Shown here one piece after another: positions 1 through 64,000 of a stretch of DNA of 64,000 nt. How positions within the stretch are numbered: the stretch's first letter is position 1; the number at the start of each line of letters is the position of its first letter. Position numbers and translations under genes: made by a program. The stretch is from IMG/VR virus record IMGVR_UViG_3300042691_012617, positions 1 to 64,000 of that record; one strand, given 5' to 3'. This DNA is from a virus. The notes beneath the pieces are model-generated. The model did no database searches, was not told the origin of the DNA, and saw only the letters and a program-made list of their open reading frames with translations.

Positions 1-2
1 GT

Positions 3-227
3 TGGCATTGGTGTGTTGAATGGGATGGCTTGCTTGTAGGCCCGAACAGCGAAGAGGCTCTTGTCTGCTCTTGCAATCATCCTGTCATCGAAGCATGGAA
101 GGTCTCGCCCGAGGGACAGGAGATGATGCGCCAACTGGAGATTCGCAGCGAGAAGATGGACGAAGAGATGCTGAAGAAGGATCCCCTTGAATTCTTCAAG
201 GACTTGGGGAACGCCGAACATGGATAA
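3..227 (+). CDS. Small Cys-rich phage protein, 5' end cut by window
   Basis: The reading frame is open from the left edge (W-H-W-C-V-E-W-D-G before a possible TTG start at 30), so the gene very probably begins outside the window. The visible 74 residues carry WC near the start and CSC about 17 residues later, a spacing seen in small phage proteins of the CEWDGL...CxC kind; whether they bind metal is unknown. The tail is acidic and helical. The stop lies inside the next gene, whose ATG is at 220, so the two are probably translationally coupled. Function unknown. Confidence 0.6.
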   Translation, partial: WHWCVEWDGLLVGPNSEEALVCSCNHPVIEAWKVSPEGQEMMRQLEIRSEKMDEEMLKKDPLEFFKDLGNAEHG

Positions 228-525
228 GAGAGCCGACACGATCATCGTCTCCGAGGATGTCCTGTTTTGGGCATTCCGCTACTGCATCACTCGCAGTACC
301 TATGCCGCATCTGATGGCGTGAAGGCGATCCGCGACAACTGGGACTCTCTGTCCAATAACACGAAGATGCGGATTCAGGACGAGATCCGTAACTACGATT
401 GGACGCACCAACACGACATCGATAAGTCCATGTGGCACAGTCTGTTATCACTCCCGATCAAAAACATCGACAAAATGATCGAATACCCGACCAATAGGGT
501 TGACGGCAGGGTGGGTATAGAGTAA
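220..525 (+). CDS. Conserved small phage protein, unknown function
   Basis: 101 residues from the ATG at 220, which overlaps the end of the preceding gene by 8 bases. An in-frame upstream start at 187 would overlap more and was not preferred. The segment VLFWAFRYCITRSTYAASD followed by IRDNWDSL is a pattern I associate with a widespread phage hypothetical family (FxAFRYxLGRxTY...NWDxL). No catalytic motif, signal peptide or membrane segment is visible. Function not inferred. Confidence 0.7.
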   Translation: MDKRADTIIVSEDVLFWAFRYCITRSTYAASDGVKAIRDNWDSLSNNTKMRIQDEIRNYDWTHQHDIDKSMWHSLLSLPIKNIDKMIEYPTNRVDGRVGIE

Positions 526-550
526 TCTTCTAGTGAAGAGAGAACCCCCC

Positions 551-859
551 ATGAAACAGACAGCCACCGCCGTCCTGACCCCTCCCGCCCCCGCGACCGA
601 GACCGCCGAGAACCATTGGATGTCCTATAAGGATCGTCCCGCGACCATGTCGCTGCAAGAGATGGCGGTGTGGATGCTGACCAATAACCCGTCGATGGCT
701 GTGTCCGTCCTGATGGGTGCCCTTGAGGAGAACGCGACCCTGCCCACGGGCACGGACGGCAAACTCGTTGAGGTCACCGTGTGGGACGAGCAGGGCAACC
801 CCGAGTACAACCTGACCGAGCAGGGACAGTTCTACTACGATCAGACCGTCCCTGAGTAA
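551..859 (+). CDS. Small hypothetical protein
   Basis: 102 residues. The ATG at 551 follows a GAAGAGAGA stretch 8-16 bases upstream. An in-frame GTG at 533 would add six residues but has no better ribosome site. The N-terminus is Thr/Ala/Pro-rich; the middle (SLQEMAVWMLTNNPSM) is helical and the end acidic. It is followed directly by a strong intrinsic terminator, so it is the last gene of the unit entering from the left edge. Family not recognised. Confidence 0.6.
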   Translation: MKQTATAVLTPPAPATETAENHWMSYKDRPATMSLQEMAVWMLTNNPSMAVSVLMGALEENATLPTGTDGKLVEVTVWDEQGNPEYNLTEQGQFYYDQTVPE

Positions 860-880
860 GACTTTCGGTTTCTCTCTCTG

Positions 881-907
881 AGCCACCCCCGCCGTGGGGG
901 TGGTTTC
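881..907 (+). terminator. Intrinsic terminator
   Basis: A GC-rich hairpin (CCACCCCC, loop GCC, GTGGGGGTGG) is followed by TTTC. It lies 22 bases after the stop of the gene ending at 859 and closes the first small-gene unit. Confidence 0.65.
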
Positions 908-917
908 ATACAAACAA

Positions 918-938
918 CTGTCCTTCTGAGAAGGACAG
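918..938 (+). promoter_or_regulatory. 21-bp palindrome with downstream copy over a ribosome site
   Basis: CTGTCCTTCT-G-AGAAGGACAG is a perfect inverted repeat. The right-arm sequence AAGGACAG recurs at 964-971, where its AAGGA is the ribosome site of the gene starting at 974. The left arm could therefore pair with either copy. A short ATTTT after the palindrome could also make it a weak terminator. The regulatory role is an inference. Confidence 0.45.
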
Positions 939-973
939 ATTTTCGCAAAACTAGCCGTCTAAGAAGGACAGAT

Positions 974-1261
974 ATGCCGACCGCACCAAACCGCCCCCGC
1001 AACTCCCGCACCGCCAACGGACTCAAGCGAGGCGTTCGCATCGAATGGGACACTCCCAAGCCGAAGCGCAAGCCCGAGCCGAAGTTCGACCCGATCAAGT
1101 TCCTGACCGACTGTGTCAACGACAAGACCGCGTACAGCGACAAGGAGCGTACCGCATTCCGCAAGGTGATTGCACGGATGCGAGAACTGGAAGCCAAGAT
1201 CGAAGCCCACCGCGAGACCGAGTGGGGTTGGTTGGACAACCACATCAACGGAGCAGACTGA
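974..1261 (+). CDS. Small basic hypothetical protein
   Basis: 95 residues. The start is fixed by AAGGA five bases upstream of the ATG. The N-terminal third is very basic and proline-rich (PKPKRKPEPKFDP). The rest is helical, with a short coiled-coil-like stretch (VIARMRELEAKIEAHRE). The stop TGA overlaps the ATG of the next gene, so translation of the two is coupled. A nucleic-acid-binding role is possible from the charge but not shown. Confidence 0.65.
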   Translation: MPTAPNRPRNSRTANGLKRGVRIEWDTPKPKRKPEPKFDPIKFLTDCVNDKTAYSDKERTAFRKVIARMRELEAKIEAHRETEWGWLDNHINGAD

Positions 1262-1380
1262 TGACTAAAAAGCAAATCATGAATTGGGTATGGGATCATC
1301 CCCTTGCCACCACCATCATCATTTCGATTCCCATGGGGATCGCCGTGATCGCCCTCGCACTCAAGACCCACATTATCTAA
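1261..1380 (+). CDS. 39-residue single-pass membrane peptide
   Basis: The ATG overlaps the previous stop and the ATG of the following gene overlaps this stop, so three tiny genes are chained by one-base overlaps. The peptide has a short polar N-terminus (MTKKQIMNWVWDHP) and one hydrophobic segment of about 22 residues (residues 15-36), ending KTHII. The size fits a membrane-acting phage effector or lysis accessory, but no family is recognised. Confidence 0.55.
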   Translation: MTKKQIMNWVWDHPLATTIIISIPMGIAVIALALKTHII

Positions 1381-1529
1381 TGCGTAAGAACACCAAGAAG
1401 ACTCAGTCCAAGCCCGTTGCTGAAACCGTAGTTTCGATCTGTTGTGATCTCATGATTGCGGGAGCATTCGTGATCATGTCAATCACCCTGTACAATCTCG
1501 TCACTCTGATGGCGAAGTACGGAAAGTGA
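1380..1529 (+). CDS. 49-residue small membrane protein
   Basis: Third member of the coupled chain. A basic N-terminus (MRKNTKKTQSKP) precedes a hydrophobic stretch from about residue 15 to 44 with two adjacent cysteines. The positive-inside rule suggests a cytoplasmic N-terminus. The stop lies directly upstream of a sigma70-like promoter, so the unit ends here. Function unknown. Confidence 0.55.
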   Translation: MRKNTKKTQSKPVAETVVSICCDLMIAGAFVIMSITLYNLVTLMAKYGK

Positions 1530-1530
1530 C

Positions 1531-1558
1531 TTGACAGCAACAGAACACTCGCTATACT
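1531..1558 (+). promoter_or_regulatory. Sigma70-like early promoter
   Basis: TTGACA (1531-1536), a 16-base spacer, then TATACT (1553-1558). The -35 context ACTTGACAGCAA resembles that of four other promoters in this window. It drives the gene at 1600. Confidence 0.7.
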
Positions 1559-1599
1559 TGTAGCATCCCAACAAGGGAACCAAGGAAAGAATCGAAACC

Positions 1600-1824
1600 A
1601 TGCCACACCGTGTTGATGAAGAGGACTTTGTTCCTACCCACCGCCACCGCACCTTCACTCGCTACATTGTTCTGAGTGACGGCAAGACATTTGATGTTCT
1701 CAGCGAATGCACCGAGATCGAAGTGCCTGATGACATCGATGATGTCGATGGCTACATTCGGGGTCGAATCCATAACGCCAATCATCCGACTTTTGATTGG
1801 CACAGCAAGGGCAAGACAGGCTGA
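1600..1824 (+). CDS. Small acidic early protein
   Basis: 74 residues, first gene after a sigma70-like promoter, so probably expressed early from the host polymerase. AAGGAAAG lies 10-17 bases before the ATG. The sequence is rich in Asp (EVPDDIDDVDGY) and has a His pair near the N-terminus (THRHRTFTRY). No recognisable domain. Early small acidic proteins in T4-like phages often bind host proteins, but nothing here identifies a target. Confidence 0.65.
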   Translation: MPHRVDEEDFVPTHRHRTFTRYIVLSDGKTFDVLSECTEIEVPDDIDDVDGYIRGRIHNANHPTFDWHSKGKTG

Positions 1825-1871
1825 TTGTTAAGGGGCGGTTCAAATGTCCAAGACCGCAATATACCTGTCCT

Positions 1872-2063
1872 ATGGAACTACTCATCACGATCATGTCATG
1901 GACAGCAGCGGTTTGCGCTCTTTCAGCCTCCCACATTTGGCTCTACAGTTGGTCGTACCAACAGGGCTATGAAAAGGGAGAGCATGAAGGATTCGTAAGA
2001 GGGCTGAACAAGCAGCGTTCTTCAGGCACACGCAACAAGAACCGCCCCTTCGTAGGGGTGTGA
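1872..2063 (+). CDS. Small N-terminal membrane-anchored protein
   Basis: 63 residues from the ATG at 1872; an in-frame start at 1893 is possible and no clear ribosome site decides it. Residues 2-26 are hydrophobic (ELLITIMSWTAAVCALSASHI) and would anchor the protein. The tail is polar and basic (GLNKQRSSGTRNKNR). The gene end coincides with a CCCCT-TCGT-AGGGG hairpin. Function unknown. Confidence 0.45.
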   Translation: MELLITIMSWTAAVCALSASHIWLYSWSYQQGYEKGEHEGFVRGLNKQRSSGTRNKNRPFVGV

Positions 2064-2079
2064 TACGAAAGCATTCGTT

Positions 2080-2406
2080 ATGACTTCTCCCGCGACCACT
2101 CCACACCTGAATTGTTTCCGCAACCAAGGCTTTCAGATTCGGTTTAGCAACGGCTACACCGTCTCTGTGCAGTTCGGGCACTTTCACTACTGTGCATCCC
2201 GAGACCTGAATGTCGCCTATGACGCATGGCGCACGGGCGACGATACTCACTTCTCACCCAATGCCGAGGTTGCCGTCATGGATCCGAATGGGAACTTTCT
2301 CAAGTTCGATTCATGCACCGACCATGTCCGTGGACACACGGATCCCGATACCGTTGGCAAGATCATCACATGGGTTTCGAACCTGAAGCCACAGGAGACC
2401 GTCTGA
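2080..2406 (+). CDS. Conserved phage hypothetical protein
   Basis: 108 residues. The core FQIRFSNGYTVSVQFGHFHYC and the later PNAEVAVMDPNGNFLKFD look like a small phage family with an NG-xx-VSVQFG motif, which I recognise only as a conserved hypothetical. No ribosome site is evident; instead a small hairpin (ACGAA-AGCA-TTCGT) sits right before the ATG. The next gene begins two bases after the stop. Confidence 0.65.
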   Translation: MTSPATTPHLNCFRNQGFQIRFSNGYTVSVQFGHFHYCASRDLNVAYDAWRTGDDTHFSPNAEVAVMDPNGNFLKFDSCTDHVRGHTDPDTVGKIITWVSNLKPQETV

Positions 2407-2407
2407 G

Positions 2408-2809
2408 ATGAACGGGTGGAAAGACCATTTCCTTGTAGGCAACAATCAATACGGTGCGCCGTATGTCGTTGCGTTCCGCGTCAACGATGAATGTGATACT
2501 GTCGGCATCTATGGATACACGCGAATACACCCGATGTCGGAGAATCGCCGCAATCCGCGTTTTGCTCCTCTGCTCCCTTCTGCCTTGGGAATGATTGTCA
2601 CTTCCCCGAGATTCAACGCAACAAAGTACGCGGCGCGAATCATTTGGCAGGACTTGCTGAACTACAAGCAATACAACATGAAGGAGACTTCCTTTTCGGA
2701 TCTCTATCCCAATCATGTGTTCGATCCAGTTGAGATTGCAAAGCACACTAGGGAGTTTACGCGACCTGATCAGTACTTCGTCAACACCCAGTACGCTTTG
2801 GAAGCGTGA
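2408..2809 (+). CDS. Hypothetical protein
   Basis: 133 residues, starting one base after the previous stop and so probably coupled to it. The sequence is a mix of beta-type segments (PYVVAFRVNDECDTVGIYGY) and a helical second half with many aromatic residues. No motif or membrane segment is visible. Its stop overlaps the late promoter of the fucose genes, so it is the end of the early unit. Function unknown. Confidence 0.6.
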   Translation: MNGWKDHFLVGNNQYGAPYVVAFRVNDECDTVGIYGYTRIHPMSENRRNPRFAPLLPSALGMIVTSPRFNATKYAARIIWQDLLNYKQYNMKETSFSDLYPNHVFDPVEIAKHTREFTRPDQYFVNTQYALEA

Positions 2810-2816
2810 CTAAATA
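2810..2816 (+). promoter_or_regulatory. T4-type late promoter for fcl-gmd
   Basis: CTAAATA, with a predicted start at about 2822, and AGAGGT as ribosome site before the ATG at 2835. It matches the motif upstream of many structural genes here. Confidence 0.6.
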
Positions 2817-2834
2817 CTCCAAGAGGTATTTGTC

Positions 2835-3764
2835 ATGGGTAAAACGCTGATTACAGGCGGTTGGGGTCTCGTCGGTTCCGAGATCCCCGATAGCGAACAA
2901 TACAAGAGACCCCGACACGCAAGCATGGACTTGTGTGGTTCTTATAACACCGATGTCCGCGATGCGATGCATCAATTCGACATCAGCGAGGTCATTCACC
3001 TTGCAGCCAAGGTCGGTGGGGTAAAGGGCAACAACGACAACATGATGTCCTACTTCATGGACAACATGGTGATGAACACGAACATTCTTCGTGCTTGCTC
3101 TGAGTTGAAGTCGATCAAGAAGGCAACCTTCATGCTCTCCACCTGTGTCTTCCCTGCAAAGGTGACATATCCCGTGGACGAGTTGCAACTCCACAACGGC
3201 GAACCACACCACACCAACTATGGATATGCATATGCAAAGCGTATGCTTGAGGTTGGTGCGCGTACTCTTCGTCAGAACGGAAAGCAAGCGCGGTGCATCA
3301 TCCCGTGCAACATCTACGGCAAGAACGACAACTATGACATCGTCAACGGGCATGTGATCCCGAGCCTGATTCATAAGTGCTACCTTGCCAAGAAGAACGA
3401 CACCGAACTTGTCGTTTGGGGTAGCGGCGATGCCGAGCGTGAGTTCATCTATGCTCCCGATATCGCACGGGCGGTCGTGGAGATTCATAACGATGATCGC
3501 AAGGACGATGCACTAGACCTGATGATCGTCTCGCCCAACATCTCGTACAAGATCCGCGACATCGTATTCATGATCGCGGACTGCTTCGACTTCACGGGAA
3601 AGATTGTGTTTGACATCACTAGTCCCGAGGGTATACTTCGCAAACCAACATCTGCCCACAAGTTCAGGAAGTTCTACCCGAACTTCAAGTTCACGGGCAT
3701 TGAACAGGGGATCGCAGAGACATGCAAGTTCGTAGAGGAGAACTATGACAGCCTTCGCAAATGA
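2835..3764 (+). CDS. fcl: GDP-L-fucose synthase (NAD-dependent epimerase/dehydratase)
   Basis: 309 residues, the usual length of GDP-4-keto-6-deoxymannose 3,5-epimerase/4-reductase, which makes GDP-L-fucose from the product of Gmd. The Rossmann motif GGWGLVG is at residues 8-14. The catalytic set appears as STC (102-104) and Y131-x3-K135 in NYGYAYAKRM. NDNYDIVNGHVIPSLI matches the family's NDNF...SHVLPALI signature. It overlaps the following gmd by 20 bases; the order is the reverse of the common bacterial gmd-fcl. A late promoter directly upstream suggests activity during virion production, for sugar decoration of the phage or the host surface. The pathway role is inferred from the pair. Confidence 0.88.
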   Translation: MGKTLITGGWGLVGSEIPDSEQYKRPRHASMDLCGSYNTDVRDAMHQFDISEVIHLAAKVGGVKGNNDNMMSYFMDNMVMNTNILRACSELKSIKKATFMLSTCVFPAKVTYPVDELQLHNGEPHHTNYGYAYAKRMLEVGARTLRQNGKQARCIIPCNIYGKNDNYDIVNGHVIPSLIHKCYLAKKNDTELVVWGSGDAEREFIYAPDIARAVVEIHNDDRKDDALDLMIVSPNISYKIRDIVFMIADCFDFTGKIVFDITSPEGILRKPTSAHKFRKFYPNFKFTGIEQGIAETCKFVEENYDSLRK

Positions 3765-4776
3765 GTGGAATGGAAAGACTGCCGTCATCACGGGAGTCAA
3801 TGGGCAGGACGGATCCTACCTAGCCGACATGCTTGTCGCCAAGGGCTACAAGGTGATCGGTCTGAAGCGTCGAACATCGACCATCACAACTGGTCGCATC
3901 GACCACCTGTACGACAACCCGCTGTTTAAGATGCATCACTATGACTTGCTTGACGGTGCTGCGGTGTCGCACATCATCTCGCAGTACAAGCCCGACGAGT
4001 TCTATAACTTGGCGGCACAGTCGCATGTTGCCGTGTCTTTCGAAATCCCCGAGTACACATCGGACGGTATCGCGGGGGGCACACTCAAGATCCTTGAGGC
4101 TATCCGCAGCCTCAGCCCGACTACTCGCTTCTATCAGGCATCCTCATCCGAGATGTTTGGCGACAGCGATGATTACGATCCGAGCAGAGGCTACGACGAA
4201 GAGAGCCGCATGATGCCCGTCTCGCCGTATGCCGTGGCGAAGTTGCATGCCCATCACATGACCCGCGTATATCGAAACGCATATGGTCTTCATGCATCGT
4301 CGGGCATTCTCTTCAACCATGAGAGTCCCCGCCGTGGCGAGACATTCGTGACCCGAAAGATCACGATGGCGGCAGCGCGGATCAAGATGGGCTTGCAGAA
4401 GGAACTGCGTCTAGGCAACCTTGATGCCATGCGCGATTGGGGATTCGCGGGTGACTATGTCGAAGCCATGTGGCTCATGCTTCAGCAGCCCGAGGGAGAT
4501 GACTATGTCATCGCCACACAGCAAACTCATACCGTCCGCGAATTCCTGAATGTCGTGTTCGAAGAGGCGGGGCTTGATTGGCGCAAGTATGTGGTTATCG
4601 ACCCCAAGTACTTCCGACCCAACGAGGTGCCCTTCCTGTTGGGAGACCCCGCCAAGGCTAAGGAAAAACTTGGTTGGTCTCCGAAGGTAGACATGCCACT
4701 CCTTGCAAAGATTATGTACAAAAGTGACATGGCAGAGTTGACAAAGCAGTTGCAAGGCGGTACAGTATATGTGTGA
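3745..4776 (+). CDS. gmd: GDP-mannose 4,6-dehydratase
   Basis: 343 residues, typical family length. The enzyme converts GDP-D-mannose to GDP-4-keto-6-deoxy-D-mannose. GVNGQDGSYL (from residue 17) is the Gmd-type NADP-binding loop. SSSEMFG (133-139) and Y162-x3-K166 supply the catalytic Ser, Glu, Tyr and Lys. NHESPRRGETFVTRKI and RDWGFAGDYVEAMW are strongly Gmd-like. The start lies inside the end of fcl, so both are translated from one late mRNA. No dedicated fucosyltransferase is adjacent; the glycosyltransferase at 32079-33305 is a possible but unproven user. Confidence 0.93.
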   Translation: MTAFANEWNGKTAVITGVNGQDGSYLADMLVAKGYKVIGLKRRTSTITTGRIDHLYDNPLFKMHHYDLLDGAAVSHIISQYKPDEFYNLAAQSHVAVSFEIPEYTSDGIAGGTLKILEAIRSLSPTTRFYQASSSEMFGDSDDYDPSRGYDEESRMMPVSPYAVAKLHAHHMTRVYRNAYGLHASSGILFNHESPRRGETFVTRKITMAAARIKMGLQKELRLGNLDAMRDWGFAGDYVEAMWLMLQQPEGDDYVIATQQTHTVREFLNVVFEEAGLDWRKYVVIDPKYFRPNEVPFLLGDPAKAKEKLGWSPKVDMPLLAKIMYKSDMAELTKQLQGGTVYV

Positions 4777-4938
4777 CGAAAGGGGTTCGCCCTTGCCAAG
4801 GTTCGCCAAGGCTAGTCACCGTGTGCCTTCGGGCACACGCTGAACATCTTCTGACGCTACCCCGCTGCATGATCGATTGTGGTGAGGTGGTGAAAAAAGC
4901 GGCTTAATAATCGGATCCGTGTCGCTCAGAAAACTCAG
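4777..4938 (+). other. Structured non-coding interval after gmd
   Basis: Part of the longest gene-free stretch (4777-5013). It holds two direct copies of GCCAAGG, a perfect GTGTGCC-TTCG-GGCACAC tetraloop hairpin near 4822-4840, and a possible long-range pairing of GATCGATT with AATCGGATC. It could be a 3' UTR or a small RNA ending at the terminator that follows. No tRNA T-loop or acceptor stem fits. Confidence 0.35.
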
Positions 4939-4974
4939 CCCCCGCGAGTTCGAAATCGCGGGGGTTGTGCTTTT
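4939..4974 (+). terminator. Intrinsic terminator after gmd
   Basis: CCCCCGCGA (4939-4947), loop GTTCGAAA, TCGCGGGGG (4956-4964), then TTGTGCTTTT. It is a strong stem and closes the fcl-gmd transcript. Confidence 0.75.
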
Positions 4975-4978
4975 AGGC

Positions 4979-5006
4979 TTGACTTGTTTGTGACTGATGC
5001 TACAAT
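4979..5006 (+). promoter_or_regulatory. Sigma70-like early promoter, very short leader
   Basis: TTGACT (4979-4984), 16-base spacer, TACAAT (5001-5006). The expected start is about 5013, at the ATG of the next gene (5014), so the message would be leaderless. Confidence 0.65.
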
Positions 5007-5013
5007 CTACGGT

Positions 5014-5373
5014 ATGACCTTACCCTACGAGCAATACCTAGCGATCAACAACACGCGAGAGTTTCTGTTCTCCCTGATGGATCCTCAGCGGACACCTAAG
5101 GCACCCCGATATCTCCGTGAGAGAGCGCGTCAGTTGCTGAAGCATTTCCCAACCGAGTACGATGCCAACGAGTTGGTGAAGGCTCATACTGAGTGGCTTC
5201 ATGAGATCAACACCAAGAAGACCGATGTCGAGCGAGGCAACCCTGTCGAATACAGCCCCCGCTATGGCGGTTGGATCTTTTGGGATGAGACATCGACTCA
5301 GCCAAGCAAGCCATACCTGACGAGGCGTGATGCTCAGGATGCCCTCAATCGCTACATTCAAGACCTAGGGTGA
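5014..5373 (+). CDS. BPSL0761-like small conserved protein
   Basis: 119 residues. The N-terminus MTLPYEQYLAINNTREFLF followed by APRYLRERARQLLKHFP matches my memory of the BPSL0761-type family (M-x-P-xER-xAxxxTREFL...RxxARxLLRHYP), found in bacteria and phages with no known activity. That family begins at this methionine, which supports the start at 5014 rather than the upstream in-frame 4984. The second half (SPRYGGWIFWDET, then RRDAQDALNRYI) is longer than the bare family. The start codon sits at the predicted transcript start and no ribosome site is possible. Confidence 0.65.
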   Translation: MTLPYEQYLAINNTREFLFSLMDPQRTPKAPRYLRERARQLLKHFPTEYDANELVKAHTEWLHEINTKKTDVERGNPVEYSPRYGGWIFWDETSTQPSKPYLTRRDAQDALNRYIQDLG

Positions 5374-5377
5374 GATC

Positions 5378-5650
5378 ATGGACGGGATTCACATCGTTGA
5401 CCGCCTGACGCTGACACATCGCGCCATTCAAAGTGGCATGGAAGAGATCGGTCGCAACAAGATTGCCGACCTCATCAAGGATGCAAGAGATCGGATTCAT
5501 GAGTTGGAGGGATTGGCATACTCATATCATCCACAGCCCGATTCCCCAAATGGAACGACATGGCGCATGGAGTATGAAGACCTGATCGAAGTCCTTCTCA
5601 CGATGACACCGAAAGAGTTTGAACAATGGCAGACGGACATGAAGGACTGA
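5378..5650 (+). CDS. Small helical hypothetical protein
   Basis: 90 residues, beginning four bases after the previous stop. It is mostly helical and acidic, with DRIHELEGLAYSYH in the middle and MTPKEFEQWQTDMKD at the end. No domain is recognised. The last 25 bases overlap the next gene, so the unit from 5014 to 6015 is one operon behind the early promoter. Confidence 0.6.
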   Translation: MDGIHIVDRLTLTHRAIQSGMEEIGRNKIADLIKDARDRIHELEGLAYSYHPQPDSPNGTTWRMEYEDLIEVLLTMTPKEFEQWQTDMKD

Positions 5651-6015
5651 TTGACTGCCCTTGCAACCTGTACGAACTTGCCAAGGAGATCTGTCTGCGT
5701 ATCGACCGCCCCAAGCGGCATTGCAGCGTGATCCTTCACAAGGGAAGAGTAGTTGCGGTGGGTACGAATCAGATGAAGACACATCCGCTTGCCCGTAAGT
5801 ATGGGTACCTGTTCGATGAGATGCATTCTGAACTGGATGCATTTCGCAAGTGCGGAAACAAGCAGGGACTTGAATTGTGGAACTTTCGATTCAATCGCTT
5901 TGGACAAGAGAGAATCAGCCGACCTTGCCTCAAGTGTCTGCCTTGGTGTGTCGAAGTATTTGATACTATTCACTTCACCACGGGAGAAGGCGTTCAGCGA
6001 CTCCGAGGAAAGTAA
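5626..6015 (+). CDS. Cytidine-deaminase-like zinc protein
   Basis: 129 residues. The motif pair of the cytidine/deoxycytidylate deaminase fold is visible: HSELDAF (H67, E69) and RPCLKCLPWC (C101, C104, plus C108). One His and two Cys would bind zinc, and the Glu would be the proton shuttle. HCSVILHKGRVVAVGTNQMKTHP before it is the usual first strand pair. Phage relatives include dCMP deaminase (gene cd of T4), but this protein is shorter and its substrate cannot be told. A role in nucleotide supply or base editing is inference. The start at 5626 overlaps the upstream gene by 25 bases. Confidence 0.6.
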   Translation: MADGHEGLIDCPCNLYELAKEICLRIDRPKRHCSVILHKGRVVAVGTNQMKTHPLARKYGYLFDEMHSELDAFRKCGNKQGLELWNFRFNRFGQERISRPCLKCLPWCVEVFDTIHFTTGEGVQRLRGK

Positions 6016-6031
6016 AGGCAATTTACCCATA

Positions 6032-6064
6032 TTGACATTTGTCTTCAGAGATTGCCATTAAATA
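6032..6064 (+). promoter_or_regulatory. Overlapping sigma70-like and late promoter signals
   Basis: TTGACA (6032-6037) lies 18 bases before CATTAA (6056-6061), which overlaps the late motif TTAAATA (6058-6064). The late element is the better match to others in the window. Either would transcribe the PEP-CTERM-like gene with a leader of about 65 bases. Confidence 0.45.
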
Positions 6065-6103
6065 GAATGACACCGCGCTTTGTTCAGCGGCACAACACCT
6101 TTA

Positions 6104-6122
6104 GTCTTGGTGACACCAAGAC
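6104..6122 (+). promoter_or_regulatory. 19-bp palindrome next to ribosome site
   Basis: GTCTTGGTG-A-CACCAAGAC is a perfect inverted repeat ending one base before AGGAG (6123-6127), the ribosome site of the gene at 6134. It could be an operator or an mRNA hairpin (8-bp stem, GAC loop) controlling translation. Confidence 0.5.
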
Positions 6123-6133
6123 AGGAGCAACAG

Positions 6134-6823
6134 ATGACTGTCAGAGAGTCATTGATCGGCTCTGCGATTGCTGCGGCACTCGCAGTCACACCCGCAAACG
6201 CTGAGTTTGTCGTGGTCAACAATCCCCTTTTTTATGAGACGGGCAACTACTCAGATGCCTTTGGAACCAACGGCACAACTGAGTACAGAACGAGTTGGGC
6301 ACAACAGTTCACGCTCAATCAGGAATACACCCTATCGTCTATTCGATGGTGGGGTGGAGTGAACGGATTCTTTGGTGACGGAATCCAAAGCATCACGGGC
6401 TTTCAAGTGATTGTTTGGAATCAGGATTTCACCCAACAGGTTCGCAGCATCAATCTGAGTGTGGGCGACTACACCATGACTGATAGCGGTACCGACAACT
6501 TCTTTGGGCAGGATGTGTATACCTTCTATACGCCTGTCTCGTTGCAGTTGGATGCAGGAACCTACAACATGAACATTGGTGCTTGGTATGCCGATGCAGG
6601 AGTAGCACACGATCAGTTCGTGTGGAGTACGGGGCAGCACTCCTCCAACGGCATGCCGACTTACTACACCGAAAACGCTAGTGTCTTTGGTGTTTGGGGT
6701 CAATGGCATGAGTACATTGGGGGTTCTTTCAATGCGGGTGGTGCAATGGTTCTTTCTGCGCCAACCCCTGGGGCTATCGCTCTTCTTGGTCTTGCGGGAC
6801 TATTCGGTCGCCGCCGTCGATAA
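6134..6823 (+). CDS. Secreted protein with PEP-CTERM-like sorting tail
   Basis: 229 residues. The ATG at 6134 follows AGGAG and starts a clear signal peptide (SLIGSAIAAALAVTPANA, cleavage after about A23). The body is beta-rich with many Asn, Thr and Trp and no Cys. The last 20 residues read PTPG, a hydrophobic GAIALLGLAGLFG segment, then RRRR: a short PEP-CTERM-type signal for exosortase processing and surface attachment. This tail is common in planctomycete secreted proteins. In a phage it implies host-surface delivery of a phage product, or capture of a host gene. A strong terminator follows. The sorting role is by analogy; no exosortase gene is in the window. Confidence 0.75.
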   Translation: MTVRESLIGSAIAAALAVTPANAEFVVVNNPLFYETGNYSDAFGTNGTTEYRTSWAQQFTLNQEYTLSSIRWWGGVNGFFGDGIQSITGFQVIVWNQDFTQQVRSINLSVGDYTMTDSGTDNFFGQDVYTFYTPVSLQLDAGTYNMNIGAWYADAGVAHDQFVWSTGQHSSNGMPTYYTENASVFGVWGQWHEYIGGSFNAGGAMVLSAPTPGAIALLGLAGLFGRRRR

Positions 6824-6846
6824 GTCTAGTTGATACAAGTGAATAC

Positions 6847-6876
6847 GAACCCCTGTCGCAAGACGGGGGTTCTTTT
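6847..6876 (+). terminator. Intrinsic terminator after PEP-CTERM-like gene
   Basis: An 11-bp stem (GAACCCCTGTC / GACGGGGGTTC) with a GCAA tetraloop is followed by TTTT. Confidence 0.8.
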
Positions 6877-6877
6877 C

Positions 6878-6884
6878 ATAAATA
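6878..6884 (+). promoter_or_regulatory. T4-type late promoter
   Basis: ATAAATA immediately follows the terminator. It would transcribe 6972-8290 with a leader of about 80 bases ending in AAGGAGG. Confidence 0.55.
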
Positions 6885-6971
6885 GAGGACAACTAATGTG
6901 ACCATCTTCTACCGCCACGGGGTGTGCATAGCATAATCCCAAGCGGCTTTTCATTGGCATAAGGAGGTTGC

Positions 6972-7175
6972 ATGGAACAGAAATCAGGAACCAAGACAAC
7001 GGAGTTTTGGGTAGCACTTGCACCCGTACTGATCGGGCTGATCGAAGGACAAAAAGGTGACGCGGAAAACAGTCGTTACCTCATCGTCTGTGGCACGGCA
7101 TTGGGGTGCATGTACATCGCAAGCAGAACGCTACTCAAGATGAAACCACCAACTCAAACAGAGGAGAGCAAATGA
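6972..7175 (+). CDS. Small two-segment membrane protein, holin-like candidate
   Basis: 67 residues behind a strong AAGGAGG ribosome site. There are two hydrophobic segments, about residues 10-25 (TEFWVALAPVLIGLIEG) and 37-57 (YLIVCGTALGCMYIASRTLL). The KTTEFW...ASRTLLK architecture recalls small phage membrane proteins often labelled putative holins, but the same shape exists outside lysis cassettes. No endolysin is next to it. It overlaps the cohesin-like gene by ATGA, so the two are translated together. A membrane anchor or export partner for that protein is an alternative. Late promoter upstream. Confidence 0.6.
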   Translation: MEQKSGTKTTEFWVALAPVLIGLIEGQKGDAENSRYLIVCGTALGCMYIASRTLLKMKPPTQTEESK

Positions 7176-8290
7176 CGCAAGTAGATCCAAACAGAACATT
7201 CAAGATCGCAATACATTCCGACCATAGCAATTCAAGATGGAACGGAAGTAACTTGAACGGGAAGACCGCAGTCAAGGGGGATATCATCGAAGTCAACATT
7301 CATATGACTCCGAACCCATCTGCTCCCGTCAATGGTGTTACCAAGCAGATGTATGCATTGTTTCGCAGCGCAGATGTCTTGCTGAAATACGATCCCACGA
7401 AACTGGAACTTGTAAATGCGAGTGCAAATCCACGCTCTACCGACAAAGCGATCATCGATGTCTCTCGCATTTCAGCGACCGTGATCGACAACGGCATCAT
7501 CAAGTTTCATAGTCGCGTCTATCCGCCGCCACAGAGAGCAAACTTCTATTGGGAGTTTGGTGGATATAAGTTGATGGGAGGTGCGCGAAATCTAGGTGTT
7601 GTTCGTTTCCGTGTATTGGATGACTTCTACTTCCCGACCGTGCAGACAACAAACATTGATATTCTCCCCGAAGCACAGATAAACGGTGCAGTAGTAAAGA
7701 CATTCGTTGACGGAAGCCCGACTCCCAATACCAACATGGTCGATCCAAACATGGAAGACAATGTCAATCGGATCAAGTTCGGCCCTCGTCCCGATTACAA
7801 GATGAAGGTGACAATGACTCCTCCGTCTGTTGTGTCGGTTGGCAGCGAGTTCTCGGTGCCCCTGACAATCGAAAGTCTTACTTCACCTCAATGGTTCTCA
7901 TCGGTCACGGCAATTCTGATATGGGATCCGACTAAGATCGAACTCATGGGATTGGATAAGACGGGTGCAAAGGTTGCTCAGATGTCGGGATTCCTTTGGG
8001 GATGTCCGACATGCCTCAACGAGACAAAGGTTCCGAAAGACGGAAACGCCCAATTCATGTTCCTTAACCAACTCGGCAACATGACTCCTGTCTCTCAGCC
8101 GACACTCCTCGGAACCTTGAAGTTCAAGGCGGTCAGCCAGTTTGATGAGACCGCCATCGAAGTCGTAAAGATGAATGACCCCCGTTTGGCGGGACTATCC
8201 ATCATCGATGACACGGGAATTATCACAGGGACGAGTGCCAGTTGTGAGGAAATCTACGGAACTGTTATCAAGGGATGGAAAGTCCCATAA
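7172..8290 (+). CDS. Protein with two cohesin-like modules
   Basis: 372 residues from the ATG at 7172 (ribosome site GAGGAG). Two related beta-sandwich modules are visible. Module 1 (about residues 10-165) has KGDIIEVNIHM, then SADVLLKYDPTKLELVNA, then LGVVRFRVLDD. Module 2 (about 210-355) has VGSEFSVPLTIESL, then VTAILIWDPTKIELMGL, then LLGTLKFKAVS. The order 'VGxxFxVxVxV... LxYDPxxLEL... GxLxFK' is that of cohesin domains. There is no signal peptide, so it may be a virion component or be released by lysis. Cohesins bind dockerins, which occur on some planctomycete surface proteins; an adhesion role is inference. A terminator follows. Confidence 0.7.
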   Translation: MTQVDPNRTFKIAIHSDHSNSRWNGSNLNGKTAVKGDIIEVNIHMTPNPSAPVNGVTKQMYALFRSADVLLKYDPTKLELVNASANPRSTDKAIIDVSRISATVIDNGIIKFHSRVYPPPQRANFYWEFGGYKLMGGARNLGVVRFRVLDDFYFPTVQTTNIDILPEAQINGAVVKTFVDGSPTPNTNMVDPNMEDNVNRIKFGPRPDYKMKVTMTPPSVVSVGSEFSVPLTIESLTSPQWFSSVTAILIWDPTKIELMGLDKTGAKVAQMSGFLWGCPTCLNETKVPKDGNAQFMFLNQLGNMTPVSQPTLLGTLKFKAVSQFDETAIEVVKMNDPRLAGLSIIDDTGIITGTSASCEEIYGTVIKGWKVP

Positions 8291-8327
8291 CTACTTACGA
8301 AGTGGGCATTTGACACCCACATGTGCG

Positions 8328-8364
8328 CCCCCTCCCATCTTCACAGGGAGGGGGTTGCTTTTTT
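8328..8364 (+). terminator. Intrinsic terminator after cohesin-like gene
   Basis: CCCCCTCCC (8328-8336) pairs with GGGAGGGGG (8346-8354), followed by TTGCTTTTTT. A smaller GTGGG...CCCAC repeat (8302-8320) precedes it. Confidence 0.8.
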
Positions 8365-8385
8365 GGTGGGAATTGGGAAAGTGGC

Positions 8386-8414
8386 TTGACAGCAAGGCGG
8401 GGATACGGTATCTT
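8386..8414 (+). promoter_or_regulatory. Sigma70-like early promoter
   Basis: TTGACA (8386-8391), 17-base spacer, TATCTT (8409-8414). The context GGCTTGACAGC matches the other early promoters. It drives 8439-10231. Confidence 0.7.
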
Positions 8415-8438
8415 TATGGTGTCAGAGGAAAGTACACG

Positions 8439-9116
8439 ATGACACAGACCACACTACCAACCTCCGCTAGCCGCAAGAACCGCGCCCTAGGCATTCCCGC
8501 ATTGGCAGCGACGAAGGCTTCACAGGCGAGGGCTACCCGTCAATACGCTATTCAGGACGAGCGCAAGACTCTTCTAAAGCATCCTGAAGCCAAGGCGGGA
8601 CAGCAGTACAAGATCCTCCGTGGAAACGGAGAAGGCAGCGTAGGCAAGTTGGTGTGGTGGGGCAAGACCAAGTGGGGTACCCGCTACATGCTTGCCGTTT
8701 CCGATAACAAGTTGCCAAACGGTCGATACGCGGATGTGGTCTATGCCCGTCCGTCGAACATCCTTTGGCTAGAACCGACCCGCGAAGCCCGTAGGGAGGC
8801 TTTGAGCAAGGAGTACAGCGAACTAGACTCCTATGAGGAAACTGTCTACCGCACCGAACTCCTGCGTCTCTACAACGATGCAGCGAAGGAGTGGGGGTTC
8901 GACCTCAAGACGGTGCTGACGCGAACCGCTGTCGCCCTGCGCGAGGAACTGAACTCAATCGATCAGCGACTCCGCTACATCAATGAAAACTCTTGGGCAT
9001 GCGATGGGCCTGCCTACACTCAGGTTGAGCGAGAGAACGAGTCATTGAATCGCAAGACCAAGACACTCAACCACGCCCTTGCGCTCATCGAAGGAGAAAT
9101 TGCTAATGCTGCATGA
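8439..9116 (+). CDS. Hypothetical early protein
   Basis: 225 residues, first gene behind the promoter at 8386; GAGGAAAG precedes the ATG at 8439. The N-terminal 60 residues are basic and polar. The centre has beta-type segments with Trp (GKLVWWGKTKWGTRYMLAVSD), possibly a small barrel. The C-terminal half is a long charged helix (EENRLRYIN-type, with repeated Glu/Arg), probably coiled coil. A motif NKLPNGRYADVVYARPSNI follows the beta part. Family not recognised. The stop overlaps the start of a 27-codon gene. Confidence 0.6.
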   Translation: MTQTTLPTSASRKNRALGIPALAATKASQARATRQYAIQDERKTLLKHPEAKAGQQYKILRGNGEGSVGKLVWWGKTKWGTRYMLAVSDNKLPNGRYADVVYARPSNILWLEPTREARREALSKEYSELDSYEETVYRTELLRLYNDAAKEWGFDLKTVLTRTAVALREELNSIDQRLRYINENSWACDGPAYTQVERENESLNRKTKTLNHALALIEGEIANAA

Positions 9117-9189
9117 CTTTCTGACCACAACCGATGAGAAGAGAAAGATCGTCTACTTGGCGATCCTTGCATTCGTGGTGCTACTCTGA
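9106..9189 (+). CDS. 27-residue membrane micropeptide
   Basis: MLHDFLTTTDEKRKIVYLAI followed by LAFVVLL: a charged N-terminus and one short hydrophobic C-terminal segment. AAGGAG lies nine bases before the ATG. The gene begins inside the end of the upstream gene, and its TGA overlaps the ATG of the next (TGATG). The tight coupling on both sides argues that it is real despite its size. Function unknown. Confidence 0.45.
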   Translation: MLHDFLTTTDEKRKIVYLAILAFVVLL

Positions 9190-9680
9190 TGCAAACAACC
9201 ATACACCTTCTCAACACCGTGCATAACGACACGGTGACACTTATATCCAACGATACCGATTCTGTATCGATTCATGGTGCCGAACGCAGCATGGGATCGA
9301 AGTGGCGCGATGGTCAATACACATCAAAGCAAGCCCGACTCCTATGGCAGCAGATCATCGAAGAGGGCGGGAAGCAGATTGATGTTGGCAACCTCAACAC
9401 AGTTGTCGCTGCTCTCATAACCAACAAGACAGCCGCATATCAGATGGCTATCAAGTTGATGGAGAACAATCTGAAGCAGGAGCAGGAGTCGCGCAATCGT
9501 GAGCGCGAACATGCCGCAGAGCGCGAAGAGCAACTTGTAAAAGAGATGCATGACCTAGAGTTGCTTCTGCAACAGACGATGGATCGTGCATATCTCGCGG
9601 AGACGCAATGCGCCCTCTTGACAGGTACCACCACTCATACCTACCATGGTGAAGAGAAGTACATGGATGATGCCGTATGA
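9189..9680 (+). CDS. Coiled-coil protein with ARxLW-type motif
   Basis: 163 residues. A beta-type N-terminus (TIHLLNTVHNDTVTLISND) is followed by YTSKQARLLWQQIIEEGG, a motif repeated in two neighbouring genes (9677 and 10324). Residues 85-140 are a highly charged coiled coil (many Glu, Arg, Gln). The stop overlaps the next ATG by four bases (ATGA). Function unknown; the shared motif suggests a small domain spread over this cluster. Confidence 0.6.
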   Translation: MQTTIHLLNTVHNDTVTLISNDTDSVSIHGAERSMGSKWRDGQYTSKQARLLWQQIIEEGGKQIDVGNLNTVVAALITNKTAAYQMAIKLMENNLKQEQESRNREREHAAEREEQLVKEMHDLELLLQQTMDRAYLAETQCALLTGTTTHTYHGEEKYMDDAV

Positions 9681-9979
9681 GTAACGACCAAGAGAATCTG
9701 TGGGTTCTGCGATGGGATCGCCATCCGACCAAGCGTGTCTACTTTCAGAAAGAGTACAGCGGCGGCAATCCACACATCAGAATGTGGGGAGTTGGCTTCC
9801 AAGGCTTGGACGATCCACCGCCGAAGTTGCATGTCCCGAACACATCGATGGGTGATTGGGAAGTAGACCTCAACAACGAAGAGACCTCGTACAGCATCGG
9901 CATCGATTTCGCCCGTGAACTTTGGGGTCGCATGATCGAAGCAGGATGGGCGCAAGACTTCAGGGAAACCCCTTTCTAA
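9677..9979 (+). CDS. Small protein with ARxLW-type motif
   Basis: 100 residues, overlapping the previous gene by ATGA. Aromatic and charged, with SIGIDFARELWGRMIEAGW near the end, which parallels QARLLWQQIIEEGG (upstream gene) and AARKFWDGLAAQGF (gene at 10324). No other motif. Probably in the same early operon. Function unknown. Confidence 0.6.
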   Translation: MSNDQENLWVLRWDRHPTKRVYFQKEYSGGNPHIRMWGVGFQGLDDPPPKLHVPNTSMGDWEVDLNNEETSYSIGIDFARELWGRMIEAGWAQDFRETPF

Positions 9980-9982
9980 ACC

Positions 9983-10231
9983 ATGAGCCACTTCTACGCA
10001 CAAATCGTTGATTCCTCCCGCAAGACTGTCCCGACCGCTCGGGGTCACAAGTCAACGGGCATCCAAACTCTTACTCAGTCATACAACGGACAGATTCGCG
10101 TCCGCATGTGGCATGACATGACCACGGGCGAGGACAAGTACGAAGTCATTCTTCAGCCCCACGGCTACAGGGAAAGTGACGGTGGTATTGTCCTCGCCAC
10201 GGGGGTCATCTCGGACGATAACTCCCCGTGA
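9983..10231 (+). CDS. Conserved small phage protein (MSHFY family)
   Basis: 82 residues, starting three bases after the previous stop. MSHFYAQI, then GHKSTGIQTLTQSYNGQIRVRMWH and LATGVIS resemble a small family common in environmental phages that begins M-x-HFY-x-I and contains SGIxxxxxxWNxGVRV. I know no function for it. It is the last gene of the unit from the promoter at 8386. Confidence 0.6.
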   Translation: MSHFYAQIVDSSRKTVPTARGHKSTGIQTLTQSYNGQIRVRMWHDMTTGEDKYEVILQPHGYRESDGGIVLATGVISDDNSP

Positions 10232-10273
10232 TTATCGGACTTGCCCTATTTCAGACCCAACTGCACAATAGGC

Positions 10274-10301
10274 TTGACTTCCCCTCGGGATTTGGTATAC
10301 T
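10274..10301 (+). promoter_or_regulatory. Sigma70-like early promoter
   Basis: TTGACT (10274-10279), 16-base spacer, TATACT (10296-10301), followed by TAGGAGGT before the ATG at 10324. Confidence 0.7.
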
Positions 10302-10323
10302 TCTGATGTAGGAGGTAATTCCC

Positions 10324-10518
10324 ATGACCAACGACCTTTACGCCCTGACGCACTACGAGCGAGGAGTTCGCTACGAGTTCACGGTGAAGGACGGAGTCTA
10401 TGTGGTTACCCGTGTGTGGCTGCTAGACAACGAGCGCGAGTACATGGGTGCCTATAACAAGACCGCTGCCCGAAAGTTTTGGGACGGTCTTGCTGCTCAG
10501 GGCTTCGTGAAGGCTTGA
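10324..10518 (+). CDS. Small early protein with ARxFW motif
   Basis: 64 residues with a strong ribosome site (TAGGAGGT). A beta-type first half (YERGVRYEFTVKDGVYVVTRVWL) precedes NKTAARKFWDGLAAQGFVK, the motif shared with 9189 and 9677. This is close to a minimal version of the shared domain: a small sheet plus a helix. It has its own early promoter. Function unknown. Confidence 0.65.
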   Translation: MTNDLYALTHYERGVRYEFTVKDGVYVVTRVWLLDNEREYMGAYNKTAARKFWDGLAAQGFVKA

Positions 10519-10543
10519 CAGCCGCCCTTCGATACGATACCAT
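10515..10543 (+). promoter_or_regulatory. Sigma70-like early promoter
   Basis: TTGACA (10515-10520), 17-base spacer, TACCAT (10538-10543). The -10 is the weakest of the set. It overlaps the stop of the previous gene. Confidence 0.5.
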
Positions 10544-10567
10544 TCGGGTGTGAAAGGAACCACGAAC

Positions 10568-10960
10568 ATGCCAACCGCAACCGCCGCCGTCAATCTCCTA
10601 ACCGCCTCCACCAATCTCCCTGCCTCATGGGGAGACAAGAGCCTAGCCCTGCTACGGCTAGATCGGTGGCTGTGGTCTGCTCAGGACTTGGTCAACAAGT
10701 ACTACGCGACCAACTTCAACATCCTCACGCCGTCCCTGCTAGAGATGTCTGACGGTCGCCGCTACATCCGTATCGATGTCATCAACGATGGTGGTCGTGG
10801 GCAGCGCAGCGTGTGGGCATTCATCGACAAGAAGACGGGCGACATCCTGAAACCCGCAGGGTACAAGGCTCCCGCCAAGCATGCCCGTGGCAACCTCTTC
10901 GACAGCAACAACGGTCTCGGATCCCTGACTCCTCAAGGCCCCGCCTACCTCAAGGGCTAA
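10568..10960 (+). CDS. Conserved phage protein, RNA/DNA role unknown
   Basis: 130 residues; AAAGGAAC precedes the ATG at 10568. The C-terminal half (RRYIRIDV, then RSVWAFIDKKTGDILKPAGY and KAPAKHARGNLFD) matches a conserved small phage family that I know only by this signature (VxxFID...GdIlKPAgykaPaKhARGNL). The length and context, alone behind an early promoter, fit an early host-takeover protein. Function unknown. A GC-rich hairpin follows. Confidence 0.65.
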   Translation: MPTATAAVNLLTASTNLPASWGDKSLALLRLDRWLWSAQDLVNKYYATNFNILTPSLLEMSDGRRYIRIDVINDGGRGQRSVWAFIDKKTGDILKPAGYKAPAKHARGNLFDSNNGLGSLTPQGPAYLKG

Positions 10961-10978
10961 AGAAACTCCTCGGTGCGA

Positions 10979-11001
10979 CCCCCTCATGCGACGAGGGGGC
11001 A
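10979..11001 (+). terminator. Possible terminator hairpin
   Basis: CCCCCTC (10979-10985), loop of seven bases, GAGGGGG (10993-10999), then CATTCTCAT. The T-run is weak, so read-through into 11021 is likely. Confidence 0.4.
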
Positions 11002-11020
11002 TTCTCATAGAAAGAAACTC

Positions 11021-11239
11021 ATGAACAAGAACCCATCGTCCAAGGATTTCGCAATCGTCGTTCTCGTCGCATCTGCGATCTCATTCACGCTCGTCTCGCT
11101 GCTATCGGCGGGATATCTCGCGCTCTACCACTTCCTCCGCGACCACTTCGGTCTCGGGTTTTGGCAAGTTGTGTTCCTGTATGCAATCGTCGTGACAGGA
11201 CTCAGCGCGATCACCGTGGTCAACAGATCAAGTCGCTGA
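11021..11239 (+). CDS. Small two-pass membrane protein
   Basis: 72 residues; AAAGAAACTC precedes the ATG. Two hydrophobic segments, about residues 9-33 (FAIVVLVASAISFTLVSLLSA) and 45-66 (FWQVVFLYAIVVTGLSAITVV), are joined by a short basic/His loop. It ends RSSR and overlaps by 12 bases the 3' end of the convergent lipoprotein gene. A holin-like shape is possible, but no lysis partner is seen. Function unknown. Confidence 0.55.
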   Translation: MNKNPSSKDFAIVVLVASAISFTLVSLLSAGYLALYHFLRDHFGLGFWQVVFLYAIVVTGLSAITVVNRSSR

Positions 11240-12175
11240 CGGCGGCTCGGATGGTTGAACGCTAGAAGGGGTACGGAGTGCTTTCCGTGCCTCCTCTAGT
11301 TTTTTGAATCCGTTCTGTTCCTTGATCTTGGCGATGATTTCCTTCGTCAGGTCTGACTGTACCTGTGCAGCGACTCCTTCAGGACCGAAGATTCTTCGCT
11401 GCTCATCGTCGGTCATCGTCTCCTTGAGGATCTGAATCATCTCCACGATCTCGCGGATGGCGGTGGCGTTTCTCTTGCTGTTCACCGTAGACCAAACGAT
11501 CATGGCAATCGCTGAGAGGAAGCCAAGGACTAGAAGTATCGCACCGACAAGAGCGATTTCTTCCATGTAGTACTGCGATGCTGAGGCAAATCCAATCATG
11601 AGAAGACCTATGAAAGCAAGCGATCCACCATATGTCTTGTTGAGGAAGAAGGCGACCGCTGCACCACCCGCGATCAGTAGAAACCCGATGACCCAAAACA
11701 TACTGATGTAGCCGTACAACTTCTCCATGGCTCTGACCTTCGTTTCATCCAACATGACCTGAAGGCTCGTCAGCGACTTCTCCAATTGATTGACTTCGGC
11801 AGTCAGTTTGTTCAACTTATCGGTCTCTCGCTGTAGATCGTCAGCGGCCTCAATAATGTTGGTAGCCTTGCTGTCAATCCGTGTCAGCGCGTCAGCCGCC
11901 GTATTGACCTCTGTAGCCTTCGGGGCGGGGGAGGGGGTCACAGAGCGGGTGGAGGGAGCGGGTGCCTGTAGAGCCAATCCCTGCCTCACAGTAGCGGTCT
12001 CCTGAAGGATCTGTTCTGCGTCTCGCTTGATGTCCCCTATCGAATCCTGTGCATGGTCGATAACCGAACTGAGAGCGGCAGAAGAAGCCCCCGTGGATGG
12101 GGTGACAACTGGTGTGGTCTTACAAGCGGTCAGCGCGAATACAGCAAGACACATGAGCGAATGCAATACTTTCAT
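11228..12175 (-). CDS. Phage lipoprotein with coiled coil and three membrane segments
   Basis: 315 residues. The ATG at 12175 begins a lipoprotein signal with lipobox LTAC (Cys18). A Pro/Ser/Thr-rich linker and a coiled coil (about 95-150) follow, then three hydrophobic segments (about 156-178, 183-203, 206-228), and a charged helical tail ending in Pro/Ser. A lipid anchor plus membrane helices is unusual; it might span the envelope. The late motif CTAAATA (12181-12187) places the predicted transcript start on the A of this ATG. An in-frame upstream ATG (MDTHRLNTD added) has a weak AAGAG site and is the alternative start. Candidate roles are lysis or superinfection exclusion; none is shown. 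Confidence 0.6.
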   Translation of the reverse strand: MKVLHSLMCLAVFALTACKTTPVVTPSTGASSAALSSVIDHAQDSIGDIKRDAEQILQETATVRQGLALQAPAPSTRSVTPSPAPKATEVNTAADALTRIDSKATNIIEAADDLQRETDKLNKLTAEVNQLEKSLTSLQVMLDETKVRAMEKLYGYISMFWVIGFLLIAGGAAVAFFLNKTYGGSLAFIGLLMIGFASASQYYMEEIALVGAILLVLGFLSAIAMIVWSTVNSKRNATAIREIVEMIQILKETMTDDEQRRIFGPEGVAAQVQSDLTKEIIAKIKEQNGFKKLEEARKALRTPSSVQPSEPPSAT

Positions 12176-12180
12176 ATCGG

Positions 12181-12187
12181 TATTTAG
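12181..12187 (-). promoter_or_regulatory. Late promoter, leaderless layout
   Basis: CTAAATA on the minus strand, then CCGAT, then the ATG of the lipoprotein gene (12175). With T4 spacing, the first transcribed base is the A of ATG. Confidence 0.5.
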
Positions 12188-12217
12188 CCGATGAGTATCC
12201 ATGCATAAACACTCTTT

Positions 12218-12529
12218 ATGTCTAACTCCAAACCCAATCAAAAGCGTGAACACATCAAGACGCACATTTACAGGATGGGTGGGGAAGTGTCCCCTGTGTT
12301 GGTATTCCGCGTCAGCACGAAGGACACCAATAGATACGAGAAGGAGGGATGGGAAGAAGTTCTCATGACCTTCAGGCATGATGGAGAAGCACTCCACATC
12401 CGCTACACAGGAATTCGAACAGAAAGAGTACAGAATGCCGCGCCGAACAGCAATCGTGAAACCAAAAAGACCGAAGGCATCAACCCCCTCACTAAAGCCT
12501 TCCGACAGGCGTTCTCGTTCTTCCGTTAA
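12218..12529 (+). CDS. Small hypothetical protein
   Basis: 103 residues, divergent from the lipoprotein gene. MSNSKPNQKREHIKTHIYRM is basic; the middle has VLVFRVSTKDTNRYEKEGW and a following beta segment; the tail is Arg/Lys-rich. There is no ribosome site before the ATG. The sequence could be a small nucleic-acid-associated protein, but nothing identifies it. Its 3' third overlaps a second, very basic reading frame (12435-12572), and only one of them may be used. Confidence 0.45.
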   Translation: MSNSKPNQKREHIKTHIYRMGGEVSPVLVFRVSTKDTNRYEKEGWEEVLMTFRHDGEALHIRYTGIRTERVQNAAPNSNRETKKTEGINPLTKAFRQAFSFFR

Positions 12530-12572
12530 GAGTCCACGAAAACCCGCTGCGCCGCGAAAGCCCCGTCCTTAA
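12435..12572 (+). CDS. Possible 45-residue highly basic peptide
   Basis: MPRRTAIVKPKRPKASTPSL and onward is dominated by Lys, Arg, Pro and Ser, like histone-H1-type tails or phage internal DNA-condensing peptides. AAAGAG lies a few bases upstream of the ATG. It overlaps the gene at 12218 in another frame, and its stop touches the 3' end of the convergent structural gene. The composition could arise by chance from the overlapping frame, so confidence is low. Confidence 0.25.
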   Translation: MPRRTAIVKPKRPKASTPSLKPSDRRSRSSVKSPRKPAAPRKPRP

Positions 12573-13120
12573 AGTTTGACGGTCTGATAGGTATCGAAAA
12601 CGAAGTTGACCGTTGCCGTCATCGGTGACGGTTCGCTTTCACTATGAGTCAGCGTGAATCCCGATATCTTCGTGGGTATGAGATTGCTGAAAGTCATCAT
12701 GAGAATCGGGTTCTTCTTGTTGTTGAGGAAGAACAGTTTCCCGTGGTTGACATTCCCCTTGTACTCAGGCACGATCTCCTTGAAGTCGCGGTATGGAACG
12801 CCTGAGCGCATCCACTTCACCATTTCCATGTAGTTGCGGAAGTTCTCATCGATTATGAATCGGATGGAGATGTCGGATGGCACACCACCACCAGGCGACT
12901 TGATGTCATTCGCAGCAAACAGGTGATTGTGGATTACGGGAGTGGAACTCAGATTGGGTGTCTGAACCGCTGTGCAGAAATAGGTGACGGTGGGTACCTT
13001 CTCGCACATGAACCTGAAGTTCGTGCTAGCAGCCAAGTTCGTGTTCAGCGGATTGTTTCCGAGAGAACCGAAATTGGTGAGTTCAGGTAGCCAGTTCTTT
13101 ACTGCGGGTGATGACATCAA
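12569..13120 (-). CDS. Tail-tube-fold protein (gp19-like paralog A)
   Basis: 183 residues. FRFMCEKVPTVTYFCTAVQTPNLS, then IRFIIDENFRNYMEMVKWM and LFFLNNKKNPILMMTFSNLIP follow the pattern of T4 gp19-type tube proteins. It is clearly paralogous to the adjacent upstream gene (shared NTNxAxSTNFR, NNKKNPI, ENF..Y.EM..W). It overlaps that gene by ATGA. Extra tube-like proteins next to gp23 occur in marine T4-likes as virion proteins; whether they cap the tube or line the neck is unknown. Confidence 0.65.
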   Translation of the reverse strand: MMSSPAVKNWLPELTNFGSLGNNPLNTNLAASTNFRFMCEKVPTVTYFCTAVQTPNLSSTPVIHNHLFAANDIKSPGGGVPSDISIRFIIDENFRNYMEMVKWMRSGVPYRDFKEIVPEYKGNVNHGKLFFLNNKKNPILMMTFSNLIPTKISGFTLTHSESEPSPMTATVNFVFDTYQTVKL

Positions 13121-13662
13121 GGATCCTTAATCTCATATGAGGTGAACTGGAATGTTGCATCACATGTAATGATCGGTGCATCAGCAACCGCAGAGTTGAA
13201 GGGGATGTTGCTCAAACCCGTGATCATAAGACCATCGAATACGATTCGTGCAACTGGATTTTTCTTGTTATTCAGCATCAACAGTTGACCCGAATCGGTG
13301 ATCAGGTTCAGCATTCTCGCCTGAGATCCATCTTGGAAAAAGCCATAGTAGTTCAGCGACTTCTTGAACCACTCCGACATTTCGAACCAGTTGCTGAAGT
13401 CCTCATTCACGATGAACTTGACAGCCAAGTCCCCGTGATCAATCTTGTTGCCGAAGAATTTCAGCGAGGATGCAAACGGTACGGGCACACGGATCGGATC
13501 CATCGACAGATCGGGAAACGACACCTCTGTGCAGAAATAGACACCGCTACGCACTTTCGGAATCATTAACCGAAAGTTCGTGGAGAACGCGGGGTTCGTA
13601 TTGTCGGGCTGTCGGTTGAGACTGCCAAAGACAATATCGTCGGGTAACTTGGGAACAGTCAT
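13117..13662 (-). CDS. Tail-tube-fold protein (gp19-like paralog B)
   Basis: 181 residues. FRLMIPKVRSGVYFCTEVSF and HGDLAVKFIVNEDFSNWFEM are gp19-like. It pairs with the next gene as a tandem duplicate. A late motif (13669-13675) ends so that the predicted RNA would begin G-AUG, that is, with no leader and no ribosome site. The two proteins are probably made in fixed ratio from one message. Virion location is inferred from family and context. Confidence 0.65.
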   Translation of the reverse strand: MTVPKLPDDIVFGSLNRQPDNTNPAFSTNFRLMIPKVRSGVYFCTEVSFPDLSMDPIRVPVPFASSLKFFGNKIDHGDLAVKFIVNEDFSNWFEMSEWFKKSLNYYGFFQDGSQARMLNLITDSGQLLMLNNKKNPVARIVFDGLMITGLSNIPFNSAVADAPIITCDATFQFTSYEIKDP

Positions 13663-13668
13663 CGAATG

Positions 13669-13675
13669 TATTTAG
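13669..13675 (-). promoter_or_regulatory. Late promoter, leaderless layout
   Basis: CTAAATA, CATTC, then G-ATG of the tube-like gene at 13662. The predicted start is one base before the ATG. Confidence 0.55.
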
Positions 13676-13683
13676 AAAGGAAA

Positions 13684-13713
13684 GGGGCTGTGAGGATTTC
13701 TCCCCACAGCCCC
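13684..13713 (-). terminator. Intrinsic terminator after gp23
   Basis: On the minus strand, GGGGCTGTG (13713-13705) pairs with CACAGCCCC (13692-13684), followed by TTTCC. Two further hairpins, CCTGC-TTCG-GCAGG (about 13726-13739) and CTTCTGATAATCAGAAG (13748-13764, over the stop codon), lie between it and the coding region. Confidence 0.7.
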
Positions 13714-13756
13714 CGCGAAATTCCCCTGCCGAAGCAGGATTCTTGCCTTCTGATTA

Positions 13757-15112
13757 TCAGAAGAGGTTTGTTACCTTAACGATGCGGTAGTACATGTTCT
13801 TGCGAACGGCACCCGCAGCGTATGGATCCGAGACCGACTGACCGCCCGAGATTGTCGCAAACGGATTGTTGACCAAGCCGTAGCGAGTCTTGAAGCCGAT
13901 CTTCGGCTGGAACGAGTTCTCACCGACTGCGCGTACCATCTGTAGCGGAACATAGGGGCAGTAGAACATGCCCGCGTCATACGCAGACGATCCCTTATAG
14001 CCTGCCATGAAGAAGTCATGGGAGGTTGTCATGGACGAATAGGGATCGATGTAGACGCGCAACTTGCCGTTGAGGACACCCGCAAAGGTGTTGCCCGTGT
14101 CATCCACATTGAGGTTGGTGCTGAGGGCGGGGGCGTAGTCAAGAACGCCTGCCATGCTCAGAGCCGAGGCAACATCCGAGGAGCAGACAATGAAGTTGCC
14201 CTTTCCACGGCGGGTTTCCTTGGCGATCTGATTGCACTCACGCTCAATCTGGAAGAGCAGACCCTTGAACTTCTCAACCGACCAACGACCGTTGGAATCG
14301 ACATTGAGATCGAACACACCTTGGGTCTGAGTCGTGCCGCTCTTGGCACCCAACTTAGCGTTGTTATAGATCACGCGAACGACTTCGCGGTTGATCTCAG
14401 CCAAGATTTCGCTCGACAGGATGTTGGCGAGTTCGGTCTCAGCGTCGAGGCCGTGGATCGCCTTGAGATCCTGAGCGAGTTCCATCGTGTACTCAGCCTT
14501 GAGGGCGCGGGTCTTTGCTTCGACCGTTGTCTTCTCAATGCTGAACGCCATCTGTGGGAATGGGTTGCTTGCAGCGTCACCGAGGGATTCGCCCTTGTAG
14601 GTGGTGTAGCCCTGAGTTCCCTTCACGCCCGAGGGAGTGCCGAGACCGTTAACGGGATCAACGCCACCAACTTCGAACGGATCGGTGTTGTAGACACCCG
14701 CAGCGGTTGTACCTGTCGAACCCGATCCACCGAAGGCGGTGTCGGCTTCCTGATACAGAGCCTCGGGGCCTGCCTGATCCATGTAACGCGAACGCATAGC
14801 GAAGATAAGCCCTGTCGGGCCGCTCATCGGCTGAACGCCGCAGATGTCGTAAGCAATGAGATTCGGCATTGCACGACGAACGAGCGAGATGAGGATCGGA
14901 TCCCAACGAGCGACATTGCCGCCGCCCTCTTGTCCAGCCGACTGTGCGCCGCTGAAGTTGGTTGGAGCCGACTCGCGGAGGTACTGCTCTTGGTTCTCCA
15001 AGAGCATGGTTGTAACTGCCTTGCGGTAGTTGTCCTTGATTGCGGGAAGATCCGCATGCTCAAGGATGGGTTGCCACTTCTTCTGAAGGGCTTCGGAAAT
15101 AGTGAGTTCCAT
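13757..15112 (-). CDS. gp23: Major capsid protein gp23
   Basis: 451 residues, the HK97-fold capsid hexamer subunit of T4-like phages. Typical blocks are GGNVARWDPILISLVRRAMPN, IAYDICGVQPMSGPTGLIFAMRSRY, and a C-terminal GRFKTRYG-like segment (PKIGFKTRYGLVNNPFA). The N-terminal propeptide contains YLRE followed by SAPTNF, a candidate gp21 cleavage site (L-x-E then small residue). AAGGAGAAA and a late promoter (15157-15163) precede it, and a triple hairpin follows, in keeping with very high expression as a separate message. Confidence 0.95.
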   Translation of the reverse strand: MELTISEALQKKWQPILEHADLPAIKDNYRKAVTTMLLENQEQYLRESAPTNFSGAQSAGQEGGGNVARWDPILISLVRRAMPNLIAYDICGVQPMSGPTGLIFAMRSRYMDQAGPEALYQEADTAFGGSGSTGTTAAGVYNTDPFEVGGVDPVNGLGTPSGVKGTQGYTTYKGESLGDAASNPFPQMAFSIEKTTVEAKTRALKAEYTMELAQDLKAIHGLDAETELANILSSEILAEINREVVRVIYNNAKLGAKSGTTQTQGVFDLNVDSNGRWSVEKFKGLLFQIERECNQIAKETRRGKGNFIVCSSDVASALSMAGVLDYAPALSTNLNVDDTGNTFAGVLNGKLRVYIDPYSSMTTSHDFFMAGYKGSSAYDAGMFYCPYVPLQMVRAVGENSFQPKIGFKTRYGLVNNPFATISGGQSVSDPYAAGAVRKNMYYRIVKVTNLF

Positions 15113-15156
15113 TTAGGGTTTCTCCTTGGTAGTAACTTGGTTAGAACGAACTTTGA

Positions 15157-15163
15157 TATTTAG
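15157..15163 (-). promoter_or_regulatory. Late promoter of gp23
   Basis: GGCTAAATA on the minus strand, with a leader of about 39 bases carrying AAGGAG before the ATG at 15112. Confidence 0.65.
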
Positions 15164-15175
15164 CCTTAACGCTAT

Positions 15176-16273
15176 TTACCGTTTTGCAATACGACGAAGC
15201 GTGTCGGCATAAGCCTTCATCGATTCAGTCAGGTTCTCGACTTGACCACCAACGGGGGTCTCATCGATGCTCTCTTCGGCAGTCGCAGCAGCCTCTTCGG
15301 TGAGGACAGTCTTGTTGCTCTTGCCGCTGAAGTACGACTCCTTGATGATCTCCAACTTGTTGCGGACATCACCCTCTTCGCCTTCAAGGGTTACACCCTC
15401 AGCGAGAGTACGGAAACGCTCCTTCTGTGTGACTGTGAGATCAGTAGCCATCTCATCAAGGATCTGCTCCCGACGATAGCCCTTCACCTCTTCAGCCAAC
15501 TTGACATTCTTCATGATCTCCTCGTCAAGACGAGCCTTCAACTGATCGGCAGTCTCTGCCATCTTGTCGGCTAGATCGACCTTGGCTTCGGGAACCATGA
15601 TGTCATGCTCAACGAAGAGACTGCGGAGACCGTTCATGAACTCCTCAGCGACTTCGGTGCGGATGCCCTTCTCAACAGAGAGACGGTTCTCCTCAAGCCA
15701 CTCTTCGATGACATACGAGAGATACGAGTCCAACTGCTCGGTGAGAGCCTTCTTGGTCTCATCGATCTCCTCAACAAGACGGTTGTTGTACTGCTCTTCC
15801 AACTCAGTCTTGATCTCTTCAACGCGCTCGTTGATAGCAGCCTCAAAGATGGTGGAAGCCTTGGTCTTAAAGTTTTCGGTGAGATCTTCGCCGTCGAACA
15901 TGGCGGTCATGTGGACATCTAGATCCTCACGCATCGCCTTCTTCGCCTTGACGCTTGCTGCCAACTTTGCCTTGGCATCTCCACCCGCAGCACCGACATC
16001 AACGGGACCAGGAATTACTGCCCCCTTGCCTGTGCCATCCTTGTAGAGACCCGCGAACTTGCCGCTGCCTGCACCTGTGGTGGAAGCATTAGCAACGCCG
16101 CCCTTGACCTCTTCCTCTTCTTCTTCCTCAGCCATTCCCTTTTTGGCAGACACATTCTTCATCTGCTTGGTCTTGGCATCGGCGGTATCTGTAGCCTCGT
16201 CAAGCGAATCGGTCTCTTCGACCTCTTCCTCGTCAAGGATGATTTCTTCGATTTCCTCGTTCTGATAATCCAT
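15176..16273 (-). CDS. gp22: Prohead core scaffold protein gp22
   Basis: 365 residues, very acidic at the N-terminus (runs of Glu) and largely coiled coil from about 120 to 300, as expected for the scaffold around which gp23 assembles and which gp21 later degrades. TIFEAAINERVEEIKTELEE and VIEEWLEENRLSVE are typical of marine T4-like gp22. Residues 72-93 carry a GLYKDGTGKGAVIPGPVD block that is shared with the small gene at 18249-18722. Late promoter with full TATAAATA at 16295-16302 and AAGGAG before the ATG. Confidence 0.85.
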   Translation of the reverse strand: MDYQNEEIEEIILDEEEVEETDSLDEATDTADAKTKQMKNVSAKKGMAEEEEEEEVKGGVANASTTGAGSGKFAGLYKDGTGKGAVIPGPVDVGAAGGDAKAKLAASVKAKKAMREDLDVHMTAMFDGEDLTENFKTKASTIFEAAINERVEEIKTELEEQYNNRLVEEIDETKKALTEQLDSYLSYVIEEWLEENRLSVEKGIRTEVAEEFMNGLRSLFVEHDIMVPEAKVDLADKMAETADQLKARLDEEIMKNVKLAEEVKGYRREQILDEMATDLTVTQKERFRTLAEGVTLEGEEGDVRNKLEIIKESYFSGKSNKTVLTEEAAATAEESIDETPVGGQVENLTESMKAYADTLRRIAKR

Positions 16274-16294
16274 GGGGTTCTCCTTGGTATTGGT

Positions 16295-16302
16295 TATTTA
16301 TA
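16295..16302 (-). promoter_or_regulatory. Late promoter of gp22
   Basis: TATAAATA, an exact T4 late consensus on the minus strand, 22 bases before the gp22 ATG. Confidence 0.75.
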
Positions 16303-16319
16303 CGGTAGTAACACTTGGC

Positions 16320-16964
16320 TCACAACTTGTTGATGAAACGCTTGAAAGCGTTGACCATCTCTTCTTCCAACTTGCGGGAGGAAGCCTTGCGGATGGAATG
16401 CTTGATTTCATCGATTTCCTTGGCAACGAGAAGACCGTTCTCGTAAATCCATTCCCGACCTTCCATTACCCCACGGACGAAAGCCTCAGGGGCTGAGGGA
16501 TCTGCAACGATGTCGGCAGCGGTAGAAAGACGGAAATCGTCCTTCACATAGTTCGCGCCGTTCTTCTCCTCAAGGGAGCCTACGCCACGGGACGAAACAC
16601 CCAACTTGGCACCCTCGTCCATCAGGTTCTTTACGATCTTTCCGTATGGCGTATCCATGATTTTGGCTTTGCCATAGAAGTTCTTGCCATCGGGGCCGAG
16701 TTCCATGATCATGTGGGAGACACGCTCAAGATTGATGGTTGGTCCCTCAGGGTGACCCAACTCACCGAATGCTCTCTTTTGCTCAACGAACTCTTTGCGA
16801 TACTGTTCGACCTTGTCCTTGAGCATTTTAAACTCATAGACACGACCGTTGCGATTCTTGATGTCGCCCTGAAGGAAGGTGCCTTCGATGAAATATGCCT
16901 TCTGACCGTTCTTTTCCTCGGTCAGGATTTCGATGCTCTCGTTGACTTCGCAGATGAGTTTCAT
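16320..16964 (-). CDS. gp21: Prohead protease gp21
   Basis: 214 residues, a serine protease of the T4 prohead family (U9/S80) that matures the capsid by cutting gp22, gp23 and core proteins. The catalytic His is in GELGHPEG (His71) and the Ser in LGVSSRGVG (Ser124 or 125). RNGRVYEF and MDTPYGKIV are usual family blocks. Adjacent gp22 and gp23 are its substrates. The gene ends just upstream of the gp22 promoter. Confidence 0.93.
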   Translation of the reverse strand: MKLICEVNESIEILTEEKNGQKAYFIEGTFLQGDIKNRNGRVYEFKMLKDKVEQYRKEFVEQKRAFGELGHPEGPTINLERVSHMIMELGPDGKNFYGKAKIMDTPYGKIVKNLMDEGAKLGVSSRGVGSLEEKNGANYVKDDFRLSTAADIVADPSAPEAFVRGVMEGREWIYENGLLVAKEIDEIKHSIRKASSRKLEEEMVNAFKRFINKL

Positions 16965-16976
16965 CCGAATGCTCCT

Positions 16977-17429
16977 TTAGATCGTGAACTCAAGAATGAT
17001 GGTTCCGTTTCCTGTGCTGAATTCATTTCCACTATTATCTAGGCTTATCGTGATGGTGCCTGATTCCAACTGTGCCTTCACACCTGTCCGTCTGTGTGAG
17101 AACCTAGGCTCAAAATTAAGTTCACTATCGATTCCGTTTGCAAAGAGGCAATCTCCTGCATTTTGTCCATATGTTCCCGCCGTGTATGTGTTGCCCCAAC
17201 GCGCCGTCCAGTACCACCCCGCGACAGCGGCAGCATTAGATGTTGACATGACAGAGTGAAGTTTTACTGTTCCATCCGCAGTAAGTCCGAAATTTTGTGG
17301 GTCTAGAAATGCCGACCCCGTCAACCCAATCGTGATGCTCTCGGCAGTAGATGTAGGAACTTCGCTTGCCACGATCTTCGTGACATATCTCTTATTCGTT
17401 CTGACAAGGTCTTGTTTAATGAGCGGCAT
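16977..17429 (-). CDS. Head-region protein, tandem duplicate A
   Basis: 150 residues, beta-rich. QDLVRTNKRYVTKIVAS, then ITIGLTGSAFLDP and a final GNGTIILEF parallel QTLVGTQKRLVKKF, INFGVTGSAF and GTIILEF of the gene upstream (17429-17815), so the pair is a tandem duplication that has diverged. It shares a base with that gene's stop. The position between protease and portal and the beta-sandwich character suggest a head decoration or accessory protein, but no family is recognised. Confidence 0.6.
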   Translation of the reverse strand: MPLIKQDLVRTNKRYVTKIVASEVPTSTAESITIGLTGSAFLDPQNFGLTADGTVKLHSVMSTSNAAAVAGWYWTARWGNTYTAGTYGQNAGDCLFANGIDSELNFEPRFSHRRTGVKAQLESGTITISLDNSGNEFSTGNGTIILEFTI

Positions 17430-17815
17430 CAGAGTACGAATTCAAGAATGATGGTTCCCGTCACAGTCGAGGGGGTGATAGTCATGACCCCTGTGGGTGT
17501 GGTTGCATTGTTTGGGATTGTGAATCGCTCAAACATGAAATCGATGTTTCCTGCTGCTGCCGAATCAAATGCGGTGGCACCAGGAGTTCCTGCCCATGTC
17601 AGCGTGTATCTTGCCGTGCATGCAGACTTAATAGAAGCCAATTTGGCGGTGGTCGCCGTGATGCCATCAGTCATTGCAATTACATCTCCTGTGAGACCGT
17701 TTGCAAATGCAGATCCTGTGACACCAAAATTAATCGCTGTACCGTGGGCACTCAACTGAAACTTCTTTACGAGTCTCTTCTGCGTTCCCACCAAGGTTTG
17801 TTCTGTGTAAGCCAT
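17429..17815 (-). CDS. Head-region protein, tandem duplicate B
   Basis: 128 residues; see the paralog at 16977. Rich in Thr, Ala and Gly, with beta strands and an absolutely parallel N-terminus and C-terminal strand (GTIILEFVL). It has no Cys. The start ATG overlaps the preceding stop. Copy number and late expression are not visible from sequence; no promoter lies directly before it, so it depends on transcription from further upstream. Confidence 0.6.
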   Translation of the reverse strand: MAYTEQTLVGTQKRLVKKFQLSAHGTAINFGVTGSAFANGLTGDVIAMTDGITATTAKLASIKSACTARYTLTWAGTPGATAFDSAAAGNIDFMFERFTIPNNATTPTGVMTITPSTVTGTIILEFVL

Positions 17816-18249
17816 TAGTTATTCTCCTCGTTTGCTTTGGCAAAGTTGACTGCATGTGCATATGTGTCCTTGCTTTCGGTTGCAAGGACGAGGAAAGCAG
17901 TCTGATTCTCCTCGCTCAACCTGTCATAGGCAGAAGCGATTGCCTCGGCATGACGAACAGTCACTTGCTGCTTGGTATTGTCCATCAGTTCAACCGTGGT
18001 TCCCTTGCCGCTCTTGATGCATTCTGCGATTGCTGAAAGGAGCCTGTTTGCCATTCCTTTGTATCGAACTTCTTCAACATAGTCAGTTGCAGATTGCTTT
18101 ACGAATCGAAGAGCCTTGGGATCATCCGAAGAAACAACTGCGGTGGACTCTTGTACCTCCACAGTTGCTCTGTCGCCAAGAATGGAGAAATTGGCTGCGA
18201 ATTCCTCCGCAGCCTTATTGCTCTTGAACTTGACGCTTACCTTTGCCAT
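17815..18249 (-). CDS. Head-region hypothetical protein
   Basis: 144 residues from the ATG at 18249, which overlaps the preceding stop; an in-frame start at 18261 would add four residues. MAKVSVKFKSNKAAEEFAANF begins a small alpha/beta fold; the rest is helical (AYDRLSEENQTAFLVLATES). No known domain. Being in the gp21-gp20 interval, where T4 has small prohead core proteins (gp67, gp68), it may be a core component. That is inference from position. Confidence 0.5.
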   Translation of the reverse strand: MAKVSVKFKSNKAAEEFAANFSILGDRATVEVQESTAVVSSDDPKALRFVKQSATDYVEEVRYKGMANRLLSAIAECIKSGKGTTVELMDNTKQQVTVRHAEAIASAYDRLSEENQTAFLVLATESKDTYAHAVNFAKANEENN

Positions 18250-18722
18250 CAGCCCTTCCAATTCGCCTTGATGTAGTCAAAGAACTTCTTCTTCTTGCCA
18301 TCGTCCATCTTGGCGGGAGACGATGCACCGAACTTCTTGAGAGCCTTGTCGAAGAATGCGCGGTAAGCCTTCTGCTTATCGCTCAGTTCCTCCTCGGACA
18401 TCGTGTACTTCTCGCCCTTCATGGCAACGGCGGCTTCCATGGATTCCTTTGGCGAACCCATGAGAGTCTTCTTCTTCTCTCGCAGAGCCTTGTACTTCTC
18501 AACGATCTTCATCGCTTCGTGGAAGTTGATGTCTACAGGAGCGGGAACGATGGCACCCTTGCCACTACCATCATCGTAAAGGCCACCGAACTTGTTCTCC
18601 TGCATTGCACGATTGCGCTGTTCACGCAACTTGCGGGAATGCTCAAGACGCACCACGGTCTCCCGATATGCGCGAGTGCGACCGTCGATACCGACCTTCT
18701 CGTTGATGTTCTCTTCAGACAT
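18249..18722 (-). CDS. Prohead-core-like protein sharing a block with gp22
   Basis: 157 residues, highly charged and helical. NKFGGLYDDGSGKGAIVPAP and the next residues VDIN match GKFAGLYKDGTGKGAVIPGP-VDVG of gp22 nearly position by position. The block may bind a common partner, for example the prohead vertex or gp21. The C-terminus DYIKANWKG is basic. I infer a prohead core or internal protein; no T4 counterpart is recognised by sequence. Confidence 0.55.
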   Translation of the reverse strand: MSEENINEKVGIDGRTRAYRETVVRLEHSRKLREQRNRAMQENKFGGLYDDGSGKGAIVPAPVDINFHEAMKIVEKYKALREKKKTLMGSPKESMEAAVAMKGEKYTMSEEELSDKQKAYRAFFDKALKKFGASSPAKMDDGKKKKFFDYIKANWKG

Positions 18723-18733
18723 GGGTTCCTCTC

Positions 18734-19441
18734 TTACTTTCCACCAAATGATGGTTTCTTGGCTTTCTTGGGATCGGCGGGTTTTCCTGTCTCAAGTTCT
18801 TTCTTCTTGAGATCTGCATCAGCCACCTCGTTTGGTTTACCCGCATCGACGGGCGCGGCAACCTGAGCAACACCCGCGTTCTTGTCCTTCTTGATCTGTG
18901 CTGTCATGTTTGCAGCCATCTCAGGATCCTTGTTTGCATCCTTCACCATGTCATCGACATAATCCTTGGTTGCCTTGATTGCAGCCTTTGGACCTGGGAA
19001 GAATTCCCAACGCCGACCGTTGATGTAGACGCGGACGGGTTTACCGAATCCCGTGCCCAACTGCTTGATGAGAATGTCCTGCCCCTTGTACTTGGTGGAA
19101 GAGTAATAAAACTCCTTCTCAAAGTTGGGGTCGAGCGACATGTCATCTTTTGCGGATCCCGCAGCGGTGGGAACAATCTTAAGATCCCCCGCTTTCATAG
19201 GCGTGGTCACGGGTGGGGCAGAGGGTGCGCCAGGTAGGTTTTCGGGAAGTGGTTGAGGTGCTTCCCCCTTTTCGCCCACACCCGTGACTATTTGTCCTGA
19301 GAGAGCCTTCTTCAGTTCTTCGATCTTGCTATGGATACGAGAAGCCAACTCCTTTTGAATGAGGCTCTTGAACTTCGGAGCCTCCTTCTTGATGAGGGTT
19401 TCGATAACCGACCTGAGGAGTTTGTCTGCTTCGTTTTCCAT
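18734..19441 (-). CDS. Prohead-region structural protein
   Basis: 235 residues. A helical N-terminus (APKFKSLIQKELASRIHSKI) leads through a proline-rich linker to a compact segment LGTGFGKPVRVYINGRRWEF followed by FPGPKAAIKATKDYVDDM, which resembles a domain seen in marine T4-like head-region proteins. The C-terminus is Lys/Ala/Pro-rich. It sits directly downstream of gp20, with nine bases between. A role in the prohead core is plausible but not shown. Confidence 0.5.
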   Translation of the reverse strand: MENEADKLLRSVIETLIKKEAPKFKSLIQKELASRIHSKIEELKKALSGQIVTGVGEKGEAPQPLPENLPGAPSAPPVTTPMKAGDLKIVPTAAGSAKDDMSLDPNFEKEFYYSSTKYKGQDILIKQLGTGFGKPVRVYINGRRWEFFPGPKAAIKATKDYVDDMVKDANKDPEMAANMTAQIKKDKNAGVAQVAAPVDAGKPNEVADADLKKKELETGKPADPKKAKKPSFGGK

Positions 19442-19450
19442 TCAGACCTC

Positions 19451-20953
19451 TTATACGAGACCGAACTGCGATGTGTCGGGTTCGATCTTGCCTGCGTTGC
19501 GCTCTCTTTCGATTTCCTTGTCCATCTGCTTGATCTCGGCTTCGTTGAAACCAAGCACATTTCTGCGTACCCATTCGTGAGAATAGTACTTACCTATGTA
19601 TGGTTTAATATTTCCTAGTTCGTCCACCTGTTGGCGGCGCAACTCGGCATTCTTGAGTTCCGTGAACAGGTTGTCCTTGAGGAAGTCGAAGTAAATCGCT
19701 TCCTTCATGTCGTTCCACTCGTCAGCGGTAATGACCTTCTTCAGGATCAATTGCTTACGGAGGACATCGAAGAAGAACTCGCAGAACTTGGTTCTGAGCC
19801 TGTGGATGTACTTCGTGAACCGCACCTCGTCGCGGGTGATCTCCGTGGAACGCCCAAGCATAAACTGCTTGTCTTGTTCCAAACGACTCACGGGCACAGA
19901 CAGGGCACGGTACAGTTTCTTTTGGAAGTACACAACATCCGTCAGTTCTCCAAGATTCTGACCACCCTGCAAAGTTGTGATTTCGGTACCACGGCTACCC
20001 TCTCTACGGGGCAACCAGTAGTCCTCAAGCATGGACATGAACTTCTTGTCATCCCGAATCTCTCCCGTTGCCGCGTCATAGACGAGACGGTTGCGGTAGC
20101 GATTCATGAGATCCTTGACATACTGCTCTGCCTTGGTCTTCGGGAGGTTACCGACATCGATGTAGAAGATGCGGCGTTCGGGGGCACGGCTAATGCGGTA
20201 GATGACGATTGCATCTTCCAACATGCGGAGTTGGTTCAGCGGCTTGATCGCCTTGTGTAGGAACCCAACCGTTCTCTTGTAACGGCTGTCCATCAGACCC
20301 GACGAGCAGAATGCGATTGCATCCTCGCTGATCTTGATGCCCGATGGATTGCCTCCTGCACGGGGATTATCCTTGTTGTACAAGTAAAAGTCCTTGTATC
20401 CCGTGATGATCTTCGTGCCGTTCTTCATCGTTTCCTTGGTGTACTCGCGGATCTTCTGAATGTTCATAGGATCCACATAGCGCAGTTCAAGGATTCCCTT
20501 CTGTGGGTTCTCCTCATCGATGATCAAGTGAAAGAAGACCTTGCCATCGACATACCATCGACGGAAGATCTCTGTTCCCTTGGTCTCAAACTGCATGACA
20601 CGAAGGATGTTGCGGAACTCTTCGTGGATTCGTTCCTTGACATTGTCGCTTGCCTTCAAGCGGTCAAGGACGATCTTGACGGGAGACTTCTTCTCACCCA
20701 CCACGATTGCCTCATTGATCACATCGTCTACTGCGACTTCAACGATGGGATCCTGAGCCATCTCGCGGTATTTCATGGTCAGTTCGAAATCGTTACGGAC
20801 GGTGCCGTCGAGATCGACATATTGACCATAGAAACCACCCGCTTCAACAGGAATAGCCCCGTCATCGAATGTCGGAACGACAAACGACTTCAGGGCCTTT
20901 TCCTGCTTCTTCTCTTGCTTACCTCGCTCTAGGCGAAATCCGAAAAGTTCCAT
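19451..20953 (-). CDS. gp20: Portal vertex protein gp20
   Basis: 500 residues, close to the T4/cyanophage length. It forms the dodecameric portal through which gp17 packages DNA and to which the neck binds. Diagnostic stretches include GGFYGQYVDLDGTVRND, AISRAPERRIFYIDVGNLPK (here YRISRAPERRIFYIDVGNLP), KAEQYVKDLMNRYRNRLVYD, LEDYWLPRREGSRGTEI and TLQGGQNLGELTDVVYFQKK. It is the marker gene for T4-like phylogeny. The ATG is at 20953; no late motif lies directly upstream. Confidence 0.95.
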   Translation of the reverse strand: MELFGFRLERGKQEKKQEKALKSFVVPTFDDGAIPVEAGGFYGQYVDLDGTVRNDFELTMKYREMAQDPIVEVAVDDVINEAIVVGEKKSPVKIVLDRLKASDNVKERIHEEFRNILRVMQFETKGTEIFRRWYVDGKVFFHLIIDEENPQKGILELRYVDPMNIQKIREYTKETMKNGTKIITGYKDFYLYNKDNPRAGGNPSGIKISEDAIAFCSSGLMDSRYKRTVGFLHKAIKPLNQLRMLEDAIVIYRISRAPERRIFYIDVGNLPKTKAEQYVKDLMNRYRNRLVYDAATGEIRDDKKFMSMLEDYWLPRREGSRGTEITTLQGGQNLGELTDVVYFQKKLYRALSVPVSRLEQDKQFMLGRSTEITRDEVRFTKYIHRLRTKFCEFFFDVLRKQLILKKVITADEWNDMKEAIYFDFLKDNLFTELKNAELRRQQVDELGNIKPYIGKYYSHEWVRRNVLGFNEAEIKQMDKEIERERNAGKIEPDTSQFGLV

Positions 20954-20979
20954 TATGTAGATACCTCATGACCTTTCAA

Positions 20980-21606
20980 TTAGGTGGTTACGCCTTCGAC
21001 TTCGAAGTACTGATACGCGATAGTGACATCAAATGTTGAAGGCTCGGATTGCGCTCCCATGTCCATCGTCGTTTCAGCGATGGTTGTGGGCCAGCATCCG
21101 ACCATCTTATAACGAGCGATGGGGTTGCCTTCACGGGTGAGCGGCGTAATCGTCCAATCGGTCATGAACTGATTCATGGAATTCGCACCGACATTGGTAC
21201 GGTTCGTGTTCATGAGGTTCATCCATGCTTCGAAAGACTTACGGAGACCGTAGGTTCCATCGTTGTAGCAGGAGATCGACCAATCTGAGAAGGTTCGGTC
21301 ACCTGGATACTTGAATGGACGGCCCATGTAGTAGGCTTGGTTGGTGTTGAGAGTCGAAGAAGGAATCTTCGAAGCCTTGCACAGGAACGAAACCTGTGCA
21401 GAGGGGCTTCCACCACCCGCAGCAGCGGCTACGGCATTGATGGCTCCACCAACTGCTCCACCGAAGAGCGCACCCGCCACAGCGGCTGCACCCTGAATCG
21501 CCTGCGTGTTACCACCAGGGAAGTTGCCTTGGACAAGGAACAGGTTGTTTCTTGCAAGACCATTGATGAGATTGGCGCGGAATGCGTCGATGCTGAACTG
21601 TGACAT
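20980..21606 (-). CDS. gp19: Tail tube protein gp19
   Basis: 208 residues. This is the main tube subunit by position between sheath gp18 and portal gp20. A hydrophobic Ala/Gly insert (AAAVAGALFGGAVGGAINAVAAA) near the N-terminus is followed by gp19-type segments: VSFLCKASKIPSSTL, FSDWSISCYNDGTYGLRKSFEAWMN, and a final DVTIAYQYFEVE. Late promoter at 21624-21630 with AAGGAG. The Ala/Gly stretch is unusual for a tube protein and may be an inserted loop. Confidence 0.85.
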   Translation of the reverse strand: MSQFSIDAFRANLINGLARNNLFLVQGNFPGGNTQAIQGAAAVAGALFGGAVGGAINAVAAAAGGGSPSAQVSFLCKASKIPSSTLNTNQAYYMGRPFKYPGDRTFSDWSISCYNDGTYGLRKSFEAWMNLMNTNRTNVGANSMNQFMTDWTITPLTREGNPIARYKMVGCWPTTIAETTMDMGAQSEPSTFDVTIAYQYFEVEGVTT

Positions 21607-21623
21607 TTAGGACTCCTTGTGGT

Positions 21624-21630
21624 TATTTAG
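21624..21630 (-). promoter_or_regulatory. Late promoter of gp19
   Basis: CTAAATA on the minus strand, followed by ACCACAAGGAGTCCTAA before the ATG. Confidence 0.65.
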
Positions 21631-21651
21631 TAGGGTTTCCTGCATCACAAA

Positions 21652-23562
21652 TCAGGCTCCGACCTCGCTGAAGTTCACGCCTGTACGAGTGGCGATGAAG
21701 TTCAACTGGATGAAGTTGATGCTGCGATTCGGCTTGATGTAGATATCTGCAACAAACCGATTGCTATCGATTACTTCAGGCGTGTTGTTCTTCTCATCAC
21801 AGACAACCTTGAAGTCGATGAGACCACGACGAGCCTGAACATCACGGAGGAATGGTTCGACAAGCGAACGGAACTGTGCGCGTGTGAAGGCATCGTTGAA
21901 CTCAAAGAGGCTGTACTTCGCGGCGGTGGCGATTGCCTTCTCAAGCACGATGAACAGACGGCGCACATTGATGCGGTCGAATGCAGAGGGCTTGGCTTGG
22001 GCAGTCTTGTCGCCGTAGAGGACGGTTCCTTCACCCGAGAAGGTGGCAACAGGATTGATGCCATTCTTGTACAAGGTGTCTCTAGAAGCCTGACGGGGTT
22101 GGAACGCCAACTTGATCACGCCACGAACCTGACCACGGTTGAAGCCTGCGGGGCTGTACCAAGGATCAAAGTTCGCATCAGTACGAGCGCAGAGACCCGC
22201 GATGTCGCCGTTCAGCGGCACCCAACGGTTCTTGTCGTTGTAGATGTCGTACATGTACTTGTAACCGCTGTCGATCACGCAGTACGAGGACGAACCAATG
22301 TTGTTGCGATACTGAACAGCACGATCCTGCTTGACCTGATCGGTCTCGTTTGGATCCTTGTTGGGCACCGAAAGGAATGCAACGCAATCCTTACGAGCAT
22401 CAACGATGTCCTTGATCGAAGGAGCAACGAGATCGGCAACAGAAGTTGTGAGATCGGTAGCGGGAGTAAATGTCTTATCGGGACCACCGATGATGAGATT
22501 GACATCAACAGTCTCAGCATCGGCAAAGAGGCGGTAACCCTCAGGATCTGAATCGGTATCCTGACCGAAAGCAACCTTCATGTAGTCGGTCAGATCGGCA
22601 GTCTTGCCGTCCTTACCACCCTTGAGTTGCCACACGCCAACACCGAACGAACTGTTGGTCGCGGTGATGCCCGAAGTAGCAGCAAGCGATGCTCCTGTAT
22701 AGTACTTGAGCGCATCGCCAGTACCCCATGCACCTGTTGATCCACGGAAGAGATCGTTGTAGGAAGTGTTGTTTGCCTTCTTGACGGCAGCGATGTACTT
22801 CGATGTGCGATTGATACGGTCAACATAGTAGTTGCTTGTACCATCCGAAGAAACCACACCTGGGAGGAACGACAGACCTTGGAACTTCTCAAGGATTGTG
22901 TTGCGAGTTCCCGAAAGGAGACCATTCTTGTCGATGACAACCAAGTGGAATTCGTCGTTTGCACCGCCAAGATCAGAGACATAAGTCGTGCTGTTTGGCT
23001 TGGCATCGAATTCATCACCATAAGACCAATTGCTGAAGTCGTTGCCCGCAGCGGTGTATCCCGAAGCGGTGATGCCTGTGCCTGTAACTGCGACAGTCGC
23101 GCCACCGCAGATTTGAACCTCAAGGGTATTTCCAAGGGCACCCGCATAACGAGCGACAAAAGAACCAATCTTGGTAACATCTGCAAACTCAAACTTATCA
23201 TCGTTTTCGATCATTGCTGCATCAGAATCCCAAACAACAGAGCCACCCGCACCTGTTGCGGTCGCGCCTGTATAACCATAACCGTTGGCATTGACCATTT
23301 CGTCAATCTTGGCACGAACGACCTGAAGATTGTTGCCGTAACCAAGGAAGTTGGCGGCGGGGAACCACCACTCAGCAACATTGTCATCGGGTGCGCCGAA
23401 AAGTTGAACGAGGTTATTTTCGCTGTCAACGAGGATTCGCTTGTTGCATGGGCCCCAATTGAATAGACCCACGATGCCTGCATTGGTTGTCGCAACAGCA
23501 GGGACGATTGTGGTCAAGTCCTTCTCTGTTACATTCACGCCTGGGGAAAGTTGGAATGCCAT
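21652..23562 (-). CDS. gp18: Tail sheath protein gp18
   Basis: 636 residues, the contractile sheath subunit. The N-terminus MAFQLSPGVNVTEKDLTTIV and GIVGLFNWGPCNKRILVDSE are typical, as is the C-terminal sheath core: FDRINVRRLFIVLEKAIATA, FNDAFTRAQFRSLVEPFLRD, and VADIYIKPNRSINFIQLNF. The middle 250 residues form the variable outer domain. Late promoter AATAAATA with AAGGAG leader. It is separated from gp17 by a 65-base gap containing the promoter. Confidence 0.95.
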   Translation of the reverse strand: MAFQLSPGVNVTEKDLTTIVPAVATTNAGIVGLFNWGPCNKRILVDSENNLVQLFGAPDDNVAEWWFPAANFLGYGNNLQVVRAKIDEMVNANGYGYTGATATGAGGSVVWDSDAAMIENDDKFEFADVTKIGSFVARYAGALGNTLEVQICGGATVAVTGTGITASGYTAAGNDFSNWSYGDEFDAKPNSTTYVSDLGGANDEFHLVVIDKNGLLSGTRNTILEKFQGLSFLPGVVSSDGTSNYYVDRINRTSKYIAAVKKANNTSYNDLFRGSTGAWGTGDALKYYTGASLAATSGITATNSSFGVGVWQLKGGKDGKTADLTDYMKVAFGQDTDSDPEGYRLFADAETVDVNLIIGGPDKTFTPATDLTTSVADLVAPSIKDIVDARKDCVAFLSVPNKDPNETDQVKQDRAVQYRNNIGSSSYCVIDSGYKYMYDIYNDKNRWVPLNGDIAGLCARTDANFDPWYSPAGFNRGQVRGVIKLAFQPRQASRDTLYKNGINPVATFSGEGTVLYGDKTAQAKPSAFDRINVRRLFIVLEKAIATAAKYSLFEFNDAFTRAQFRSLVEPFLRDVQARRGLIDFKVVCDEKNNTPEVIDSNRFVADIYIKPNRSINFIQLNFIATRTGVNFSEVGA

Positions 23563-23596
23563 CTCAGTCTCCTTGGATTGGTTTGATAGACGGGGG

Positions 23597-23603
23597 TATT
23601 TAT
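23597..23603 (-). promoter_or_regulatory. Late promoter of gp18
   Basis: ATAAATA on the minus strand, 35 bases before the gp18 ATG, with AAGGAG in the leader. Confidence 0.65.
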
Positions 23604-23627
23604 TCGTTTGATCATTTCACCCGATCA

Positions 23628-25304
23628 TCACATGATCTCGTTTGCATCGTCCATCCATGATCTATCCCGCCTAGATTGTTTAGGTTTCTCCGTAGATTCG
23701 CTAGCAAGCATCCTCGCCGCTTCGTCCATTTCGTCTTCTACGCTGTCAAGGAAGCCAAACGGTGTCAGGTCTTCCTCCAGTTTCTTGAGTTTTTCCTCAA
23801 AGAGTCGCTTACGGACATCTAGGTTGACCAAGTCCTTGAAGTAGTCCTGTGTGGTCAGCCAACCAAACATGACCAAGCAAGCCATGAGATCGTCGTGGTA
23901 GCCCTCTGTAGCCTCGTATGACCCCGCCTTGGCGATGTAGGTACTGATCTCTGCAATGATATCGAAATCGTTTACTATCAATTTGTCGCTTTCGATCATT
24001 TCCTTAACCACGAAGCAACCCGCCTTCTTGATTTGGCTGCTCATCTTCACGCCGCTATACACCCTGCCACCACCGAAGCCTTCTCCGACTTTCTGACCTT
24101 TCTTGCCTTTGATGGTAATCGTGATCACATTCTCATACTCAAGTTCGTCCTTGAGGATGTCTGCCACATGCTGCCCTGTGTCATTGATTTCAATCAGGGC
24201 GTATGCCTCGTTGTATTTCTCAAGGATCGTCTTGATTAGGTTCGGGAACACAGGGACGGGAATAGTATTGTTTCGATACTTTGCCACCACCTTGTACGGC
24301 ATAGAGGTGACATCCAAGACCAACATGGCGTTGTAATCCTGCCCAATAGCCCTACTAGAGTCAATCAGACCCGTATAGATGTGTCCTTTGATGGGATGCT
24401 CATAGATTGCCAAGCCATCTTCCGTCTCCATTAGAGGAGTTTGGAATGTCAGGGCGGCAATCTTCGATGCCTTGATCAGCGTCTCCTGAGAGCCAAGGAA
24501 TTCACATTCATATTCTGAATACCATTGCCGCTCGGAGGTATTCTTGATCGTGGTTTCCTTGAACTTCTCATCACGCCCAGGCACTTGCCACCAATGTGCT
24601 TCGACGGGTACGAACTCGGACTTCCCGTTTTTGGCATTCTGCCACATCTTGTAAAACAGATTGAGACCATTCGGGGTGGACACGATGACCGTCTTCGATG
24701 TCTTACCTGAGGTGATCGTGGGATACACCGATGTGAAGAACTCTTCCGCGATCTGCTCGGGAACGAACGCAAACTCGTCAAGCATCAGGAAGTTGTAGGA
24801 CGAACCACGGACGGCACTAGATGATGTAGATGAACAGATGACCTTCGATCCGTTCTCCAATGTGATGCTCGTCTTGTTCCATTCGATGATGCCCTGCTGC
24901 AACCACTTCGGAAGGTTTTCATACGCGACCTTGAAGCGATCCATAATTTCGGTCGCAGTCTTCAACTTGTTGGCGAGGATTGCCGCCTTATATGTCGGAT
25001 TGAACAGCACCATGTGCAGAATGCAAGCCACCAATGTCGCGGTCTTGCCGCTCTGACGCGGGATCTTGCAGATGGTGAAGCGGTTGTCGAATACCGAACG
25101 AGCGATATCCTTCTGAAAGTCATACAGCCTGAAAGGCATGAGACCTTCATCGATGGTGACAACCTTGATGTATGTCTCAATGAAATAGATCGGGTCTTCG
25201 GAGCATTTGATATACTCCTCCAACTGCTCTTTTGTGAACTCCTGCTTGACATACGCACCCTTTAGAAGGGGGTTGCCTAGGTATGTCTCATGATCATTGC
25301 TCAT
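23628..25304 (-). CDS. gp17: Terminase large subunit gp17
   Basis: 558 residues, ATPase plus nuclease that packages DNA. Walker A is RQSGKT (residues 83-88) after FTICKIP; Walker B is FLMLDEF with DE at 176-177; motif III follows in VIVSTPNG. The C-terminal nuclease half has GLIDSSRAIGQDYNAMLVLD with acidic residues and later YHDDLMACLVMFGW. The ORF is uninterrupted, with no intron or intein. It overlaps gp16 by 11 bases. Confidence 0.96.
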   Translation of the reverse strand: MSNDHETYLGNPLLKGAYVKQEFTKEQLEEYIKCSEDPIYFIETYIKVVTIDEGLMPFRLYDFQKDIARSVFDNRFTICKIPRQSGKTATLVACILHMVLFNPTYKAAILANKLKTATEIMDRFKVAYENLPKWLQQGIIEWNKTSITLENGSKVICSSTSSSAVRGSSYNFLMLDEFAFVPEQIAEEFFTSVYPTITSGKTSKTVIVSTPNGLNLFYKMWQNAKNGKSEFVPVEAHWWQVPGRDEKFKETTIKNTSERQWYSEYECEFLGSQETLIKASKIAALTFQTPLMETEDGLAIYEHPIKGHIYTGLIDSSRAIGQDYNAMLVLDVTSMPYKVVAKYRNNTIPVPVFPNLIKTILEKYNEAYALIEINDTGQHVADILKDELEYENVITITIKGKKGQKVGEGFGGGRVYSGVKMSSQIKKAGCFVVKEMIESDKLIVNDFDIIAEISTYIAKAGSYEATEGYHDDLMACLVMFGWLTTQDYFKDLVNLDVRKRLFEEKLKKLEEDLTPFGFLDSVEDEMDEAARMLASESTEKPKQSRRDRSWMDDANEIM

Positions 25305-25743
25305 CTACGATATCGCCCCGATCAATAGCCTTACGCTGATCACGAATCATCTTCTGCAAATCAGCCGTGCTGCCCACATAGATGGAGTTGTTCGTGACTG
25401 TTGTAGTCTTTGCCTTCTCTTCCTTCTTGAGATCCTTCATGCGGCGATGGATATCCATCAGCCTGTTATTAGCCTCAAGGGATGATTGTATGAGTTGTGC
25501 CATTACTTCGTAGGCACGGGCTTGTTGACTGTCCTGAGCCAGTTCGCTGATGCCTTCGATGGCTTCCTGCGACTTCTCAATGATGCACTTCAGGTTCTTT
25601 CGAACTTCGTCGTAGTCCCTGTCTGCATCGGACGGATTGTACTGATGGTCTACGGAAATCGCCTTTACTGGAACGATATCCACAACTTCGGGATTGGGTT
25701 CGATTCCCAATGTGTTTGCGATGTTCATGTCGATGTTGCTCAC
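25294..25743 (-). CDS. gp16: Terminase small subunit gp16
   Basis: 149 residues. I place the start at a GTG (25743) because AGGAGGAG lies just upstream; the upstream in-frame ATG at 25770 lacks such a site. The protein has the helical hairpin of T4-like gp16: YDEVRKNLKCIIEKSQEAIE, then DSQQARAYEVMAQLIQSSLEA and LMDIHRRMKDLKKEE. It recognises DNA and stimulates gp17. It overlaps gp17 (11 bases) and lies 14 bases after the gp15 stop. Confidence 0.88.
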   Translation of the reverse strand: MSNIDMNIANTLGIEPNPEVVDIVPVKAISVDHQYNPSDADRDYDEVRKNLKCIIEKSQEAIEGISELAQDSQQARAYEVMAQLIQSSLEANNRLMDIHRRMKDLKKEEKAKTTTVTNNSIYVGSTADLQKMIRDQRKAIDRGDIVDEQ

Positions 25744-25757
25744 GGCTCCTCCTGTCA

Positions 25758-26612
25758 TTATGTTCCCCATGCTGTCGGGGGATACTCACGAATGCTCACA
25801 CTTGCATGTGTAGCCCCTGCGCCTGTCCATCCTGCCGTCAGAGACGGTGTATAGCCTCCTGCCGTAATACCCGCAGCGGCAGACACTCCAATGTCTGCGT
25901 ATGGCTTGAATGCTGCTGTGGATGTCGTGCTTGGCGAGAAGTCCTTGATGTCGAAGATGTTGACATTCGTGTTGAGGATGAGCGGGGCTTCCTTGACTGG
26001 CCCATACAGGTACATCTTGGCGATGAACTGAATAGTCGCAAAGTTGACCTTGCGCTGCGAGTAATCCCCATATGACCCATCGTCACCCTCAGTCAATGCA
26101 ACAGACGAAAGTACAATAGGCACATCAACATCGATATCCATTCCATCGATTGCCTTGATTGTGAACACATATTCGGGCGTAAAGTACGGAAGGATCTGCT
26201 CAACGATCTGCAAGCAATCATCCATGCTCTTTGTCATTGCGCTCAGAGTCATGTTCATGTTGTATGGAACACGCTCCCACCGCTTCTTCAATGTACCGCG
26301 ATCTCCTGCGTTGTATCCAACTGTCTGCTGTACGCTGTTCAACTTACGCGACGAATCGTATTGCAGGGATGAGATCTCAAACGCCAATCGCGGAAGATAG
26401 TTCTCCAAACGCACCTGTTGCTGATCGAAGTCGGTTCCGATGCGATCAAGACGCTTCAGGAACTTCTGCTGCGGCCCGTATGCAATAGGAACACGGATGC
26501 GCTCTTTCTCGCTGCCGTTGGCATCGTTGCGAACGAGATGCACATTGTTGAATAGTGAGGCAAAGCCAACCACTACCTTTCGGACTGTGCCATGGTAGTA
26601 ATACTCAAGCAT
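25758..26612 (-). CDS. gp15: Tail completion/sheath terminator gp15
   Basis: 284 residues. The start MLEYYYHGTVRKVVVGFASL followed by FNNVHLVRND and VPIAYGPQQKFLKRLD matches T4 gp15 (FYN..RRY...F..LF..I...R...VPI.Y....F). gp15 forms the hexamer at the head-proximal end of the tail and joins gp13/gp14. LPRLAFEISSLQYDSSRKLN is also typical. It lies three bases after gp14. Confidence 0.88.
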   Translation of the reverse strand: MLEYYYHGTVRKVVVGFASLFNNVHLVRNDANGSEKERIRVPIAYGPQQKFLKRLDRIGTDFDQQQVRLENYLPRLAFEISSLQYDSSRKLNSVQQTVGYNAGDRGTLKKRWERVPYNMNMTLSAMTKSMDDCLQIVEQILPYFTPEYVFTIKAIDGMDIDVDVPIVLSSVALTEGDDGSYGDYSQRKVNFATIQFIAKMYLYGPVKEAPLILNTNVNIFDIKDFSPSTTSTAAFKPYADIGVSAAAGITAGGYTPSLTAGWTGAGATHASVSIREYPPTAWGT

Positions 26613-26615
26613 AAA

Positions 26616-27509
26616 TCATGGATCTCCGAATGGGTTGGACTCATCGAAGTTGAAGACAGAGTCTGCCTCGGTTTCGATCTCTTCGTTCTTTGCCTCGTCA
26701 AGAATGCCCATTGTGTCATCCTTGCTGATAATTGGGGCATACAGATTGACACCCGCTTTGGCTAGGTAGGCGGTTGCTCCCTTCGCCGTTTCTTCGACCC
26801 AAGTACCAACAACATTGGATAGAGATATTCTGAGCGGAGTGACGCTAGGCTCATACGAGTAGACCACCGCCCTCGCAGACGCTCCCGAAGTTGCTCCTGT
26901 AATTGATCCATCCGCGTATTGATAAACGCTGTCGCCTTCTGCAAAAGATCCTGATCCATAGATCCCCCCAAGGTTGAGGTTGACTTTGAATCCCGTCTCG
27001 TCGTTGATAGCGTCGAGTTCGGGAACTCCAGTATTGAAGTCTTCTTCGGAATACTGGAAGAGTTCGCATGTCAATTGATAGGAGTAGAGTTTGCCCAACT
27101 GATAGAACGGGTTCTCATGCTCCACGAACTTCACCTCAAACAAACCCCTGCTGATCGGAAGGTAGAGCAAATCTCCTTCCAAGGGTCTATCCATACCTGT
27201 TTCACGCTTGAATCGCTTCTTGGAAACGGTGAACTTCACGCTGTCACGGATCTCAAAGCCAAACTTGGTAAATGTGTCGCCTCCTTCAAATGCTGTAGTC
27301 GTGTCCATGTACATTTCGATCATCTTGAAATTGGTGAACCGCGAATACTGCGACTCACCGAAGAGATCGTCCCGCGTTACCATCTCACGCGGCACATAGT
27401 ACATCTCATGTCCATAGATCTTAATCGCCTCTACGGTCAGATCCTCAACGAGGTTCTGCTCGGGCTGATAAGTCTTGTTGTTGACACGGATGTACGGGTT
27501 TAATGCCAT
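26616..27509 (-). CDS. gp14: Neck protein gp14
   Basis: 297 residues. MALNPYIRVNN, then VEAIKIYGHEMYYVPREMVTRD and FTKFGFEIRDSVKFTVSKKR match T4-like gp14. LPISRGLFEVKFVEHENPFYQLGKLY is especially conserved. With gp13 it forms the neck that seals the head. It sits 10 bases from gp13 and 3 from gp15, in T4 order. Confidence 0.92.
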   Translation of the reverse strand: MALNPYIRVNNKTYQPEQNLVEDLTVEAIKIYGHEMYYVPREMVTRDDLFGESQYSRFTNFKMIEMYMDTTTAFEGGDTFTKFGFEIRDSVKFTVSKKRFKRETGMDRPLEGDLLYLPISRGLFEVKFVEHENPFYQLGKLYSYQLTCELFQYSEEDFNTGVPELDAINDETGFKVNLNLGGIYGSGSFAEGDSVYQYADGSITGATSGASARAVVYSYEPSVTPLRISLSNVVGTWVEETAKGATAYLAKAGVNLYAPIISKDDTMGILDEAKNEEIETEADSVFNFDESNPFGDP

Positions 27510-27519
27510 GCTTTATTCC

Positions 27520-28374
27520 TTAGCCCATGATGAAGTCAACGGGCAATTCGCCCTTCAGGATAATTTCCTTCTCAATATCTTCCTTCTGTTGCCACGAATC
27601 CTTCATCATCGATTGTCCATCAAGGACAATGTCACCAGGCAACTTGATTCCGCTGTACTTGGAGAGGTTGACTCCCCATTGCCAACGGACAAGAGCCACT
27701 AGGTATTTCTTCAGAAGACGGTCGTTGTAGACCTCAGGGTATACACGGGGATCAAGGATGCGGTAGGCTTCGATGATCAGATACATGCCTGCATTCAACT
27801 GACGCTTGTCTGAATCAAGGTACAACTTGTTGGCGACTCGGTTGAATCGAATGCTCTTGTCAGGTGACAGAAATTGACGAAGCAGCGAAAGGTACTGCTG
27901 TGTCATGTCGTACTGGACAAGATCGATGGTTCCGAAGGTGTACAGGTCGTTCAATGCATACTGGTAGCGAACATCGAACATGCCCACCGACTGCTGTGTG
28001 AATGGGAAAATTCGGGTGACGCTGACGATCAGATTCTGAAGCAGGACATTCTCGGGGCAATCGGGGTCTTGGCTAGTCTGAATAGCCTCGGCATCCTCAA
28101 AGCCCGAACCGTCTGCCGTCTCTGACTGCACATTGTCGGCTGTAAAGGAAATGTACCCGTTGTCGATGTCCGTTTGGGACAACTTGTACTTCAGGTAGAC
28201 CTTCTCCACGCCATCGAAGTGGTATTCGGAGAAAAATTGGAGAGCGTCATTCAGACGGTCTTCCAACTGCTCGTCTGCTATATTGATCTCAACTACGGGG
28301 TGACCGTTTGCGCGTAGTGCGTACTCTCTTAGTTCCGCTCTCGTTGAAATCAGTCCGCTGCTGCAACTCGACAT
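27520..28374 (-). CDS. gp13: Neck protein gp13
   Basis: 284 residues. STRAELREYALRANGHPVVE followed by ADEQLEDRLNDALQFFSEYHF is the diagnostic N-terminus of T4-like gp13, so the start at 28374 is secure even though it overlaps the upstream gene by 86 bases. ARLYIVEAYRILDPxxYP-type segment (MYLIIEAYRILDPRVYPEVY) lies in the C-terminal half. AGGAGGT precedes the ATG and a late motif is at 28395-28401. Confidence 0.93.
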   Translation of the reverse strand: MSSCSSGLISTRAELREYALRANGHPVVEINIADEQLEDRLNDALQFFSEYHFDGVEKVYLKYKLSQTDIDNGYISFTADNVQSETADGSGFEDAEAIQTSQDPDCPENVLLQNLIVSVTRIFPFTQQSVGMFDVRYQYALNDLYTFGTIDLVQYDMTQQYLSLLRQFLSPDKSIRFNRVANKLYLDSDKRQLNAGMYLIIEAYRILDPRVYPEVYNDRLLKKYLVALVRWQWGVNLSKYSGIKLPGDIVLDGQSMMKDSWQQKEDIEKEIILKGELPVDFIMG

Positions 28375-28714
28375 TTGGCGTTACCTCCTCAGGATATTTA
28401 GCCTTTATGTCGGGTTCAGGCACCGACTCTTTCCTAGCGGCTTCAACTTCAGCAGCCACCTCTTGATTTTCCTTGGTGACTTCGACAAGCAGTCTGAAGA
28501 AATCGTCAATACGAGCAAGATAGCGGTCACCGTCTTCCCACTTGCCAACTACAGTCCAAGAGTTGTGCTTGGTTCTATAGTGTCTGCGATTCCCATCATA
28601 AAACATCACAATCAGGTCGTTTGGATGCTGGTAAGAGGGTTCCAATCTCTTGAAGAGATCAAGGGGTACCTTCAAACCATGCAAGTAGATGTTATCCTTG
28701 TCGTGTTTGAACAT
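28289..28714 (-). CDS. Hypothetical protein overlapping gp13
   Basis: 141 residues. The first half is a compact fold with aromatic residues (NIYLHGLKVPLDLFKRLEPS, then LIVMFYDGNRRHYRTKHNSW). The second half is a charged helix with an Arg/Lys tail (TKRVRTTRKRSPRS). The last 86 bases read through the gp13 promoter and ribosome site and into gp13. Function unknown. Confidence 0.55.
   Translation of the reverse strand: MFKHDKDNIYLHGLKVPLDLFKRLEPSYQHPNDLIVMFYDGNRRHYRTKHNSWTVVGKWEDGDRYLARIDDFFRLLVEVTKENQEVAAEVEAARKESVPEPDIKAKYPEEVTPNVELQQRTDFNESGTKRVRTTRKRSPRS
28395..28401 (-). promoter_or_regulatory. Late promoter of gp13
   Basis: GGCTAAATA on the minus strand, then TCCTG and AGGAGGT before the gp13 ATG. 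It lies inside the coding region of the upstream gene. Confidence 0.6.
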
Positions 28715-28717
28715 CGA

Positions 28718-31700
28718 TTAGATCGGAAGTTGTTCCGAATCTCCCTTGATTGTGTCTTCGGGCGTAGCAGTATCAACAAGGGTGGTCAAGTCGGTCTTGC
28801 CGACTGTCATGAGAATCTTGGAATTGATTGCCTGAACACGACCAGTACCAATGAGACGGGAGGTCTGAACACCCGTGACGAAATCGGTTCCCGTCTTACC
28901 TTTTGAGCCTCCAACCGTGGAGAGTAGGTCAGGACTAGACACATTTGAATTGATTGCAAGCACCGCAAACTTGTTATCTTCGGTTCCCTGTTGAATTCCT
29001 GTTGTCCCACCGCTCTTGCTGAATCCTGTGTCGGAAAGGATGCGGACAAAATCCTTGATTCTGACATTTGCATTGACCGCAAGCACGCCTGGACCGATGA
29101 TGTCCGTATCGCCCATGGAAACACTTCCATTGAGAACCGTGGTTGGGGCGCGGTTGCCCTTGATGTGTGTCTTGCCGATCTTATCCAAGTCGCGGGTGAT
29201 GTTGATTGTACCGCCGTTGTCTGTGATCACAGGGAACGAGTTGCGGGAGAAGATTGCCCCCGCAGCCTCGGCATTAGATCCGCTGTCGGCTGCAAGCCCA
29301 TAGTAGGAATCGGATACTGTGCAATGCTTGAGGACAATCGTTCCACCATTCGTGGCATGTGCTGCCACGGGATAGTTGAGGAACATCGAATCTCTGGCCC
29401 TAATTGTCCCACCGTCCGTCTGCAATCCAATTGCGTTGCTGTAAACCCCGCCTGTTACGAACGAGGAGAACGCGGGGTCGTTGAGTGCCGATGTGAGGGA
29501 GCGATTGATGAATGCAATTCCATCGCCATCTGTCGCACCGACATCCCAAGCACCGATATATGTCCGAGTGTTTCTTCCTGAGAACACAGCACCGTTTGGA
29601 GATGTCGTGCGAATCGTCACGCCATACACATCGACAGAGTTGATGTAATTGGTGAATGTCTGATTTAGGAGATTGCCGAAAGTCATCGAACCTTCGTTCT
29701 TGACATGCAGCGTGAAGTACTGTCCGCTGATGCCAACAACTTCGTGACCACCGATCAGCATGTTCATAACACCACCCGTGCCGCTTGTGATGCCATCGAA
29801 GCCCGACGAAATGCCGTTCGATGCTGTCGTACCCGCTACCAATGCAAGCGGTGGGAGGAAGCGTACTGCGCTCCCCGTGGCAGCAATCATGCTCTGTGCC
29901 GTGCCAATGTTTACTTGAAGTGCAAAGCGAGTGCTATCCGTGGCACCCAAAGCCGTGTAAAGAGGTAGGAATGTGATTCCCTGTACTGTCTGTGTGACAA
30001 GGCTACCCTGCTCTGCGCGGATATAAAGATCGCGGTCAATGTAGTTGAACCAAGGCTGATTTAGCGTATACACACCGCGTGTAAGAATGATGTCAAACGG
30101 CGTTGCGAATGCCGAAGCCGAATCATTGATCACCGATAGGTTGTACACCGTTGAACGATTGATCTTGACATTCGGATTTGGGGAAACCGTGAGCGGCTTT
30201 GTAAATCTTCCGTACTGGAAGGTGCTTTCATTCACGGAGTCGGTTGGATCTCTGTAATAGAAAGGTGCTTCTGTAGAGGGTGCGATGTTGTTTGCAGTAA
30301 ACACGGACATTGCATAGTTGAAATCTGTCGGATAGAGCGGATCCATCGACAGATTCTGACCAAGGAATGTCTTGTTCGGATTGCCAACGATGCCGTTCTT
30401 GTAAACAGAGTCAGGTGACAGCCAAATTGACTTGGCACCATTCCCATCACCACCGACAAAATTACATACACAGTCATTACCATCAGGCCCTGCGGGGCCA
30501 GCGGGGCCTGCGGGACCAACAGGCCCTGCGGGGCCAGCGGGGCCTTGACTGCCTGCTGCGCCATCGTTGCCATCTGCCCCGTCCTGACCATCACAAGTTG
30601 TAAGACCAAATGTTGCACCAGTACAACTTGCACCCGTGAACCCCAATACAAGAGTCCAACATCCTGCGGTTTTTGTATTGCTGACCACATAGACAGAACA
30701 GCCCGCGTGACCGCGTGGACCAATTTCGATTCCTGGTCCTTGGAACTGACGGTGGCGAATGATCCAGTTCGTTGCCACATAAGGCGGCATCATTGAAATG
30801 GGTTCGTTGTCTGCCGTGAATCCCGCTTCATATGAAGTGGTTTGGGTGACATCTACTGTGCGCTGTGCGGCTGCAATTGCAATTCGGTTTGTTGCGCCAA
30901 CGGAGTCTGTCTGTGTGGTGTACAGATAGTTGCTGTGATCGGGGATTTCATCCGATGCGAGTAGGTGTGTATCGTCGCCGCCGATATCCCCCCGCTTCAG
31001 TTCGCTAAGACCCGAAGAGTATCCAACGCCAAATGCGGTTCTTGCCCGCATGTCGGGAATGAAGAATCGATCACAGGTTGCTCCAGTAGCCTCTCCTGCT
31101 TGGAGTGACTGAATGGTTACCTGAGAACTTGCGACAGCACCGCTGAAATCTACGGGAGTACAGCCTGGGTATGTTCTCTTGTATTGGAACCGCGCTTGAA
31201 CTGTATTTGCACCCGTCAACGATCCGATTGCATAGTCGTTTGTACCACCCCAACCAATCTTATAGTCACGATTTGTATCGTTGTTATATGCATCGACAAG
31301 ACCGTGTGCAGTCGTACCAGGGTAATCCTCATGCCCCTCAGCGGAGAACGAAATGATGATGTCCCGAGCCGTGTTACCAACAGGGCCAGTCGTACTAGAA
31401 ACAAGACCAGTTACCTTGTACTTGTCTCCAATGATCTCATACAAGTGGCTGTAGATCTCGCCATCGATAGGAGTTGCACCCGACTTGCGAACGGCAGCAC
31501 CATCGCAGATTCTCCATGTGGAAGGAACTGTTTGGAAACTACCCGCCCACGGAATCATAGACCCAACAGGTGAAAATAGAGATGCGCTAGATGTCTGAGG
31601 CAGGGCATTGATCACGAACCCCTTGTCGGTGTCGGTTGCAACGATCATGCCCTGAATGTAGGAAGCCCCGTCGAATGGGCGGATTGGTGTCAGATATCCC

Positions 31701-32026
31701 GCGTTTGTTGGGGAGAGGTAATAGACATTTCCTGCGGTGAGAGATGTCGCACCGTCATCAATGTCCAAGGCGGCTCCTTCGAAATCGATTTCGCCTTGGT
31801 AGACTACTGTGATCGATTCCGTCGAAGCCGCCTCGACAACACCCACCGTCTGAGATGTCACCAAATCATCGGCAAGACCTAGAGCGAATCCTGTAACGCC
31901 GCCCGTGTAGACTACGACATTACCCGCTGCGAACCCGTGCCCCGAAGGGACAGTCCAAGTGTTGAGGATTCTGCGACCGTCACTACCGCCGCCGCCGCCG
32001 ATGATTGGGATTGCACTATAAGCCAT
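28718..32026 (-). CDS. Tail fibre with collar, collagen-like and beta-helix parts
   Basis: 1102 residues. An N-terminal part with GHGFAAGNVVVYTGGVTGFA and NVYYLSPTNAGYL is shared with the other fibre (34514-37918). A tail-collar-type module follows (VGSMIPWAGSFQTVPSTWRI, CDG, then FIPDMRARTAFGVGYSSGL). About residue 480 begins a collagen-like G-x-y stretch (GPAGPAGPVGPAGPAGPAGP). The rest is Asn/Gly/Thr-rich, probably beta-helical, with a C-terminal repeat of short strands. Likely a host-recognition fibre. A late promoter and AGGTAGGA precede it. The assignment to a specific T4 fibre gene is not possible. Confidence 0.75.
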   Translation of the reverse strand: MAYSAIPIIGGGGGSDGRRILNTWTVPSGHGFAAGNVVVYTGGVTGFALGLADDLVTSQTVGVVEAASTESITVVYQGEIDFEGAALDIDDGATSLTAGNVYYLSPTNAGYLTPIRPFDGASYIQGMIVATDTDKGFVINALPQTSSASLFSPVGSMIPWAGSFQTVPSTWRICDGAAVRKSGATPIDGEIYSHLYEIIGDKYKVTGLVSSTTGPVGNTARDIIISFSAEGHEDYPGTTAHGLVDAYNNDTNRDYKIGWGGTNDYAIGSLTGANTVQARFQYKRTYPGCTPVDFSGAVASSQVTIQSLQAGEATGATCDRFFIPDMRARTAFGVGYSSGLSELKRGDIGGDDTHLLASDEIPDHSNYLYTTQTDSVGATNRIAIAAAQRTVDVTQTTSYEAGFTADNEPISMMPPYVATNWIIRHRQFQGPGIEIGPRGHAGCSVYVVSNTKTAGCWTLVLGFTGASCTGATFGLTTCDGQDGADGNDGAAGSQGPAGPAGPVGPAGPAGPAGPDGNDCVCNFVGGDGNGAKSIWLSPDSVYKNGIVGNPNKTFLGQNLSMDPLYPTDFNYAMSVFTANNIAPSTEAPFYYRDPTDSVNESTFQYGRFTKPLTVSPNPNVKINRSTVYNLSVINDSASAFATPFDIILTRGVYTLNQPWFNYIDRDLYIRAEQGSLVTQTVQGITFLPLYTALGATDSTRFALQVNIGTAQSMIAATGSAVRFLPPLALVAGTTASNGISSGFDGITSGTGGVMNMLIGGHEVVGISGQYFTLHVKNEGSMTFGNLLNQTFTNYINSVDVYGVTIRTTSPNGAVFSGRNTRTYIGAWDVGATDGDGIAFINRSLTSALNDPAFSSFVTGGVYSNAIGLQTDGGTIRARDSMFLNYPVAAHATNGGTIVLKHCTVSDSYYGLAADSGSNAEAAGAIFSRNSFPVITDNGGTINITRDLDKIGKTHIKGNRAPTTVLNGSVSMGDTDIIGPGVLAVNANVRIKDFVRILSDTGFSKSGGTTGIQQGTEDNKFAVLAINSNVSSPDLLSTVGGSKGKTGTDFVTGVQTSRLIGTGRVQAINSKILMTVGKTDLTTLVDTATPEDTIKGDSEQLPI

Positions 32027-32062
32027 TCGTGGAGTTCCTACCTTTGAGAGTCAGACTGCCAC

Positions 32063-32069
32063 TATTTAG
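32063..32069 (-). promoter_or_regulatory. Late promoter of fibre gene
   Basis: CTAAATA on the minus strand, with a leader of about 30 bases to the ATG at 32026. Confidence 0.6.
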
Positions 32070-32078
32070 CGGCAATCC

Positions 32079-33305
32079 TTACCCCTGATCACCCTCGTTC
32101 AGAATGGCATCGCTAGCGAACTTGAGATTGGCTTCGATGCGCTCCTTCTGATCGGGCGGGAACTTGCCCTGTTGCAGCAACTGGATGCTTGCAATACGCG
32201 ATTCACGGTAGTGTCCCGTCCAAAACGCCGCGATTGCAAACTCATCCAAGAGTGCCCATTCATAGATTCCCTGACCGACGAAGAGGGCACCTTCGGGATA
32301 TCGAATCTTTAGACCCTGCTTGGCGAAGCGATAGCCCTGATCGAACCGCGAGAATGCGCGGCAGAGACGAGCAGCAGCCCATAGGCTTTCGCCTCTCCAA
32401 GGAGCAACCTGATATGCCTTGAAGTACAACTGAATGATGTTGTCAACGGGCTTCTCCAAGATCTCCATGATCCGACCCGCCTGATAGAGGCTGTAGAACA
32501 CTTCCTCGTTCCAACCACCGAGATCAGCCCGCTTGAGGTACGCCTGAAGAGCGGGTTCCCATTGCTGCGAGTCGCGGTACGACTGAGCGAGGTAGAAGTG
32601 GTAGCGATTGAAATCCTTCTCATCGACCTTGCCCGAAGCAAGTGCCGCTTCGAACTTCTCTGCGTCCTTCTTGTACTTCTCGGGGTCGGACGAACGGGCA
32701 CCATCCTGAATCGGAGTGTTCATGAACCCACGGGCGAAGTCACGGGTGCCGATTGGATCATGGCAGTCCACATACTCATGGAGAACCCCACGGTAGTAGA
32801 ACCGCTTCTTGTTGCTCGTCATCTGTGGACGGTGATATCGCGTCTGTCCGAAGTGGGCGAAGATGTTGTAGAGATCGGCGTTCAGCGTCTCCTTGAACTT
32901 CATCGGATCGAAACCAGGCTCGTAAACAAGGATCTCGTCTGCATCGATCATGTATGCATAATCGGTATCCGTCTTCTGACAGAGTTCAAGAGCCTCGCTA
33001 CGGTTGTGACCGAAATCAACCCACGGACGCTCATGGAGTTCGCCCTTGATGCCATTACGATCAAAGAAGTCCTTGATCTTCTGCTGAGTGCCATCCGTCG
33101 AGCCTGTGTCAACAATCACCCAATGGTCGATGATTGGAAGGACCGAGGACAGGCACCGCTCAATGACATGAGCCTCGTTCTTGACAATCATGCAAAGGCT
33201 GATCGTCTTGTGCTTGTTTGGTGTGGGATTCGCCGTTGTTACTGCGGCGGTGGGGGTTGTCGAAACAACCGAAGTCGGTGCATCAATTGTCATGCTCTCG
33301 CTCAT
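32079..33305 (-). CDS. Family 2 glycosyltransferase with TPR-like tail
   Basis: 408 residues. The ATG at 33305 has GGAG six bases upstream. After a Thr/Ala/Pro leader, ISLCMIVKNEAHVIERCLSS, VIVDTGSTDGT (65-73) and MIDADEIL (DxD at 121-123) define a GT-A, GT2 family enzyme of the SunS/TPR type, which adds sugars to proteins or glycans. The C-terminal half has TPR-like helices (FYLAQSYRDSQQWEPALQAY, then VFYSLYQAGRIMEILEKP). Located between the two fibre genes and late-expressed, it may glycosylate fibres or the host surface. It could use the GDP-fucose made by fcl/gmd; the donor is unknown. Confidence 0.85.
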   Translation of the reverse strand: MSESMTIDAPTSVVSTTPTAAVTTANPTPNKHKTISLCMIVKNEAHVIERCLSSVLPIIDHWVIVDTGSTDGTQQKIKDFFDRNGIKGELHERPWVDFGHNRSEALELCQKTDTDYAYMIDADEILVYEPGFDPMKFKETLNADLYNIFAHFGQTRYHRPQMTSNKKRFYYRGVLHEYVDCHDPIGTRDFARGFMNTPIQDGARSSDPEKYKKDAEKFEAALASGKVDEKDFNRYHFYLAQSYRDSQQWEPALQAYLKRADLGGWNEEVFYSLYQAGRIMEILEKPVDNIIQLYFKAYQVAPWRGESLWAAARLCRAFSRFDQGYRFAKQGLKIRYPEGALFVGQGIYEWALLDEFAIAAFWTGHYRESRIASIQLLQQGKFPPDQKERIEANLKFASDAILNEGDQG

Positions 33306-33338
33306 TGCAATCTCCATAATGAAGGTGGGTGTGTCAGG

Positions 33339-33345
33339 TATTTAG
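33339..33345 (-). promoter_or_regulatory. Late promoter of glycosyltransferase gene
   Basis: CTAAATA on the minus strand, about 33 bases before the ATG at 33305. Confidence 0.55.
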
Positions 33346-33373
33346 TCGCGGCTGGTTTGAACTATTAGTTGCG

Positions 33374-33715
33374 TCACGGAATTTTCGTAATTTCGGGATA
33401 AACATTTATCATGCCCTGCACAACTCTTTGGACATTTGTGCTTCCACTTGAGTGCAATTCGACATCATAAAACCACACACCCGCCTTCACCGCAGCGGAT
33501 GCAGTTGCCCCCAAAGAGACATTGATGTTGCCTGTAGACCCTGTAATTGATGTTGTCAGACTTACTGCACTTGACGATGTATAGAACTTCCTCATCTGAG
33601 CATATGCCGTGTATCCACTAGCAATGTTCATAGGAAGACCGTCCGTCCCTTTCACCACATAGGAGAAAGAGAAGTTTGATCCCTGATCCATGTCTCTGTT
33701 GATCGTCTGCGCCAT
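33374..33715 (-). CDS. Small Ig-like/baseplate-type virion protein
   Basis: 113 residues. NRDMDQGSNFSFSYVVKGTD, GYTAYAQMRKFYTSS, and VWFYDVELHSSG...RVVQGMINVYPEIT follow a pattern of small beta-sandwich proteins in phage tail regions (a 'DxG...Y..yAqmR..y.s......YDvel......V..G...v.pevT' shape). The ATIAAATA late motif (33722-33728) ends so that the RNA would begin A-AUG, without leader. Location between fibre genes suggests an adaptor or accessory; function not shown. Confidence 0.6.
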   Translation of the reverse strand: MAQTINRDMDQGSNFSFSYVVKGTDGLPMNIASGYTAYAQMRKFYTSSSAVSLTTSITGSTGNINVSLGATASAAVKAGVWFYDVELHSSGSTNVQRVVQGMINVYPEITKIP

Positions 33716-33721
33716 TGGTGG

Positions 33722-33728
33722 TATTTAT
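33722..33728 (-). promoter_or_regulatory. Late promoter, leaderless layout
   Basis: ATAAATA, CCACC, then A-ATG of the gene at 33715. It overlaps the stop region of the upstream gene. Confidence 0.55.
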
Positions 33729-33731
33729 TCG

Positions 33732-34511
33732 TTAGGGTTCCTCAAACCACATCACGCCATACGGGTAGTGATTACAGGTGTCGCAATTATTTCCCCGCTT
33801 AACCGAGACAATTTGGTTGAATGAGTTAGGGATTACCTTTTCATCAACGGGGAAGTAATGAAGATCGACAAATCCATCATCGCCACAGCGAACACCTTCT
33901 GTTGATACACTTGGGGTAAGAAGCCAAGGACATTCCCAATTCGATGCCCCACCCATTCGAAGATTTGTAATAGTAAAATTGGGAATAGACTGCCATGTCC
34001 AAATGCTCGTATTTTCGTTTACATAATCAGAATTTGATCTTCTTGCAAGTATCGTTCCGATTCCATCAAATGTGCTTGGTCTCTGTCCTAGGAAGATTCC
34101 ATCACAAACATCGTCGTAGATGCCTGACCAACGGCAGTAGACTATTTTCCACCCACTAGGAACATACCAATCGTTCGGAATATTTATCTGCCCGATAGAT
34201 GTTGCCGCACCTTGACTGAACCCCGCACCGCCAAAGGAAAGTCTGACTCTTTTCTTATAGATCGTCCTTGTCAATTCGGGCGCAGTAGTTTGCCATGACC
34301 CATTTTGCATGACTTTGACTGACTCTACTTCTCTCCATTGACCGCCACTTTGAACATATGCGGTCTGAGGAGACTGCCATGACTGTGAAGAAATAACATC
34401 CAATCCTGAGTAGTTTTCAACGATTGATCGCTGAGATACCAATACGGCTAGGTTCGTGCCGCTTTGCGCAACACTTGTCCCCACGGGGATGTCTGCAATC
34501 GATGTTGGCAC
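33732..34511 (-). CDS. Fibre-associated hypothetical protein
   Basis: 259 residues, beta-rich, with Trp/Ser/Gly content like fibre tips. VYRASQSWQSPQTAYVQ-type and SGGQWREVESVKVMQNGSWQ near residue 60 recall short repeats that bind fibre stems. Four Cys in the C-terminal third (RCGDDGF, NCDTCNH) could bind metal or form disulfides. It directly follows the large fibre (34514-37918), three bases away, where T4-likes keep fibre assembly or adhesin genes. Function unknown. Confidence 0.5.
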   Translation of the reverse strand: MPTSIADIPVGTSVAQSGTNLAVLVSQRSIVENYSGLDVISSQSWQSPQTAYVQSGGQWREVESVKVMQNGSWQTTAPELTRTIYKKRVRLSFGGAGFSQGAATSIGQINIPNDWYVPSGWKIVYCRWSGIYDDVCDGIFLGQRPSTFDGIGTILARRSNSDYVNENTSIWTWQSIPNFTITNLRMGGASNWECPWLLTPSVSTEGVRCGDDGFVDLHYFPVDEKVIPNSFNQIVSVKRGNNCDTCNHYPYGVMWFEEP

Positions 34512-34513
34512 GA

Positions 34514-37500
34514 TTAGATCCTACCGATAGCAGTCCAACTAATTCTTCCTTCAGCAGGCCATCCACCTGAATCAGACGCTCGTTGGGCTATTACCTTTGC
34601 TCCAGTATTAGTAAGATTGGTGTATTGACCCGAAAAATCTCTGCTTTGCCAAGATGCATAGTTTCCGTTCCAACGAATTGTGACATTCATATTAAACGCC
34701 TGGACAAATGCGCGAGGGAAGGTGATGTTTGAATAGATGTTTTGATTACCACCATCGACATCTTCAGTCAAGTCTGTGGTACCCCATTGCATCAGGATGC
34801 CACCTGGTAGTTCGACCCAACCATCTTCGGCTGCAAGTGCATTTCCTTGGACTGCGGGAGTTCCTGTCTGATACCAAACAAAGCCTTCGGGATATCCAAC
34901 TGTTGTGCTTGGGCCTGTCGTGCTAACATTGAACATCGGTCGGCATGAAACTTCGCCTGTCTTGTAATCAACGACAACATTACGGCTATCAGCATCTTTC
35001 TGATTCTGATCATACAACTTGGTTGTGCCCGTGAGACCATAGTTGAGAGCAGGATACATCCGCACATTCGATGTGCTACTGCCTGTGATCATCAGCGAGT
35101 TGCTGCCCGAAAGACTGATACGGGCAGACTCATTGATAAACAAACGGTTTCCAACATAGTAATCAGCACTCACGCCACCCGCGACAATTGCATCAACGCT
35201 ATCTGCACCACCCAATCCTTGAATATTGATTGTGCCCGTAACAGTCAATGCACCGTGGAATGTATCATCCGCATCATTGCGGAGAACCTTTGCATTCGTT
35301 CGGAACTGTGCGCGATCAGCGTTCGTCAGGGTACGAGCAGCACCACCCGCAGTCGTATGATTGATGTCATAGCGGATGTAATAGTTGTCATGGTTGTGAC
35401 CCGTCAGAATCGTGGCTTGCAAACCCTTCTTCGAACGGATGATCCAATGCATACCTACATTTGGGGGAACAATATCGAATGGTGTTGGATCAACGCCTGT
35501 CCCCTGCAATCCACCTGTTTCGTTTGTTGTGCTGCCGTAGGATGTGCTGAATGCATCAGTCTGAACAACCGAGTTGAGGCTGTGAGTATGAGGTGGAATG
35601 TTGTTCTCAAGCAGAGTGACTTCTGCCTCGCCATTTACAGTTCCCAAACCAATTGCGGGGGTGATGTTTCCGCTTCCTGCCAATCCAGTTGCATTTGATA
35701 CGCCAAACACAGTCCGTCTGCGTAGATCGGGAAGGAAGAAAACGGAACGACCTGTGGTTGAACCAACTGAGCGTCCGTATACTTTTACTTCCGTATCTTC
35801 AGGAACATCGGTGAATGGGCTAGAGGTTAGTGTGACCGTGCGCTGAGATTCATTGGTGGACGCGACAATAACTGATGCGCTGCCCGTAGTCCACACAAGT
35901 CTGAGAGCATCGCCTGCTGTCAGTCCGCGTGTATCGCCATCAATCGTAACTTCGTCTGCATTTGAAACTGTCGAAATTGCATAGTGGTTGTGTCCGATTG
36001 CCGAGTAGAGATCATTCCATTCGTTCTGCGACTTAATAGAGCCATCACAGAGCAACCACCCATCAGGAATCTGATTGATTTCTCCTGCAAACGGCTGAAC
36101 CGCTCCGATGGGAGCAACCGAGCGCAGATAGACAAGATCACTTGGGGTATCGCCAACGATCACGCCCGTATAGTTGATCACATATCCCGAGTTGTATCCC
36201 GTGGCTAGGAAGACTGCCTTGCGTACTTCTCCTGCCTGAACTTCATATGCACCGCCATCGGGATCGCTGATAAGCCGACCGCCGACATCGGGGTGTAGAT
36301 AGTATGCCTGCCCTGTAGCAAGAGGATAAAGACCAGTTAGACCGCCACCATTTGTCAGACCCCTGATGAAGCCCTTGGTGACGATACTGAAGCAGTTACC
36401 ATCAACGCTTTCGACCATGCCGATGGCTTCTGCATTCGGAACTGTATTTGCCTGAGCAAATGTCAGAGAACCATCAAGATCAAAGCGAAGGACATGTCCT
36501 ACCGAGAAAGCATGCCCTGTTTGGCAGAATTGCTTTCTGATCGCATCGGTGCGAATCCAATCTTCGTGGAGTTTACCATCACCCAAAGCAACAGGAATCG
36601 ACCATGCGGTTGATGTTGTGAGTGCGTGGGCACCGTCAAGTTGATCCGCGTTGAACCACTTGACCCAATTCGTGACAGGAACATTTGGGTAAACTGCGGG
36701 GCCTGTGCTTCCTGAGTAAACCACGCCAAATGTGATTCCTGCGGCACCCGTTGCGCTGTGCCACATGCTGAGTTGTTCGCCAACCTGATACTTGGTGAAC
36801 GAGTCGCCGCTGCCGTAGTAGGTAAAGGTATCGTCTGTGCCCACTCCATATCCATATGAAGCAAACTTGGAAGAAACAATGTAGTTGCTTGAGCCAGTTA
36901 CGCCGAGATTGGTATTGCTGAAGAATCCGTTCCAATCTACTGAGCCTTCGGGAGCCGACTTCCACCAAACAAAATACTTGTCACCTGATGCACCCTTGAT
37001 GTCAAGTCCTGCGGGTTGAAGTAGGATGTCGCTATAAAAGTCTGTACCACTTGTAACGCCACCCGTTACAACGAGTGCGCTTGTGTGGGATGCGCCTGTG
37101 ACGATCATGAAACCACCCACCATGATGTCATCCACACCACCCTCACTAAAGGCACCAATACGCACGGTTCCTGTTGTTCCTGAAGGAGCAACAGACCAGT
37201 TTGCAAGAGTGCCGATTGTGGTTGCGCTTCCTGCTGTCGGATTTGCCACCGTATCGCTATAGAAGAAAGTCAGACCCGAGGCAAAAGATGTTCCTGTGAG
37301 GCTTGTTCCTGCAACCGTGAACTGGCTGAACCGAGTGTATGCCAACTCAATCAGTTTGTCTTCGATACGAAGATCATTAGAATCGACATATGAAATATCA
37401 TCGTTAACAGTTAGATTGCCGTTGACTAGAATATTTCCGTTGATTGTAAGTGTGCCATCACCATTATTGCCAAAATCAACCTCATTCGGCAACATTCGCC

Positions 37501-37918
37501 TTGCAGTTGTTCTTTTGGGTGTACCCGCTACGCCTTGTCTAGTGTCGCTGATGTCGCTGATGATGACATAATCATCTGTCTCAGGATTTGCGGTTGCTCC
37601 GTTGTTTCCAACGCCCCCTAGATCCTCAAGACGAACTGCATCAATCACTACTTTGTTATTGTTGTTGGTGAACTGAGGAACGCCGATTCCAATACCTGCA
37701 CCTGGGTGAACAGAGAGTGTAACAACACCGTTATAATAGCCACCCGAACAACCAGTTTCCTTGATTAAACCACCGCTAGTTGCTCCAACATCAACCTCAT
37801 AGACATTGATCGCATTTGTGGATGCGATCATCTCGTTCGTTCTGTCGAACCATGTGTTGAAGGTATCCGACAGGACGAGTGGCTGAATGTTGATCAGGTC
37901 TGCTGCTGTACAAGACAT
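34514..37918 (-). CDS. Large tail fibre with collar module and receptor-type tip
   Basis: 1134 residues. The order is: an N-terminal virion-binding part; an early region with DGTLTINGNILVNGNLTVND; a module GHAFSVGHVLRFDL...ATGQAYYLHPDVGGRL shared with the fibre at 28718; a tail-collar domain (PIGAVQPFAGEINQIPDGWL, CDG, FFLPDLRRRTVFGVSN, NNIPPHTHSL); and a C-terminal tip ending LPGGILMQWGTTDL...FPRAFVQAFNM...ISWTAIGRI, a layout typical of receptor-binding tips. It corresponds to gp12/gp37-type fibres, but a single T4 counterpart cannot be named. Confidence 0.8.
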   Translation of the reverse strand: MSCTAADLINIQPLVLSDTFNTWFDRTNEMIASTNAINVYEVDVGATSGGLIKETGCSGGYYNGVVTLSVHPGAGIGIGVPQFTNNNNKVVIDAVRLEDLGGVGNNGATANPETDDYVIISDISDTRQGVAGTPKRTTARRMLPNEVDFGNNGDGTLTINGNILVNGNLTVNDDISYVDSNDLRIEDKLIELAYTRFSQFTVAGTSLTGTSFASGLTFFYSDTVANPTAGSATTIGTLANWSVAPSGTTGTVRIGAFSEGGVDDIMVGGFMIVTGASHTSALVVTGGVTSGTDFYSDILLQPAGLDIKGASGDKYFVWWKSAPEGSVDWNGFFSNTNLGVTGSSNYIVSSKFASYGYGVGTDDTFTYYGSGDSFTKYQVGEQLSMWHSATGAAGITFGVVYSGSTGPAVYPNVPVTNWVKWFNADQLDGAHALTTSTAWSIPVALGDGKLHEDWIRTDAIRKQFCQTGHAFSVGHVLRFDLDGSLTFAQANTVPNAEAIGMVESVDGNCFSIVTKGFIRGLTNGGGLTGLYPLATGQAYYLHPDVGGRLISDPDGGAYEVQAGEVRKAVFLATGYNSGYVINYTGVIVGDTPSDLVYLRSVAPIGAVQPFAGEINQIPDGWLLCDGSIKSQNEWNDLYSAIGHNHYAISTVSNADEVTIDGDTRGLTAGDALRLVWTTGSASVIVASTNESQRTVTLTSSPFTDVPEDTEVKVYGRSVGSTTGRSVFFLPDLRRRTVFGVSNATGLAGSGNITPAIGLGTVNGEAEVTLLENNIPPHTHSLNSVVQTDAFSTSYGSTTNETGGLQGTGVDPTPFDIVPPNVGMHWIIRSKKGLQATILTGHNHDNYYIRYDINHTTAGGAARTLTNADRAQFRTNAKVLRNDADDTFHGALTVTGTINIQGLGGADSVDAIVAGGVSADYYVGNRLFINESARISLSGSNSLMITGSSTSNVRMYPALNYGLTGTTKLYDQNQKDADSRNVVVDYKTGEVSCRPMFNVSTTGPSTTVGYPEGFVWYQTGTPAVQGNALAAEDGWVELPGGILMQWGTTDLTEDVDGGNQNIYSNITFPRAFVQAFNMNVTIRWNGNYASWQSRDFSGQYTNLTNTGAKVIAQRASDSGGWPAEGRISWTAIGRI

Positions 37919-37925
37919 TGGCTAT

Positions 37926-38132
37926 TCACCGTTCCTCAATGAGTTTGGAGATGATTCCCTTGAGTTCGGACAACTCATGCTCCAACCTATTTATCCGATC
38001 CTTTTGTGCTTGGGCTTCCCGTCTGCGCCGTTCATATGCCTTGACAGAGTCCCTATCAGTAGACAGGAGGGCACCCGACCGAGTGTCCCTCACCATCTTC
38101 TCGTTCTGAACAGGAATCTTGTCTTGGCTCAT
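37926..38132 (-). CDS. Small coiled-coil virion-region protein
   Basis: 68 residues. MVRDTRSGALLSTDRDSVKA and then a continuous coiled coil (RINRLEHELSELKGIISKLI) match a short protein of marine T4-like phages found next to fibre genes. It overlaps the upstream DUF4815-like gene by ATGA and ends seven bases before the fibre start. A possible late motif (GATAAATA, 37988-37995) lies inside it. It may be a fibre assembly helper or a small structural component. Confidence 0.6.
   Translation of the reverse strand: MSQDKIPVQNEKMVRDTRSGALLSTDRDSVKAYERRRREAQAQKDRINRLEHELSELKGIISKLIEER
37988..37994 (-). promoter_or_regulatory. Possible late promoter upstream of large fibre
   Basis: ATAAATA on the minus strand, about 70 bases before the fibre ATG (37918), inside the preceding gene. 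Confidence 0.35.
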
Positions 38133-41100
38133 GTTGCGATCATCCTCAGATTGCGGACACGCGGAATGGCAGCACCATTTGGCATACCAAACATGACTAC
38201 CTTGATTGAGAAGGTCTTGAACTTGGGCAGCGTTGTGTTTCCAATGTTTGTAAAGGTCACCTCACGGAAGTCATCATCTGATGTAGACACTCCCGTATCC
38301 GTGGTGGTCAACTCAATGTAATCAACATTCTCGTAGTCATCTTCGCTTACAGGCACAGGGCGCACAAACACCTTGATAGTGGCAGCGGAGGAATTCCCCT
38401 TCTTTGGATTGCAAAGGGACATCGAAACTGTGATGTTTTCTGCTTCCATTCCACTTTCTAGGGTCACACGCTTGCTGATGTATCGGGCCTTGGTTTGGTA
38501 GTTCGGATCAATCCCGTCATTCGTTGGCTCAAGTTCACCGTTGTATCCAACACTATTAGGATCGACATCGTTTGCATTGTTGATAAGGTTGCTTACCGTC
38601 AACATGCTAGACTTCTGAGCATCAAAGACGGGGGAAGCATAACCATCGCTGTTTGCTGCCATTCTCACCCTGAGTTCTGTGAGGATACCGCCCTGAGAAG
38701 TAGAGGTCGAGAAGTTCAAATAGCCACCATCGGGAATGATGTTCTTGTTCGGAATCATCGGATCGTATGTGGTTGCAGATGAATTAAAGATCGTCTTGTA
38801 TGTCAGAGTCGAACCTTCGGGGGCGAAATCGACAGCATTCAGACGGAGTTCATTGATATCGACTGAGAGTGTCCCGCTTGCCAAAGCAGTATTCGTAAAT
38901 GTTGACTCACCGCTTCCGCTGAACTTACATACATTCAAACGGATCGCCATGGTCTCGTTGTCTGACTTGATCAACTTGCCTGTGTTCTGTGGCTTGAACA
39001 GCGATCTCATGAGTGGCTGTTTGCTGACCAAGATCTTCGGGTCTTCTTCGGAAGCACGGAGAATCGTGTTTCCGATTGTTCCTGTAAAGAGGCTGAAGTT
39101 AGAAGAGTTGGAAGACACACAGATTGCGTATTCTTTCCCTGGCAACAAGTAGACAGGCGACGAGAATGCAAAATTCGTTTCGCCTTCGTTTCCTGCGGTA
39201 ATTAGATCCGCAACATCGATGTCGGCTGAATACTTGACTGCTGTTGCGAAAGGAAGAACCTTCGACGGATGTGGGTAGCCCGAGAGAGTTGGGCGAACTT
39301 GTACTGTGACAGGAATTGTTCCAAGCGTATCCTTCGTGTTGAAGTAGAGATCGACTGACTTCAGGAAGATGCCACTTGGATACTTCGTAGGATCGACATA
39401 GAAAGTCTGAGAGATTGGATCTGAATAGCCACGAATTTCCCCCGCCTTCGTCATGACTTCCGTCAGATTTGATACCACCTTCTCCGACTTGACTGACTTT
39501 CTACGAGTCTCAAGTACGCGAGTGGAGAGTTGATTCTCCTCACCGACCGAGTCATAAGCACCTTCTACTGCGTAGGTTGCCTCAGCCGCCATCGTTGAAT
39601 TCGAAACAGAGTCAATGTTCGACACATCGGTGATTCGAATGTTGTGGCGACCAACAAGGAAGTTCTGCTCGTATTGTCCCGAAGTCTGATTGATGGAGTT
39701 AAAGAGGAGGTTTGTCGATACCTCTCCATACTCGTTGGTAACTTGGCTACCACCTGTGCAGTATGCCGTCACATTGATATCGTCACAGAACACATAGAAG
39801 GTCGTGCTTGGCTTCAATCCCTTTGCATTCAGCGAAATCGTCTGCTCACGGGCAATTGGAAGAACATCACGGGCAACAGTCTTGTTGGCAATAATCTTCT
39901 TCATGCTTTCGGGTGCGATAGAAGAATTGATCGCGTTGACCGATAGACCCTCAGACTTGGCAGAAAGCAACTTGTTTCTGCTCAGGTTCGGACGGCTGTT
40001 CTTGTTGTTGAGGTTCTGCTTGCCAAACCAAATCGACTCCCAATCGTTGAATCGGGTGCCGAATCCATAGTTGGCGTTCTGCTCCCAATTGTCGTTCTCG
40101 CCCTCAACATTGACACGCACCTTCGGCTGCTTGGTATCGTCGTACCAAGTGTCCGATGATGGGCTGAGTGAGAGGGTGCCCATGTAATTGATCACATTGA
40201 ACGGATTGATGATCGTGGACTCACTTGCCAAGAGATGAGAAATCTCAGCCGACTGTGTGTAGTTCAGCGTGTAGATACCATCCTGAGTGTTTCCTGTCAG
40301 GTTTCCGCTGTGCGAAGTCAACCCATATGCGCGAGTGAAGAACGGCGGTCTGAGTTCATTGTTCTCGTAGTCAACGCTTGCAGCAAACATCGGATCAGCA
40401 TTGTCGGCAACTGCGTGTCCCTTGAACTGATCGACCAAGATGCCGCGCTTTGGCATTTCATCGCCGTTTTCGTCACGGACGCTCTTTGCCTTGGCTTCTT
40501 GCTCCAAAAGGCTAAGAGTCGTATAGTATTCAACCGCTTCGATGCGCTTCTCAAGATCTCCGATATCGCGCATTGTGTAACGCTTGTTCTCGACATAACG
40601 AACAGATGCATCGTCGCTGCTGAATGTGTATGGATTGACCTGTACGGTGTACAAAGTCATCGCATTCGGATCATCCGATGGGATCTCTGCGTTCAAAGAA
40701 GGCACACCCGAAATCACCGTGAAGTTACGGTCACGGGTGATTGCAATCTTGTCTGTGCGCGGGAGATAGTGAATGTACGAGAATGTGTTGTCGTTCGCAG
40801 ACGAGTTTGAGGGAATCCAAGGTGTACCCTTAGTATCACCGCTCAGGCTGCGATCAGGGCGGAAGTCGATGCAGTCGCGCAACTTGTACTGCACACCATT
40901 AGCCTTGCTCGTATATGTCGGAATCGACTCGTAGTCGCTGTAAGAATCAACCGTGTATGCCCCATAAGTGCCGCTGTGGCTGTAATACCTGACTGTAGCC
41001 GAGAATGGCCCTGTGACTCCCGTTGTTCCTGCAACCATGTACAGGCGCGACCAATCGTAGAACGAATCGCGCTGCCCGTTGTCAAAATTGAAATAGGGAA

Positions 41101-43066
41101 GCAGATTGACTCCGCTGCTTGCTCCCTTGGTTCCTGTGAGAGATAGGACTTCGATGACATCTGTGTATCCGTTTAGATACAAGGTGTCTGAAGTGGATCC
41201 ACGGCCGTCACCCGTCAAAGTCGATCCCCATGCCCCCGTGAGCGTGAGATTTTGTGTCGTAAGCGTCTTGTCTCTTTTGAATGTTGTCATTGATGTGAGG
41301 TCATTGATCGGTTCTTGAACCGAATATGAATACACATTCAATCCTGCAATCGCATTAGTAACTGTTACCGAGAGTTTTTCTCTGTTTGGTGCTACGGCAG
41401 CGGCGGTTCCTGACAGCACACGACCGTTTCCATCAAACACGACAATGTCATCATCAGGAAGAGTTACAGTATCGTTCAGCGGGAAACGCATTCCGCTATA
41501 AGCATTGAACTCATATGTGAAGGACGCTGAAGGAGCGACTGCTTCCTTGTGATATCCAACGATTGCGTAATCACCTTGTGTGAAGGCGGTAACGCCCGAT
41601 CCTTCGGGTACTTGATAAAGAAGACTTGCCTGACCTTCATTCTCCAATCCACTTGTTCCCGTGAGGGTAAACATGTGGGCTGTAATTCCCTTGATGTGAA
41701 TTCGCGTAGTGTCTTCAAACGATCCTGTTCCCGAAAGATAGATGTCGTAGAGCGACAAATTGAATACATTGGTAGCGTAAGGATCCAATGAACGGATTCT
41801 TGCCGTTCCGAGTTGGTCAATCGCCGCTCCGCTTGCGCCGCGAGAGAGAATCACCTGTGGGTGTGCCGCAAGATCGGTGATGCTGTTGAAGGATCCTGTG
41901 ATCCCTGAAAGCACTACCTTTGTGTAAGGCCCGATGCTTCTTGTAAAGTCACGATTCACCTCGCGGGTCGTGCGGGCGCACGGGATGTTCAACTTGGTCT
42001 TACCCTGAGTCTCAAACTCATAACCGAAGACATATGCCTTGCCTTGGCTCAGTTCTGCCTTGAGAACCTGTGTTGCCCCGCTTGCTGTTGGGCCTTTGAG
42101 CGTGAGTTCGAACGGAGTGACTGTATAGTTACCCGACTCATCATATGTACGACGAGCAAGAGTGTCTTCTAGGACAGCATAGTCAGGGTACTTTTCAACC
42201 TTGACGATGTCACCTTCAACCACGCGCATGAATTCGACAAATCCAACACGCGAGAAGTTTTCGACAGCGTCAGTATCCGTTGCCGTAAATCCGTGCTGTG
42301 TGATGTCAAGTTCAATTGCAAAGCGATCCGACCCAGGTGCTGCGTAGTTGTAGAAACCGAATGCAGGGTCGTTCAGGCTTGTATCGTCTGTGGCTGTCAC
42401 AAAAGACTTGTTGACGCTGAATCCGATTCGGGTTGTTGGATTGGAGTAATCGCGGATCTTGTTTCCCGCAGAACCCGTCAGTTGATATGCGCCAATCGAC
42501 TGTGCATCATTCAGGACGAAATAGCCTTCAATGAAACGAACACCGCGATCTACAGACGCAACCAACGCATCACCCAAGTAGCAACAGGACGGGCCTGTAA
42601 TCGATGCTGTAATTCCCACTCCGTTTGCTGCGGTTGCCGAAATCAAATCGTTCGCAGCAAACTGAGTTCCGCCTTCCATATACTCAAAGAACAGAACGCT
42701 TGTGTTGTTTTCTACTGCGCTGCCTGATAGTCCGCTTTCTGCATGTACAACACGCGCCCGTGCCTTTCCTGCTGCGCTGATGACCGACCCAACAAAGTCA
42801 TCGGGACTCTCCAAACCACCCAATGCAACCTTTGCATACTTGACTCGATTTTCGCTGATCTGACCATCAAGTACGATGCTTCCTTCTTCAAACACATGGG
42901 AGCCAAAACGCTCAATTTGGTTCTGAAGGAGGCTTTGAATTTGCGTGAGTTCTCTTGCCTGAACACCATACCCAGGACGGAACATCAAACGAAGGAACTT
43001 CTTGTCCTCCGAGAAGTCATCATAATAGGGGTCTACATTGAACAGGCTAGGGTCGTATGACGGCAT
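38129..43066 (-). CDS. DUF4815-like giant virion structural protein
   Basis: 1645 residues, the largest protein in the window. The N-terminus SLFNVDPYYDDFSEDKKFLR, then LMFRPGYGVQARELTQIQSL and LQNQIERFGSHVFEEGSIV is the DUF4815-type signature found in baseplate/fibre regions of marine T4-likes. Later parts include FRPDRSLSG and GFKPSTTFYVFCDDINVTAY-type strands, with QPLMRSLFKPQNTGKLIKSD near the C-terminus. It lies between gp8 and the fibres, at the T4 gp9-gp10-gp11 position, so it may connect fibres to the baseplate. That role is inferred from position. Confidence 0.75.
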   Translation of the reverse strand: MPSYDPSLFNVDPYYDDFSEDKKFLRLMFRPGYGVQARELTQIQSLLQNQIERFGSHVFEEGSIVLDGQISENRVKYAKVALGGLESPDDFVGSVISAAGKARARVVHAESGLSGSAVENNTSVLFFEYMEGGTQFAANDLISATAANGVGITASITGPSCCYLGDALVASVDRGVRFIEGYFVLNDAQSIGAYQLTGSAGNKIRDYSNPTTRIGFSVNKSFVTATDDTSLNDPAFGFYNYAAPGSDRFAIELDITQHGFTATDTDAVENFSRVGFVEFMRVVEGDIVKVEKYPDYAVLEDTLARRTYDESGNYTVTPFELTLKGPTASGATQVLKAELSQGKAYVFGYEFETQGKTKLNIPCARTTREVNRDFTRSIGPYTKVVLSGITGSFNSITDLAAHPQVILSRGASGAAIDQLGTARIRSLDPYATNVFNLSLYDIYLSGTGSFEDTTRIHIKGITAHMFTLTGTSGLENEGQASLLYQVPEGSGVTAFTQGDYAIVGYHKEAVAPSASFTYEFNAYSGMRFPLNDTVTLPDDDIVVFDGNGRVLSGTAAAVAPNREKLSVTVTNAIAGLNVYSYSVQEPINDLTSMTTFKRDKTLTTQNLTLTGAWGSTLTGDGRGSTSDTLYLNGYTDVIEVLSLTGTKGASSGVNLLPYFNFDNGQRDSFYDWSRLYMVAGTTGVTGPFSATVRYYSHSGTYGAYTVDSYSDYESIPTYTSKANGVQYKLRDCIDFRPDRSLSGDTKGTPWIPSNSSANDNTFSYIHYLPRTDKIAITRDRNFTVISGVPSLNAEIPSDDPNAMTLYTVQVNPYTFSSDDASVRYVENKRYTMRDIGDLEKRIEAVEYYTTLSLLEQEAKAKSVRDENGDEMPKRGILVDQFKGHAVADNADPMFAASVDYENNELRPPFFTRAYGLTSHSGNLTGNTQDGIYTLNYTQSAEISHLLASESTIINPFNVINYMGTLSLSPSSDTWYDDTKQPKVRVNVEGENDNWEQNANYGFGTRFNDWESIWFGKQNLNNKNSRPNLSRNKLLSAKSEGLSVNAINSSIAPESMKKIIANKTVARDVLPIAREQTISLNAKGLKPSTTFYVFCDDINVTAYCTGGSQVTNEYGEVSTNLLFNSINQTSGQYEQNFLVGRHNIRITDVSNIDSVSNSTMAAEATYAVEGAYDSVGEENQLSTRVLETRRKSVKSEKVVSNLTEVMTKAGEIRGYSDPISQTFYVDPTKYPSGIFLKSVDLYFNTKDTLGTIPVTVQVRPTLSGYPHPSKVLPFATAVKYSADIDVADLITAGNEGETNFAFSSPVYLLPGKEYAICVSSNSSNFSLFTGTIGNTILRASEEDPKILVSKQPLMRSLFKPQNTGKLIKSDNETMAIRLNVCKFSGSGESTFTNTALASGTLSVDINELRLNAVDFAPEGSTLTYKTIFNSSATTYDPMIPNKNIIPDGGYLNFSTSTSQGGILTELRVRMAANSDGYASPVFDAQKSSMLTVSNLINNANDVDPNSVGYNGELEPTNDGIDPNYQTKARYISKRVTLESGMEAENITVSMSLCNPKKGNSSAATIKVFVRPVPVSEDDYENVDYIELTTTDTGVSTSDDDFREVTFTNIGNTTLPKFKTFSIKVVMFGMPNGAAIPRVRNLRMIAT

Positions 43067-43078
43067 TTGCTTTCCTCA

Positions 43079-45478
43079 TCAGAAGTCGATAACGATCTTG
43101 ATCTCTTCCTTTTGCTCAAAACCGCGTTGAATCGGCTTCATATTCTGTATGTATAGGGTCTCTCCCGAGCGATACTGGAGTTCGCCCGTATGGACAATTT
43201 GTTGGACTTGGGCAGATGCCGTGGTCGAACTATCGACATAATACGGCGTTGTCATCCCAACATAGAACTTGCCCTGTGTTCCCGTGACACGCAGAATGCC
43301 TGTGGTGCCCGAAGACCCCGCAGACCAATCCATGACATATCCGTTTGCAGATCCCGTGCTGCCATATGCAAACAGAGTGTAATCATCCTCTGCAAACGAG
43401 ACAGAATCGAATTTATTGTTTCCGTCATACTGCATGACGAGCGATGTTGTTTGGTCATAAACGCTGCCACCGTCTGTCGATGTTGGAACGCCGCTTCGGC
43501 AGCACTCTGAATGAGCCGTCAGGGAACGAATAACGCTATCGATTGCTGTAATTTCTGCAACGCCGCTGAGTCCTGTGCCCACAAATCCACCGTAGAGCGG
43601 TGTTACTTGAGTAAGTCGTTCTCCTTGCTTGAAGGTGCCTTGTGGTTCCTCCAAATACAGGTACCCCGACTTGTTCGAACCCAAGGAAGGCTCCCATGCA
43701 TAGACTTCTCCCGAAGCACGGGAGGGGGACATTGATGTCTCGTAGTCGCCAACTCCGATTGCGATATAACCTTCGGTGAAATCAACTCCACTTCCCGAGA
43801 ATGCAGTATTAGTTGGTGCTACCCGCAAGCGAAGCAAACGGCGACCTTCTGTTCCCGCGACTGTCTTCTCCCGAACATTCATAATTGTCAAGCCATTGAC
43901 ATTTCCACCAAACTTGAAGTCGCCATTTCTGATGTTCGTAAGTACTAGTTCGCTTGTTCCGCTCTGACCTGATGCACCGCTGCGCCAAGAAACAACCTTG
44001 CCATAAGCACCGCTGTATCCTGCCCCTGTTGCCTGTTGTGCTGTTGCACCCGCCACAAACGATCCTGACACCCCGCTGCCATAGAAGTTGAGCCGAACAT
44101 GCTTCTCCTCTAGAAGTGGATTCAGAAGCAATCCAAACTGACGATATTCATTCTCGGTACTGACCTTGTCGTTCTCGCTGCGGAAGTAGTCCTTGACGAT
44201 CATGATGGATGATGCGCCCAACTCCTTGACAGGGTTTGATCCATGACCATTTGGGGGAGACATGACAGGCTCTGCCAAGTCATCCAAATTGACCTTACCT
44301 GTAGGAACATCAAGACCCTTCACGAACTCAAACGAGGCAAATGTATAGTTTTTGCCCCCATCGACAAGTTCGATGGAATCGATCAGTCGAATGGACTCAA
44401 AGAATTCCGTGCAAGAAGTGACCCCATTTGTAGCCAAAACATCGGATCCCGCAGTCAGCCCGAAACGAACTGAAACTTCCGCGCTTGTTGCATATGGGTT
44501 TGATGAGTTGTTGTTTGCCTCGCCATCGCCCACGACCTTGATGTAAGGGACGATGGAGAATGTGCTTGGACTGCCACCACCCGATACGCTAGCCGAGAAT
44601 GGATCCGCAACCGTGACGAATGCTGAACTTCCGTCCGTGGGCGTGAACGATGTGATCACTCGTCGCTGACCCAAGCCCTGTCCATTATCAATCGACAGAA
44701 CCATGTCTTCATAGTATCCCTCTTGTAGGAAGAGGAACTTGGAAGCCAAAGTAATGCCTGTTGTTCCTTCACCAACATCGGCAACAACTGTATTGCTAGC
44801 AGAAGGAAATACGCAGTTTGTCGATACCACGAATGGCTGAACATCCGTATTCATCTTGACATATGCAATTTCACCATCAACTGCGTCCTCTTGAACGCGC
44901 CATTGAAGGATTCGTTCGTCATTTGTCCGAAGGTATTCCACAAATTCAACTGGCATGTAGCCAATTGTGTCGCCCTGAGTCCGCGTCAGGAACTTGCGCT
45001 TTGATTCGGGGATCTGATACAGGAACTTCCAACGGTAACCATCAGAGAGCCGTCGAATGCGCGAGTCCGTGTGCAGGGGTGCAACCAAGGATGGGGAGCC
45101 GCTTGCATTGTCGATGCACTTGTACACTCGCTCTTCGTCAACCAATGCATAGAATGGAGCAGGATTCAGATCGTCAAAGAGATCGATGTTGTCCCGATAC
45201 GCAGTATAGACGGCACCAGGTGTCCAATCGTACCGACGAACTACAAGAGACACATCCGTTCTGTCGATTCGCTTATGTGCGAAGATCCCTCGCCAAAAGT
45301 CCGTGTCATCTTTTACGCTATCAACGCTGCGGGGCGGGTTCTCGTCATCTGTCCAAGAAACAACCTTGCCGATTGAAAGAAACAGATTGTTCTCATCAAC
45401 ATCTCCATAGATGTCGAGCAGAGACTCAGCGGCGATGCGCTTGTGGTTTTGACGAAATGGGTCGCAGGATCCTGCCAT
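43079..45478 (-). CDS. gp8: Baseplate wedge protein gp8 (enlarged)
   Basis: 799 residues from the ATG at 45478, against 334 in T4. The N-terminal LDIYGDVDENNLFLSIGK and VVSWTDDENPP match T4 gp8 (IFITFGR.. W...N.P), YRWKFLYQIPESKRKFLT parallels YVWEYLFEIPPDVS, and the C-terminus ETLYIQNMKPIQRGFEQKEE followed by IKIVIDF parallels gp8's YMENRPPI...QTEEINILF. The extra length is an insert in the middle. The late motif (45486-45492) would give RNA beginning CA-AUG. An in-frame GTG at 45508 is an alternative start and would add residues (KYKAM) weakly like gp8's YRAI. Confidence 0.85.
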   Translation of the reverse strand: MAGSCDPFRQNHKRIAAESLLDIYGDVDENNLFLSIGKVVSWTDDENPPRSVDSVKDDTDFWRGIFAHKRIDRTDVSLVVRRYDWTPGAVYTAYRDNIDLFDDLNPAPFYALVDEERVYKCIDNASGSPSLVAPLHTDSRIRRLSDGYRWKFLYQIPESKRKFLTRTQGDTIGYMPVEFVEYLRTNDERILQWRVQEDAVDGEIAYVKMNTDVQPFVVSTNCVFPSASNTVVADVGEGTTGITLASKFLFLQEGYYEDMVLSIDNGQGLGQRRVITSFTPTDGSSAFVTVADPFSASVSGGGSPSTFSIVPYIKVVGDGEANNNSSNPYATSAEVSVRFGLTAGSDVLATNGVTSCTEFFESIRLIDSIELVDGGKNYTFASFEFVKGLDVPTGKVNLDDLAEPVMSPPNGHGSNPVKELGASSIMIVKDYFRSENDKVSTENEYRQFGLLLNPLLEEKHVRLNFYGSGVSGSFVAGATAQQATGAGYSGAYGKVVSWRSGASGQSGTSELVLTNIRNGDFKFGGNVNGLTIMNVREKTVAGTEGRRLLRLRVAPTNTAFSGSGVDFTEGYIAIGVGDYETSMSPSRASGEVYAWEPSLGSNKSGYLYLEEPQGTFKQGERLTQVTPLYGGFVGTGLSGVAEITAIDSVIRSLTAHSECCRSGVPTSTDGGSVYDQTTSLVMQYDGNNKFDSVSFAEDDYTLFAYGSTGSANGYVMDWSAGSSGTTGILRVTGTQGKFYVGMTTPYYVDSSTTASAQVQQIVHTGELQYRSGETLYIQNMKPIQRGFEQKEEIKIVIDF

Positions 45479-45485
45479 TGCTTTG

Positions 45486-45492
45486 TATTTAG
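45486..45492 (-). promoter_or_regulatory. Late promoter, near-leaderless layout
   Basis: CTAAATA, CAAAG, CA-ATG of gp8. The TAA of the motif is also the stop codon of the upstream gp7-like gene. Confidence 0.45.
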
Positions 45493-47714
45493 AGTGCTTC
45501 TTCGGCACTCGTTACCGTTGGTTTCTTTGGTGGTACGAACTCGTAAGCGAATAAATGAATCTTTCTTGTTCCTGGTATCAGTCTTCCCTGTTCATCTAGT
45601 ATGTCCATCCGAAGCGTGTGTCTGCCATTCTTCATCGCCTTAAGAACAGTCCGTCTGCTGTTGATTGAAAGGGTTGACCTCAACTTGTTATCAAGATAGA
45701 CCTTGATTTCCTTCGCCTTATAATAGGAAAGGTTTCCTTCATTTGCTATCGTAAAATTGACCGTCAGGGTCTTGAAGAAGTTGTAGTCAGATTCTTGAGT
45801 GCCAACAGGTACGGATGGATTGTTTGCAATCAGCCCCTCGGCGGGAGTCGTGATTGCAATCTTTGGCACAGCCACATCTGCGAAGTTTTCGTTCTTGCAG
45901 TCAAACTCTTGTCCCTGTGGCATGTTGAAAAAAGCCCGTGCTGTGATCTTTCGGAACGCGCTATTTTCGTCGTATTCAAGAAGAGCGTATTTGAAATCTT
46001 CTTCCTCGGTGTAGTAGAGACCGTTAGGACACGGTGTCACATTCCCGTTGCAGGGTTCGCTTACATTCACCGTGATGTTGAGAGGATCGTTAGTATCCTG
46101 CAAATACTTTTCCCATGTCACGATGTCATCAGAGCGACCTTCTTTGCGATACGACCATTCCTGCCAGCCGCCGTCCTGTGATAGGAAATCATTGATTTGA
46201 GTGTTCCAAATCTTGGCAATGTGGTATCCACGCGAGACCATTTTGTTTGGGTGTGGGTAGACAATCCAAAACGGATCTGCGTTTGGGAAATCCGTTTCGT
46301 ACAAGATGCCGCTACTGGCACCTGTTGCCGCAATGAAGCCTACGCTGTTCGTGATCGGATTGCCTTTTATGGCTAAACCATTTCCAACAGCCTGAATGTA
46401 TTTGTCGTGCAGATCGGGAGAATATCCCGCTGCCGTGAGACCACCACCTGTAATTCCCGTTAGGAACCACAGAGACAGATCATCGAATGTTTGGAATGTA
46501 TATGGCACATAATGACCAATGATCGGAACATGATATGACATCAGAGCAGATGCATTCTGCAAGTCTGCTTCGGCGCATCTCTTGATCAACACCGAACCAA
46601 ACATTGCGGTTCCAATTGGGTGTACCAATCTGCGAATGACTTCTCTGTATCTGTCAATTACAACTTCGGTCTTCAGGACATACGACCAGTTCTGATAGAA
46701 GTGATTGTCCTGTAGCACCTTGTTTGTGCTGAGTCTTCCGTCATTGTTCGCGTAGTATCCCGCAGATTGACACAATGCACCTACGGTCACGGTGCCGCTG
46801 AATCCCGATCCTCGGATCGTGTCGATGACAATGCTCGGTGCAACCTTGTAGTTGATACCAAAGTCATTAATGTCGATCTTTCGAATAGATCCCGATCCGT
46901 CAACCTCGACTACCGTTCCTGCCGCTTGCTGACCGCTGTCTCCACTTGCAGCAACAAATCGAACCCGATCACCGATCTCATAGTCGCTGCCTCCATTTGA
47001 AATGCTGAGTGAAGATACAACGCTGTATACAGAGACTTCATGGAAAGACTCCTCCCCATCGGTGAAATCAAGTCCCAAGTTTCCTGCTGTAAATGTACCG
47101 TTTCTTCCCGAAATCAAGAGTTCCGCTACGGGGAAGTTGTCAATCTGATAGACATTTACATCCACGACACGGGCTGTCGCTAGGATCGAACCACTTGCGC
47201 TCTTTTGCACGATGTTGTTTCCTGCGGCACGATAAATTGTGTCGCCAAGAGCGTTGGAGATTCGTAGGTAGTTGTTCTGTGTCCATCTGCCCGAAGACAA
47301 ACGCATAATGTCTGTCTTGGGATAATAGAACTCCACCGATGTGTCGTAGAGAATACGAAACAGGAACTCATATGACTTCTCGGTGCCTTTTGCAAGATAG
47401 AACTGCTTGATGTTTTTCATGAGCCGCCGCGCATCGACAGGCTCATTCGTTGTCTTATTTACGGCAAGACTCTCGGGGAAGTTAAGCAGATACTGCTTGC
47501 GAAAGTCCTCCACGAACTGATCAAGTGTTGTATCGATATCGGGGATGTCGTGCATTGCCATGGGCGAAAGCACTTTTCCTTCATTTCTCTCCAATCCCAA
47601 CCACTCGTAATACGCAGACAGAAAGGCAACGAGCGTAGGATGATCCACCCGAACAAACTCGGGGAGTCTATCGGGAACCAAACGGGAAAGATTGCGATCA
47701 CCATCAATGCTCAT
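45489..47714 (-). CDS. gp7: Baseplate wedge protein, gp7 position
   Basis: 741 residues. The N-terminal block VAFLSAYYEWLGLERNEG, then VEDFRKQYLLNFPESLAVN, DARRLMKNIKQFYLAKGTEK and SYEFLFRILYDTSVEFYYPK is characteristic of a large baseplate protein of marine T4-likes, placed between gp6 and gp8 exactly where T4 has gp7. I name it by synteny; direct similarity to T4 gp7 is not obvious to me. A C-terminal Ig-like part (VDNKLRSTLSINSRRTVLK and following) is visible. Confidence 0.7.
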   Translation of the reverse strand: MSIDGDRNLSRLVPDRLPEFVRVDHPTLVAFLSAYYEWLGLERNEGKVLSPMAMHDIPDIDTTLDQFVEDFRKQYLLNFPESLAVNKTTNEPVDARRLMKNIKQFYLAKGTEKSYEFLFRILYDTSVEFYYPKTDIMRLSSGRWTQNNYLRISNALGDTIYRAAGNNIVQKSASGSILATARVVDVNVYQIDNFPVAELLISGRNGTFTAGNLGLDFTDGEESFHEVSVYSVVSSLSISNGGSDYEIGDRVRFVAASGDSGQQAAGTVVEVDGSGSIRKIDINDFGINYKVAPSIVIDTIRGSGFSGTVTVGALCQSAGYYANNDGRLSTNKVLQDNHFYQNWSYVLKTEVVIDRYREVIRRLVHPIGTAMFGSVLIKRCAEADLQNASALMSYHVPIIGHYVPYTFQTFDDLSLWFLTGITGGGLTAAGYSPDLHDKYIQAVGNGLAIKGNPITNSVGFIAATGASSGILYETDFPNADPFWIVYPHPNKMVSRGYHIAKIWNTQINDFLSQDGGWQEWSYRKEGRSDDIVTWEKYLQDTNDPLNITVNVSEPCNGNVTPCPNGLYYTEEEDFKYALLEYDENSAFRKITARAFFNMPQGQEFDCKNENFADVAVPKIAITTPAEGLIANNPSVPVGTQESDYNFFKTLTVNFTIANEGNLSYYKAKEIKVYLDNKLRSTLSINSRRTVLKAMKNGRHTLRMDILDEQGRLIPGTRKIHLFAYEFVPPKKPTVTSAEEAL

Positions 47715-47720
47715 GTTCGA

Positions 47721-49649
47721 TTACCGCGTGAAAGGGGAATCACTTGCACTTCTATCTATTGTGGTCTTTTCGGGGATTGCGCTGACCGAAGTTCCCAAGT
47801 CATCGATGATGATGATTTGATTCCTGCGGGCAAAGATGTCTTTCTTCTCGGGAGTCACCGTGACTTTCAAGGATGTCTGACCATCGTCCAAATACTCGGG
47901 CGTGAAGTTGCGAAGCGAGATCGTTCCTGTTACATAATCGATGCTGCCGACATTCTTCAGTACAACAACCTTGGACGAACCGACTTGCTTATAGATACGG
48001 ACATTTCCATATCCATCGTCATCCAAGAAGCAGTCAACAATAGGTTTTACGATTGCCGTAGATGTTGCATCTCGGTAGCCAAACAGAGTGCTTGAGAGGA
48101 TTGGTGTGTACCCATTAACAGGGTGCAGAAGTGGATTGTCAAAGCGAATTGTGTAAGGAGCAGCCCGATTCAGGTTTGGCTCAAACTGCTTGGACAGAGT
48201 AATTTCTGTCGAGTTCGAATTGATTGCGGGTGCTGCGCCGTCGATGATGGAGGAGAACTTTGACAGTCTGAAGTTGCGTTGGAACAGACCAAGATAATTC
48301 GTGTTGAACACCTTGATGAGCGAGGAGATTCGGGTTTCGACTCCCGCCTTGTTCAGGGTTGTCTTCGACTCGTCGTAATACACCGTGACGGAGGGATTAA
48401 TGTAAAGGATATCGGGATCAACAACCTCGGGTGTGATTGTGACAAGGTTGCGCTGACCCAAAATTGTCCGTTCGATTGCTTGCTTCTCGGTATTGGACAG
48501 TCGTGTACCAACCTTTGGCTTAATGCTGATATAGACCTTGCCGTACTGAGGTGGATCGTTTTCCTCGCCACCCCAAATGAAGAATGAATCTGCGCGGCTT
48601 GCATACTCGCGTCCTAGCAAAGCCTTGTAGTCATCTGCGGTGACTGCACGATCCTGCGCCTGATAGTTGCGCGGGGCGTAGTAACGAATAGACTCAATGT
48701 CTTCGCTGTCTTCACCGCCGAAAGACACCTGAACCTTGTCGTTCTCGTCGGTCTTGATTCGGACTTCGCTTACTCGGCTATCCGTGGCACAGGTGATTGC
48801 TCTCTTTGTGCTGCTCTCGTCGTAGCCGATCCCGTTTCCTGCGGAACCGTTCGTGACCAAATATCGAAGAGTAATCACATTACCGTTTTCGATTGCCTTT
48901 CCAACCACACCATCACCGAAGTAGACTTCCCAAAATCCGTCTCTGCTCTCCTGAATGAAGAACACATTCGATGACGAATTCAATTTGTTGATGTCGGTCG
49001 CCTTCTTCCACAGTTGTGCTGACCCCGTGGTGTCAGTTTGAGACCGCTGTACAAGAACGACTAGGGTATCGATATCCACATTCAGATCGGGGATTGTGAA
49101 CTTCGCCTCGCTGCCTCCCTGTGTATTGGCAACATAGGCAACTTGTTTCAGATACCCCTGATACAGAGTGACATCTTGAACAAGGTTTTCACCGCCACGC
49201 CGTACTGCTTTGTACGATTCCAATGTGACGAAGTTGACGGATTTGCCATCAACATCCTTACCACGGAAGACCTGTCCCTGTTCAATAAATTCACGCCCCT
49301 GAATGACACGCTGCGTAAAACTACTCGCTACAGATTCATCTCCCAACGAAACATCAACAACCAGTTTTGCTGCTTTCTTCGAACGCGGCGTGTAATTCAA
49401 GTGCTTGGCAAGAGAGACTACGGACGGGCGCATGACTGCCGAATCGATGAATGATTCGTTTGCCGCCATGTTTGCATAGAATGCCTGATAGTGGGTGTTA
49501 TATGCCAACAGATCTAGCACAATCGACAGCGCAGAGCCTTCGAAGTTGTAGTCCTTGAACTGCTCCTGACCCTGAAGATATGCCTTCAGGTTGTTCTTAA
49601 TCTCATCGAATTCAAGCGACTGAATGGGTGTGTTGGAACTGTTATTCAT
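47721..49649 (-). CDS. gp6: Baseplate wedge protein gp6
   Basis: 642 residues, the T4 gp6/phage J-type wedge ring protein. LEFDEIKNNLKAYLQGQEQF, then YNFEGSALSIVLDLLAYNTH and YQAFYANMAANESFIDSAVM are diagnostic. RYYAPRNYQAQDRAVTADDY and the GKVYISIKPK strand are the usual J-like core. It overlaps gp25 by four bases and lies six bases from the gp7-like gene. It forms the inner wedge ring with gp25 and gp53. Confidence 0.92.
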   Translation of the reverse strand: MNNSSNTPIQSLEFDEIKNNLKAYLQGQEQFKDYNFEGSALSIVLDLLAYNTHYQAFYANMAANESFIDSAVMRPSVVSLAKHLNYTPRSKKAAKLVVDVSLGDESVASSFTQRVIQGREFIEQGQVFRGKDVDGKSVNFVTLESYKAVRRGGENLVQDVTLYQGYLKQVAYVANTQGGSEAKFTIPDLNVDIDTLVVLVQRSQTDTTGSAQLWKKATDINKLNSSSNVFFIQESRDGFWEVYFGDGVVGKAIENGNVITLRYLVTNGSAGNGIGYDESSTKRAITCATDSRVSEVRIKTDENDKVQVSFGGEDSEDIESIRYYAPRNYQAQDRAVTADDYKALLGREYASRADSFFIWGGEENDPPQYGKVYISIKPKVGTRLSNTEKQAIERTILGQRNLVTITPEVVDPDILYINPSVTVYYDESKTTLNKAGVETRISSLIKVFNTNYLGLFQRNFRLSKFSSIIDGAAPAINSNSTEITLSKQFEPNLNRAAPYTIRFDNPLLHPVNGYTPILSSTLFGYRDATSTAIVKPIVDCFLDDDGYGNVRIYKQVGSSKVVVLKNVGSIDYVTGTISLRNFTPEYLDDGQTSLKVTVTPEKKDIFARRNQIIIIDDLGTSVSAIPEKTTIDRSASDSPFTR

Positions 49650-50038
49650 CGTAGCCTCTGTAGAGCGACTGTTGTCGAGAAGACTTTCTGCACATTCTTA
49701 ATCGTAAAGTGGATTGTGATGCGAATCTCATTTCTATCTATTACATCAACCACATCTATGATTGCGTTGCTGACTCGGGGTTCGTATCGCTGAATCGCGT
49801 CACCGATCCTGCGCTTTAGTTCAATCAGCATGACGGGGTCTACCAGTTCGAACAAAAGATCTTGAATACCCGAACTGATCTCGGGGTGAAATGGCTTTTC
49901 TCCACGACGATAAAGCAGAAGGTTGCGAAGCGATCTCTTGATGGCTTCCTCGTCCTTACGCAGCGAAACATCTCCCGACAGCGGATTGCGGTCGAAGTTG
50001 ATGTCCAAGTCGATGGAGGTGTTCTGTGTCTTTGCCAT
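49646..50038 (-). CDS. gp25: Baseplate wedge protein gp25
   Basis: 130 residues, the conserved lysozyme-like wedge protein that starts sheath assembly. SIDLDINFDRNPLSGDVSLR and KRSLRNLLLYRRGEKPFHPE precede IGDAIQRYEPRVSNAIIDVV, which contains the invariant EPR motif. Length as in T4 (132). It overlaps gp6 by ATGA. Confidence 0.94.
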   Translation of the reverse strand: MAKTQNTSIDLDINFDRNPLSGDVSLRKDEEAIKRSLRNLLLYRRGEKPFHPEISSGIQDLLFELVDPVMLIELKRRIGDAIQRYEPRVSNAIIDVVDVIDRNEIRITIHFTIKNVQKVFSTTVALQRLR

Positions 50039-50041
50039 TCT

Positions 50042-50686
50042 TTACCTTAGAGCCAGTTCAAGTTCGATGTAGTCTCGGGATTGTTCAAACACAGCCTTGA
50101 GGTTCTTGGCTTGCTCGGGGGTAGGCAACTTTTCCGATTCGAACCACTCAAGTTCCACGAACCCGATATACAGGTCTTCCTTCATGATCGGCAGAATCGC
50201 ATATGCAACAATTCCATTTGACTTGTTGTATGAACGGAAGTAGCCATCCCGCATCGCTTCGGTCATATGCAACCTTGGATTGTTCTCGCGCATCGTTTCG
50301 ACCAAGTCCCAAAACATGGTCACCAAGATGTTCTGAAGATTTGCCCCATCATAAGGAACGCCGCGCTCACATGATTCGTGAGTGATGGAGAATTTCTTCA
50401 TCGGAGTGCCATCCAAGAATTTGCCTCCATTGTGGAAATGTGCGATTCTTGCGCGACATGCGTTTGCCTTTACACGAACTCCCGTGAGAGTTTCATGGAT
50501 GATCGTATGCTTTGCTTGGAAATTGGAATTCTTACTTCCTCCGATTGAGGCTTCTTCCATCTCCTTGCGCTTCTCAACAACAATCTTTCGCTTGGCATAA
50601 AAAGCCCCTGCGATTAGACCGCCGATGATGCCTGATGCTGCAATGCCGACCTCAAACCAAGTCTGTAGTGATGTAAACATCTCCAT
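50042..50686 (-). CDS. Membrane-anchored protein in baseplate cluster
   Basis: 214 residues. Residues 10-31 are hydrophobic (FEVGIAASGIIGGLIAGAFY) and followed by a Lys/Arg-rich helix, so an N-terminal membrane anchor is likely. The rest looks like a GAF-type sensor fold: ARIAHFHNGGKFLDGTPMKK, FSITHESCERGVPYDG, YLPIMK-like and YIGFVELEWF segments. This family appears in several marine phages without known role. A membrane protein between gp25 and the PAAR tip is unexpected for a virion part; it might be made late and act in the host. Function unknown. Confidence 0.55.
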   Translation of the reverse strand: MEMFTSLQTWFEVGIAASGIIGGLIAGAFYAKRKIVVEKRKEMEEASIGGSKNSNFQAKHTIIHETLTGVRVKANACRARIAHFHNGGKFLDGTPMKKFSITHESCERGVPYDGANLQNILVTMFWDLVETMRENNPRLHMTEAMRDGYFRSYNKSNGIVAYAILPIMKEDLYIGFVELEWFESEKLPTPEQAKNLKAVFEQSRDYIELELALR

Positions 50687-50689
50687 CTC

Positions 50690-50977
50690 TTAACCCCCGC
50701 AGTAGACATTTCTGCTTCCCCGCGCACATGCGGAGCCGCAATGGACAGGATCAGCAACCCTTGCTGCGGGTTTACTGTTGATGAATACGGAAGATGAGCC
50801 TTCCGCTGTTTTGCTTTGATGGCACGAATCGCCGCAGCAATGGGTCGCCCAGCCGTCACCTTTGCGATGCCAACCAAGGCTGTTAACGAACACATTCTTT
50901 GAACCCTCAATATTGCGGCGAGGGGGGAAGCATCCGTGTCCTGAGCAGATATCTGTGTGTCGGTGAGCGGCGGGCAT
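50690..50977 (-). CDS. PAAR-domain spike tip protein
   Basis: 95 residues from the ATG at 50977 (AAGGAG upstream). MPAAHRHTDICSGHGCFPPR, then GWATHCCGDSCH and RVADPVHCGSACARGSRNVY give the His/Cys-rich repeats of PAAR proteins, which cap the central spike (T4 gp5.4) and bind a metal ion. The neighbouring gp5 (spike) supports this role. A possible late motif is at 51079-51085. Confidence 0.85.
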   Translation of the reverse strand: MPAAHRHTDICSGHGCFPPRRNIEGSKNVFVNSLGWHRKGDGWATHCCGDSCHQSKTAEGSSSVFINSKPAARVADPVHCGSACARGSRNVYCGG

Positions 50978-50986
50978 CAAGTCTCC

Positions 50987-51769
50987 TTAGCAATTTGGAA
51001 AGTACCCACGCTCCTTCATGGTGGCGAGATACTGTTTGTTCGTCACGGGTTTGCCATCAATGAACATCTGATTCCTGATATTTAGGATGAACTCATCCCT
51101 GTCCGAAGACCAATTATTGCTTGTGTCGATCAGGAACTCGCCGTCGATGTATCTGCTAGTTAGAGAGGGATCAAACGCCCGTGCGATGAAGATGATTCCT
51201 TTCGGTATCGGGAATCCCGCTTTATACAAAGATGCCGATCCTCGCACAGCATAATTGTCTTCGGTGAACTTGCGCGGAGACTGTTCTCCAAAATCGAAGT
51301 TGAACAACTCTGCTGCCTGTGTGTCTCTCGGCTCTTCGGGAATGCCCTGTGGATTCGTAAGTCCAAATTCCACGGGAAAGATGTCATCCAAGTCATCAAT
51401 CTTGCCGAAGAGATATCCTGTGTCGATGTCTAGGGTGAGACTTGGCGGAAACACGCCGCTAACGATTGCAAACTTTAGATCACCGCCTGTGGTGGGCGGT
51501 GCGCCCACATAGGACACATATGCTGCCCTGAGTTGAATGGTAGTCCTGCAACTGACATCGGGATCCTGCGGTCGAATGACCTTTTGCTGTTCGAAGATCG
51601 GGCGCGAGGGCGAAGTCTCGTTGTATGACTTGTTCAATATGGCGGGACTCAGCCATTGAATGTCGCCCGTTACCGATGACAGAGACTCATCCTGCTCAAC
51701 GATGTTCAGTTCACCGAATCCTGCGGGATAGTAGTATTCGATAGGCTGTGCGCCCGTCATACTAGCCAT
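50987..51769 (-). CDS. Baseplate-cluster protein, unknown
   Basis: 260 residues. IEYYYPAGFGELNIVEQDES begins it; the centre has two beta modules (FAIVSGVFPPSLTLDIDTGY, then LFGKIDDLDDIFPVEFGLTN) that read like an Ig/cadherin-type repeat with GxLPPGLxLxxxTGxIxG pattern. The C-terminus is YLATMKERGYFPNC. It lies between gp5 and the PAAR tip, sharing its first base with the next gene's stop. Probably a virion protein of the hub region; unassigned. Confidence 0.55.
   Translation of the reverse strand: MASMTGAQPIEYYYPAGFGELNIVEQDESLSSVTGDIQWLSPAILNKSYNETSPSRPIFEQQKVIRPQDPDVSCRTTIQLRAAYVSYVGAPPTTGGDLKFAIVSGVFPPSLTLDIDTGYLFGKIDDLDDIFPVEFGLTNPQGIPEEPRDTQAAELFNFDFGEQSPRKFTEDNYAVRGSASLYKAGFPIPKGIIFIARAFDPSLTSRYIDGEFLIDTSNNWSSDRDEFILNIRNQMFIDGKPVTNKQYLATMKERGYFPNC
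51079..51085 (-). promoter_or_regulatory. Possible late promoter upstream of PAAR gene
   Basis: CTAAATA on the minus strand, inside the gene 50987-51769 and about 100 bases before the PAAR start. Confidence 0.3.
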
Positions 51770-52488
51770 CAGAATTCTCCTAGGTCGATTTCATCATCCA
51801 AACTCTTCACCGTAACATCGGGCGAGTCAATCACGATGTTGGGGTTCGTGCCATACGGAACTGGTTCTGCGATAAATGCATCGATTGGTTCCTCTGTTGG
51901 CGGCGACAACGCCTCACCCATCTTTGGTTCGGATGGCGGTGTTGGAACAGCCTCGGGCTTACCGCATGAGATTGTCGGGATGTTGCCCTGAATCGCGGCT
52001 CCAATATCTGAGATCGTATCGTTGATCTTGCCAACTACACCAACAATTGCTTCTGATGCAATCTGTAGGGTTGGAAGAGTGATGCCATTGATTCCTGCCA
52101 TGATGTCGTTGAGCGATGGCAATCCACCTATGCTTGAATTGGTGATGTTCAAATCCAAAGACGGTACCTTGCCTAAGAATCCACAGATGTCGATGTCGGG
52201 AACCTGTGAGATGTCTCCACGCTCCGTGGTCAATTCATTGATGCTTTTCTTTGACTCCTTGAAGTCTGTTGCAACAGGAACATTGACCATGCCGCGAATG
52301 CTGACTGCCTCACTTGTCTTGACCGATGACTTCTGTGCTGCGTCCAAGGCAGCATATGTCTTCAGTTGATTCTGCTGATCGAATTGGTATGTTTCAATCT
52401 CGTCTGTGGAATAGACAGATCCTTGCGTACTCTTAGAAGGAGTACCACTCGCAATTGGCACGGACATGTTCGGTCTTGCAAAAGACAT
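51769..52488 (-). CDS. Hub-region hypothetical protein
   Basis: 239 residues, low complexity: SFARPNMSVPIASGTPSKST at the start, Pro/Ile/Ser-rich repeats in the middle, and many Pro-Ser-Glu residues near the end (PTPPSEPKMGEALSPPTEEP). The only ordered-looking part is a hydrophobic segment around residue 150 (ITLPTLQIASEAIVGVVGKI). It directly follows gp5, overlapping by one base. Function unknown; position suggests a spike or hub accessory. Confidence 0.5.
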   Translation of the reverse strand: MSFARPNMSVPIASGTPSKSTQGSVYSTDEIETYQFDQQNQLKTYAALDAAQKSSVKTSEAVSIRGMVNVPVATDFKESKKSINELTTERGDISQVPDIDICGFLGKVPSLDLNITNSSIGGLPSLNDIMAGINGITLPTLQIASEAIVGVVGKINDTISDIGAAIQGNIPTISCGKPEAVPTPPSEPKMGEALSPPTEEPIDAFIAEPVPYGTNPNIVIDSPDVTVKSLDDEIDLGEF

Positions 52489-53723
52489 TAGTCCTTGTTC
52501 CTCACTTGCAGATCCGTTGGGCTAAGTTTGTCGATCAATCCATTCACCAAACCACGCAACTTATCCATCAAAGTCTGTACATTTGATGAGTTCTCTCCCT
52601 CGGGATTCAAGTCAATACGGGGTGCCATGATTACCATGTTGCCTTCGCTCGACAGCGTGTATGTGCCCTTGACCTTCTGTAGGAAGTTGCCACCCACATC
52701 GACAGTCATGTTGCCCTTGGCATACATCTTTGTGTCGCCTTGCACCTCAATCTCCAAATCCTTGCCCATGAGAATCTTCATGGTCTTGTCTGTGTTGAAC
52801 GAGCAGTTGCCCTTCACCAAGATCATCTTGTCGTTGAGCGTGATATCCCATGCGTTACCAACGACCTTGTGTACTTCGCTGCCCCTTGGGTGAATCTCTG
52901 TGAATGTGCCTGAGCAATGGTACCAATGCATTCTCTCTGCACCAGGGGTATCGTCATATTCAACGACATGTCCTGCCTGAGATTCATAGACATTGTTGAA
53001 GGGATACTGCGCGGCATAGGGGGTCTCGGGTTCTGCCCAAAAGCCATACAGCGCAGACACACAGAACTCTAGGCTGTCCTTCTTTTTCTTGACAATCGTG
53101 TTCTCAATCTGTTCGTTTCTTGCTAGACGATTCGTGTCTGCCTCGCCCATGCGCGAGATCAGCGGATACATGCCCTGTGGATCTGCAAATCCGCGGTTGG
53201 TGTCGATTGTTGGATTCTTAGGCAACTGATATGACTTCAAACCGACATCGTTTTTTGCCTCATCCAACGAACTGATGATCTGTGCCTTCCTGCTCTCAAT
53301 CTCGTTGATGTAGATCTGCTTCACATCCTCAGGATCGATCAGGGGAATGTTTGGCAAGTTTGCAAGTTCGTTCGGAACAGGAATGTTGACGGTGTTGATA
53401 CCACCAATGGTTCCAAAGACCACGGGTTCCTGTGCATTCATACCATCTCGGAAGAAGCCAACAACCCATGCGCCCTGTAGCAATCCCGTGGGAGACCATC
53501 CCTTGCCCGATACACTCGCACTCGTAACAGGCATTATCACATGCGCCCAAGGAAGATCCGTTGTGGGAATCTGTGCCTTGTCATCGGTGTGCCAACCAAG
53601 TACGCGCACACGGACGCGACCCAACTTGAGCGGGTCATAGATGTCCTCCACGACACCTTGCCACCACACAAAGCCGTTCTTGCCCATGTAGTCCGCTCTC
53701 AATGGTTCTTGATTGCTGCTCAT
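52488..53723 (-). CDS. gp5: Central spike protein gp5 (no lysozyme domain)
   Basis: 411 residues. The N-terminal OB-fold (GFVWWQGVVEDIYDPLKLGR, VRVRVLGWHTDD, WAHVIMPVTSASVSGKGWSP, VVGFFRDGMNAQEPVVFGTI) is that of gp5/VgrG. The C-terminal part has repeated strands (VKGNCSFNTDKTMKILMGKD, VQGDTKMYAKGNMTVDVGGN) as in the triple beta-helix needle. The central lysozyme domain of T4 gp5 is absent, as in cyanophages. It overlaps gp27 by four bases; the PAAR protein caps it. Confidence 0.88.
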   Translation of the reverse strand: MSSNQEPLRADYMGKNGFVWWQGVVEDIYDPLKLGRVRVRVLGWHTDDKAQIPTTDLPWAHVIMPVTSASVSGKGWSPTGLLQGAWVVGFFRDGMNAQEPVVFGTIGGINTVNIPVPNELANLPNIPLIDPEDVKQIYINEIESRKAQIISSLDEAKNDVGLKSYQLPKNPTIDTNRGFADPQGMYPLISRMGEADTNRLARNEQIENTIVKKKKDSLEFCVSALYGFWAEPETPYAAQYPFNNVYESQAGHVVEYDDTPGAERMHWYHCSGTFTEIHPRGSEVHKVVGNAWDITLNDKMILVKGNCSFNTDKTMKILMGKDLEIEVQGDTKMYAKGNMTVDVGGNFLQKVKGTYTLSSEGNMVIMAPRIDLNPEGENSSNVQTLMDKLRGLVNGLIDKLSPTDLQVRNKD

Positions 53724-55198
53724 GATGGCTCCAAGTTCAACTCTGCCTTCTTGTAGTCGGCAATTGGTTCTGCGAAAGAATCGCGTGATAGTGTCATAGT
53801 CATAGTATGTTCACGATCTGTAACTAGGTGCTTGACGGTGGTGACCAAGTAACGACCCTTGAGATAATCGTCCTCGTAATTGTCCTGCTTTTTGGTGGCT
53901 TCCTTTGCAATTGTTCTGAAGTTGATCACCTGACCAACCTTGACATTCGTATCTCCATAGCATGACACGATCAGGTTGATGGAATTCATTTGATTGAGTA
54001 GCGACTGCCTAAGCAACACGGTCTCCTCAGGATCATGCACCTGAGCGATTCCCGCCATCGAATATGATGACTTCGGATAGAAGCGAGTGTGAGACTCGAC
54101 AGAATCCGTGTAATCAATCTTCTGCATCGGAATCAGCGGATTCTTCTCAAGGTGCGCTGCATCGTTCATGAAGGATTTGTCATACTTGAACTGCGATGTA
54201 GACCAAGTCTTCGTGGTCATATCGTGTGTCATGATGGCAGACGCAAGCATTCCCAAGTTCTGCTGCTTGATCTTGTCGGTCATGTCCTCTACGACCAACG
54301 AGTGAATGTTTCGTAGTTCGGATTCAAGCATTCTTGATCCATCTTCGCTGCGAAACCCATCAGGATAGTTTGTGTAGGTGAATGCGACATCCGCTGTCTT
54401 CAGACCCGATAGCGGCACAAAATGGTGACCGTCTGAGTTCTGAAAAAGCACATAATCGCACATCGATGTGTCTGCCTTGGCTCTAGCCCTGTGAGCAAGC
54501 CAATTGATTGCATACAGAGGTGACCAATAAGGAATCACATACGACCGTGTGTCGAAAGTCTCCGTAACTGTCTTCAGGTGGATTTTGTCATCATCCAATG
54601 CCTCTCGCACAAGCCCCACCGCGCCGCCTACGATAGCCCCTGCTACGCCCCCTGCGATTGGCAGGGGAATCATGCTGCCGATCAGCCCCCCTGCTGCCGC
54701 GCCTCCTGCTGCCGCTGAAATGAGACCGTTGTTCTCGCCGTTATCGACGGCCAAGTACTCGTCAAAGATGTTAGTGACCATCTTCGAAACTGGCATGTTT
54801 CGATAGGATTTCGAAACTTTTGATTGCATGCTTTTGATTGCTTGAGTTGCGACAAACTCAATGCGAACCATCTGCGCCGACTCTTGTGCCGTTTCTGTAA
54901 GCACGGAAATCTTGTAGGTTCGGAACACCAACTTGACAGGCTGTCCACCGCCCATCGGGGTTCTGTAGATGATCGTCAGCGTCTCGGCACCGATGATCGG
55001 AAAGTTCTTTACGATGTTCATTGAGTCGATCAGCGTGATGCTTCCCGACATGCAGTTGCTGAAGATGTCCTCATACACAATGAAGTTCTGAAAGATGCCC
55101 TTCAGGCTCATCGTAAAGCCAGTATATGACTTGAGGGTGATCTCATCGATCACCACATCTCCTGGTTTCACCATCGTGTCGCTACTGACATCTGTCAC
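53720..55198 (-). CDS. gp27: Baseplate hub protein gp27-like
   Basis: 492 residues with a GTG start (GAGGTG upstream). LKSYTGFTMSLKGIFQNFIV, then YEDIFSNCMSGSITLIDSMN and FPIIGAETLTIIYRTP are the typical hub N-terminus of marine T4-likes (gp27/gpD type). Residues 160-205 are an Ala/Gly/Pro-rich hydrophobic stretch (GGAAAGGLIGSMIPLPIAGG), an odd insert for a hub protein. The trimer holds gp5 and joins the tube to the spike. The gp27 name rests on synteny with gp5 and fold pattern. Confidence 0.8.
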   Translation of the reverse strand: MTDVSSDTMVKPGDVVIDEITLKSYTGFTMSLKGIFQNFIVYEDIFSNCMSGSITLIDSMNIVKNFPIIGAETLTIIYRTPMGGGQPVKLVFRTYKISVLTETAQESAQMVRIEFVATQAIKSMQSKVSKSYRNMPVSKMVTNIFDEYLAVDNGENNGLISAAAGGAAAGGLIGSMIPLPIAGGVAGAIVGGAVGLVREALDDDKIHLKTVTETFDTRSYVIPYWSPLYAINWLAHRARAKADTSMCDYVLFQNSDGHHFVPLSGLKTADVAFTYTNYPDGFRSEDGSRMLESELRNIHSLVVEDMTDKIKQQNLGMLASAIMTHDMTTKTWSTSQFKYDKSFMNDAAHLEKNPLIPMQKIDYTDSVESHTRFYPKSSYSMAGIAQVHDPEETVLLRQSLLNQMNSINLIVSCYGDTNVKVGQVINFRTIAKEATKKQDNYEDDYLKGRYLVTTVKHLVTDREHTMTMTLSRDSFAEPIADYKKAELNLEPS

Positions 55199-55206
55199 GA
55201 TTCACC

Positions 55207-56175
55207 TCATGTGTTGATTTGGAACAGCCGCCTGAAGTCTCTCAGTACGGGGTCGATGTATTCAGGACGCATGACCTTGATAGTTCGCTTGCTATCATTC
55301 ACTTTCGACTCATGCGCGATGTTCACGACTGATGTTGCATAACCGACATCGTCATTGTTGTCATCAATACCTAACGGAATTAACTCGGTGTTGCCAACAA
55401 CGAATCTGTCAATCAATGTAGATGGACTTTCGGATCTCTTGTTGTCCACCAAAGTGACGGGTCTGTATAGCGGAGAAACGATCTCTCCGCTGCTTGTCTC
55501 AAAGTGATGGAGTGCATAACGATTGTCGCCCACCACCCTGAACACCTGTGCCGCGACCTCTCTTCCTGTTCTAGTAGTTGAAAACAGGTCATGCCGAATG
55601 TCCTTGGGTCGAGCGATTGCCTGACCGCCCAACTGAACCAAGGTGTCTTGAATCTTGAAGGTGCCTGTGATGTCTTCGACTTCGATCTTGTATAGATTCG
55701 GATCCCAAGACTTCACCTTTCCACTAGCGATTTGATTGCCAAATCTATCCTTCTGTATGACAGTATCGCCAACCTCATAGTGAGGTAGCCGCCGATCAAA
55801 AGCAACGATCTCACCATCTTCCTGTTTTCCACTCTTATGATCCCACAGTAGCGGAGGGTATACAAACAGGCTTTTGCCCGTGTATGTCTTCTCCATCTGC
55901 GTTTCCAATTCGTTGACGCTCAGAGGCCAACTGAAGTATGGATCAAGGATCTCATTAAACATGAGAATGATCCAATGGTAGTCAGACCGACCATAGATGC
56001 GGTGAGCAATTGTCTCGGGACGCTCCTCGTCCTTGATCGTGTAATCCAAGGCGGTTCCCTGTGCTTCCTTGACGATGTCTAGGATCTTTGCCCGTGTGAG
56101 AATGTTCTTCACAAGGACTAGATTGCCCGAATCATCCCGATAGCCGACATTAGGTAGATAGTTGAAATAGCCCAT
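55207..56175 (-). CDS. gp53: Baseplate wedge protein gp53
   Basis: 322 residues, longer than T4 (196). The N-terminal half matches: MGYFNYLPNVGY, ILTRAKILDIVKEAQG, then PETIAHRIYGRSDYHWIILM followed by FNEILDPYFSWPLS, the LysM-like segment of gp53. The C-terminal 120 residues (RTGREVAAQVFRVVGDNRYA and following) are an extra domain. The protein completes the wedge with gp6, gp7, gp8, gp10 and gp25. It lies 8 bases from gp27 and 8 from the gp48-like gene. Confidence 0.88.
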   Translation of the reverse strand: MGYFNYLPNVGYRDDSGNLVLVKNILTRAKILDIVKEAQGTALDYTIKDEERPETIAHRIYGRSDYHWIILMFNEILDPYFSWPLSVNELETQMEKTYTGKSLFVYPPLLWDHKSGKQEDGEIVAFDRRLPHYEVGDTVIQKDRFGNQIASGKVKSWDPNLYKIEVEDITGTFKIQDTLVQLGGQAIARPKDIRHDLFSTTRTGREVAAQVFRVVGDNRYALHHFETSSGEIVSPLYRPVTLVDNKRSESPSTLIDRFVVGNTELIPLGIDDNNDDVGYATSVVNIAHESKVNDSKRTIKVMRPEYIDPVLRDFRRLFQINT

Positions 56176-56183
56176 GGATTATC

Positions 56184-57380
56184 TCAGGGTGAGGGGATGT
56201 TCCCCAACTCCCAACCAAAACGGTCGCGGGTGAGGATTTCAAGTTCGCTGAACGACAGTTCCATGGTGATCTTGGTGGGTGCGGAGCCGTACCCATCGTT
56301 TTGGAAGGTGGTGAATGTTGTCTCCTCGCCGTACTTCACCTTGACACCCTTGAGGGCGCACTTGTGAATGTATGGAAGATAGCCGTTCTCCCTGCCGTCC
56401 GCAGTCAGGAACTTGATTTGAAACTCTGCGGGGTAGTCCAAGAAGCGACCCGAACCCTCCGACCGCTTGGGGTGGGAGAAGAACTTGAGAAGACCGATGA
56501 TCTCATGACATGTCTCAACCTCTTCCCTGTTGCGCGGAAGAAATGTATAAGAGAAGTTGAACTCTCTGCGCTTGACTTCTTTGAACAGGTGAAGCGACAT
56601 TGGGTTCACGACTTGCCGCTGCTGTGCGGAAGCGAACTTGGCAAAGGTTCCTGCTTCAGCACCGACAAGTTCGCCCAACGAGTCAAGCACCTTGAGATTT
56701 GCCAATCCAATCTTCTTGCCGATGTCCCTTGCTGCTGCGGGATCACCGCCTGCGATTGCCTTGGGAAGTTTTAGCGCATCCAATCCTGCCATGCTTGCAT
56801 CTTCGTACTCCATCGCATATCCGACTTCCAATCCCGTAGGCATGTACAGATAGATGCGAGAAAGAATCGGTGCAGTTCCTCCTGCAAGACCCGTCTGTTC
56901 TTCTGTATAAGAATCCCGTCCCAATCCCTGACCCTTGAGGTTGCCGTCAGCAAATACCTGTTTCGCGGTATCTAAGATAACGCCGCCACCCGAAACTACC
57001 GCGCTGAGGGTGTTTGCAACCATCCCCACGATGTCTGTTTTCTGTTCGGCGGTTGCATCTGCCTCGGCGGCATTCTGTGCGGTTCGCATCTTGTCGATCA
57101 GGCTTTCGCCAAATCTAGCAAACGCCTCGCGCTTGGTTGCCAAGTATTGGGGATTGTTATCCCATATCTCAATGCACATGATGCTTTGGTGGGATGGATC
57201 TGTCAGAAGATCGTAGGGATACTTGTAGTACCCCGCAGCCCTCGTTGCATCCGCTTTGTTGATGAAACCGCCGCGACCATCATTGAACAACTTATCTTCG
57301 AATGCAGTTGATCTGCGCCGAAGAATGCCGTCGATGGCTCGGATCTCTCCGTAGGTTTTGCTGCTGCTGAACTCTGCCAT
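56184..57380 (-). CDS. gp48: Tail tube cap/baseplate protein gp48-like
   Basis: 398 residues from the ATG at 57380. Its C-terminal part has EVKRREFNFSYTFLPRNREE and VETCHEIIGLLKFF, then VKYGEETTFTTFQNDGYGSA and PTKITMELSFSELEILTRDR, the tube-type fold with a TxxxMxLxFxExxxLTR end seen in gp48 (T4: F.LEITMREIITL). With gp54 it caps the baseplate to start the tube. A stretch of alanine- and glycine-rich sequence lies around residues 100-190. CTAAATA (57388-57394) predicts RNA starting AU-AUG, without leader. Confidence 0.75.
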   Translation of the reverse strand: MAEFSSSKTYGEIRAIDGILRRRSTAFEDKLFNDGRGGFINKADATRAAGYYKYPYDLLTDPSHQSIMCIEIWDNNPQYLATKREAFARFGESLIDKMRTAQNAAEADATAEQKTDIVGMVANTLSAVVSGGGVILDTAKQVFADGNLKGQGLGRDSYTEEQTGLAGGTAPILSRIYLYMPTGLEVGYAMEYEDASMAGLDALKLPKAIAGGDPAAARDIGKKIGLANLKVLDSLGELVGAEAGTFAKFASAQQRQVVNPMSLHLFKEVKRREFNFSYTFLPRNREEVETCHEIIGLLKFFSHPKRSEGSGRFLDYPAEFQIKFLTADGRENGYLPYIHKCALKGVKVKYGEETTFTTFQNDGYGSAPTKITMELSFSELEILTRDRFGWELGNIPSP

Positions 57381-57387
57381 ATGGGTG

Positions 57388-57394
57388 TATTTAG
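57388..57394 (-). promoter_or_regulatory. Late promoter, leaderless layout
   Basis: CTAAATA, CACCC, AT-ATG of the gp48-like gene. It is back to back with the plus-strand late promoter at 57404. Confidence 0.55.
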
Positions 57395-57403
57395 ATGGGA
57401 TCT

Positions 57404-57411
57404 CATAAATA
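57404..57411 (+). promoter_or_regulatory. Late promoter of gp4 operon
   Basis: CATAAATA on the plus strand; predicted start about 57417. It opens the rightward late unit 57430-63176. Confidence 0.55.
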
Positions 57412-57432
57412 GCAGATACGGGAGACACGATC

Positions 57433-57897
57433 ATCGCAACTGGAAACTCGTACAAGGGAAAGTACACACCAAAGCGTCCACAAAAGTACAAGGGCGATCC
57501 CAACATGTGCTTCTACCGATCATCGTGGGAACGCCGATTTATGACATTCTGCGACGAGAACGATGCGGTGGTTGAGTGGTCTTCCGAAGAGGTTGTGATT
57601 CCCTACATCTCGCCAATCGATGGACGGCGGCACCGATACTTCGTTGACTTTTGGGTGCGACTGCGGAAGCCTGATGGGTCAATTGAGGAATGCCTGATAG
57701 AAGTAAAGCCGAAAAAGCAGACAATGAAGCCCGAACAGCCAAAGTCAAAACGGATCTCCAAGTCCAAATTGTTTGAGATCCGCAACTGGATGATCAATTC
57801 GGCAAAATGGGCGGCTGCTGAAGACTATTGCGGGGATCGGGGTTGGAAGTTCAGACTCCTAACTGAAGAAAACATCTTCGGAAAGACTGCCAAATGA
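57433..57897 (+). CDS. gp4: Head completion protein gp4 (non-AUG start)
   Basis: About 154 residues. GKYTPKRPQKYKGDPNMCFY, then RSSWERRFMTFCDEND and VVIPYISPIDGRRHRYFVDF, LIEVKPKKQT and GRFKFLTEENIFGKTA-like end match T4 gp4, a nuclease-like protein that trims packaged DNA and lets the tail join. The homologous N-terminus lies upstream of the first ATG (57505), but the frame between the stop at 57406 and that ATG has no ATG, GTG or TTG. GGGAG (57420-57424) is 5-8 bases before two ATC codons (57430, 57433), so an AUC start is proposed. Confidence 0.8.
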   Translation: MATGNSYKGKYTPKRPQKYKGDPNMCFYRSSWERRFMTFCDENDAVVEWSSEEVVIPYISPIDGRRHRYFVDFWVRLRKPDGSIEECLIEVKPKKQTMKPEQPKSKRISKSKLFEIRNWMINSAKWAAAEDYCGDRGWKFRLLTEENIFGKTAK

Positions 57898-58487
57898 CGA
57901 AGCAACAGGTAACAAAGGTTGTAAACCAGTTCGCACGAACCACCAATCTGAATTTGGGCGATGATCGGGCTACCCGTTGGTTGGCAACCAACCTGTCTAG
58001 AATTAAAACAACCATGCGACAGGATAACTACATCGACAGCAGCAAGACACTAATTCGAAAGCAATTGACGCCAGGGAACATGGTGTTTTTTGGATACGCG
58101 CCCAAGACCAAGGATGAACTCCAATTTTGGGATGAGTTTCCTGTGACGATCATCCTTCACCCACAGAAGGGTGGATTCCTCGGATTGAACCTTCACTATC
58201 TACCACCCTCGGCTCGGGCAGACTTCCTTAATAAACTCCTGAAGTATGTCTCCGATCCGAATTGGGTCAAGCACAACAACACATCAGTTGAGTTTCGCGT
58301 CACCTACGGTCTACTCAAGAACAGCGCGAAAATGAAAGCGTTCAAGCCCTGCATCAAGCGATATTACTACAGTCATATCGTCACAAAGGTAGCGTACATC
58401 GAACCTATGAGATGGAAGATGGTACCCTTCTTTCCATTGGACAAGTTCAAGGGTGCAACTCGCGCAGATGTTTGGGCTTTGGCATAA
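57894..58487 (+). CDS. Conserved phage protein downstream of gp4
   Basis: 197 residues, overlapping gp4 by ATGA. The segments GNMVFFGYAPKTKDELQFWD and FPVTIILHPQKGGFLGLNLH followed by YLPPSARADFLNKLLKY form a pattern I recognise from many T4-like genomes as a conserved protein of unknown function. The rest is basic and ends RADVWALA. Position between gp4 and the gp54-like gene suggests a head or tail completion or DNA end protector (gp2-type) role, but that is a guess. Confidence 0.6.
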   Translation: MTKQQVTKVVNQFARTTNLNLGDDRATRWLATNLSRIKTTMRQDNYIDSSKTLIRKQLTPGNMVFFGYAPKTKDELQFWDEFPVTIILHPQKGGFLGLNLHYLPPSARADFLNKLLKYVSDPNWVKHNNTSVEFRVTYGLLKNSAKMKAFKPCIKRYYYSHIVTKVAYIEPMRWKMVPFFPLDKFKGATRADVWALA

Positions 58488-58505
58488 TAGATACCTTATA
58501 GAACC

Positions 58506-59552
58506 ATGGATATCCTCGGAAACCTACAAGCAACACGGGCAAGAGCCGCATACCAATCGTATGTCGGAAATCCCGACCCATCGTTTCAAGATTCTGTCTA
58601 CGGGCGGGCGCGTGAAACGGGATGGGCGGCGGGTAATCGTTGGTTGGTTATGGTGTTCCCAAACCAAGCGGTGAGAGACGGCATCGGCATGAATTTTGTT
58701 CCTGATGTCGCCCGATTGGCTACCACATGCAAGTCGATCAACCTCAATGAACAGACTTGGTATAGCACCGAGCAGAACTATATCAACGCAGGCCCGAACC
58801 GTGTGTTTCCTTACAAGAGAAACACCAACAATGCTTCGGGCATCAAGGTGCAGTTCAATGTCGGAACAGACATGTTTGAAAAGGAATTCTTTGAGGGGTG
58901 GTTGCGGTACATTCAAAATCCATACACGCGGCAATGGAAGTTCTACGATGACTACGCCAAGGACAGTTTCATCTATCTGCTCCTCCTGCCGAACCATGTG
59001 CAGAACTTCGCCATGGCAATGGAAGCCATGTATCAGGGCAAGGTTGTCGGCTACAAGTTTACCGAAGTCTATCCGTTCTCCATGAACATGAACGGTGGAA
59101 ACCTGAACTACAACAATGTACAGGAGCCGTTGTTCTCTGACATCGGATTCATGTACCATGACATGATCCCGCTTCAGGAAGAAACGATTAAGTACGACAA
59201 CATCATTCCAACAGTCACCGATACGGGTTACCCCGTGATTGAGCGGGATCGCTACAAGGACATCCTCACGGCAAGCCAAGCGGGTATCGACAAGGCTGTC
59301 AATGGATTTGCCCTCGGTACGATTGCAGAACGGGCGGCGTTCAACAACATTCGTCAACAGCAACGCAGCGTCCTACAGGCTTATGTCAAGCAACTAGAGG
59401 AATACAAGGTGGATGATCTGCCGCGTGGCGTGGATGGAAGAGTGGTCTATTCCACACCGCGTCAAGGTGGACTCGACTTGGGTCTGACTCTCCTGTCACA
59501 GACTCAAGGCTTTTTCGGTGCAGGATTCTTTGGAAACGGATTTTTACCCTAA
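58506..59552 (+). CDS. gp54: Baseplate tube initiator gp54-like
   Basis: 348 residues. NRWLVMVFPNQAVRDG, FNVGTDMFEKEFFEGWLRYI followed by QNPYTRQWKFYDDYAKD, and FTEVYPFSMNMNGGNLNYNN with FSDIGFMYHDM have the tube-fold arrangement of T4 gp54 (FRMDSE...MQDWVNSVQDP...FTGCIPISVSAPELSYDG...FDVTFAYR). gp54 starts tube growth on the baseplate. No clear ribosome site precedes the ATG. Tail function and tube fold are fairly sure; the exact T4 equivalence less so. Confidence 0.7.
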   Translation: MDILGNLQATRARAAYQSYVGNPDPSFQDSVYGRARETGWAAGNRWLVMVFPNQAVRDGIGMNFVPDVARLATTCKSINLNEQTWYSTEQNYINAGPNRVFPYKRNTNNASGIKVQFNVGTDMFEKEFFEGWLRYIQNPYTRQWKFYDDYAKDSFIYLLLLPNHVQNFAMAMEAMYQGKVVGYKFTEVYPFSMNMNGGNLNYNNVQEPLFSDIGFMYHDMIPLQEETIKYDNIIPTVTDTGYPVIERDRYKDILTASQAGIDKAVNGFALGTIAERAAFNNIRQQQRSVLQAYVKQLEEYKVDDLPRGVDGRVVYSTPRQGGLDLGLTLLSQTQGFFGAGFFGNGFLP

Positions 59553-59574
59553 CTTTTCGTCATAGGAGATCGTT

Positions 59575-60282
59575 ATGTCACTCGCAGGAATTATCGCTTC
59601 AACGCCAAAACACCAAACAACTCTTCCCGTCAGCGGAAAGAAGATCGAATACCGACCCTTCATCGTCAAGGAAGAGAAGATCCTTCTCATGGCGGCTGAG
59701 AGCAAGGACGAGAAGACAATCAACACAGCCATCCGCGATGTGATCTCCGCATGCACAGGCGGGGCTGTGGATGTCTTCAAGTTGCCATTGGTAGACATGG
59801 AGTATTTGTTCCTGCAACTCCGCAGCCAATCCGTTGGTGAGACTGCCAAGCCAAATGTCAAGTGTTCAAAGTGTGAACTCCCGACTGAGGTTGAGATCAA
59901 CCTGAAGGAGATTCAACCGATCACCGATCCAAACCATAAGAAGATCATCCCTGTTGTCGGGGATATCAGCGTGGTCATGAAGTATCCCACAGTCGATGAC
60001 CTGAAGGATATTGACTCGCAGAGTGACATTGAAAAGGCACTCACCCTGTTGGTCAAGTCAATCGACAAGGTCTATCAGGGTGAGAAGATCTTCAATGCCT
60101 CGGAAATGGATCCCAAGGAAGTTCGTGGATTCATCGAAGAGATGACGCAGGAACAGTTCAAGAAACTCTTCTCCTTCGTGGAAACGATGCCCAAGTTGGA
60201 GAAGCAAGTTCAATTCAAGTGCAAGCATTGTGGTCATGAGAACAACTCGACTCTGAGGGGGATCACAAGTTTTTTCTCCTAG
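59575..60282 (+). CDS. gp26: gp26-like baseplate hub/tail assembly protein
   Basis: 235 residues. TTLPVSGKKIEYRPFIVKEE followed by KILLMAAESKDEKTINTAIRD and LPLVDMEYLFLQLRSQSVGE is the T4_baseplate (gp26) family. Two zinc-knuckle pairs are visible: C97-x2-C100 and C216-x2-C219-G-H. It sits directly before the tape measure gene. Its last codons contain T-TTT-TTC (60270-60276), a canonical -1 slippery heptamer; a slip would replace the last residue and add 64 codons. That is the layout of tail assembly chaperones, so the hub label may be incomplete. Confidence 0.85.
   Translation: MSLAGIIASTPKHQTTLPVSGKKIEYRPFIVKEEKILLMAAESKDEKTINTAIRDVISACTGGAVDVFKLPLVDMEYLFLQLRSQSVGETAKPNVKCSKCELPTEVEINLKEIQPITDPNHKKIIPVVGDISVVMKYPTVDDLKDIDSQSDIEKALTLLVKSIDKVYQGEKIFNASEMDPKEVRGFIEEMTQEQFKKLFSFVETMPKLEKQVQFKCKHCGHENNSTLRGITSFFS
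60270..60276 (+). promoter_or_regulatory. Predicted -1 ribosomal frameshift site
   Basis: T TTT TTC in the gp26 frame, one codon before the TAG at 60280. A -1 shift enters a frame open from 60240 to 60470. GAGGGGG about ten bases upstream could act as an internal Shine-Dalgarno stimulator. Confidence 0.7.
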
Positions 60283-60470
60283 CCTCCACCCATGACAACT
60301 TGTTCAACATGCTCTCTGTGAACTTTGCGATGATGCAAAACTTCAACTACACGCTAGTTGATCTAGAGAGCATGATGCCATGGGAGCGGAGGGTTTATAT
60401 CGATTTGCTGATGCAACACTTGAAGGAAGAGAAGGAGCGAATGGAGTCTTTGAAGAGCCAAAGACAGTAA
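60276..60470 (+). CDS. -1 frame extension of gp26 (tail chaperone-like)
   Basis: About 64 codons after the shift: LLASTHDNLFNMLSVNFAMM, then QNFNYTLVDLESMMPWERRV and YIDLLMQHLKEEKERMES. The MMPWER-x-YxxLLxxHLxEE pattern recurs next to gp26 in T4-likes. The frame has no ATG with a ribosome site: the first ATG (60309) falls inside the conserved part and lacks one. The gp26 fusion would be about 298 residues. This matches the G-GT type product needed to fold the tape measure protein, the next gene. If the site is not used, the segment would need an internal start. Confidence 0.6.
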   Translation, partial: LLASTHDNLFNMLSVNFAMMQNFNYTLVDLESMMPWERRVYIDLLMQHLKEEKERMESLKSQRQ

Positions 60471-60482
60471 AGGGACAGATAG

Positions 60483-63176
60483 ATGGCTGAACCAACACAA
60501 GGCAATCCCACACCACCGAACAACCAAGACGGTATTACACCACCTATGTCGAATGATGTTGCAACCAAAGCATTCGATAAGTTTTTCGCTGAGATGGAAG
60601 ACTTGAAGAAGACCATCGAAGGCTCCAAGAAAATCCTTGAGACACAAAAGAAACTTCAGGCGGATCTGAACAAAGCATCCCTCATTGAGCAGAAAGCGCG
60701 AAACGCTGTCACAGAGGGAATGAAGAAACTGGACAAGGAAAACGAAAAGTATAGAGACAAACAAGGAAATTGGCTAGCAGAGACAGAAGCGATGCAAGCC
60801 AAGTATGCCGCCGACATGGAAGAACTCCACAAGGCGCACCTAGAGACCGAAGATAGTTTCTTCAAGGCATCTGATGCGTTGATGGAAAACACAAAAGCCA
60901 TGGGGCAGATGAAGGACGCGACACAGTCTGCGCTGTTTGGTTTGCGCGATCTTCGTGACATGGTGCGTGAGTTTGATCCCGAAGTGGCGGCAGGATTGAG
61001 CAAGGCATATGGCGAAGCCGCCAATCTTGTGGTTAAATCTAACAAGGATTTTGATGCCGCCAATTCTGAAATTGCAAGGACATCGGGCGAAGAACTTGAA
61101 AAGGCGTTGGGCGAAATGGCAGATGGTCTGCGTAAAGCAAACAACGCAGAGATGCACGAAGAAGCAATCAAGGCTCAAGAGAAGATATTTGATGCTCAAA
61201 AAGAATTTGCAGAACAAACCAAGAAACTCGCTGATGAGATGTCAACTACCGAAATTGCCCAAGAACTTGGTGCAGGCGGTGGCGTTGTCGGGTTGAGAGA
61301 TATCAAAGCAGAGGTAGATGACCTTAGTGGTCTCACCGACAAAGCAGTCGCTCTCTACAAGGCAAAGAACAAAGAGGCGACTGACAGCGATGTCAAGAAG
61401 TATAAGGAAGAGTTCATCTATCAGCAGAAGTCTTTGATTCAGCAGAGACTTGAGCAAAAGTTCAACAAGGAAATTGATGAGCAGAGAAACAAGCGAATCC
61501 TGAAGATCATGGAGGAGAAAAAAGTCTCCAAGGATGTCGCGGCAAAGATCGACAGCGGAAGCAAAGAAGGCAAGCAGGCCGATGCTGACATGATCAAGCG
61601 GCACGAAGACACAATGAAGGGCTTCGAAAGCCTCAATGCCACTCAACTTGCGATGCTAGAGAATGCCAAGGACAGCGACATGAAGTTGGCTGAAAGGGAA
61701 GCAGAAGCAGCCAATGACTATCCGCCTTGGGCACAACCACTCATAGATGGAATTGCTAGTCTAAAGGACACAATGGGTGGCATGTTCAAGAAAGAGGACG
61801 GGTGGTTTAAGACCATCCTCCTAATTTTGTCCGTGACTATAGGGGCAGTTCTAGGATACATCTTCTACAAAGTGATGTTCATCTTTAACATCGTCAAGGG
61901 TATCTTTGGCTTGCTCACGCACCTTCCATTTGGAATTGGCAAAGCAATTGGGGGAATATTTGCAAAACTCGGCGGTGTTGGTGGCGGTATTGCAAAAATG
62001 TTTAGCGGCGTTGGAAGTAAGTTGGGTCTTTTCGGAGAAGGGATTGCCAAGGTTTTTCCATTCATTGGACGATTGGGAACCGCTTTCAAATTTGGCTTCC
62101 AAATCCTAGGAAAGGCATTCTTCTACATCCAACTTGTAGTAGATGCCATCTTTGGTGCATACAAGGGTTTCCAACAGTTGGGCAATATCAAAGGTTTGAT
62201 CATGGGTGCAATCGCTCAGATCATCAGCGGGCTTACATTTGGACTGCTCGACTTCCAAAGCATCTTCGATTTCTTCAACACAACCATGAGCGGTGTATTC
62301 GATGGAATCGCGGGTGTGTTTGAACCAATCGTTGAGTTTTTCGGAAAGGCATATGACAACTTGACGAATGCCTTCTCGCGTGTGATGGCAGTTTTTCAAG
62401 GAGAGGGGTCTATCTTCACCAAGATATTCAAAGTCATTCAGATCGGCATCACAACAACAGTCAAGAACCTCGTCGCGTTCATAGGAGCGGCAATAAAGAC
62501 TGTTTTCAATGCTGTTGTTGTATTGCCTTTCAAGATTGGTGAGTTTATCGGTGAGATGCTTGTCAAGTTGGCAGAATTGACATATGACGCTTTTGTATCT
62601 CTGTGGGATTGGATCTCTAGTGGTCGAATCTTGGCAGATGTCGCAAACTTTGGTACTTGGCTTTATGACGAACTAATCGGATTCTTCGCAGGAATCATCA
62701 ATGCAATCGCTGACGGCTTGGGTGAAATCCCAATCGTTGGTGGCTACATCAAGGAAGCATTGGGCGGCGGTGCGGGTGGAGATGGTCTACAGACTGCGGT
62801 TGAGAAGAGTGCTGAAGTTGTAAAAGAGGCACAGCAAAGCGCAGACACTATGGCGACAAACGCTACCACACCAACTCAAAGTAGTGCCGTGCAGTTTGTA
62901 AACACTCCTATAACGCCGATTGCAACTCCAAGCGGTAAAGTACAATTTGCTGCTCCCTCTTATAATGCTAATACTGTCAATACGGCAACGATGAACACAG
63001 CAACAGCAAGAATGGAAGCCACAAACCAAGGTGGCACCGCTGTCATCAACACCCCGACTACAAACAATGTCATGAGTGGCGGTGGTGGCGAGAGCAATGT
63101 GCTGATGCCGACAAACAACAGAAACACGGAACCGACATTCCGCGCCCTGCTGTTTCAGGATTGTCCTGCCCTATAA
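60483..63176 (+). CDS. gp29: Tape measure protein
   Basis: 897 residues, ribosome site GGGACAG near the ATG. Residues about 20-420 are charged coiled coil (KILETQKKLQADLNKASL, then IEQKARNAVTEGMKKL). From about residue 443 it has hydrophobic, possibly membrane-inserting helices (TILLILSVTIGAVLGYIFYK and more), Gly-rich turns, then a polar, Thr/Asn-rich tail ending RALLFQDCPAL. Length, composition and position after the gp26 pair mark it as the tail length ruler (T4 gp29, 590 residues). At about 0.15 nm per residue, a tail near 130 nm would be expected. Confidence 0.85.
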   Translation: MAEPTQGNPTPPNNQDGITPPMSNDVATKAFDKFFAEMEDLKKTIEGSKKILETQKKLQADLNKASLIEQKARNAVTEGMKKLDKENEKYRDKQGNWLAETEAMQAKYAADMEELHKAHLETEDSFFKASDALMENTKAMGQMKDATQSALFGLRDLRDMVREFDPEVAAGLSKAYGEAANLVVKSNKDFDAANSEIARTSGEELEKALGEMADGLRKANNAEMHEEAIKAQEKIFDAQKEFAEQTKKLADEMSTTEIAQELGAGGGVVGLRDIKAEVDDLSGLTDKAVALYKAKNKEATDSDVKKYKEEFIYQQKSLIQQRLEQKFNKEIDEQRNKRILKIMEEKKVSKDVAAKIDSGSKEGKQADADMIKRHEDTMKGFESLNATQLAMLENAKDSDMKLAEREAEAANDYPPWAQPLIDGIASLKDTMGGMFKKEDGWFKTILLILSVTIGAVLGYIFYKVMFIFNIVKGIFGLLTHLPFGIGKAIGGIFAKLGGVGGGIAKMFSGVGSKLGLFGEGIAKVFPFIGRLGTAFKFGFQILGKAFFYIQLVVDAIFGAYKGFQQLGNIKGLIMGAIAQIISGLTFGLLDFQSIFDFFNTTMSGVFDGIAGVFEPIVEFFGKAYDNLTNAFSRVMAVFQGEGSIFTKIFKVIQIGITTTVKNLVAFIGAAIKTVFNAVVVLPFKIGEFIGEMLVKLAELTYDAFVSLWDWISSGRILADVANFGTWLYDELIGFFAGIINAIADGLGEIPIVGGYIKEALGGGAGGDGLQTAVEKSAEVVKEAQQSADTMATNATTPTQSSAVQFVNTPITPIATPSGKVQFAAPSYNANTVNTATMNTATARMEATNQGGTAVINTPTTNNVMSGGGGESNVLMPTNNRNTEPTFRALLFQDCPAL

Positions 63177-63189
63177 CACAACAGCCGCC

Positions 63190-63210
63190 CATTTCTGAGC
63201 GGCAGTCGTG
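63190..63210. terminator. Hairpin between convergent tape measure and gp32
   Basis: GCCGC...GCGGC hairpin in the short convergent gap (63177-63238). There is no good T-run in either direction, so it may be weak. Confidence 0.3.
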
Positions 63211-63238
63211 CGCCTCCACGGCATGGGTTGATTAAGAC

Positions 63239-64000
63239 TCACTCATCGTCATCTGCCAACTTCTTAAAGTAGGCAAACGCATCCTCGTCCTCATCCTCAG
63301 TCTTTGCTGCCTTCGCAGGAGCCTTCTTGGGAGCCTTCTCCTCGGAGACGGGAGCCGCGGCCTTCATCTTGCTACGGAAATCCTCAGGCTCTGCCTCCTC
63401 GGCACGGGCAGCGGAACCCTCGCTCGTACCGCCCTTGAGAACCTGATCCATGCGACCCTTCAGTTCCTCGTAGGACTTGAACTGATCGGCACCGACGAAC
63501 GCCTGTAGCGGATACTGCATCTTCCACAGGGTTTCCAGTTGCTTGTCGTTGCCATCGAAGAGTTCCGATGCGGGTTGGAACGCGCTCTTCTCGTAGGACA
63601 CATAACCGTCCACCATAGCCGCCTTCAACTTGAAGTTAGCACCCTGCCAAAAGTCAAAGGGATTGATCTTCGGCTCGTCATCGGTTGGGTTCATGGCATC
63701 CTGCAACTTGTCGAAGATCTTCTTACCGAACTTGAACAGGAAGACCTTGCCTTCGTTGTCGCGGTTGGTTGGATCGTTGACAACAAGAATGTTGGCGATG
63801 TACGACAACTTGCGCTTCCGATCACGGGCGATGCCCTTGTTCGACTCAAGTCCGCTGTTCCAAAGTTCGTTGTTCGCCTCGCAGATCGGGCACTTCTTCC
63901 CAATCGTGGTTGGGCAGTTGTCGATGAGCCAACCACCCTTGCCTTGGAAGCCGTGGCTAAAGAGCCGCACCCAAGGAATGTCCTCGCCTTCGACGGGCGG
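63239..64000 (-). CDS. gp32: Single-stranded DNA-binding protein gp32, 5' end cut by window
   Basis: 253 residues are visible; the frame continues past the right edge. The zinc site is a His in LFSHGF, then DNC, KKCPIC (H-x12-C-x7-C-x2-C), as in gp32. KRKLSYIANILVVNDPTNRD, then KVFLFKFGKKIFDKLQDAMN and INPFDFWQGANFKLK are diagnostic of the OB-fold core. The C-terminal tail is acidic (TEDEDEDAFAYFKKLADDDE) and would recruit replication and repair partners. It converges with the tape measure gene, 62 bases away. Confidence 0.93.
   Translation of the reverse strand, partial: PPVEGEDIPWVRLFSHGFQGKGGWLIDNCPTTIGKKCPICEANNELWNSGLESNKGIARDRKRKLSYIANILVVNDPTNRDNEGKVFLFKFGKKIFDKLQDAMNPTDDEPKINPFDFWQGANFKLKAAMVDGYVSYEKSAFQPASELFDGNDKQLETLWKMQYPLQAFVGADQFKSYEELKGRMDQVLKGGTSEGSAARAEEAEPEDFRSKMKAAAPVSEEKAPKKAPAKAAKTEDEDEDAFAYFKKLADDDE

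What the first reader, a model, noticed from the sequence alone, without database searches (positions are those of the whole stretch)
7172..8290. Double cohesin-like protein in a phage, without signal peptide
Two internally similar modules show cohesin core order (SADVLLKYDPTKLELV / VTAILIWDPTKIELMG). Cohesins bind dockerins on cell-surface or secreted proteins. The gene is late, coupled by ATGA to a small membrane protein, and not secreted by Sec, so it could be a virion adhesin or be released at lysis. A cohesin-dockerin contact for phage adsorption or biofilm attachment would be new to me.
Basis: partly seen in the sequence, partly recalled or inferred. Interest (0 to 1): 0.75.

Follow-up and report, generated by a model that had tools for sequence, protein, structure and literature searches.

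The report
Phage-encoded cohesin with matching dockerin protease
A T4-like virus, probably of planctomycete bacteria, carries a protein made of two 'cohesin' sockets and, elsewhere in the same genome, a protein-cutting enzyme that ends in the matching 'dockerin' plug; this plug-and-socket system is known from bacterial surface enzyme complexes but I found no report of it in a phage.

Summary
ORF 7172-8290 (372 aa) is a double cohesin: Pfam Cohesin 34.7 bits (cut-off 24.1), modules homologous to each other, predicted fold matching solved cohesins (Z 11.3). The interpretation needs changing. (1) The same 168-kb T4-like phage record encodes, outside the window (153129-154196, minus strand), a trypsin-fold serine protease ending in a type I dockerin with both calcium loops intact. 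(2) Relatives of this protease lie in seven other phage contigs and keep the catalytic triad; two of them also carry the cohesin, 0.7 and 3.2 kb away. (3) Seven further phage contigs carry the double cohesin; six of these have a signal peptide by eye, so the window's lack of one is an exception. (4) The best cellular relatives found are Phycisphaerae proteins (signal peptide-cohesin-dockerin or -PEP-CTERM-like tail), from genomes with tens of dockerins; related lake bacteria were proposed to tether peptidases this way ('planctosome'). I commit to a phage-borne cohesin-dockerin protease system, used outside the cytoplasm or at lysis. Whether the two phage proteins bind each other or host partners is untested.

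The parts
7172..8290 (+). Double-cohesin protein P0001, 372 aa, no signal peptide
   Evidence: PF00963 34.7 bits, two stretches; fold match to cohesins Z 11.3; seven homologous phage contigs
7184..7774 (+). Cohesin module N (residues about 5-201)
   Evidence: 17.2 bits alone; structural match residues 8-200 to 2jh2, Z 11.3, rmsd 2.4
7790..8287 (+). Cohesin module C (residues about 207-372)
   Evidence: 21.5 bits alone; homologous to N module, hhalign E 8e-10, and to 12 of 12 Phycisphaerae cohesin loci
6972..7175 (+). 67-aa protein with two hydrophobic segments, stop overlaps the cohesin start (ATGA)
   Evidence: sequence and ORF list; no family match
6134..6823 (+). Secreted protein with PEP-CTERM-like tail (SAPTPGAIALLGLAGLFGRRRR); homologue sits directly upstream of the cohesin gene in phage contig L242
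   Evidence: 53% identity with the tail conserved; synteny in L242; no PEP-CTERM HMM hit
6847..6872 (+). Terminator-like hairpin between the PEP-CTERM-like gene and the cohesin operon
6876..6883 (+). CATAAATA, T4-like late promoter motif upstream of the TM gene and cohesin
   Evidence: sequence; motif enriched upstream of ORFs in this phage, 24 of 153 against 1.2 expected
8328..8354 (+). Hairpin CCCCCTCCC/GGGAGGGGG followed by a T run, likely terminator of the cohesin gene

Best explanation
The protein is a two-socket cohesin scaffold belonging to a phage-borne cohesin-dockerin protease system of phages that probably infect Phycisphaerae (Planctomycetota). SHOWN by computation: it is a double cohesin; the same phage encodes a trypsin-fold serine protease (intact His-Asp-Ser triad) with a C-terminal type I dockerin whose two calcium loops are intact; the two genes co-occur in three phage records and are close neighbours in two; the C module is closest, among what I could search, to Phycisphaerae cohesins that sit beside dockerins or PEP-CTERM-like tails. 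INFERRED: both are made late. The cohesin protein is exported in most phages and kept until lysis in this one. The protease, which has no signal peptide in any relative, leaves the cell at lysis or on virions. Outside, its dockerin plugs with calcium into a cohesin, most likely the phage's own (up to two proteases per scaffold), which concentrates proteolysis at the planctomycete surface, whose own proteins are organised by the same plugs and sockets, and so helps envelope breakdown, release or the next attack.
For: Double cohesin. Dockerin: PF00404 at 32.2 bits (cut-off 22.9), E 2.3e-8, 30.4 bits; loops DINQDGVVDGADL and DMDGDGKVDGIDL. Protease: H97, D136, S224 invariant in seven dockerin-bearing and two dockerin-free relatives; chymotrypsin fold Z 14.5, the listed rows are of that fold. 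Selection: dN/dS about 0.09 for P0002 against L088. Pairing: of the dockerin-protease contigs, G005 and G007 also carry the cohesin; in G007 the order is cohesin-thyX-dockerin protease on one strand. Mobility: G007 shares few other genes with G000; in G002 the protease gene is 82% identical with GC 0.51 in a 0.38 genome. Cellular relatives: 46 of 397 genomes of the class of a MAG titled Phycisphaera mikurensis hit the C module, best 1e-17, with cohesin-dockerin or cohesin-PEP-CTERM-like layout. Published 'planctosome' proposal (PMC6461901).
Against: No binding was or could be tested. In five of eight dockerin-protease contigs no cohesin was found, including one of 147 kb, and five of eight cohesin contigs have no dockerin protease in the DNA held (several are fragments). 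In this phage the genes are about 21 kb apart if the ends join, on opposite strands. With the cohesin exported and the protease cytoplasmic in L092 and L098, they could meet only after lysis. The host is inferred; only one class was searched widely.
Confidence: 0.45

Rival explanations
1. Host-directed mimicry: the phage cohesin binds the host's many dockerin proteins and the phage dockerin protease plugs into host surface cohesins, so the phage hijacks, feeds on or blocks the host's cohesin-dockerin complex (peptide supply during infection, or superinfection exclusion). The two phage proteins need not bind each other.
For: 24-73 dockerin matches per likely-host genome and host cohesins of the same type; dockerin protease present without a detected phage cohesin in a 147-kb record; exported cohesins in six phages; planctosome peptidase model (PMC6461901).
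Against: The protease has no signal peptide, so it cannot join a host complex before lysis unless exported by another route; close linkage of cohesin and dockerin genes in two phages is better explained by a phage-internal pair.
Confidence: 0.33
2. Virion adhesin: the cohesin decorates the virion and binds surface dockerins for adsorption.
For: This copy and L111 lack a signal peptide; late-type promoter motif upstream.
Against: Six of eight family members carry an apparent signal peptide; the gene lies outside the tail/head block; no fusion to a virion domain.
Confidence: 0.1
3. Cohesin fold without dockerin binding: the modules bind another ligand (for example a glycan) or are carried-over host surface protein, and the dockerin in the protease is only a calcium-stabilised tail.
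For: Single modules score below the Pfam cut-off; no cellular relative of the N module was found among the loci tested.
Against: Co-occurrence and linkage with a dockerin gene in three phage records; both dockerin loops conserved in seven of eight; dockerin-free protease relatives suggest the dockerin was added.
Confidence: 0.12

Closest known systems
Cellulosomal scaffoldins and type I cohesin-dockerin pairs (Clostridium, Acetivibrio)
   Same: Tandem cohesins in one protein; separate enzyme with a C-terminal type I dockerin with two calcium loops; cohesin fold
   Different: Phage genome; enzyme is a serine protease, no glycoside hydrolase or carbohydrate-binding module found; this scaffold lacks a signal peptide
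Proposed 'planctosome' of freshwater Phycisphaerae (PMC6461901)
   Same: Cohesin/dockerin modules in the same bacterial class, proposed to tether peptidases
   Different: Host-encoded, Zn peptidases (M12B, M14) rather than an S1-type serine protease; itself a hypothesis
Phycisphaerae signal peptide-cohesin-dockerin and signal peptide-cohesin-PEP-CTERM-like proteins (loci L211-L222)
   Same: Best cellular matches to the C module
   Different: One cohesin with a dockerin or sorting tail; the phage protein has two cohesins and neither tail
S1/chymotrypsin-fold proteases (e.g. V8, Esp, plasmin)
   Same: Triad and fold of the dockerin partner
   Different: No signal peptide, dockerin tail; Pfam Trypsin only 12.4 bits

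Membership tests
Cohesin domain (PF00963) | Profile score over curated cut-off | tested here: met
   34.7 bits against 24.1 for the whole protein; single modules 17.2 and 21.5; relative L092 C module 29.1
Cohesin domain (PF00963) | Cohesin fold, N module | tested here: met
   Z 11.3, rmsd 2.4, 124 residues to 2jh2; cohesins fill the top rows
Cohesin domain (PF00963) | Cohesin fold, C module | tested here: inconclusive
   Low pLDDT over much of residues 265-372; sequence homology to N module and to cellular cohesins
Cohesin domain (PF00963) | Binds a dockerin | not testable with these tools
   No complex prediction or binding assay available
Scaffoldin / cellulosome | Several cohesins in one polypeptide | tested here: met
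   Two modules, hhalign E 8e-10
Scaffoldin / cellulosome | Dockerin-bearing enzyme in the same genome | tested here: met
   P0002, PF00404 32.2 bits, protease fold of relative L090
Scaffoldin / cellulosome | Cellulase or other glycoside hydrolase and carbohydrate-binding module | tested here: not met
   No such domain in P0001 or P0002
Scaffoldin / cellulosome | Signal peptide for export | tested here: not met
   None in P0001 by eye; present by eye in six other phage family members
Type I dockerin (PF00404), P0002 | Profile score and two calcium loops with Asp/Asn at 1, 3, 5, 9, 12 | tested here: met
   30.4-32.2 bits; loops read; conserved in A2, one loop degenerate in L098
S1-type serine protease, P0002 | Catalytic triad and chymotrypsin fold | tested here: met
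   H97, D136, S224 invariant; Z 14.5 (relative L090 modelled)
S1-type serine protease, P0002 | Pfam Trypsin cut-off | tested here: not met
   12.4 bits against 20.6
PEP-CTERM protein (window 6134-6823) | PEP-CTERM HMM match | tested here: not met
   No NCBIfam match to it; tail resembles Phycisphaerae tails by eye

The most novel reading that the evidence does not exclude
Phages of planctomycetes have taken over the host's cohesin-dockerin language as a mobile, self-contained kit: a two-cohesin scaffold plus a dockerin-tagged serine protease that assemble outside the cytoplasm into a phage-made proteolytic complex, the first cohesin-dockerin machine made by a virus.
Probability: 0.4. Interest if true: 0.88.

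Novelty: new variant of a known kind. Interest (0 to 1): 0.74.

Why it matters
Cohesin-dockerin pairing is known from bacterial and archaeal surface complexes. Both halves in one phage, with the dockerin on a protease, would extend it to viruses and give a direct handle on two open questions: what the many non-cellulosomal dockerins of planctomycetes do, and how phages deal with planctomycete surfaces. The pair is small and easy to test.

Tried and rejected
Named phages: no match to P0001, P0002 or the dockerin stretch in 50,697 records, apart from chance hits at E 2-10. Single-sequence scan of IMG/VR with P0001 found nothing; alignments were needed. Cohesin alignment in genome contigs found nothing. 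GDP-mannose dehydratase did not point to a host: best hits about 55-60% in many phyla. PDB sequence search with P0001 or its alignment: no relative. A2 matched cellular genomes essentially only in the dockerin part, so no cellular parent of the protease domain was found. Six cohesin loci from other genomes outside that class search (L193-L198) gave no match to the phage C module, a small control only. The 745-, 811- and 950-aa proteins checked as possible cohesin or dockerin carriers have none. Papers: searches for phage with dockerin, cohesin or PEP-CTERM returned nothing relevant to phage-encoded pairs; the library is open-access only.

Full report
What is there. Window 7172-8290 (+) encodes P0001, 372 aa. 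It reaches the Pfam Cohesin cut-off as a whole protein (34.7 bits, cut-off 24.1, two stretches). Each module alone is weaker (17.2 and 21.5 bits), which probably explains why the six-frame family search of the record did not report it. The two modules are homologous to each other (hhalign E 8e-10). AlphaFold2 with four phage sequences gave a modest model (mean pLDDT 60, pTM 0.52), yet the best PDB matches are cohesins by Foldseek and by VIA (Z 11.3, rmsd 2.4, 124 residues; nearly all of the first 42 rows are cohesins). That match covers residues 8-200, the N module; the C module's fold was not tested well, but its sequence matches cellular cohesins.

Genome. The window is part of a 168,426-base virus record. 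The major capsid protein is Gp23 (E 7e-149), and the closest named phages by that protein are Methylophilales phage Melnitz and Pelagibacter phage Mosig at about 63-64%. So this is a T4-like myovirus. [CA]TAAATA, the T4-type late promoter core, lies 8-60 nt before 24 of 153 ORFs against 1.2 expected, including the capsid gene and the dockerin gene; CATAAATA lies at 6876-6883 before the 67-aa membrane gene that is coupled to the cohesin gene by ATGA.

The partner. A scan of all ORFs in the record for calcium-loop motifs found a dockerin at G000:C1:153129-154196 (-), P0002, 355 aa. PF00404 scores 32.2 bits against a cut-off of 22.9. Both loops, DINQDGVVDGADL and DMDGDGKVDGIDL, have the calcium ligands. 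The rest of P0002 is a trypsin-like protease: ISPRHALICQHF, GPDLTLLEF and GDSGSP supply H97, D136 and S224, invariant in the seven dockerin-bearing sequences of A2 and also in two dockerin-free relatives. Pfam Trypsin is only 12.4 bits, but the predicted fold of relative L090 matches chymotrypsin-fold proteases (Z 14.5). dN/dS between P0002 and L088 is about 0.09. No relative has a signal peptide by eye. All dockerin-bearing members end in KPR plus one residue after a variable linker, unexplained.

Distribution. The dockerin protease occurs in seven further IMG/VR contigs; the dockerin passes the Pfam cut-off in six of them, and in L098 one loop is degenerate. Two more contigs have the protease without dockerin (L099, L100), which suggests the dockerin was added to an older phage protease. 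The double cohesin occurs in seven further contigs (L092, L098, L111, L240-L243). Both genes are in the window's record, in G005 (3.2 kb apart) and in G007 (cohesin, thyX, protease in a row). In L090, a close relative of this phage, the protease sits a few kb from the capsid and tail-tube genes, the neighbourhood where the window has its cohesin. G002 is an otherwise different phage with GC 0.38 whose protease gene has GC 0.51 and 82% identity to P0002: horizontal transfer. Five of eight protease contigs have no detected cohesin and five of eight cohesin contigs no detected protease; many are fragments, but the 147-kb G002 is not small.

Export. L092, L098 and L240-L243 cohesins begin with a signal-peptide-like stretch, judged by eye. 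P0001 and L111 do not. P0001 also lacks the 40-50 residues that follow the signal in its relatives, so this looks like a real N-terminal loss rather than a missed start.

Host and cellular relatives. The phage cohesin alignment matched 46 of 397 genomes in the class of a MAG titled Phycisphaera mikurensis, best E 1e-17, in the C module. The matched proteins are mostly signal peptide-cohesin-dockerin or signal peptide-cohesin-PEP-CTERM-like tail. Seven genomes of that class hold 24-73 dockerin matches each. The gene just upstream of the cohesin operon encodes a secreted protein with the tail SAPTPGAIALLGLAGLFGRRRR; its homologue in phage L242 (53%) keeps this tail and lies directly upstream of the cohesin, and L111 and G002 encode other proteins with such tails. 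These point to a Phycisphaerae host, but I did not search other classes to the same depth and have no spacer evidence.

Mechanism. Freshwater Phycisphaerae were proposed to build a cohesin-dockerin complex that tethers peptidases ('planctosome', PMC6461901). The phages seem to use the same vocabulary: a two-socket scaffold and a dockerin-tagged protease. I think the most likely function is local proteolysis at the host surface once the protease leaves the cell, with the phage cohesin as its socket; hijacking of host sockets and plugs is nearly as likely. Binding, protease activity, location and host are not shown.

Novelty. I found no cohesin, dockerin or such pair in named phages or in the open literature searched. 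The parts are known; the combination in phages is the new element.

Noticed in passing
window 6134-6823; L111:501-1142; L242:9083-9763; L225 from 11001 (+): Phage-encoded secreted proteins with PEP-CTERM-like tails (for example PTPGAIALLGLAGLFGRRRR); the tail is conserved between window and L242 although no HMM matches.
   Followed up: partly
L006:9129-10196 (-), and relatives L088-L093, L098: Dockerin proteases all end in KPR plus one residue after a variable Pro/Thr-rich linker; meaning unknown.
   Followed up: partly
L005:17090-17432 (-): Phage-encoded tmRNA with tag ANKQTRRYALAA in a tRNA cluster.
   Followed up: no
L006 and neighbouring loci, e.g. G000:C1 146021-147249, 151903-152232, 162322-164218: Many proteins begin with MKxFxxxIxEA-like sequences that recall the capsid-targeting N-termini of T4 internal proteins.
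   Followed up: no
L100:10001-11239; L099:7812-8780: Dockerin-free relatives of the protease with an intact triad; in L100 it sits next to a gp46-like gene.
   Followed up: partly
L092:81-734 (-): End of contig G005 encodes a SecA C-terminus that looks betaproteobacterial; possibly a chimeric contig end.
   Followed up: no
G002 (L223-L230), protease gene at G002:C1:104030-105109: Protease gene GC 0.51 in a genome of GC 0.38, 82% identical to P0002: transfer between different phages.
   Followed up: yes
L002:16362-18326 (-): Ribonucleotide reductase with B12-dependent-type domains; ThyX at G000:C1:103430-104110, and ThyX lies between cohesin and dockerin protease in L098.
   Followed up: no
window 11228-12397 (-): Lipobox-bearing protein with coiled coil and several hydrophobic segments, conserved in L090; function unknown.
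   Followed up: no
L211-L214, L218-L220, L222: Phycisphaerae proteins that fuse one cohesin and one dockerin in a short secreted polypeptide, which could chain.
   Followed up: partly

What the first reader, a model, noticed from the sequence alone, without database searches (positions are those of the whole stretch)
60240..60470. Programmed -1 frameshift at the end of gp26, just before the tape measure gene
gp26 ends with ...AGT TTT TTC TCC TAG. T TTT TTC at 60270-60276 is a textbook slippery heptamer. A -1 slip enters a frame open from 60240 to 60470 that encodes a conserved-looking domain (LESMMPWERRVYIDLLMQHL), with no plausible own start: its first ATG (60309) has no ribosome site and cuts into the domain. 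Long-tailed phages commonly make their tail assembly chaperone as a short and a -1-extended form directly upstream of the tape measure gene, as in lambda G/GT. This would assign that role to the gp26 pair in a T4-like phage, where gp26 is usually called a baseplate hub protein.
Basis: partly seen in the sequence, partly recalled or inferred. Interest (0 to 1): 0.87.

Follow-up and report, generated by a model that had tools for sequence, protein, structure and literature searches.

The report
Frameshifted tail chaperone gene, T4-like phage
A T4-like virus of bacteria very probably makes a short and a long form of one tail-building helper protein by having ribosomes slip back one base near the end of the gene; this trick is already described for other T4-like phages, so the finding is sound but mostly expected.

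Summary
gp26 (59575-60282) ends AGT TTT TTC TCC TAG, with U_UUU_UUC (60270-60276) in register; a -1 slip enters a frame open to 60470, giving a 298-residue fusion. The extension is the C-terminal domain known as T4 gp51. All 73 IMG/VR relatives with a complete gp26 end, and 41 of 45 protein clusters overall, keep an in-register T6 run there, against codon bias, with the extension under purifying selection and no conserved start codon. T4-type phages lack the run and use two genes: gp26 (short form) and gp51 (gp26-like domain fused in frame to the same extension). I add an internal Shine-Dalgarno-like element 8-10 nt upstream of the heptamer, whose codon choice exceeds amino-acid constraint at this site only (z about -8). 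This fits a tail assembly chaperone made in short and frameshifted long forms, like lambda G/GT. It is not new in kind: two papers I could read cite Vladimirov, Gautam and Davidson (Virology 2022) for T4-like tail chaperone genes, poly-T frameshift signals and the two-gene alternative. I did not find the SD element, or the different junction in Ackermannviridae, described. No expression data were available.

The parts
59575..60282 (+). gp26 ORF, short chaperone form (TAC-N), 235 aa, stop TAG 60280-60282
   Evidence: PF12322 E 7.5e-60; phrog_150 E 2.6e-59; AlphaFold2 model pLDDT 87.6
60255..60261 (+). Candidate internal Shine-Dalgarno-like stimulator GAGGGGG, 8 nt before the heptamer (its GAGGG core 10 nt before)
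   Evidence: Anti-SD pairing -11.2 kcal/mol, synonymous-recoding p 0.005; family-wide z -7.8 at this site and about 0 elsewhere in the gene. Function inferred.
60270..60276 (+). Slippery heptamer T_TTT_TTC
   Evidence: In register; conserved in 73/73 IMG/VR relatives and 41/45 clusters
60270..60470 (+). -1 frame extension, gp51-like C-terminal domain (TAC-C), 66 codons plus stop TAA 60468-60470
   Evidence: phrog_634 E 3.6e-20 and C-terminus of phrog_150 E 8.6e-7; homologs in 565 phage records; dN/dS 0.07 or less
60483..63176 (+). Probable tape measure protein gene, 897 aa, the next gene downstream
   Evidence: phrog_1272 tail length tape measure protein E 6.7e-6

Best explanation
The gp26-gp51 locus encodes one tail assembly chaperone in two forms. 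Most ribosomes stop at TAG 60280 and make short gp26 (TAC-N, 235 aa). A minority slip -1 on U_UUU_UUC, probably helped by an internal Shine-Dalgarno-like GAGGGGG 8-10 nt upstream, and make the 298-aa gp26-gp51 fusion (TAC-NC). By analogy with lambda gpG/gpGT, the common domain would bind the tape measure protein encoded just downstream and the extension would recruit tail or hub subunits. Shown here by sequence evidence: the shift site, the conserved -1 extension, the absence of a conserved start, and the two-gene equivalent in T4. Inferred: that slippage occurs, its rate, the stimulator's action, and the chaperone partners.
For: In-register T6 run in 73/73 IMG/VR relatives and 41/45 clusters against codon bias. 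Extension under purifying selection, homologous to gp51, with no conserved start and in 9 of 41 clusters a -1 frame stop directly before the heptamer. T4 gp51 is a gp26-like domain plus the extension, and the two-gene phages lack the T6 run. SD-like element specific to the site. Tape measure gene directly downstream. T4 gp26 and gp51 act in hub assembly, gp51 being absent from the particle (PMC3004832). Same reading cited for T4-like TACs in PMC10885494 and PMC12846349.
Against: No protein or reporter data. No significant structural match of gp26 to a solved tail chaperone (HK97 2ob9 only E 1.1). No downstream RNA structure. Part of the lineage independence is shared descent. In four divergent groups the gp26 homolog keeps the -1 extension but lacks the heptamer.
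Confidence: 0.88

Rival explanations
1. The extension is a separate small gene 51, started at TTG 60300 or ATG 60309 by coupling to the end of gp26. This is how public cyanophage records annotate it.
For: Database records give gp51 its own start downstream of gp26. Some vibriophages and Ackermannviridae have a TAATG stop-start overlap in the -1 frame.
Against: No start codon is conserved at one position; most lineages outside the window clade have no ATG before codon 21, although the residues upstream of it are conserved. The T6 run and its codon choice would be unexplained. In T4 the extension exists only fused behind a gp26-like domain.
Confidence: 0.05
2. Transcriptional slippage on the T run adds a base to part of the mRNA, so the fusion is made by ordinary translation.
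For: The site is always a run of T. Slippage on runs of 9 A or T is known in bacteria (PMC5009743).
Against: Runs are 6 long in 30 of 41 clusters, 7 in 9 and 8 in 2, never 9; they keep tRNA register; and the upstream SD-like element acts on ribosomes, not on polymerase.
Confidence: 0.04
3. A sequencing error or a broken gene: gp26-gp51 was one reading frame and lost a base.
For: Homopolymer runs are common error sites; one record (S-SCSM1, L086) does look shifted after the heptamer.
Against: The same arrangement occurs in 73 contigs and across many named phages, and the zero-frame stop is kept within a few codons downstream in nearly all.
Confidence: 0.01

Closest known systems
Tail assembly chaperones of T4-like phages (Vladimirov, Gautam and Davidson 2022, read only through PMC10885494 and PMC12846349)
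   Same: gp26-type TAC-N with a poly-T -1 shift site and a TAC-C extension; T4 uses two genes instead
   Different: This phage belongs to an uncultivated clade; the internal SD-like element is my addition and I could not check whether that paper mentions it
Lambda G/GT
   Same: Short form plus rarer -1 extended form, encoded directly upstream of the tape measure gene, shift near the end of the first ORF
   Different: No detectable sequence homology; different slippery heptamer; contractile-tailed T4-like phage
T4 genes 26 and 51
   Same: gp26 equals the short form; gp51 equals the whole fusion (gp26-like domain plus extension)
   Different: Two separate genes, divergent in T4 and tandem in RB43; no T6 run
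E. coli dnaX -1 frameshift
   Same: Internal 5' Shine-Dalgarno stimulator upstream of an X XXY YYZ heptamer
   Different: dnaX also needs a downstream stem-loop, not seen here, and makes the shorter product by shifting
Vandenendeviridae/Andersonviridae TAC locus with GTTTTT (PMC12846349)
   Same: Conserved T-rich -1 shift site at the end of TAC-N, -1 frame always open
   Different: Different phage families; homology of the proteins to gp26 not tested here

Membership tests
gp26 family (PF12322 / phrog_150) | Profile match above the curated cut-off over the full domain | tested here: met
   202.8 bits against cut-off 24.5, profile positions 2-218 of 219
gp51 family (phrog_634) | Profile match of the C-terminal domain | tested here: met
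   E 3.6e-20 over residues 11-74 of the -1 frame
Phage tail assembly chaperone pair (G/GT type) | In-register slippery site near the end of the short form, leading into a conserved -1 extension | tested here: met
Phage tail assembly chaperone pair (G/GT type) | Position directly upstream of the tape measure gene | tested here: met
   60483-63176, phrog_1272 E 6.7e-6
Phage tail assembly chaperone pair (G/GT type) | Fold similarity to a solved tail chaperone | tested here: inconclusive
   HK97 2ob9 rank 4, E 1.1, probability 0.13, TM by target 0.33-0.40
Phage tail assembly chaperone pair (G/GT type) | Both forms produced in a fixed ratio, absent from the virion, binding the tape measure and tube proteins | not testable with these tools
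   Needs expression and interaction data; for T4, gp51 is required but absent from the particle (PMC3004832)
SD-stimulated -1 frameshift cassette (dnaX-like) | 5' Shine-Dalgarno element about 10 nt before the heptamer | tested here: met
   Spacing 8-10 nt; codon choice beyond amino-acid constraint; stimulation itself not tested
SD-stimulated -1 frameshift cassette (dnaX-like) | 3' stem-loop stimulator | tested here: not met
   Fold z-scores -1.1 to +1.0 in the window and relatives

The most novel reading that the evidence does not exclude
The gp26-family frameshift is driven by an internal Shine-Dalgarno element at dnaX-like spacing with no downstream RNA structure. The cassette has diversified within the family: T6 plus SD in most lineages, a distinct TTTC-type site or stop-start overlap in Ackermannviridae and relatives, and duplication into two genes in the T4 group.
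Probability: 0.5. Interest if true: 0.45.

Novelty: new member of a known kind. Interest (0 to 1): 0.32.

Why it matters
It extends a known tail-chaperone frameshift to an uncultivated T4-like clade and shows with many lineages that the T run is selected, not accidental. Cyanophage records annotate gp51 as a separate gene with an arbitrary start; these should probably be joined coding sequences. The internal SD-like element is a specific, cheap-to-test prediction about how the short-to-long ratio is set.

Tried and rejected
A downstream RNA stem-loop stimulator was tested on the window and five relatives: folding energies were unremarkable (z from -1.1 to +1.0), and there was no Rfam hit. A solved structure found by sequence for gp26: none significant. 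Own-start initiation of the extension: no conserved start codon. Transcriptional slippage: runs too short and in fixed register. The internal SD as a by-product of conserved residues: rejected by a synonymous-codon randomisation with slid-window controls and a two-gene control; the two-gene control has only 8 genes and shows a small, non-significant shift (z -1.0). The 2022 Virology paper itself is not held, so its detailed content could not be checked. A vibriophage query for more Ackermannviridae-like loci returned none.

Full report
What is there. gp26 (59575-60282, 235 aa) matches PF12322 at E 7.5e-60 and ends AGT TTT TTC TCC TAG. T TTT TTC at 60270-60276 is in the register needed for tandem -1 slippage of tRNA-Phe. 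The -1 frame runs to TAA 60468-60470 and would give a 298-residue fusion. The 66-residue extension matches phrog_634 (gp51, 'baseplate hub assembly catalyst') at E 3.6e-20 and the C-terminal end of phrog_150 at 8.6e-7, so some members of the gp26 family already carry it fused. The next gene, 60483-63176, matches a tape measure family.

Is it more than chance? A search of IMG/VR with gp26 gave 79 loci. In all 73 with a complete gp26 3' end (30-100% identity) an in-register TTTTTTC or TTTTTTT lies 7-16 nt before the stop, and the -1 frame continues into a homologous domain (one contig, L043, ends inside the extension). Among 16 named phages from outside that set, 12 have the run, including cyanophages, Pelagibacter phage Mosig, Methylophilales phage Melnitz, Sinorhizobium phiM7, Rhizobium, Ochrobactrum and Acidovorax phages and KVP40-type vibriophages. 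After clustering at 85% protein identity, 41 of 45 clusters have it. Under each gene's own codon usage, TTT at the first Phe and a T-ending codon before it each have a probability near 10^-12.6, on the assumption that clusters are independent. The window's own gp26 uses TTC 9 times and TTT never elsewhere.

The extension is a real coding region. dN/dS against seven relatives is 0.07 or less, while the other two frames of the same DNA, where defined, give 0.8 or more. Nine of 41 clusters have a stop in the -1 frame directly upstream of the heptamer, and many have no ATG before codon 21 of the extension, although the block before it (FFxIALxHxxLxNYxxxNF) is conserved. The window's ATG 60309 is shared consistently only within its own clade. 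That leaves frameshifting as the route to the conserved N-terminal part of the extension.

The natural control. In T4, 44RR, Klebsiella, Acinetobacter, Krischvirus, Proteus, Kosakonia and RB43 phages gp26 has no T6 run at its end. Several still carry Lys-Glu-Phe-Phe near the end but write the two Phe as TTC TTT. These phages have a second gene, 51. T4 gp51 matches PF12322 over residues 1-201 (E 3.9e-52), and its remaining residues match the extension profiles, so gp51 corresponds to the whole fusion, not just to the extension. Gene order differs: divergent in T4, tandem in RB43. A maximum-likelihood tree puts all 16 two-gene copies on one side of a branch (99/97) from the 45 single-gene copies. 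This fits one duplication that replaced the frameshift, though the tree is unrooted and several branches are long.

A candidate stimulator. Most frameshifting lineages have a purine-rich GAGG/GGAGG/AAGG element ending 8-10 nt before the heptamer; in the window it is GAGGGGG, 60255-60261. The conserved residues there (Leu-[Glu/Arg/Lys]-Gly) would produce part of this, so I compared each site with synonymous recodings drawn from the gene's own usage. The observed pairing to the anti-SD is stronger: mean -6.8 against -4.7 kcal/mol, Fisher p 4e-7, and for the window -11.2 against -4.6, p 0.005. With the same test slid to ten other positions in the gene, z lies between -0.4 and +2.1, against -7.8 at the site. 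Eight two-gene gp26 ends give z -1.0. The 5' Shine-Dalgarno as a stimulator of -1 shifting is established for E. coli dnaX (PMC5009743). No ATG, GTG or TTG sits at initiation distance after the element in the window. I found no downstream structure. That the element stimulates slippage is inference.

What it does. By anatomy (short and long form from one gene, next to the tape measure gene) it works like lambda G/GT, whose mechanism is summarised in PMC5009743. T4 gp26 and gp51 are listed as hub assembly chaperones, and gp51 is required but absent from the particle (PMC3004832). The predicted gp26 fold is confident (pLDDT 87.6) but resembles a solved tail chaperone only weakly (HK97 2ob9, E 1.1). 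Viral structure matches are to gp26 relatives in diverse phages. Membership in the chaperone class therefore rests on anatomy and published genetics, not on fold.

What was known. PMC10885494 states, citing Vladimirov, Gautam and Davidson 2022, that some T4-like phages carry one short and one fused long tail chaperone gene instead of frameshifting. PMC12846349, citing the same paper, refers to poly-T -1 frameshift signals in TAC-N genes of T4-like phages. The original is not held here; from memory, its abstract names T4 genes 26 and 51 and says frameshifting is kept in several T4-like groups. The finding is therefore a new member of a known kind. Cyanophage records still annotate gp51 as an independent gene.

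Limits. Nothing here measures slippage. Clusters are related by descent, so the probabilities are optimistic. The SD analysis uses one anti-SD sequence, and the host of this phage is unknown.

Noticed in passing
L096 2180-2400, L106-L119, L121-L124, L099, L095, L091 (Ackermannviridae and relatives): gp26 homologs lack the T6 heptamer, yet the -1 frame extension (FHLIFEIDLLSYF...MPWHLD) overlaps the gp26 end at a conserved xTT TTC Axx TAA junction; Kuttervirus has no ATG, GTG or TTG in that frame before the conserved part, others have TAATG. A different shift site or reinitiation is likely.
   Followed up: partly
L097 1501-2794 (phage RB43): gp51 and gp26 lie in tandem in the order 51-26, unlike the divergent T4 arrangement.
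   Followed up: partly
L086 1799-1990 (Synechococcus phage S-SCSM1): The heptamer is present, but the extension sits in the +1 frame after it, unlike its close relative RB11-B: an indel, a sequencing error or decay.
   Followed up: no
L083 1103-1834 (Pelagibacter phage Mosig): The zero-frame stop begins 31 nt after the heptamer begins, the longest overlap seen, so the short form has a tail of eight residues after Phe-Phe.
   Followed up: no
L093 2182-2190 (Rhizobium phage RL38J1): The heptamer is T TTT TTG, a less usual slip site: zero-frame Leu, -1 frame Phe.
   Followed up: no
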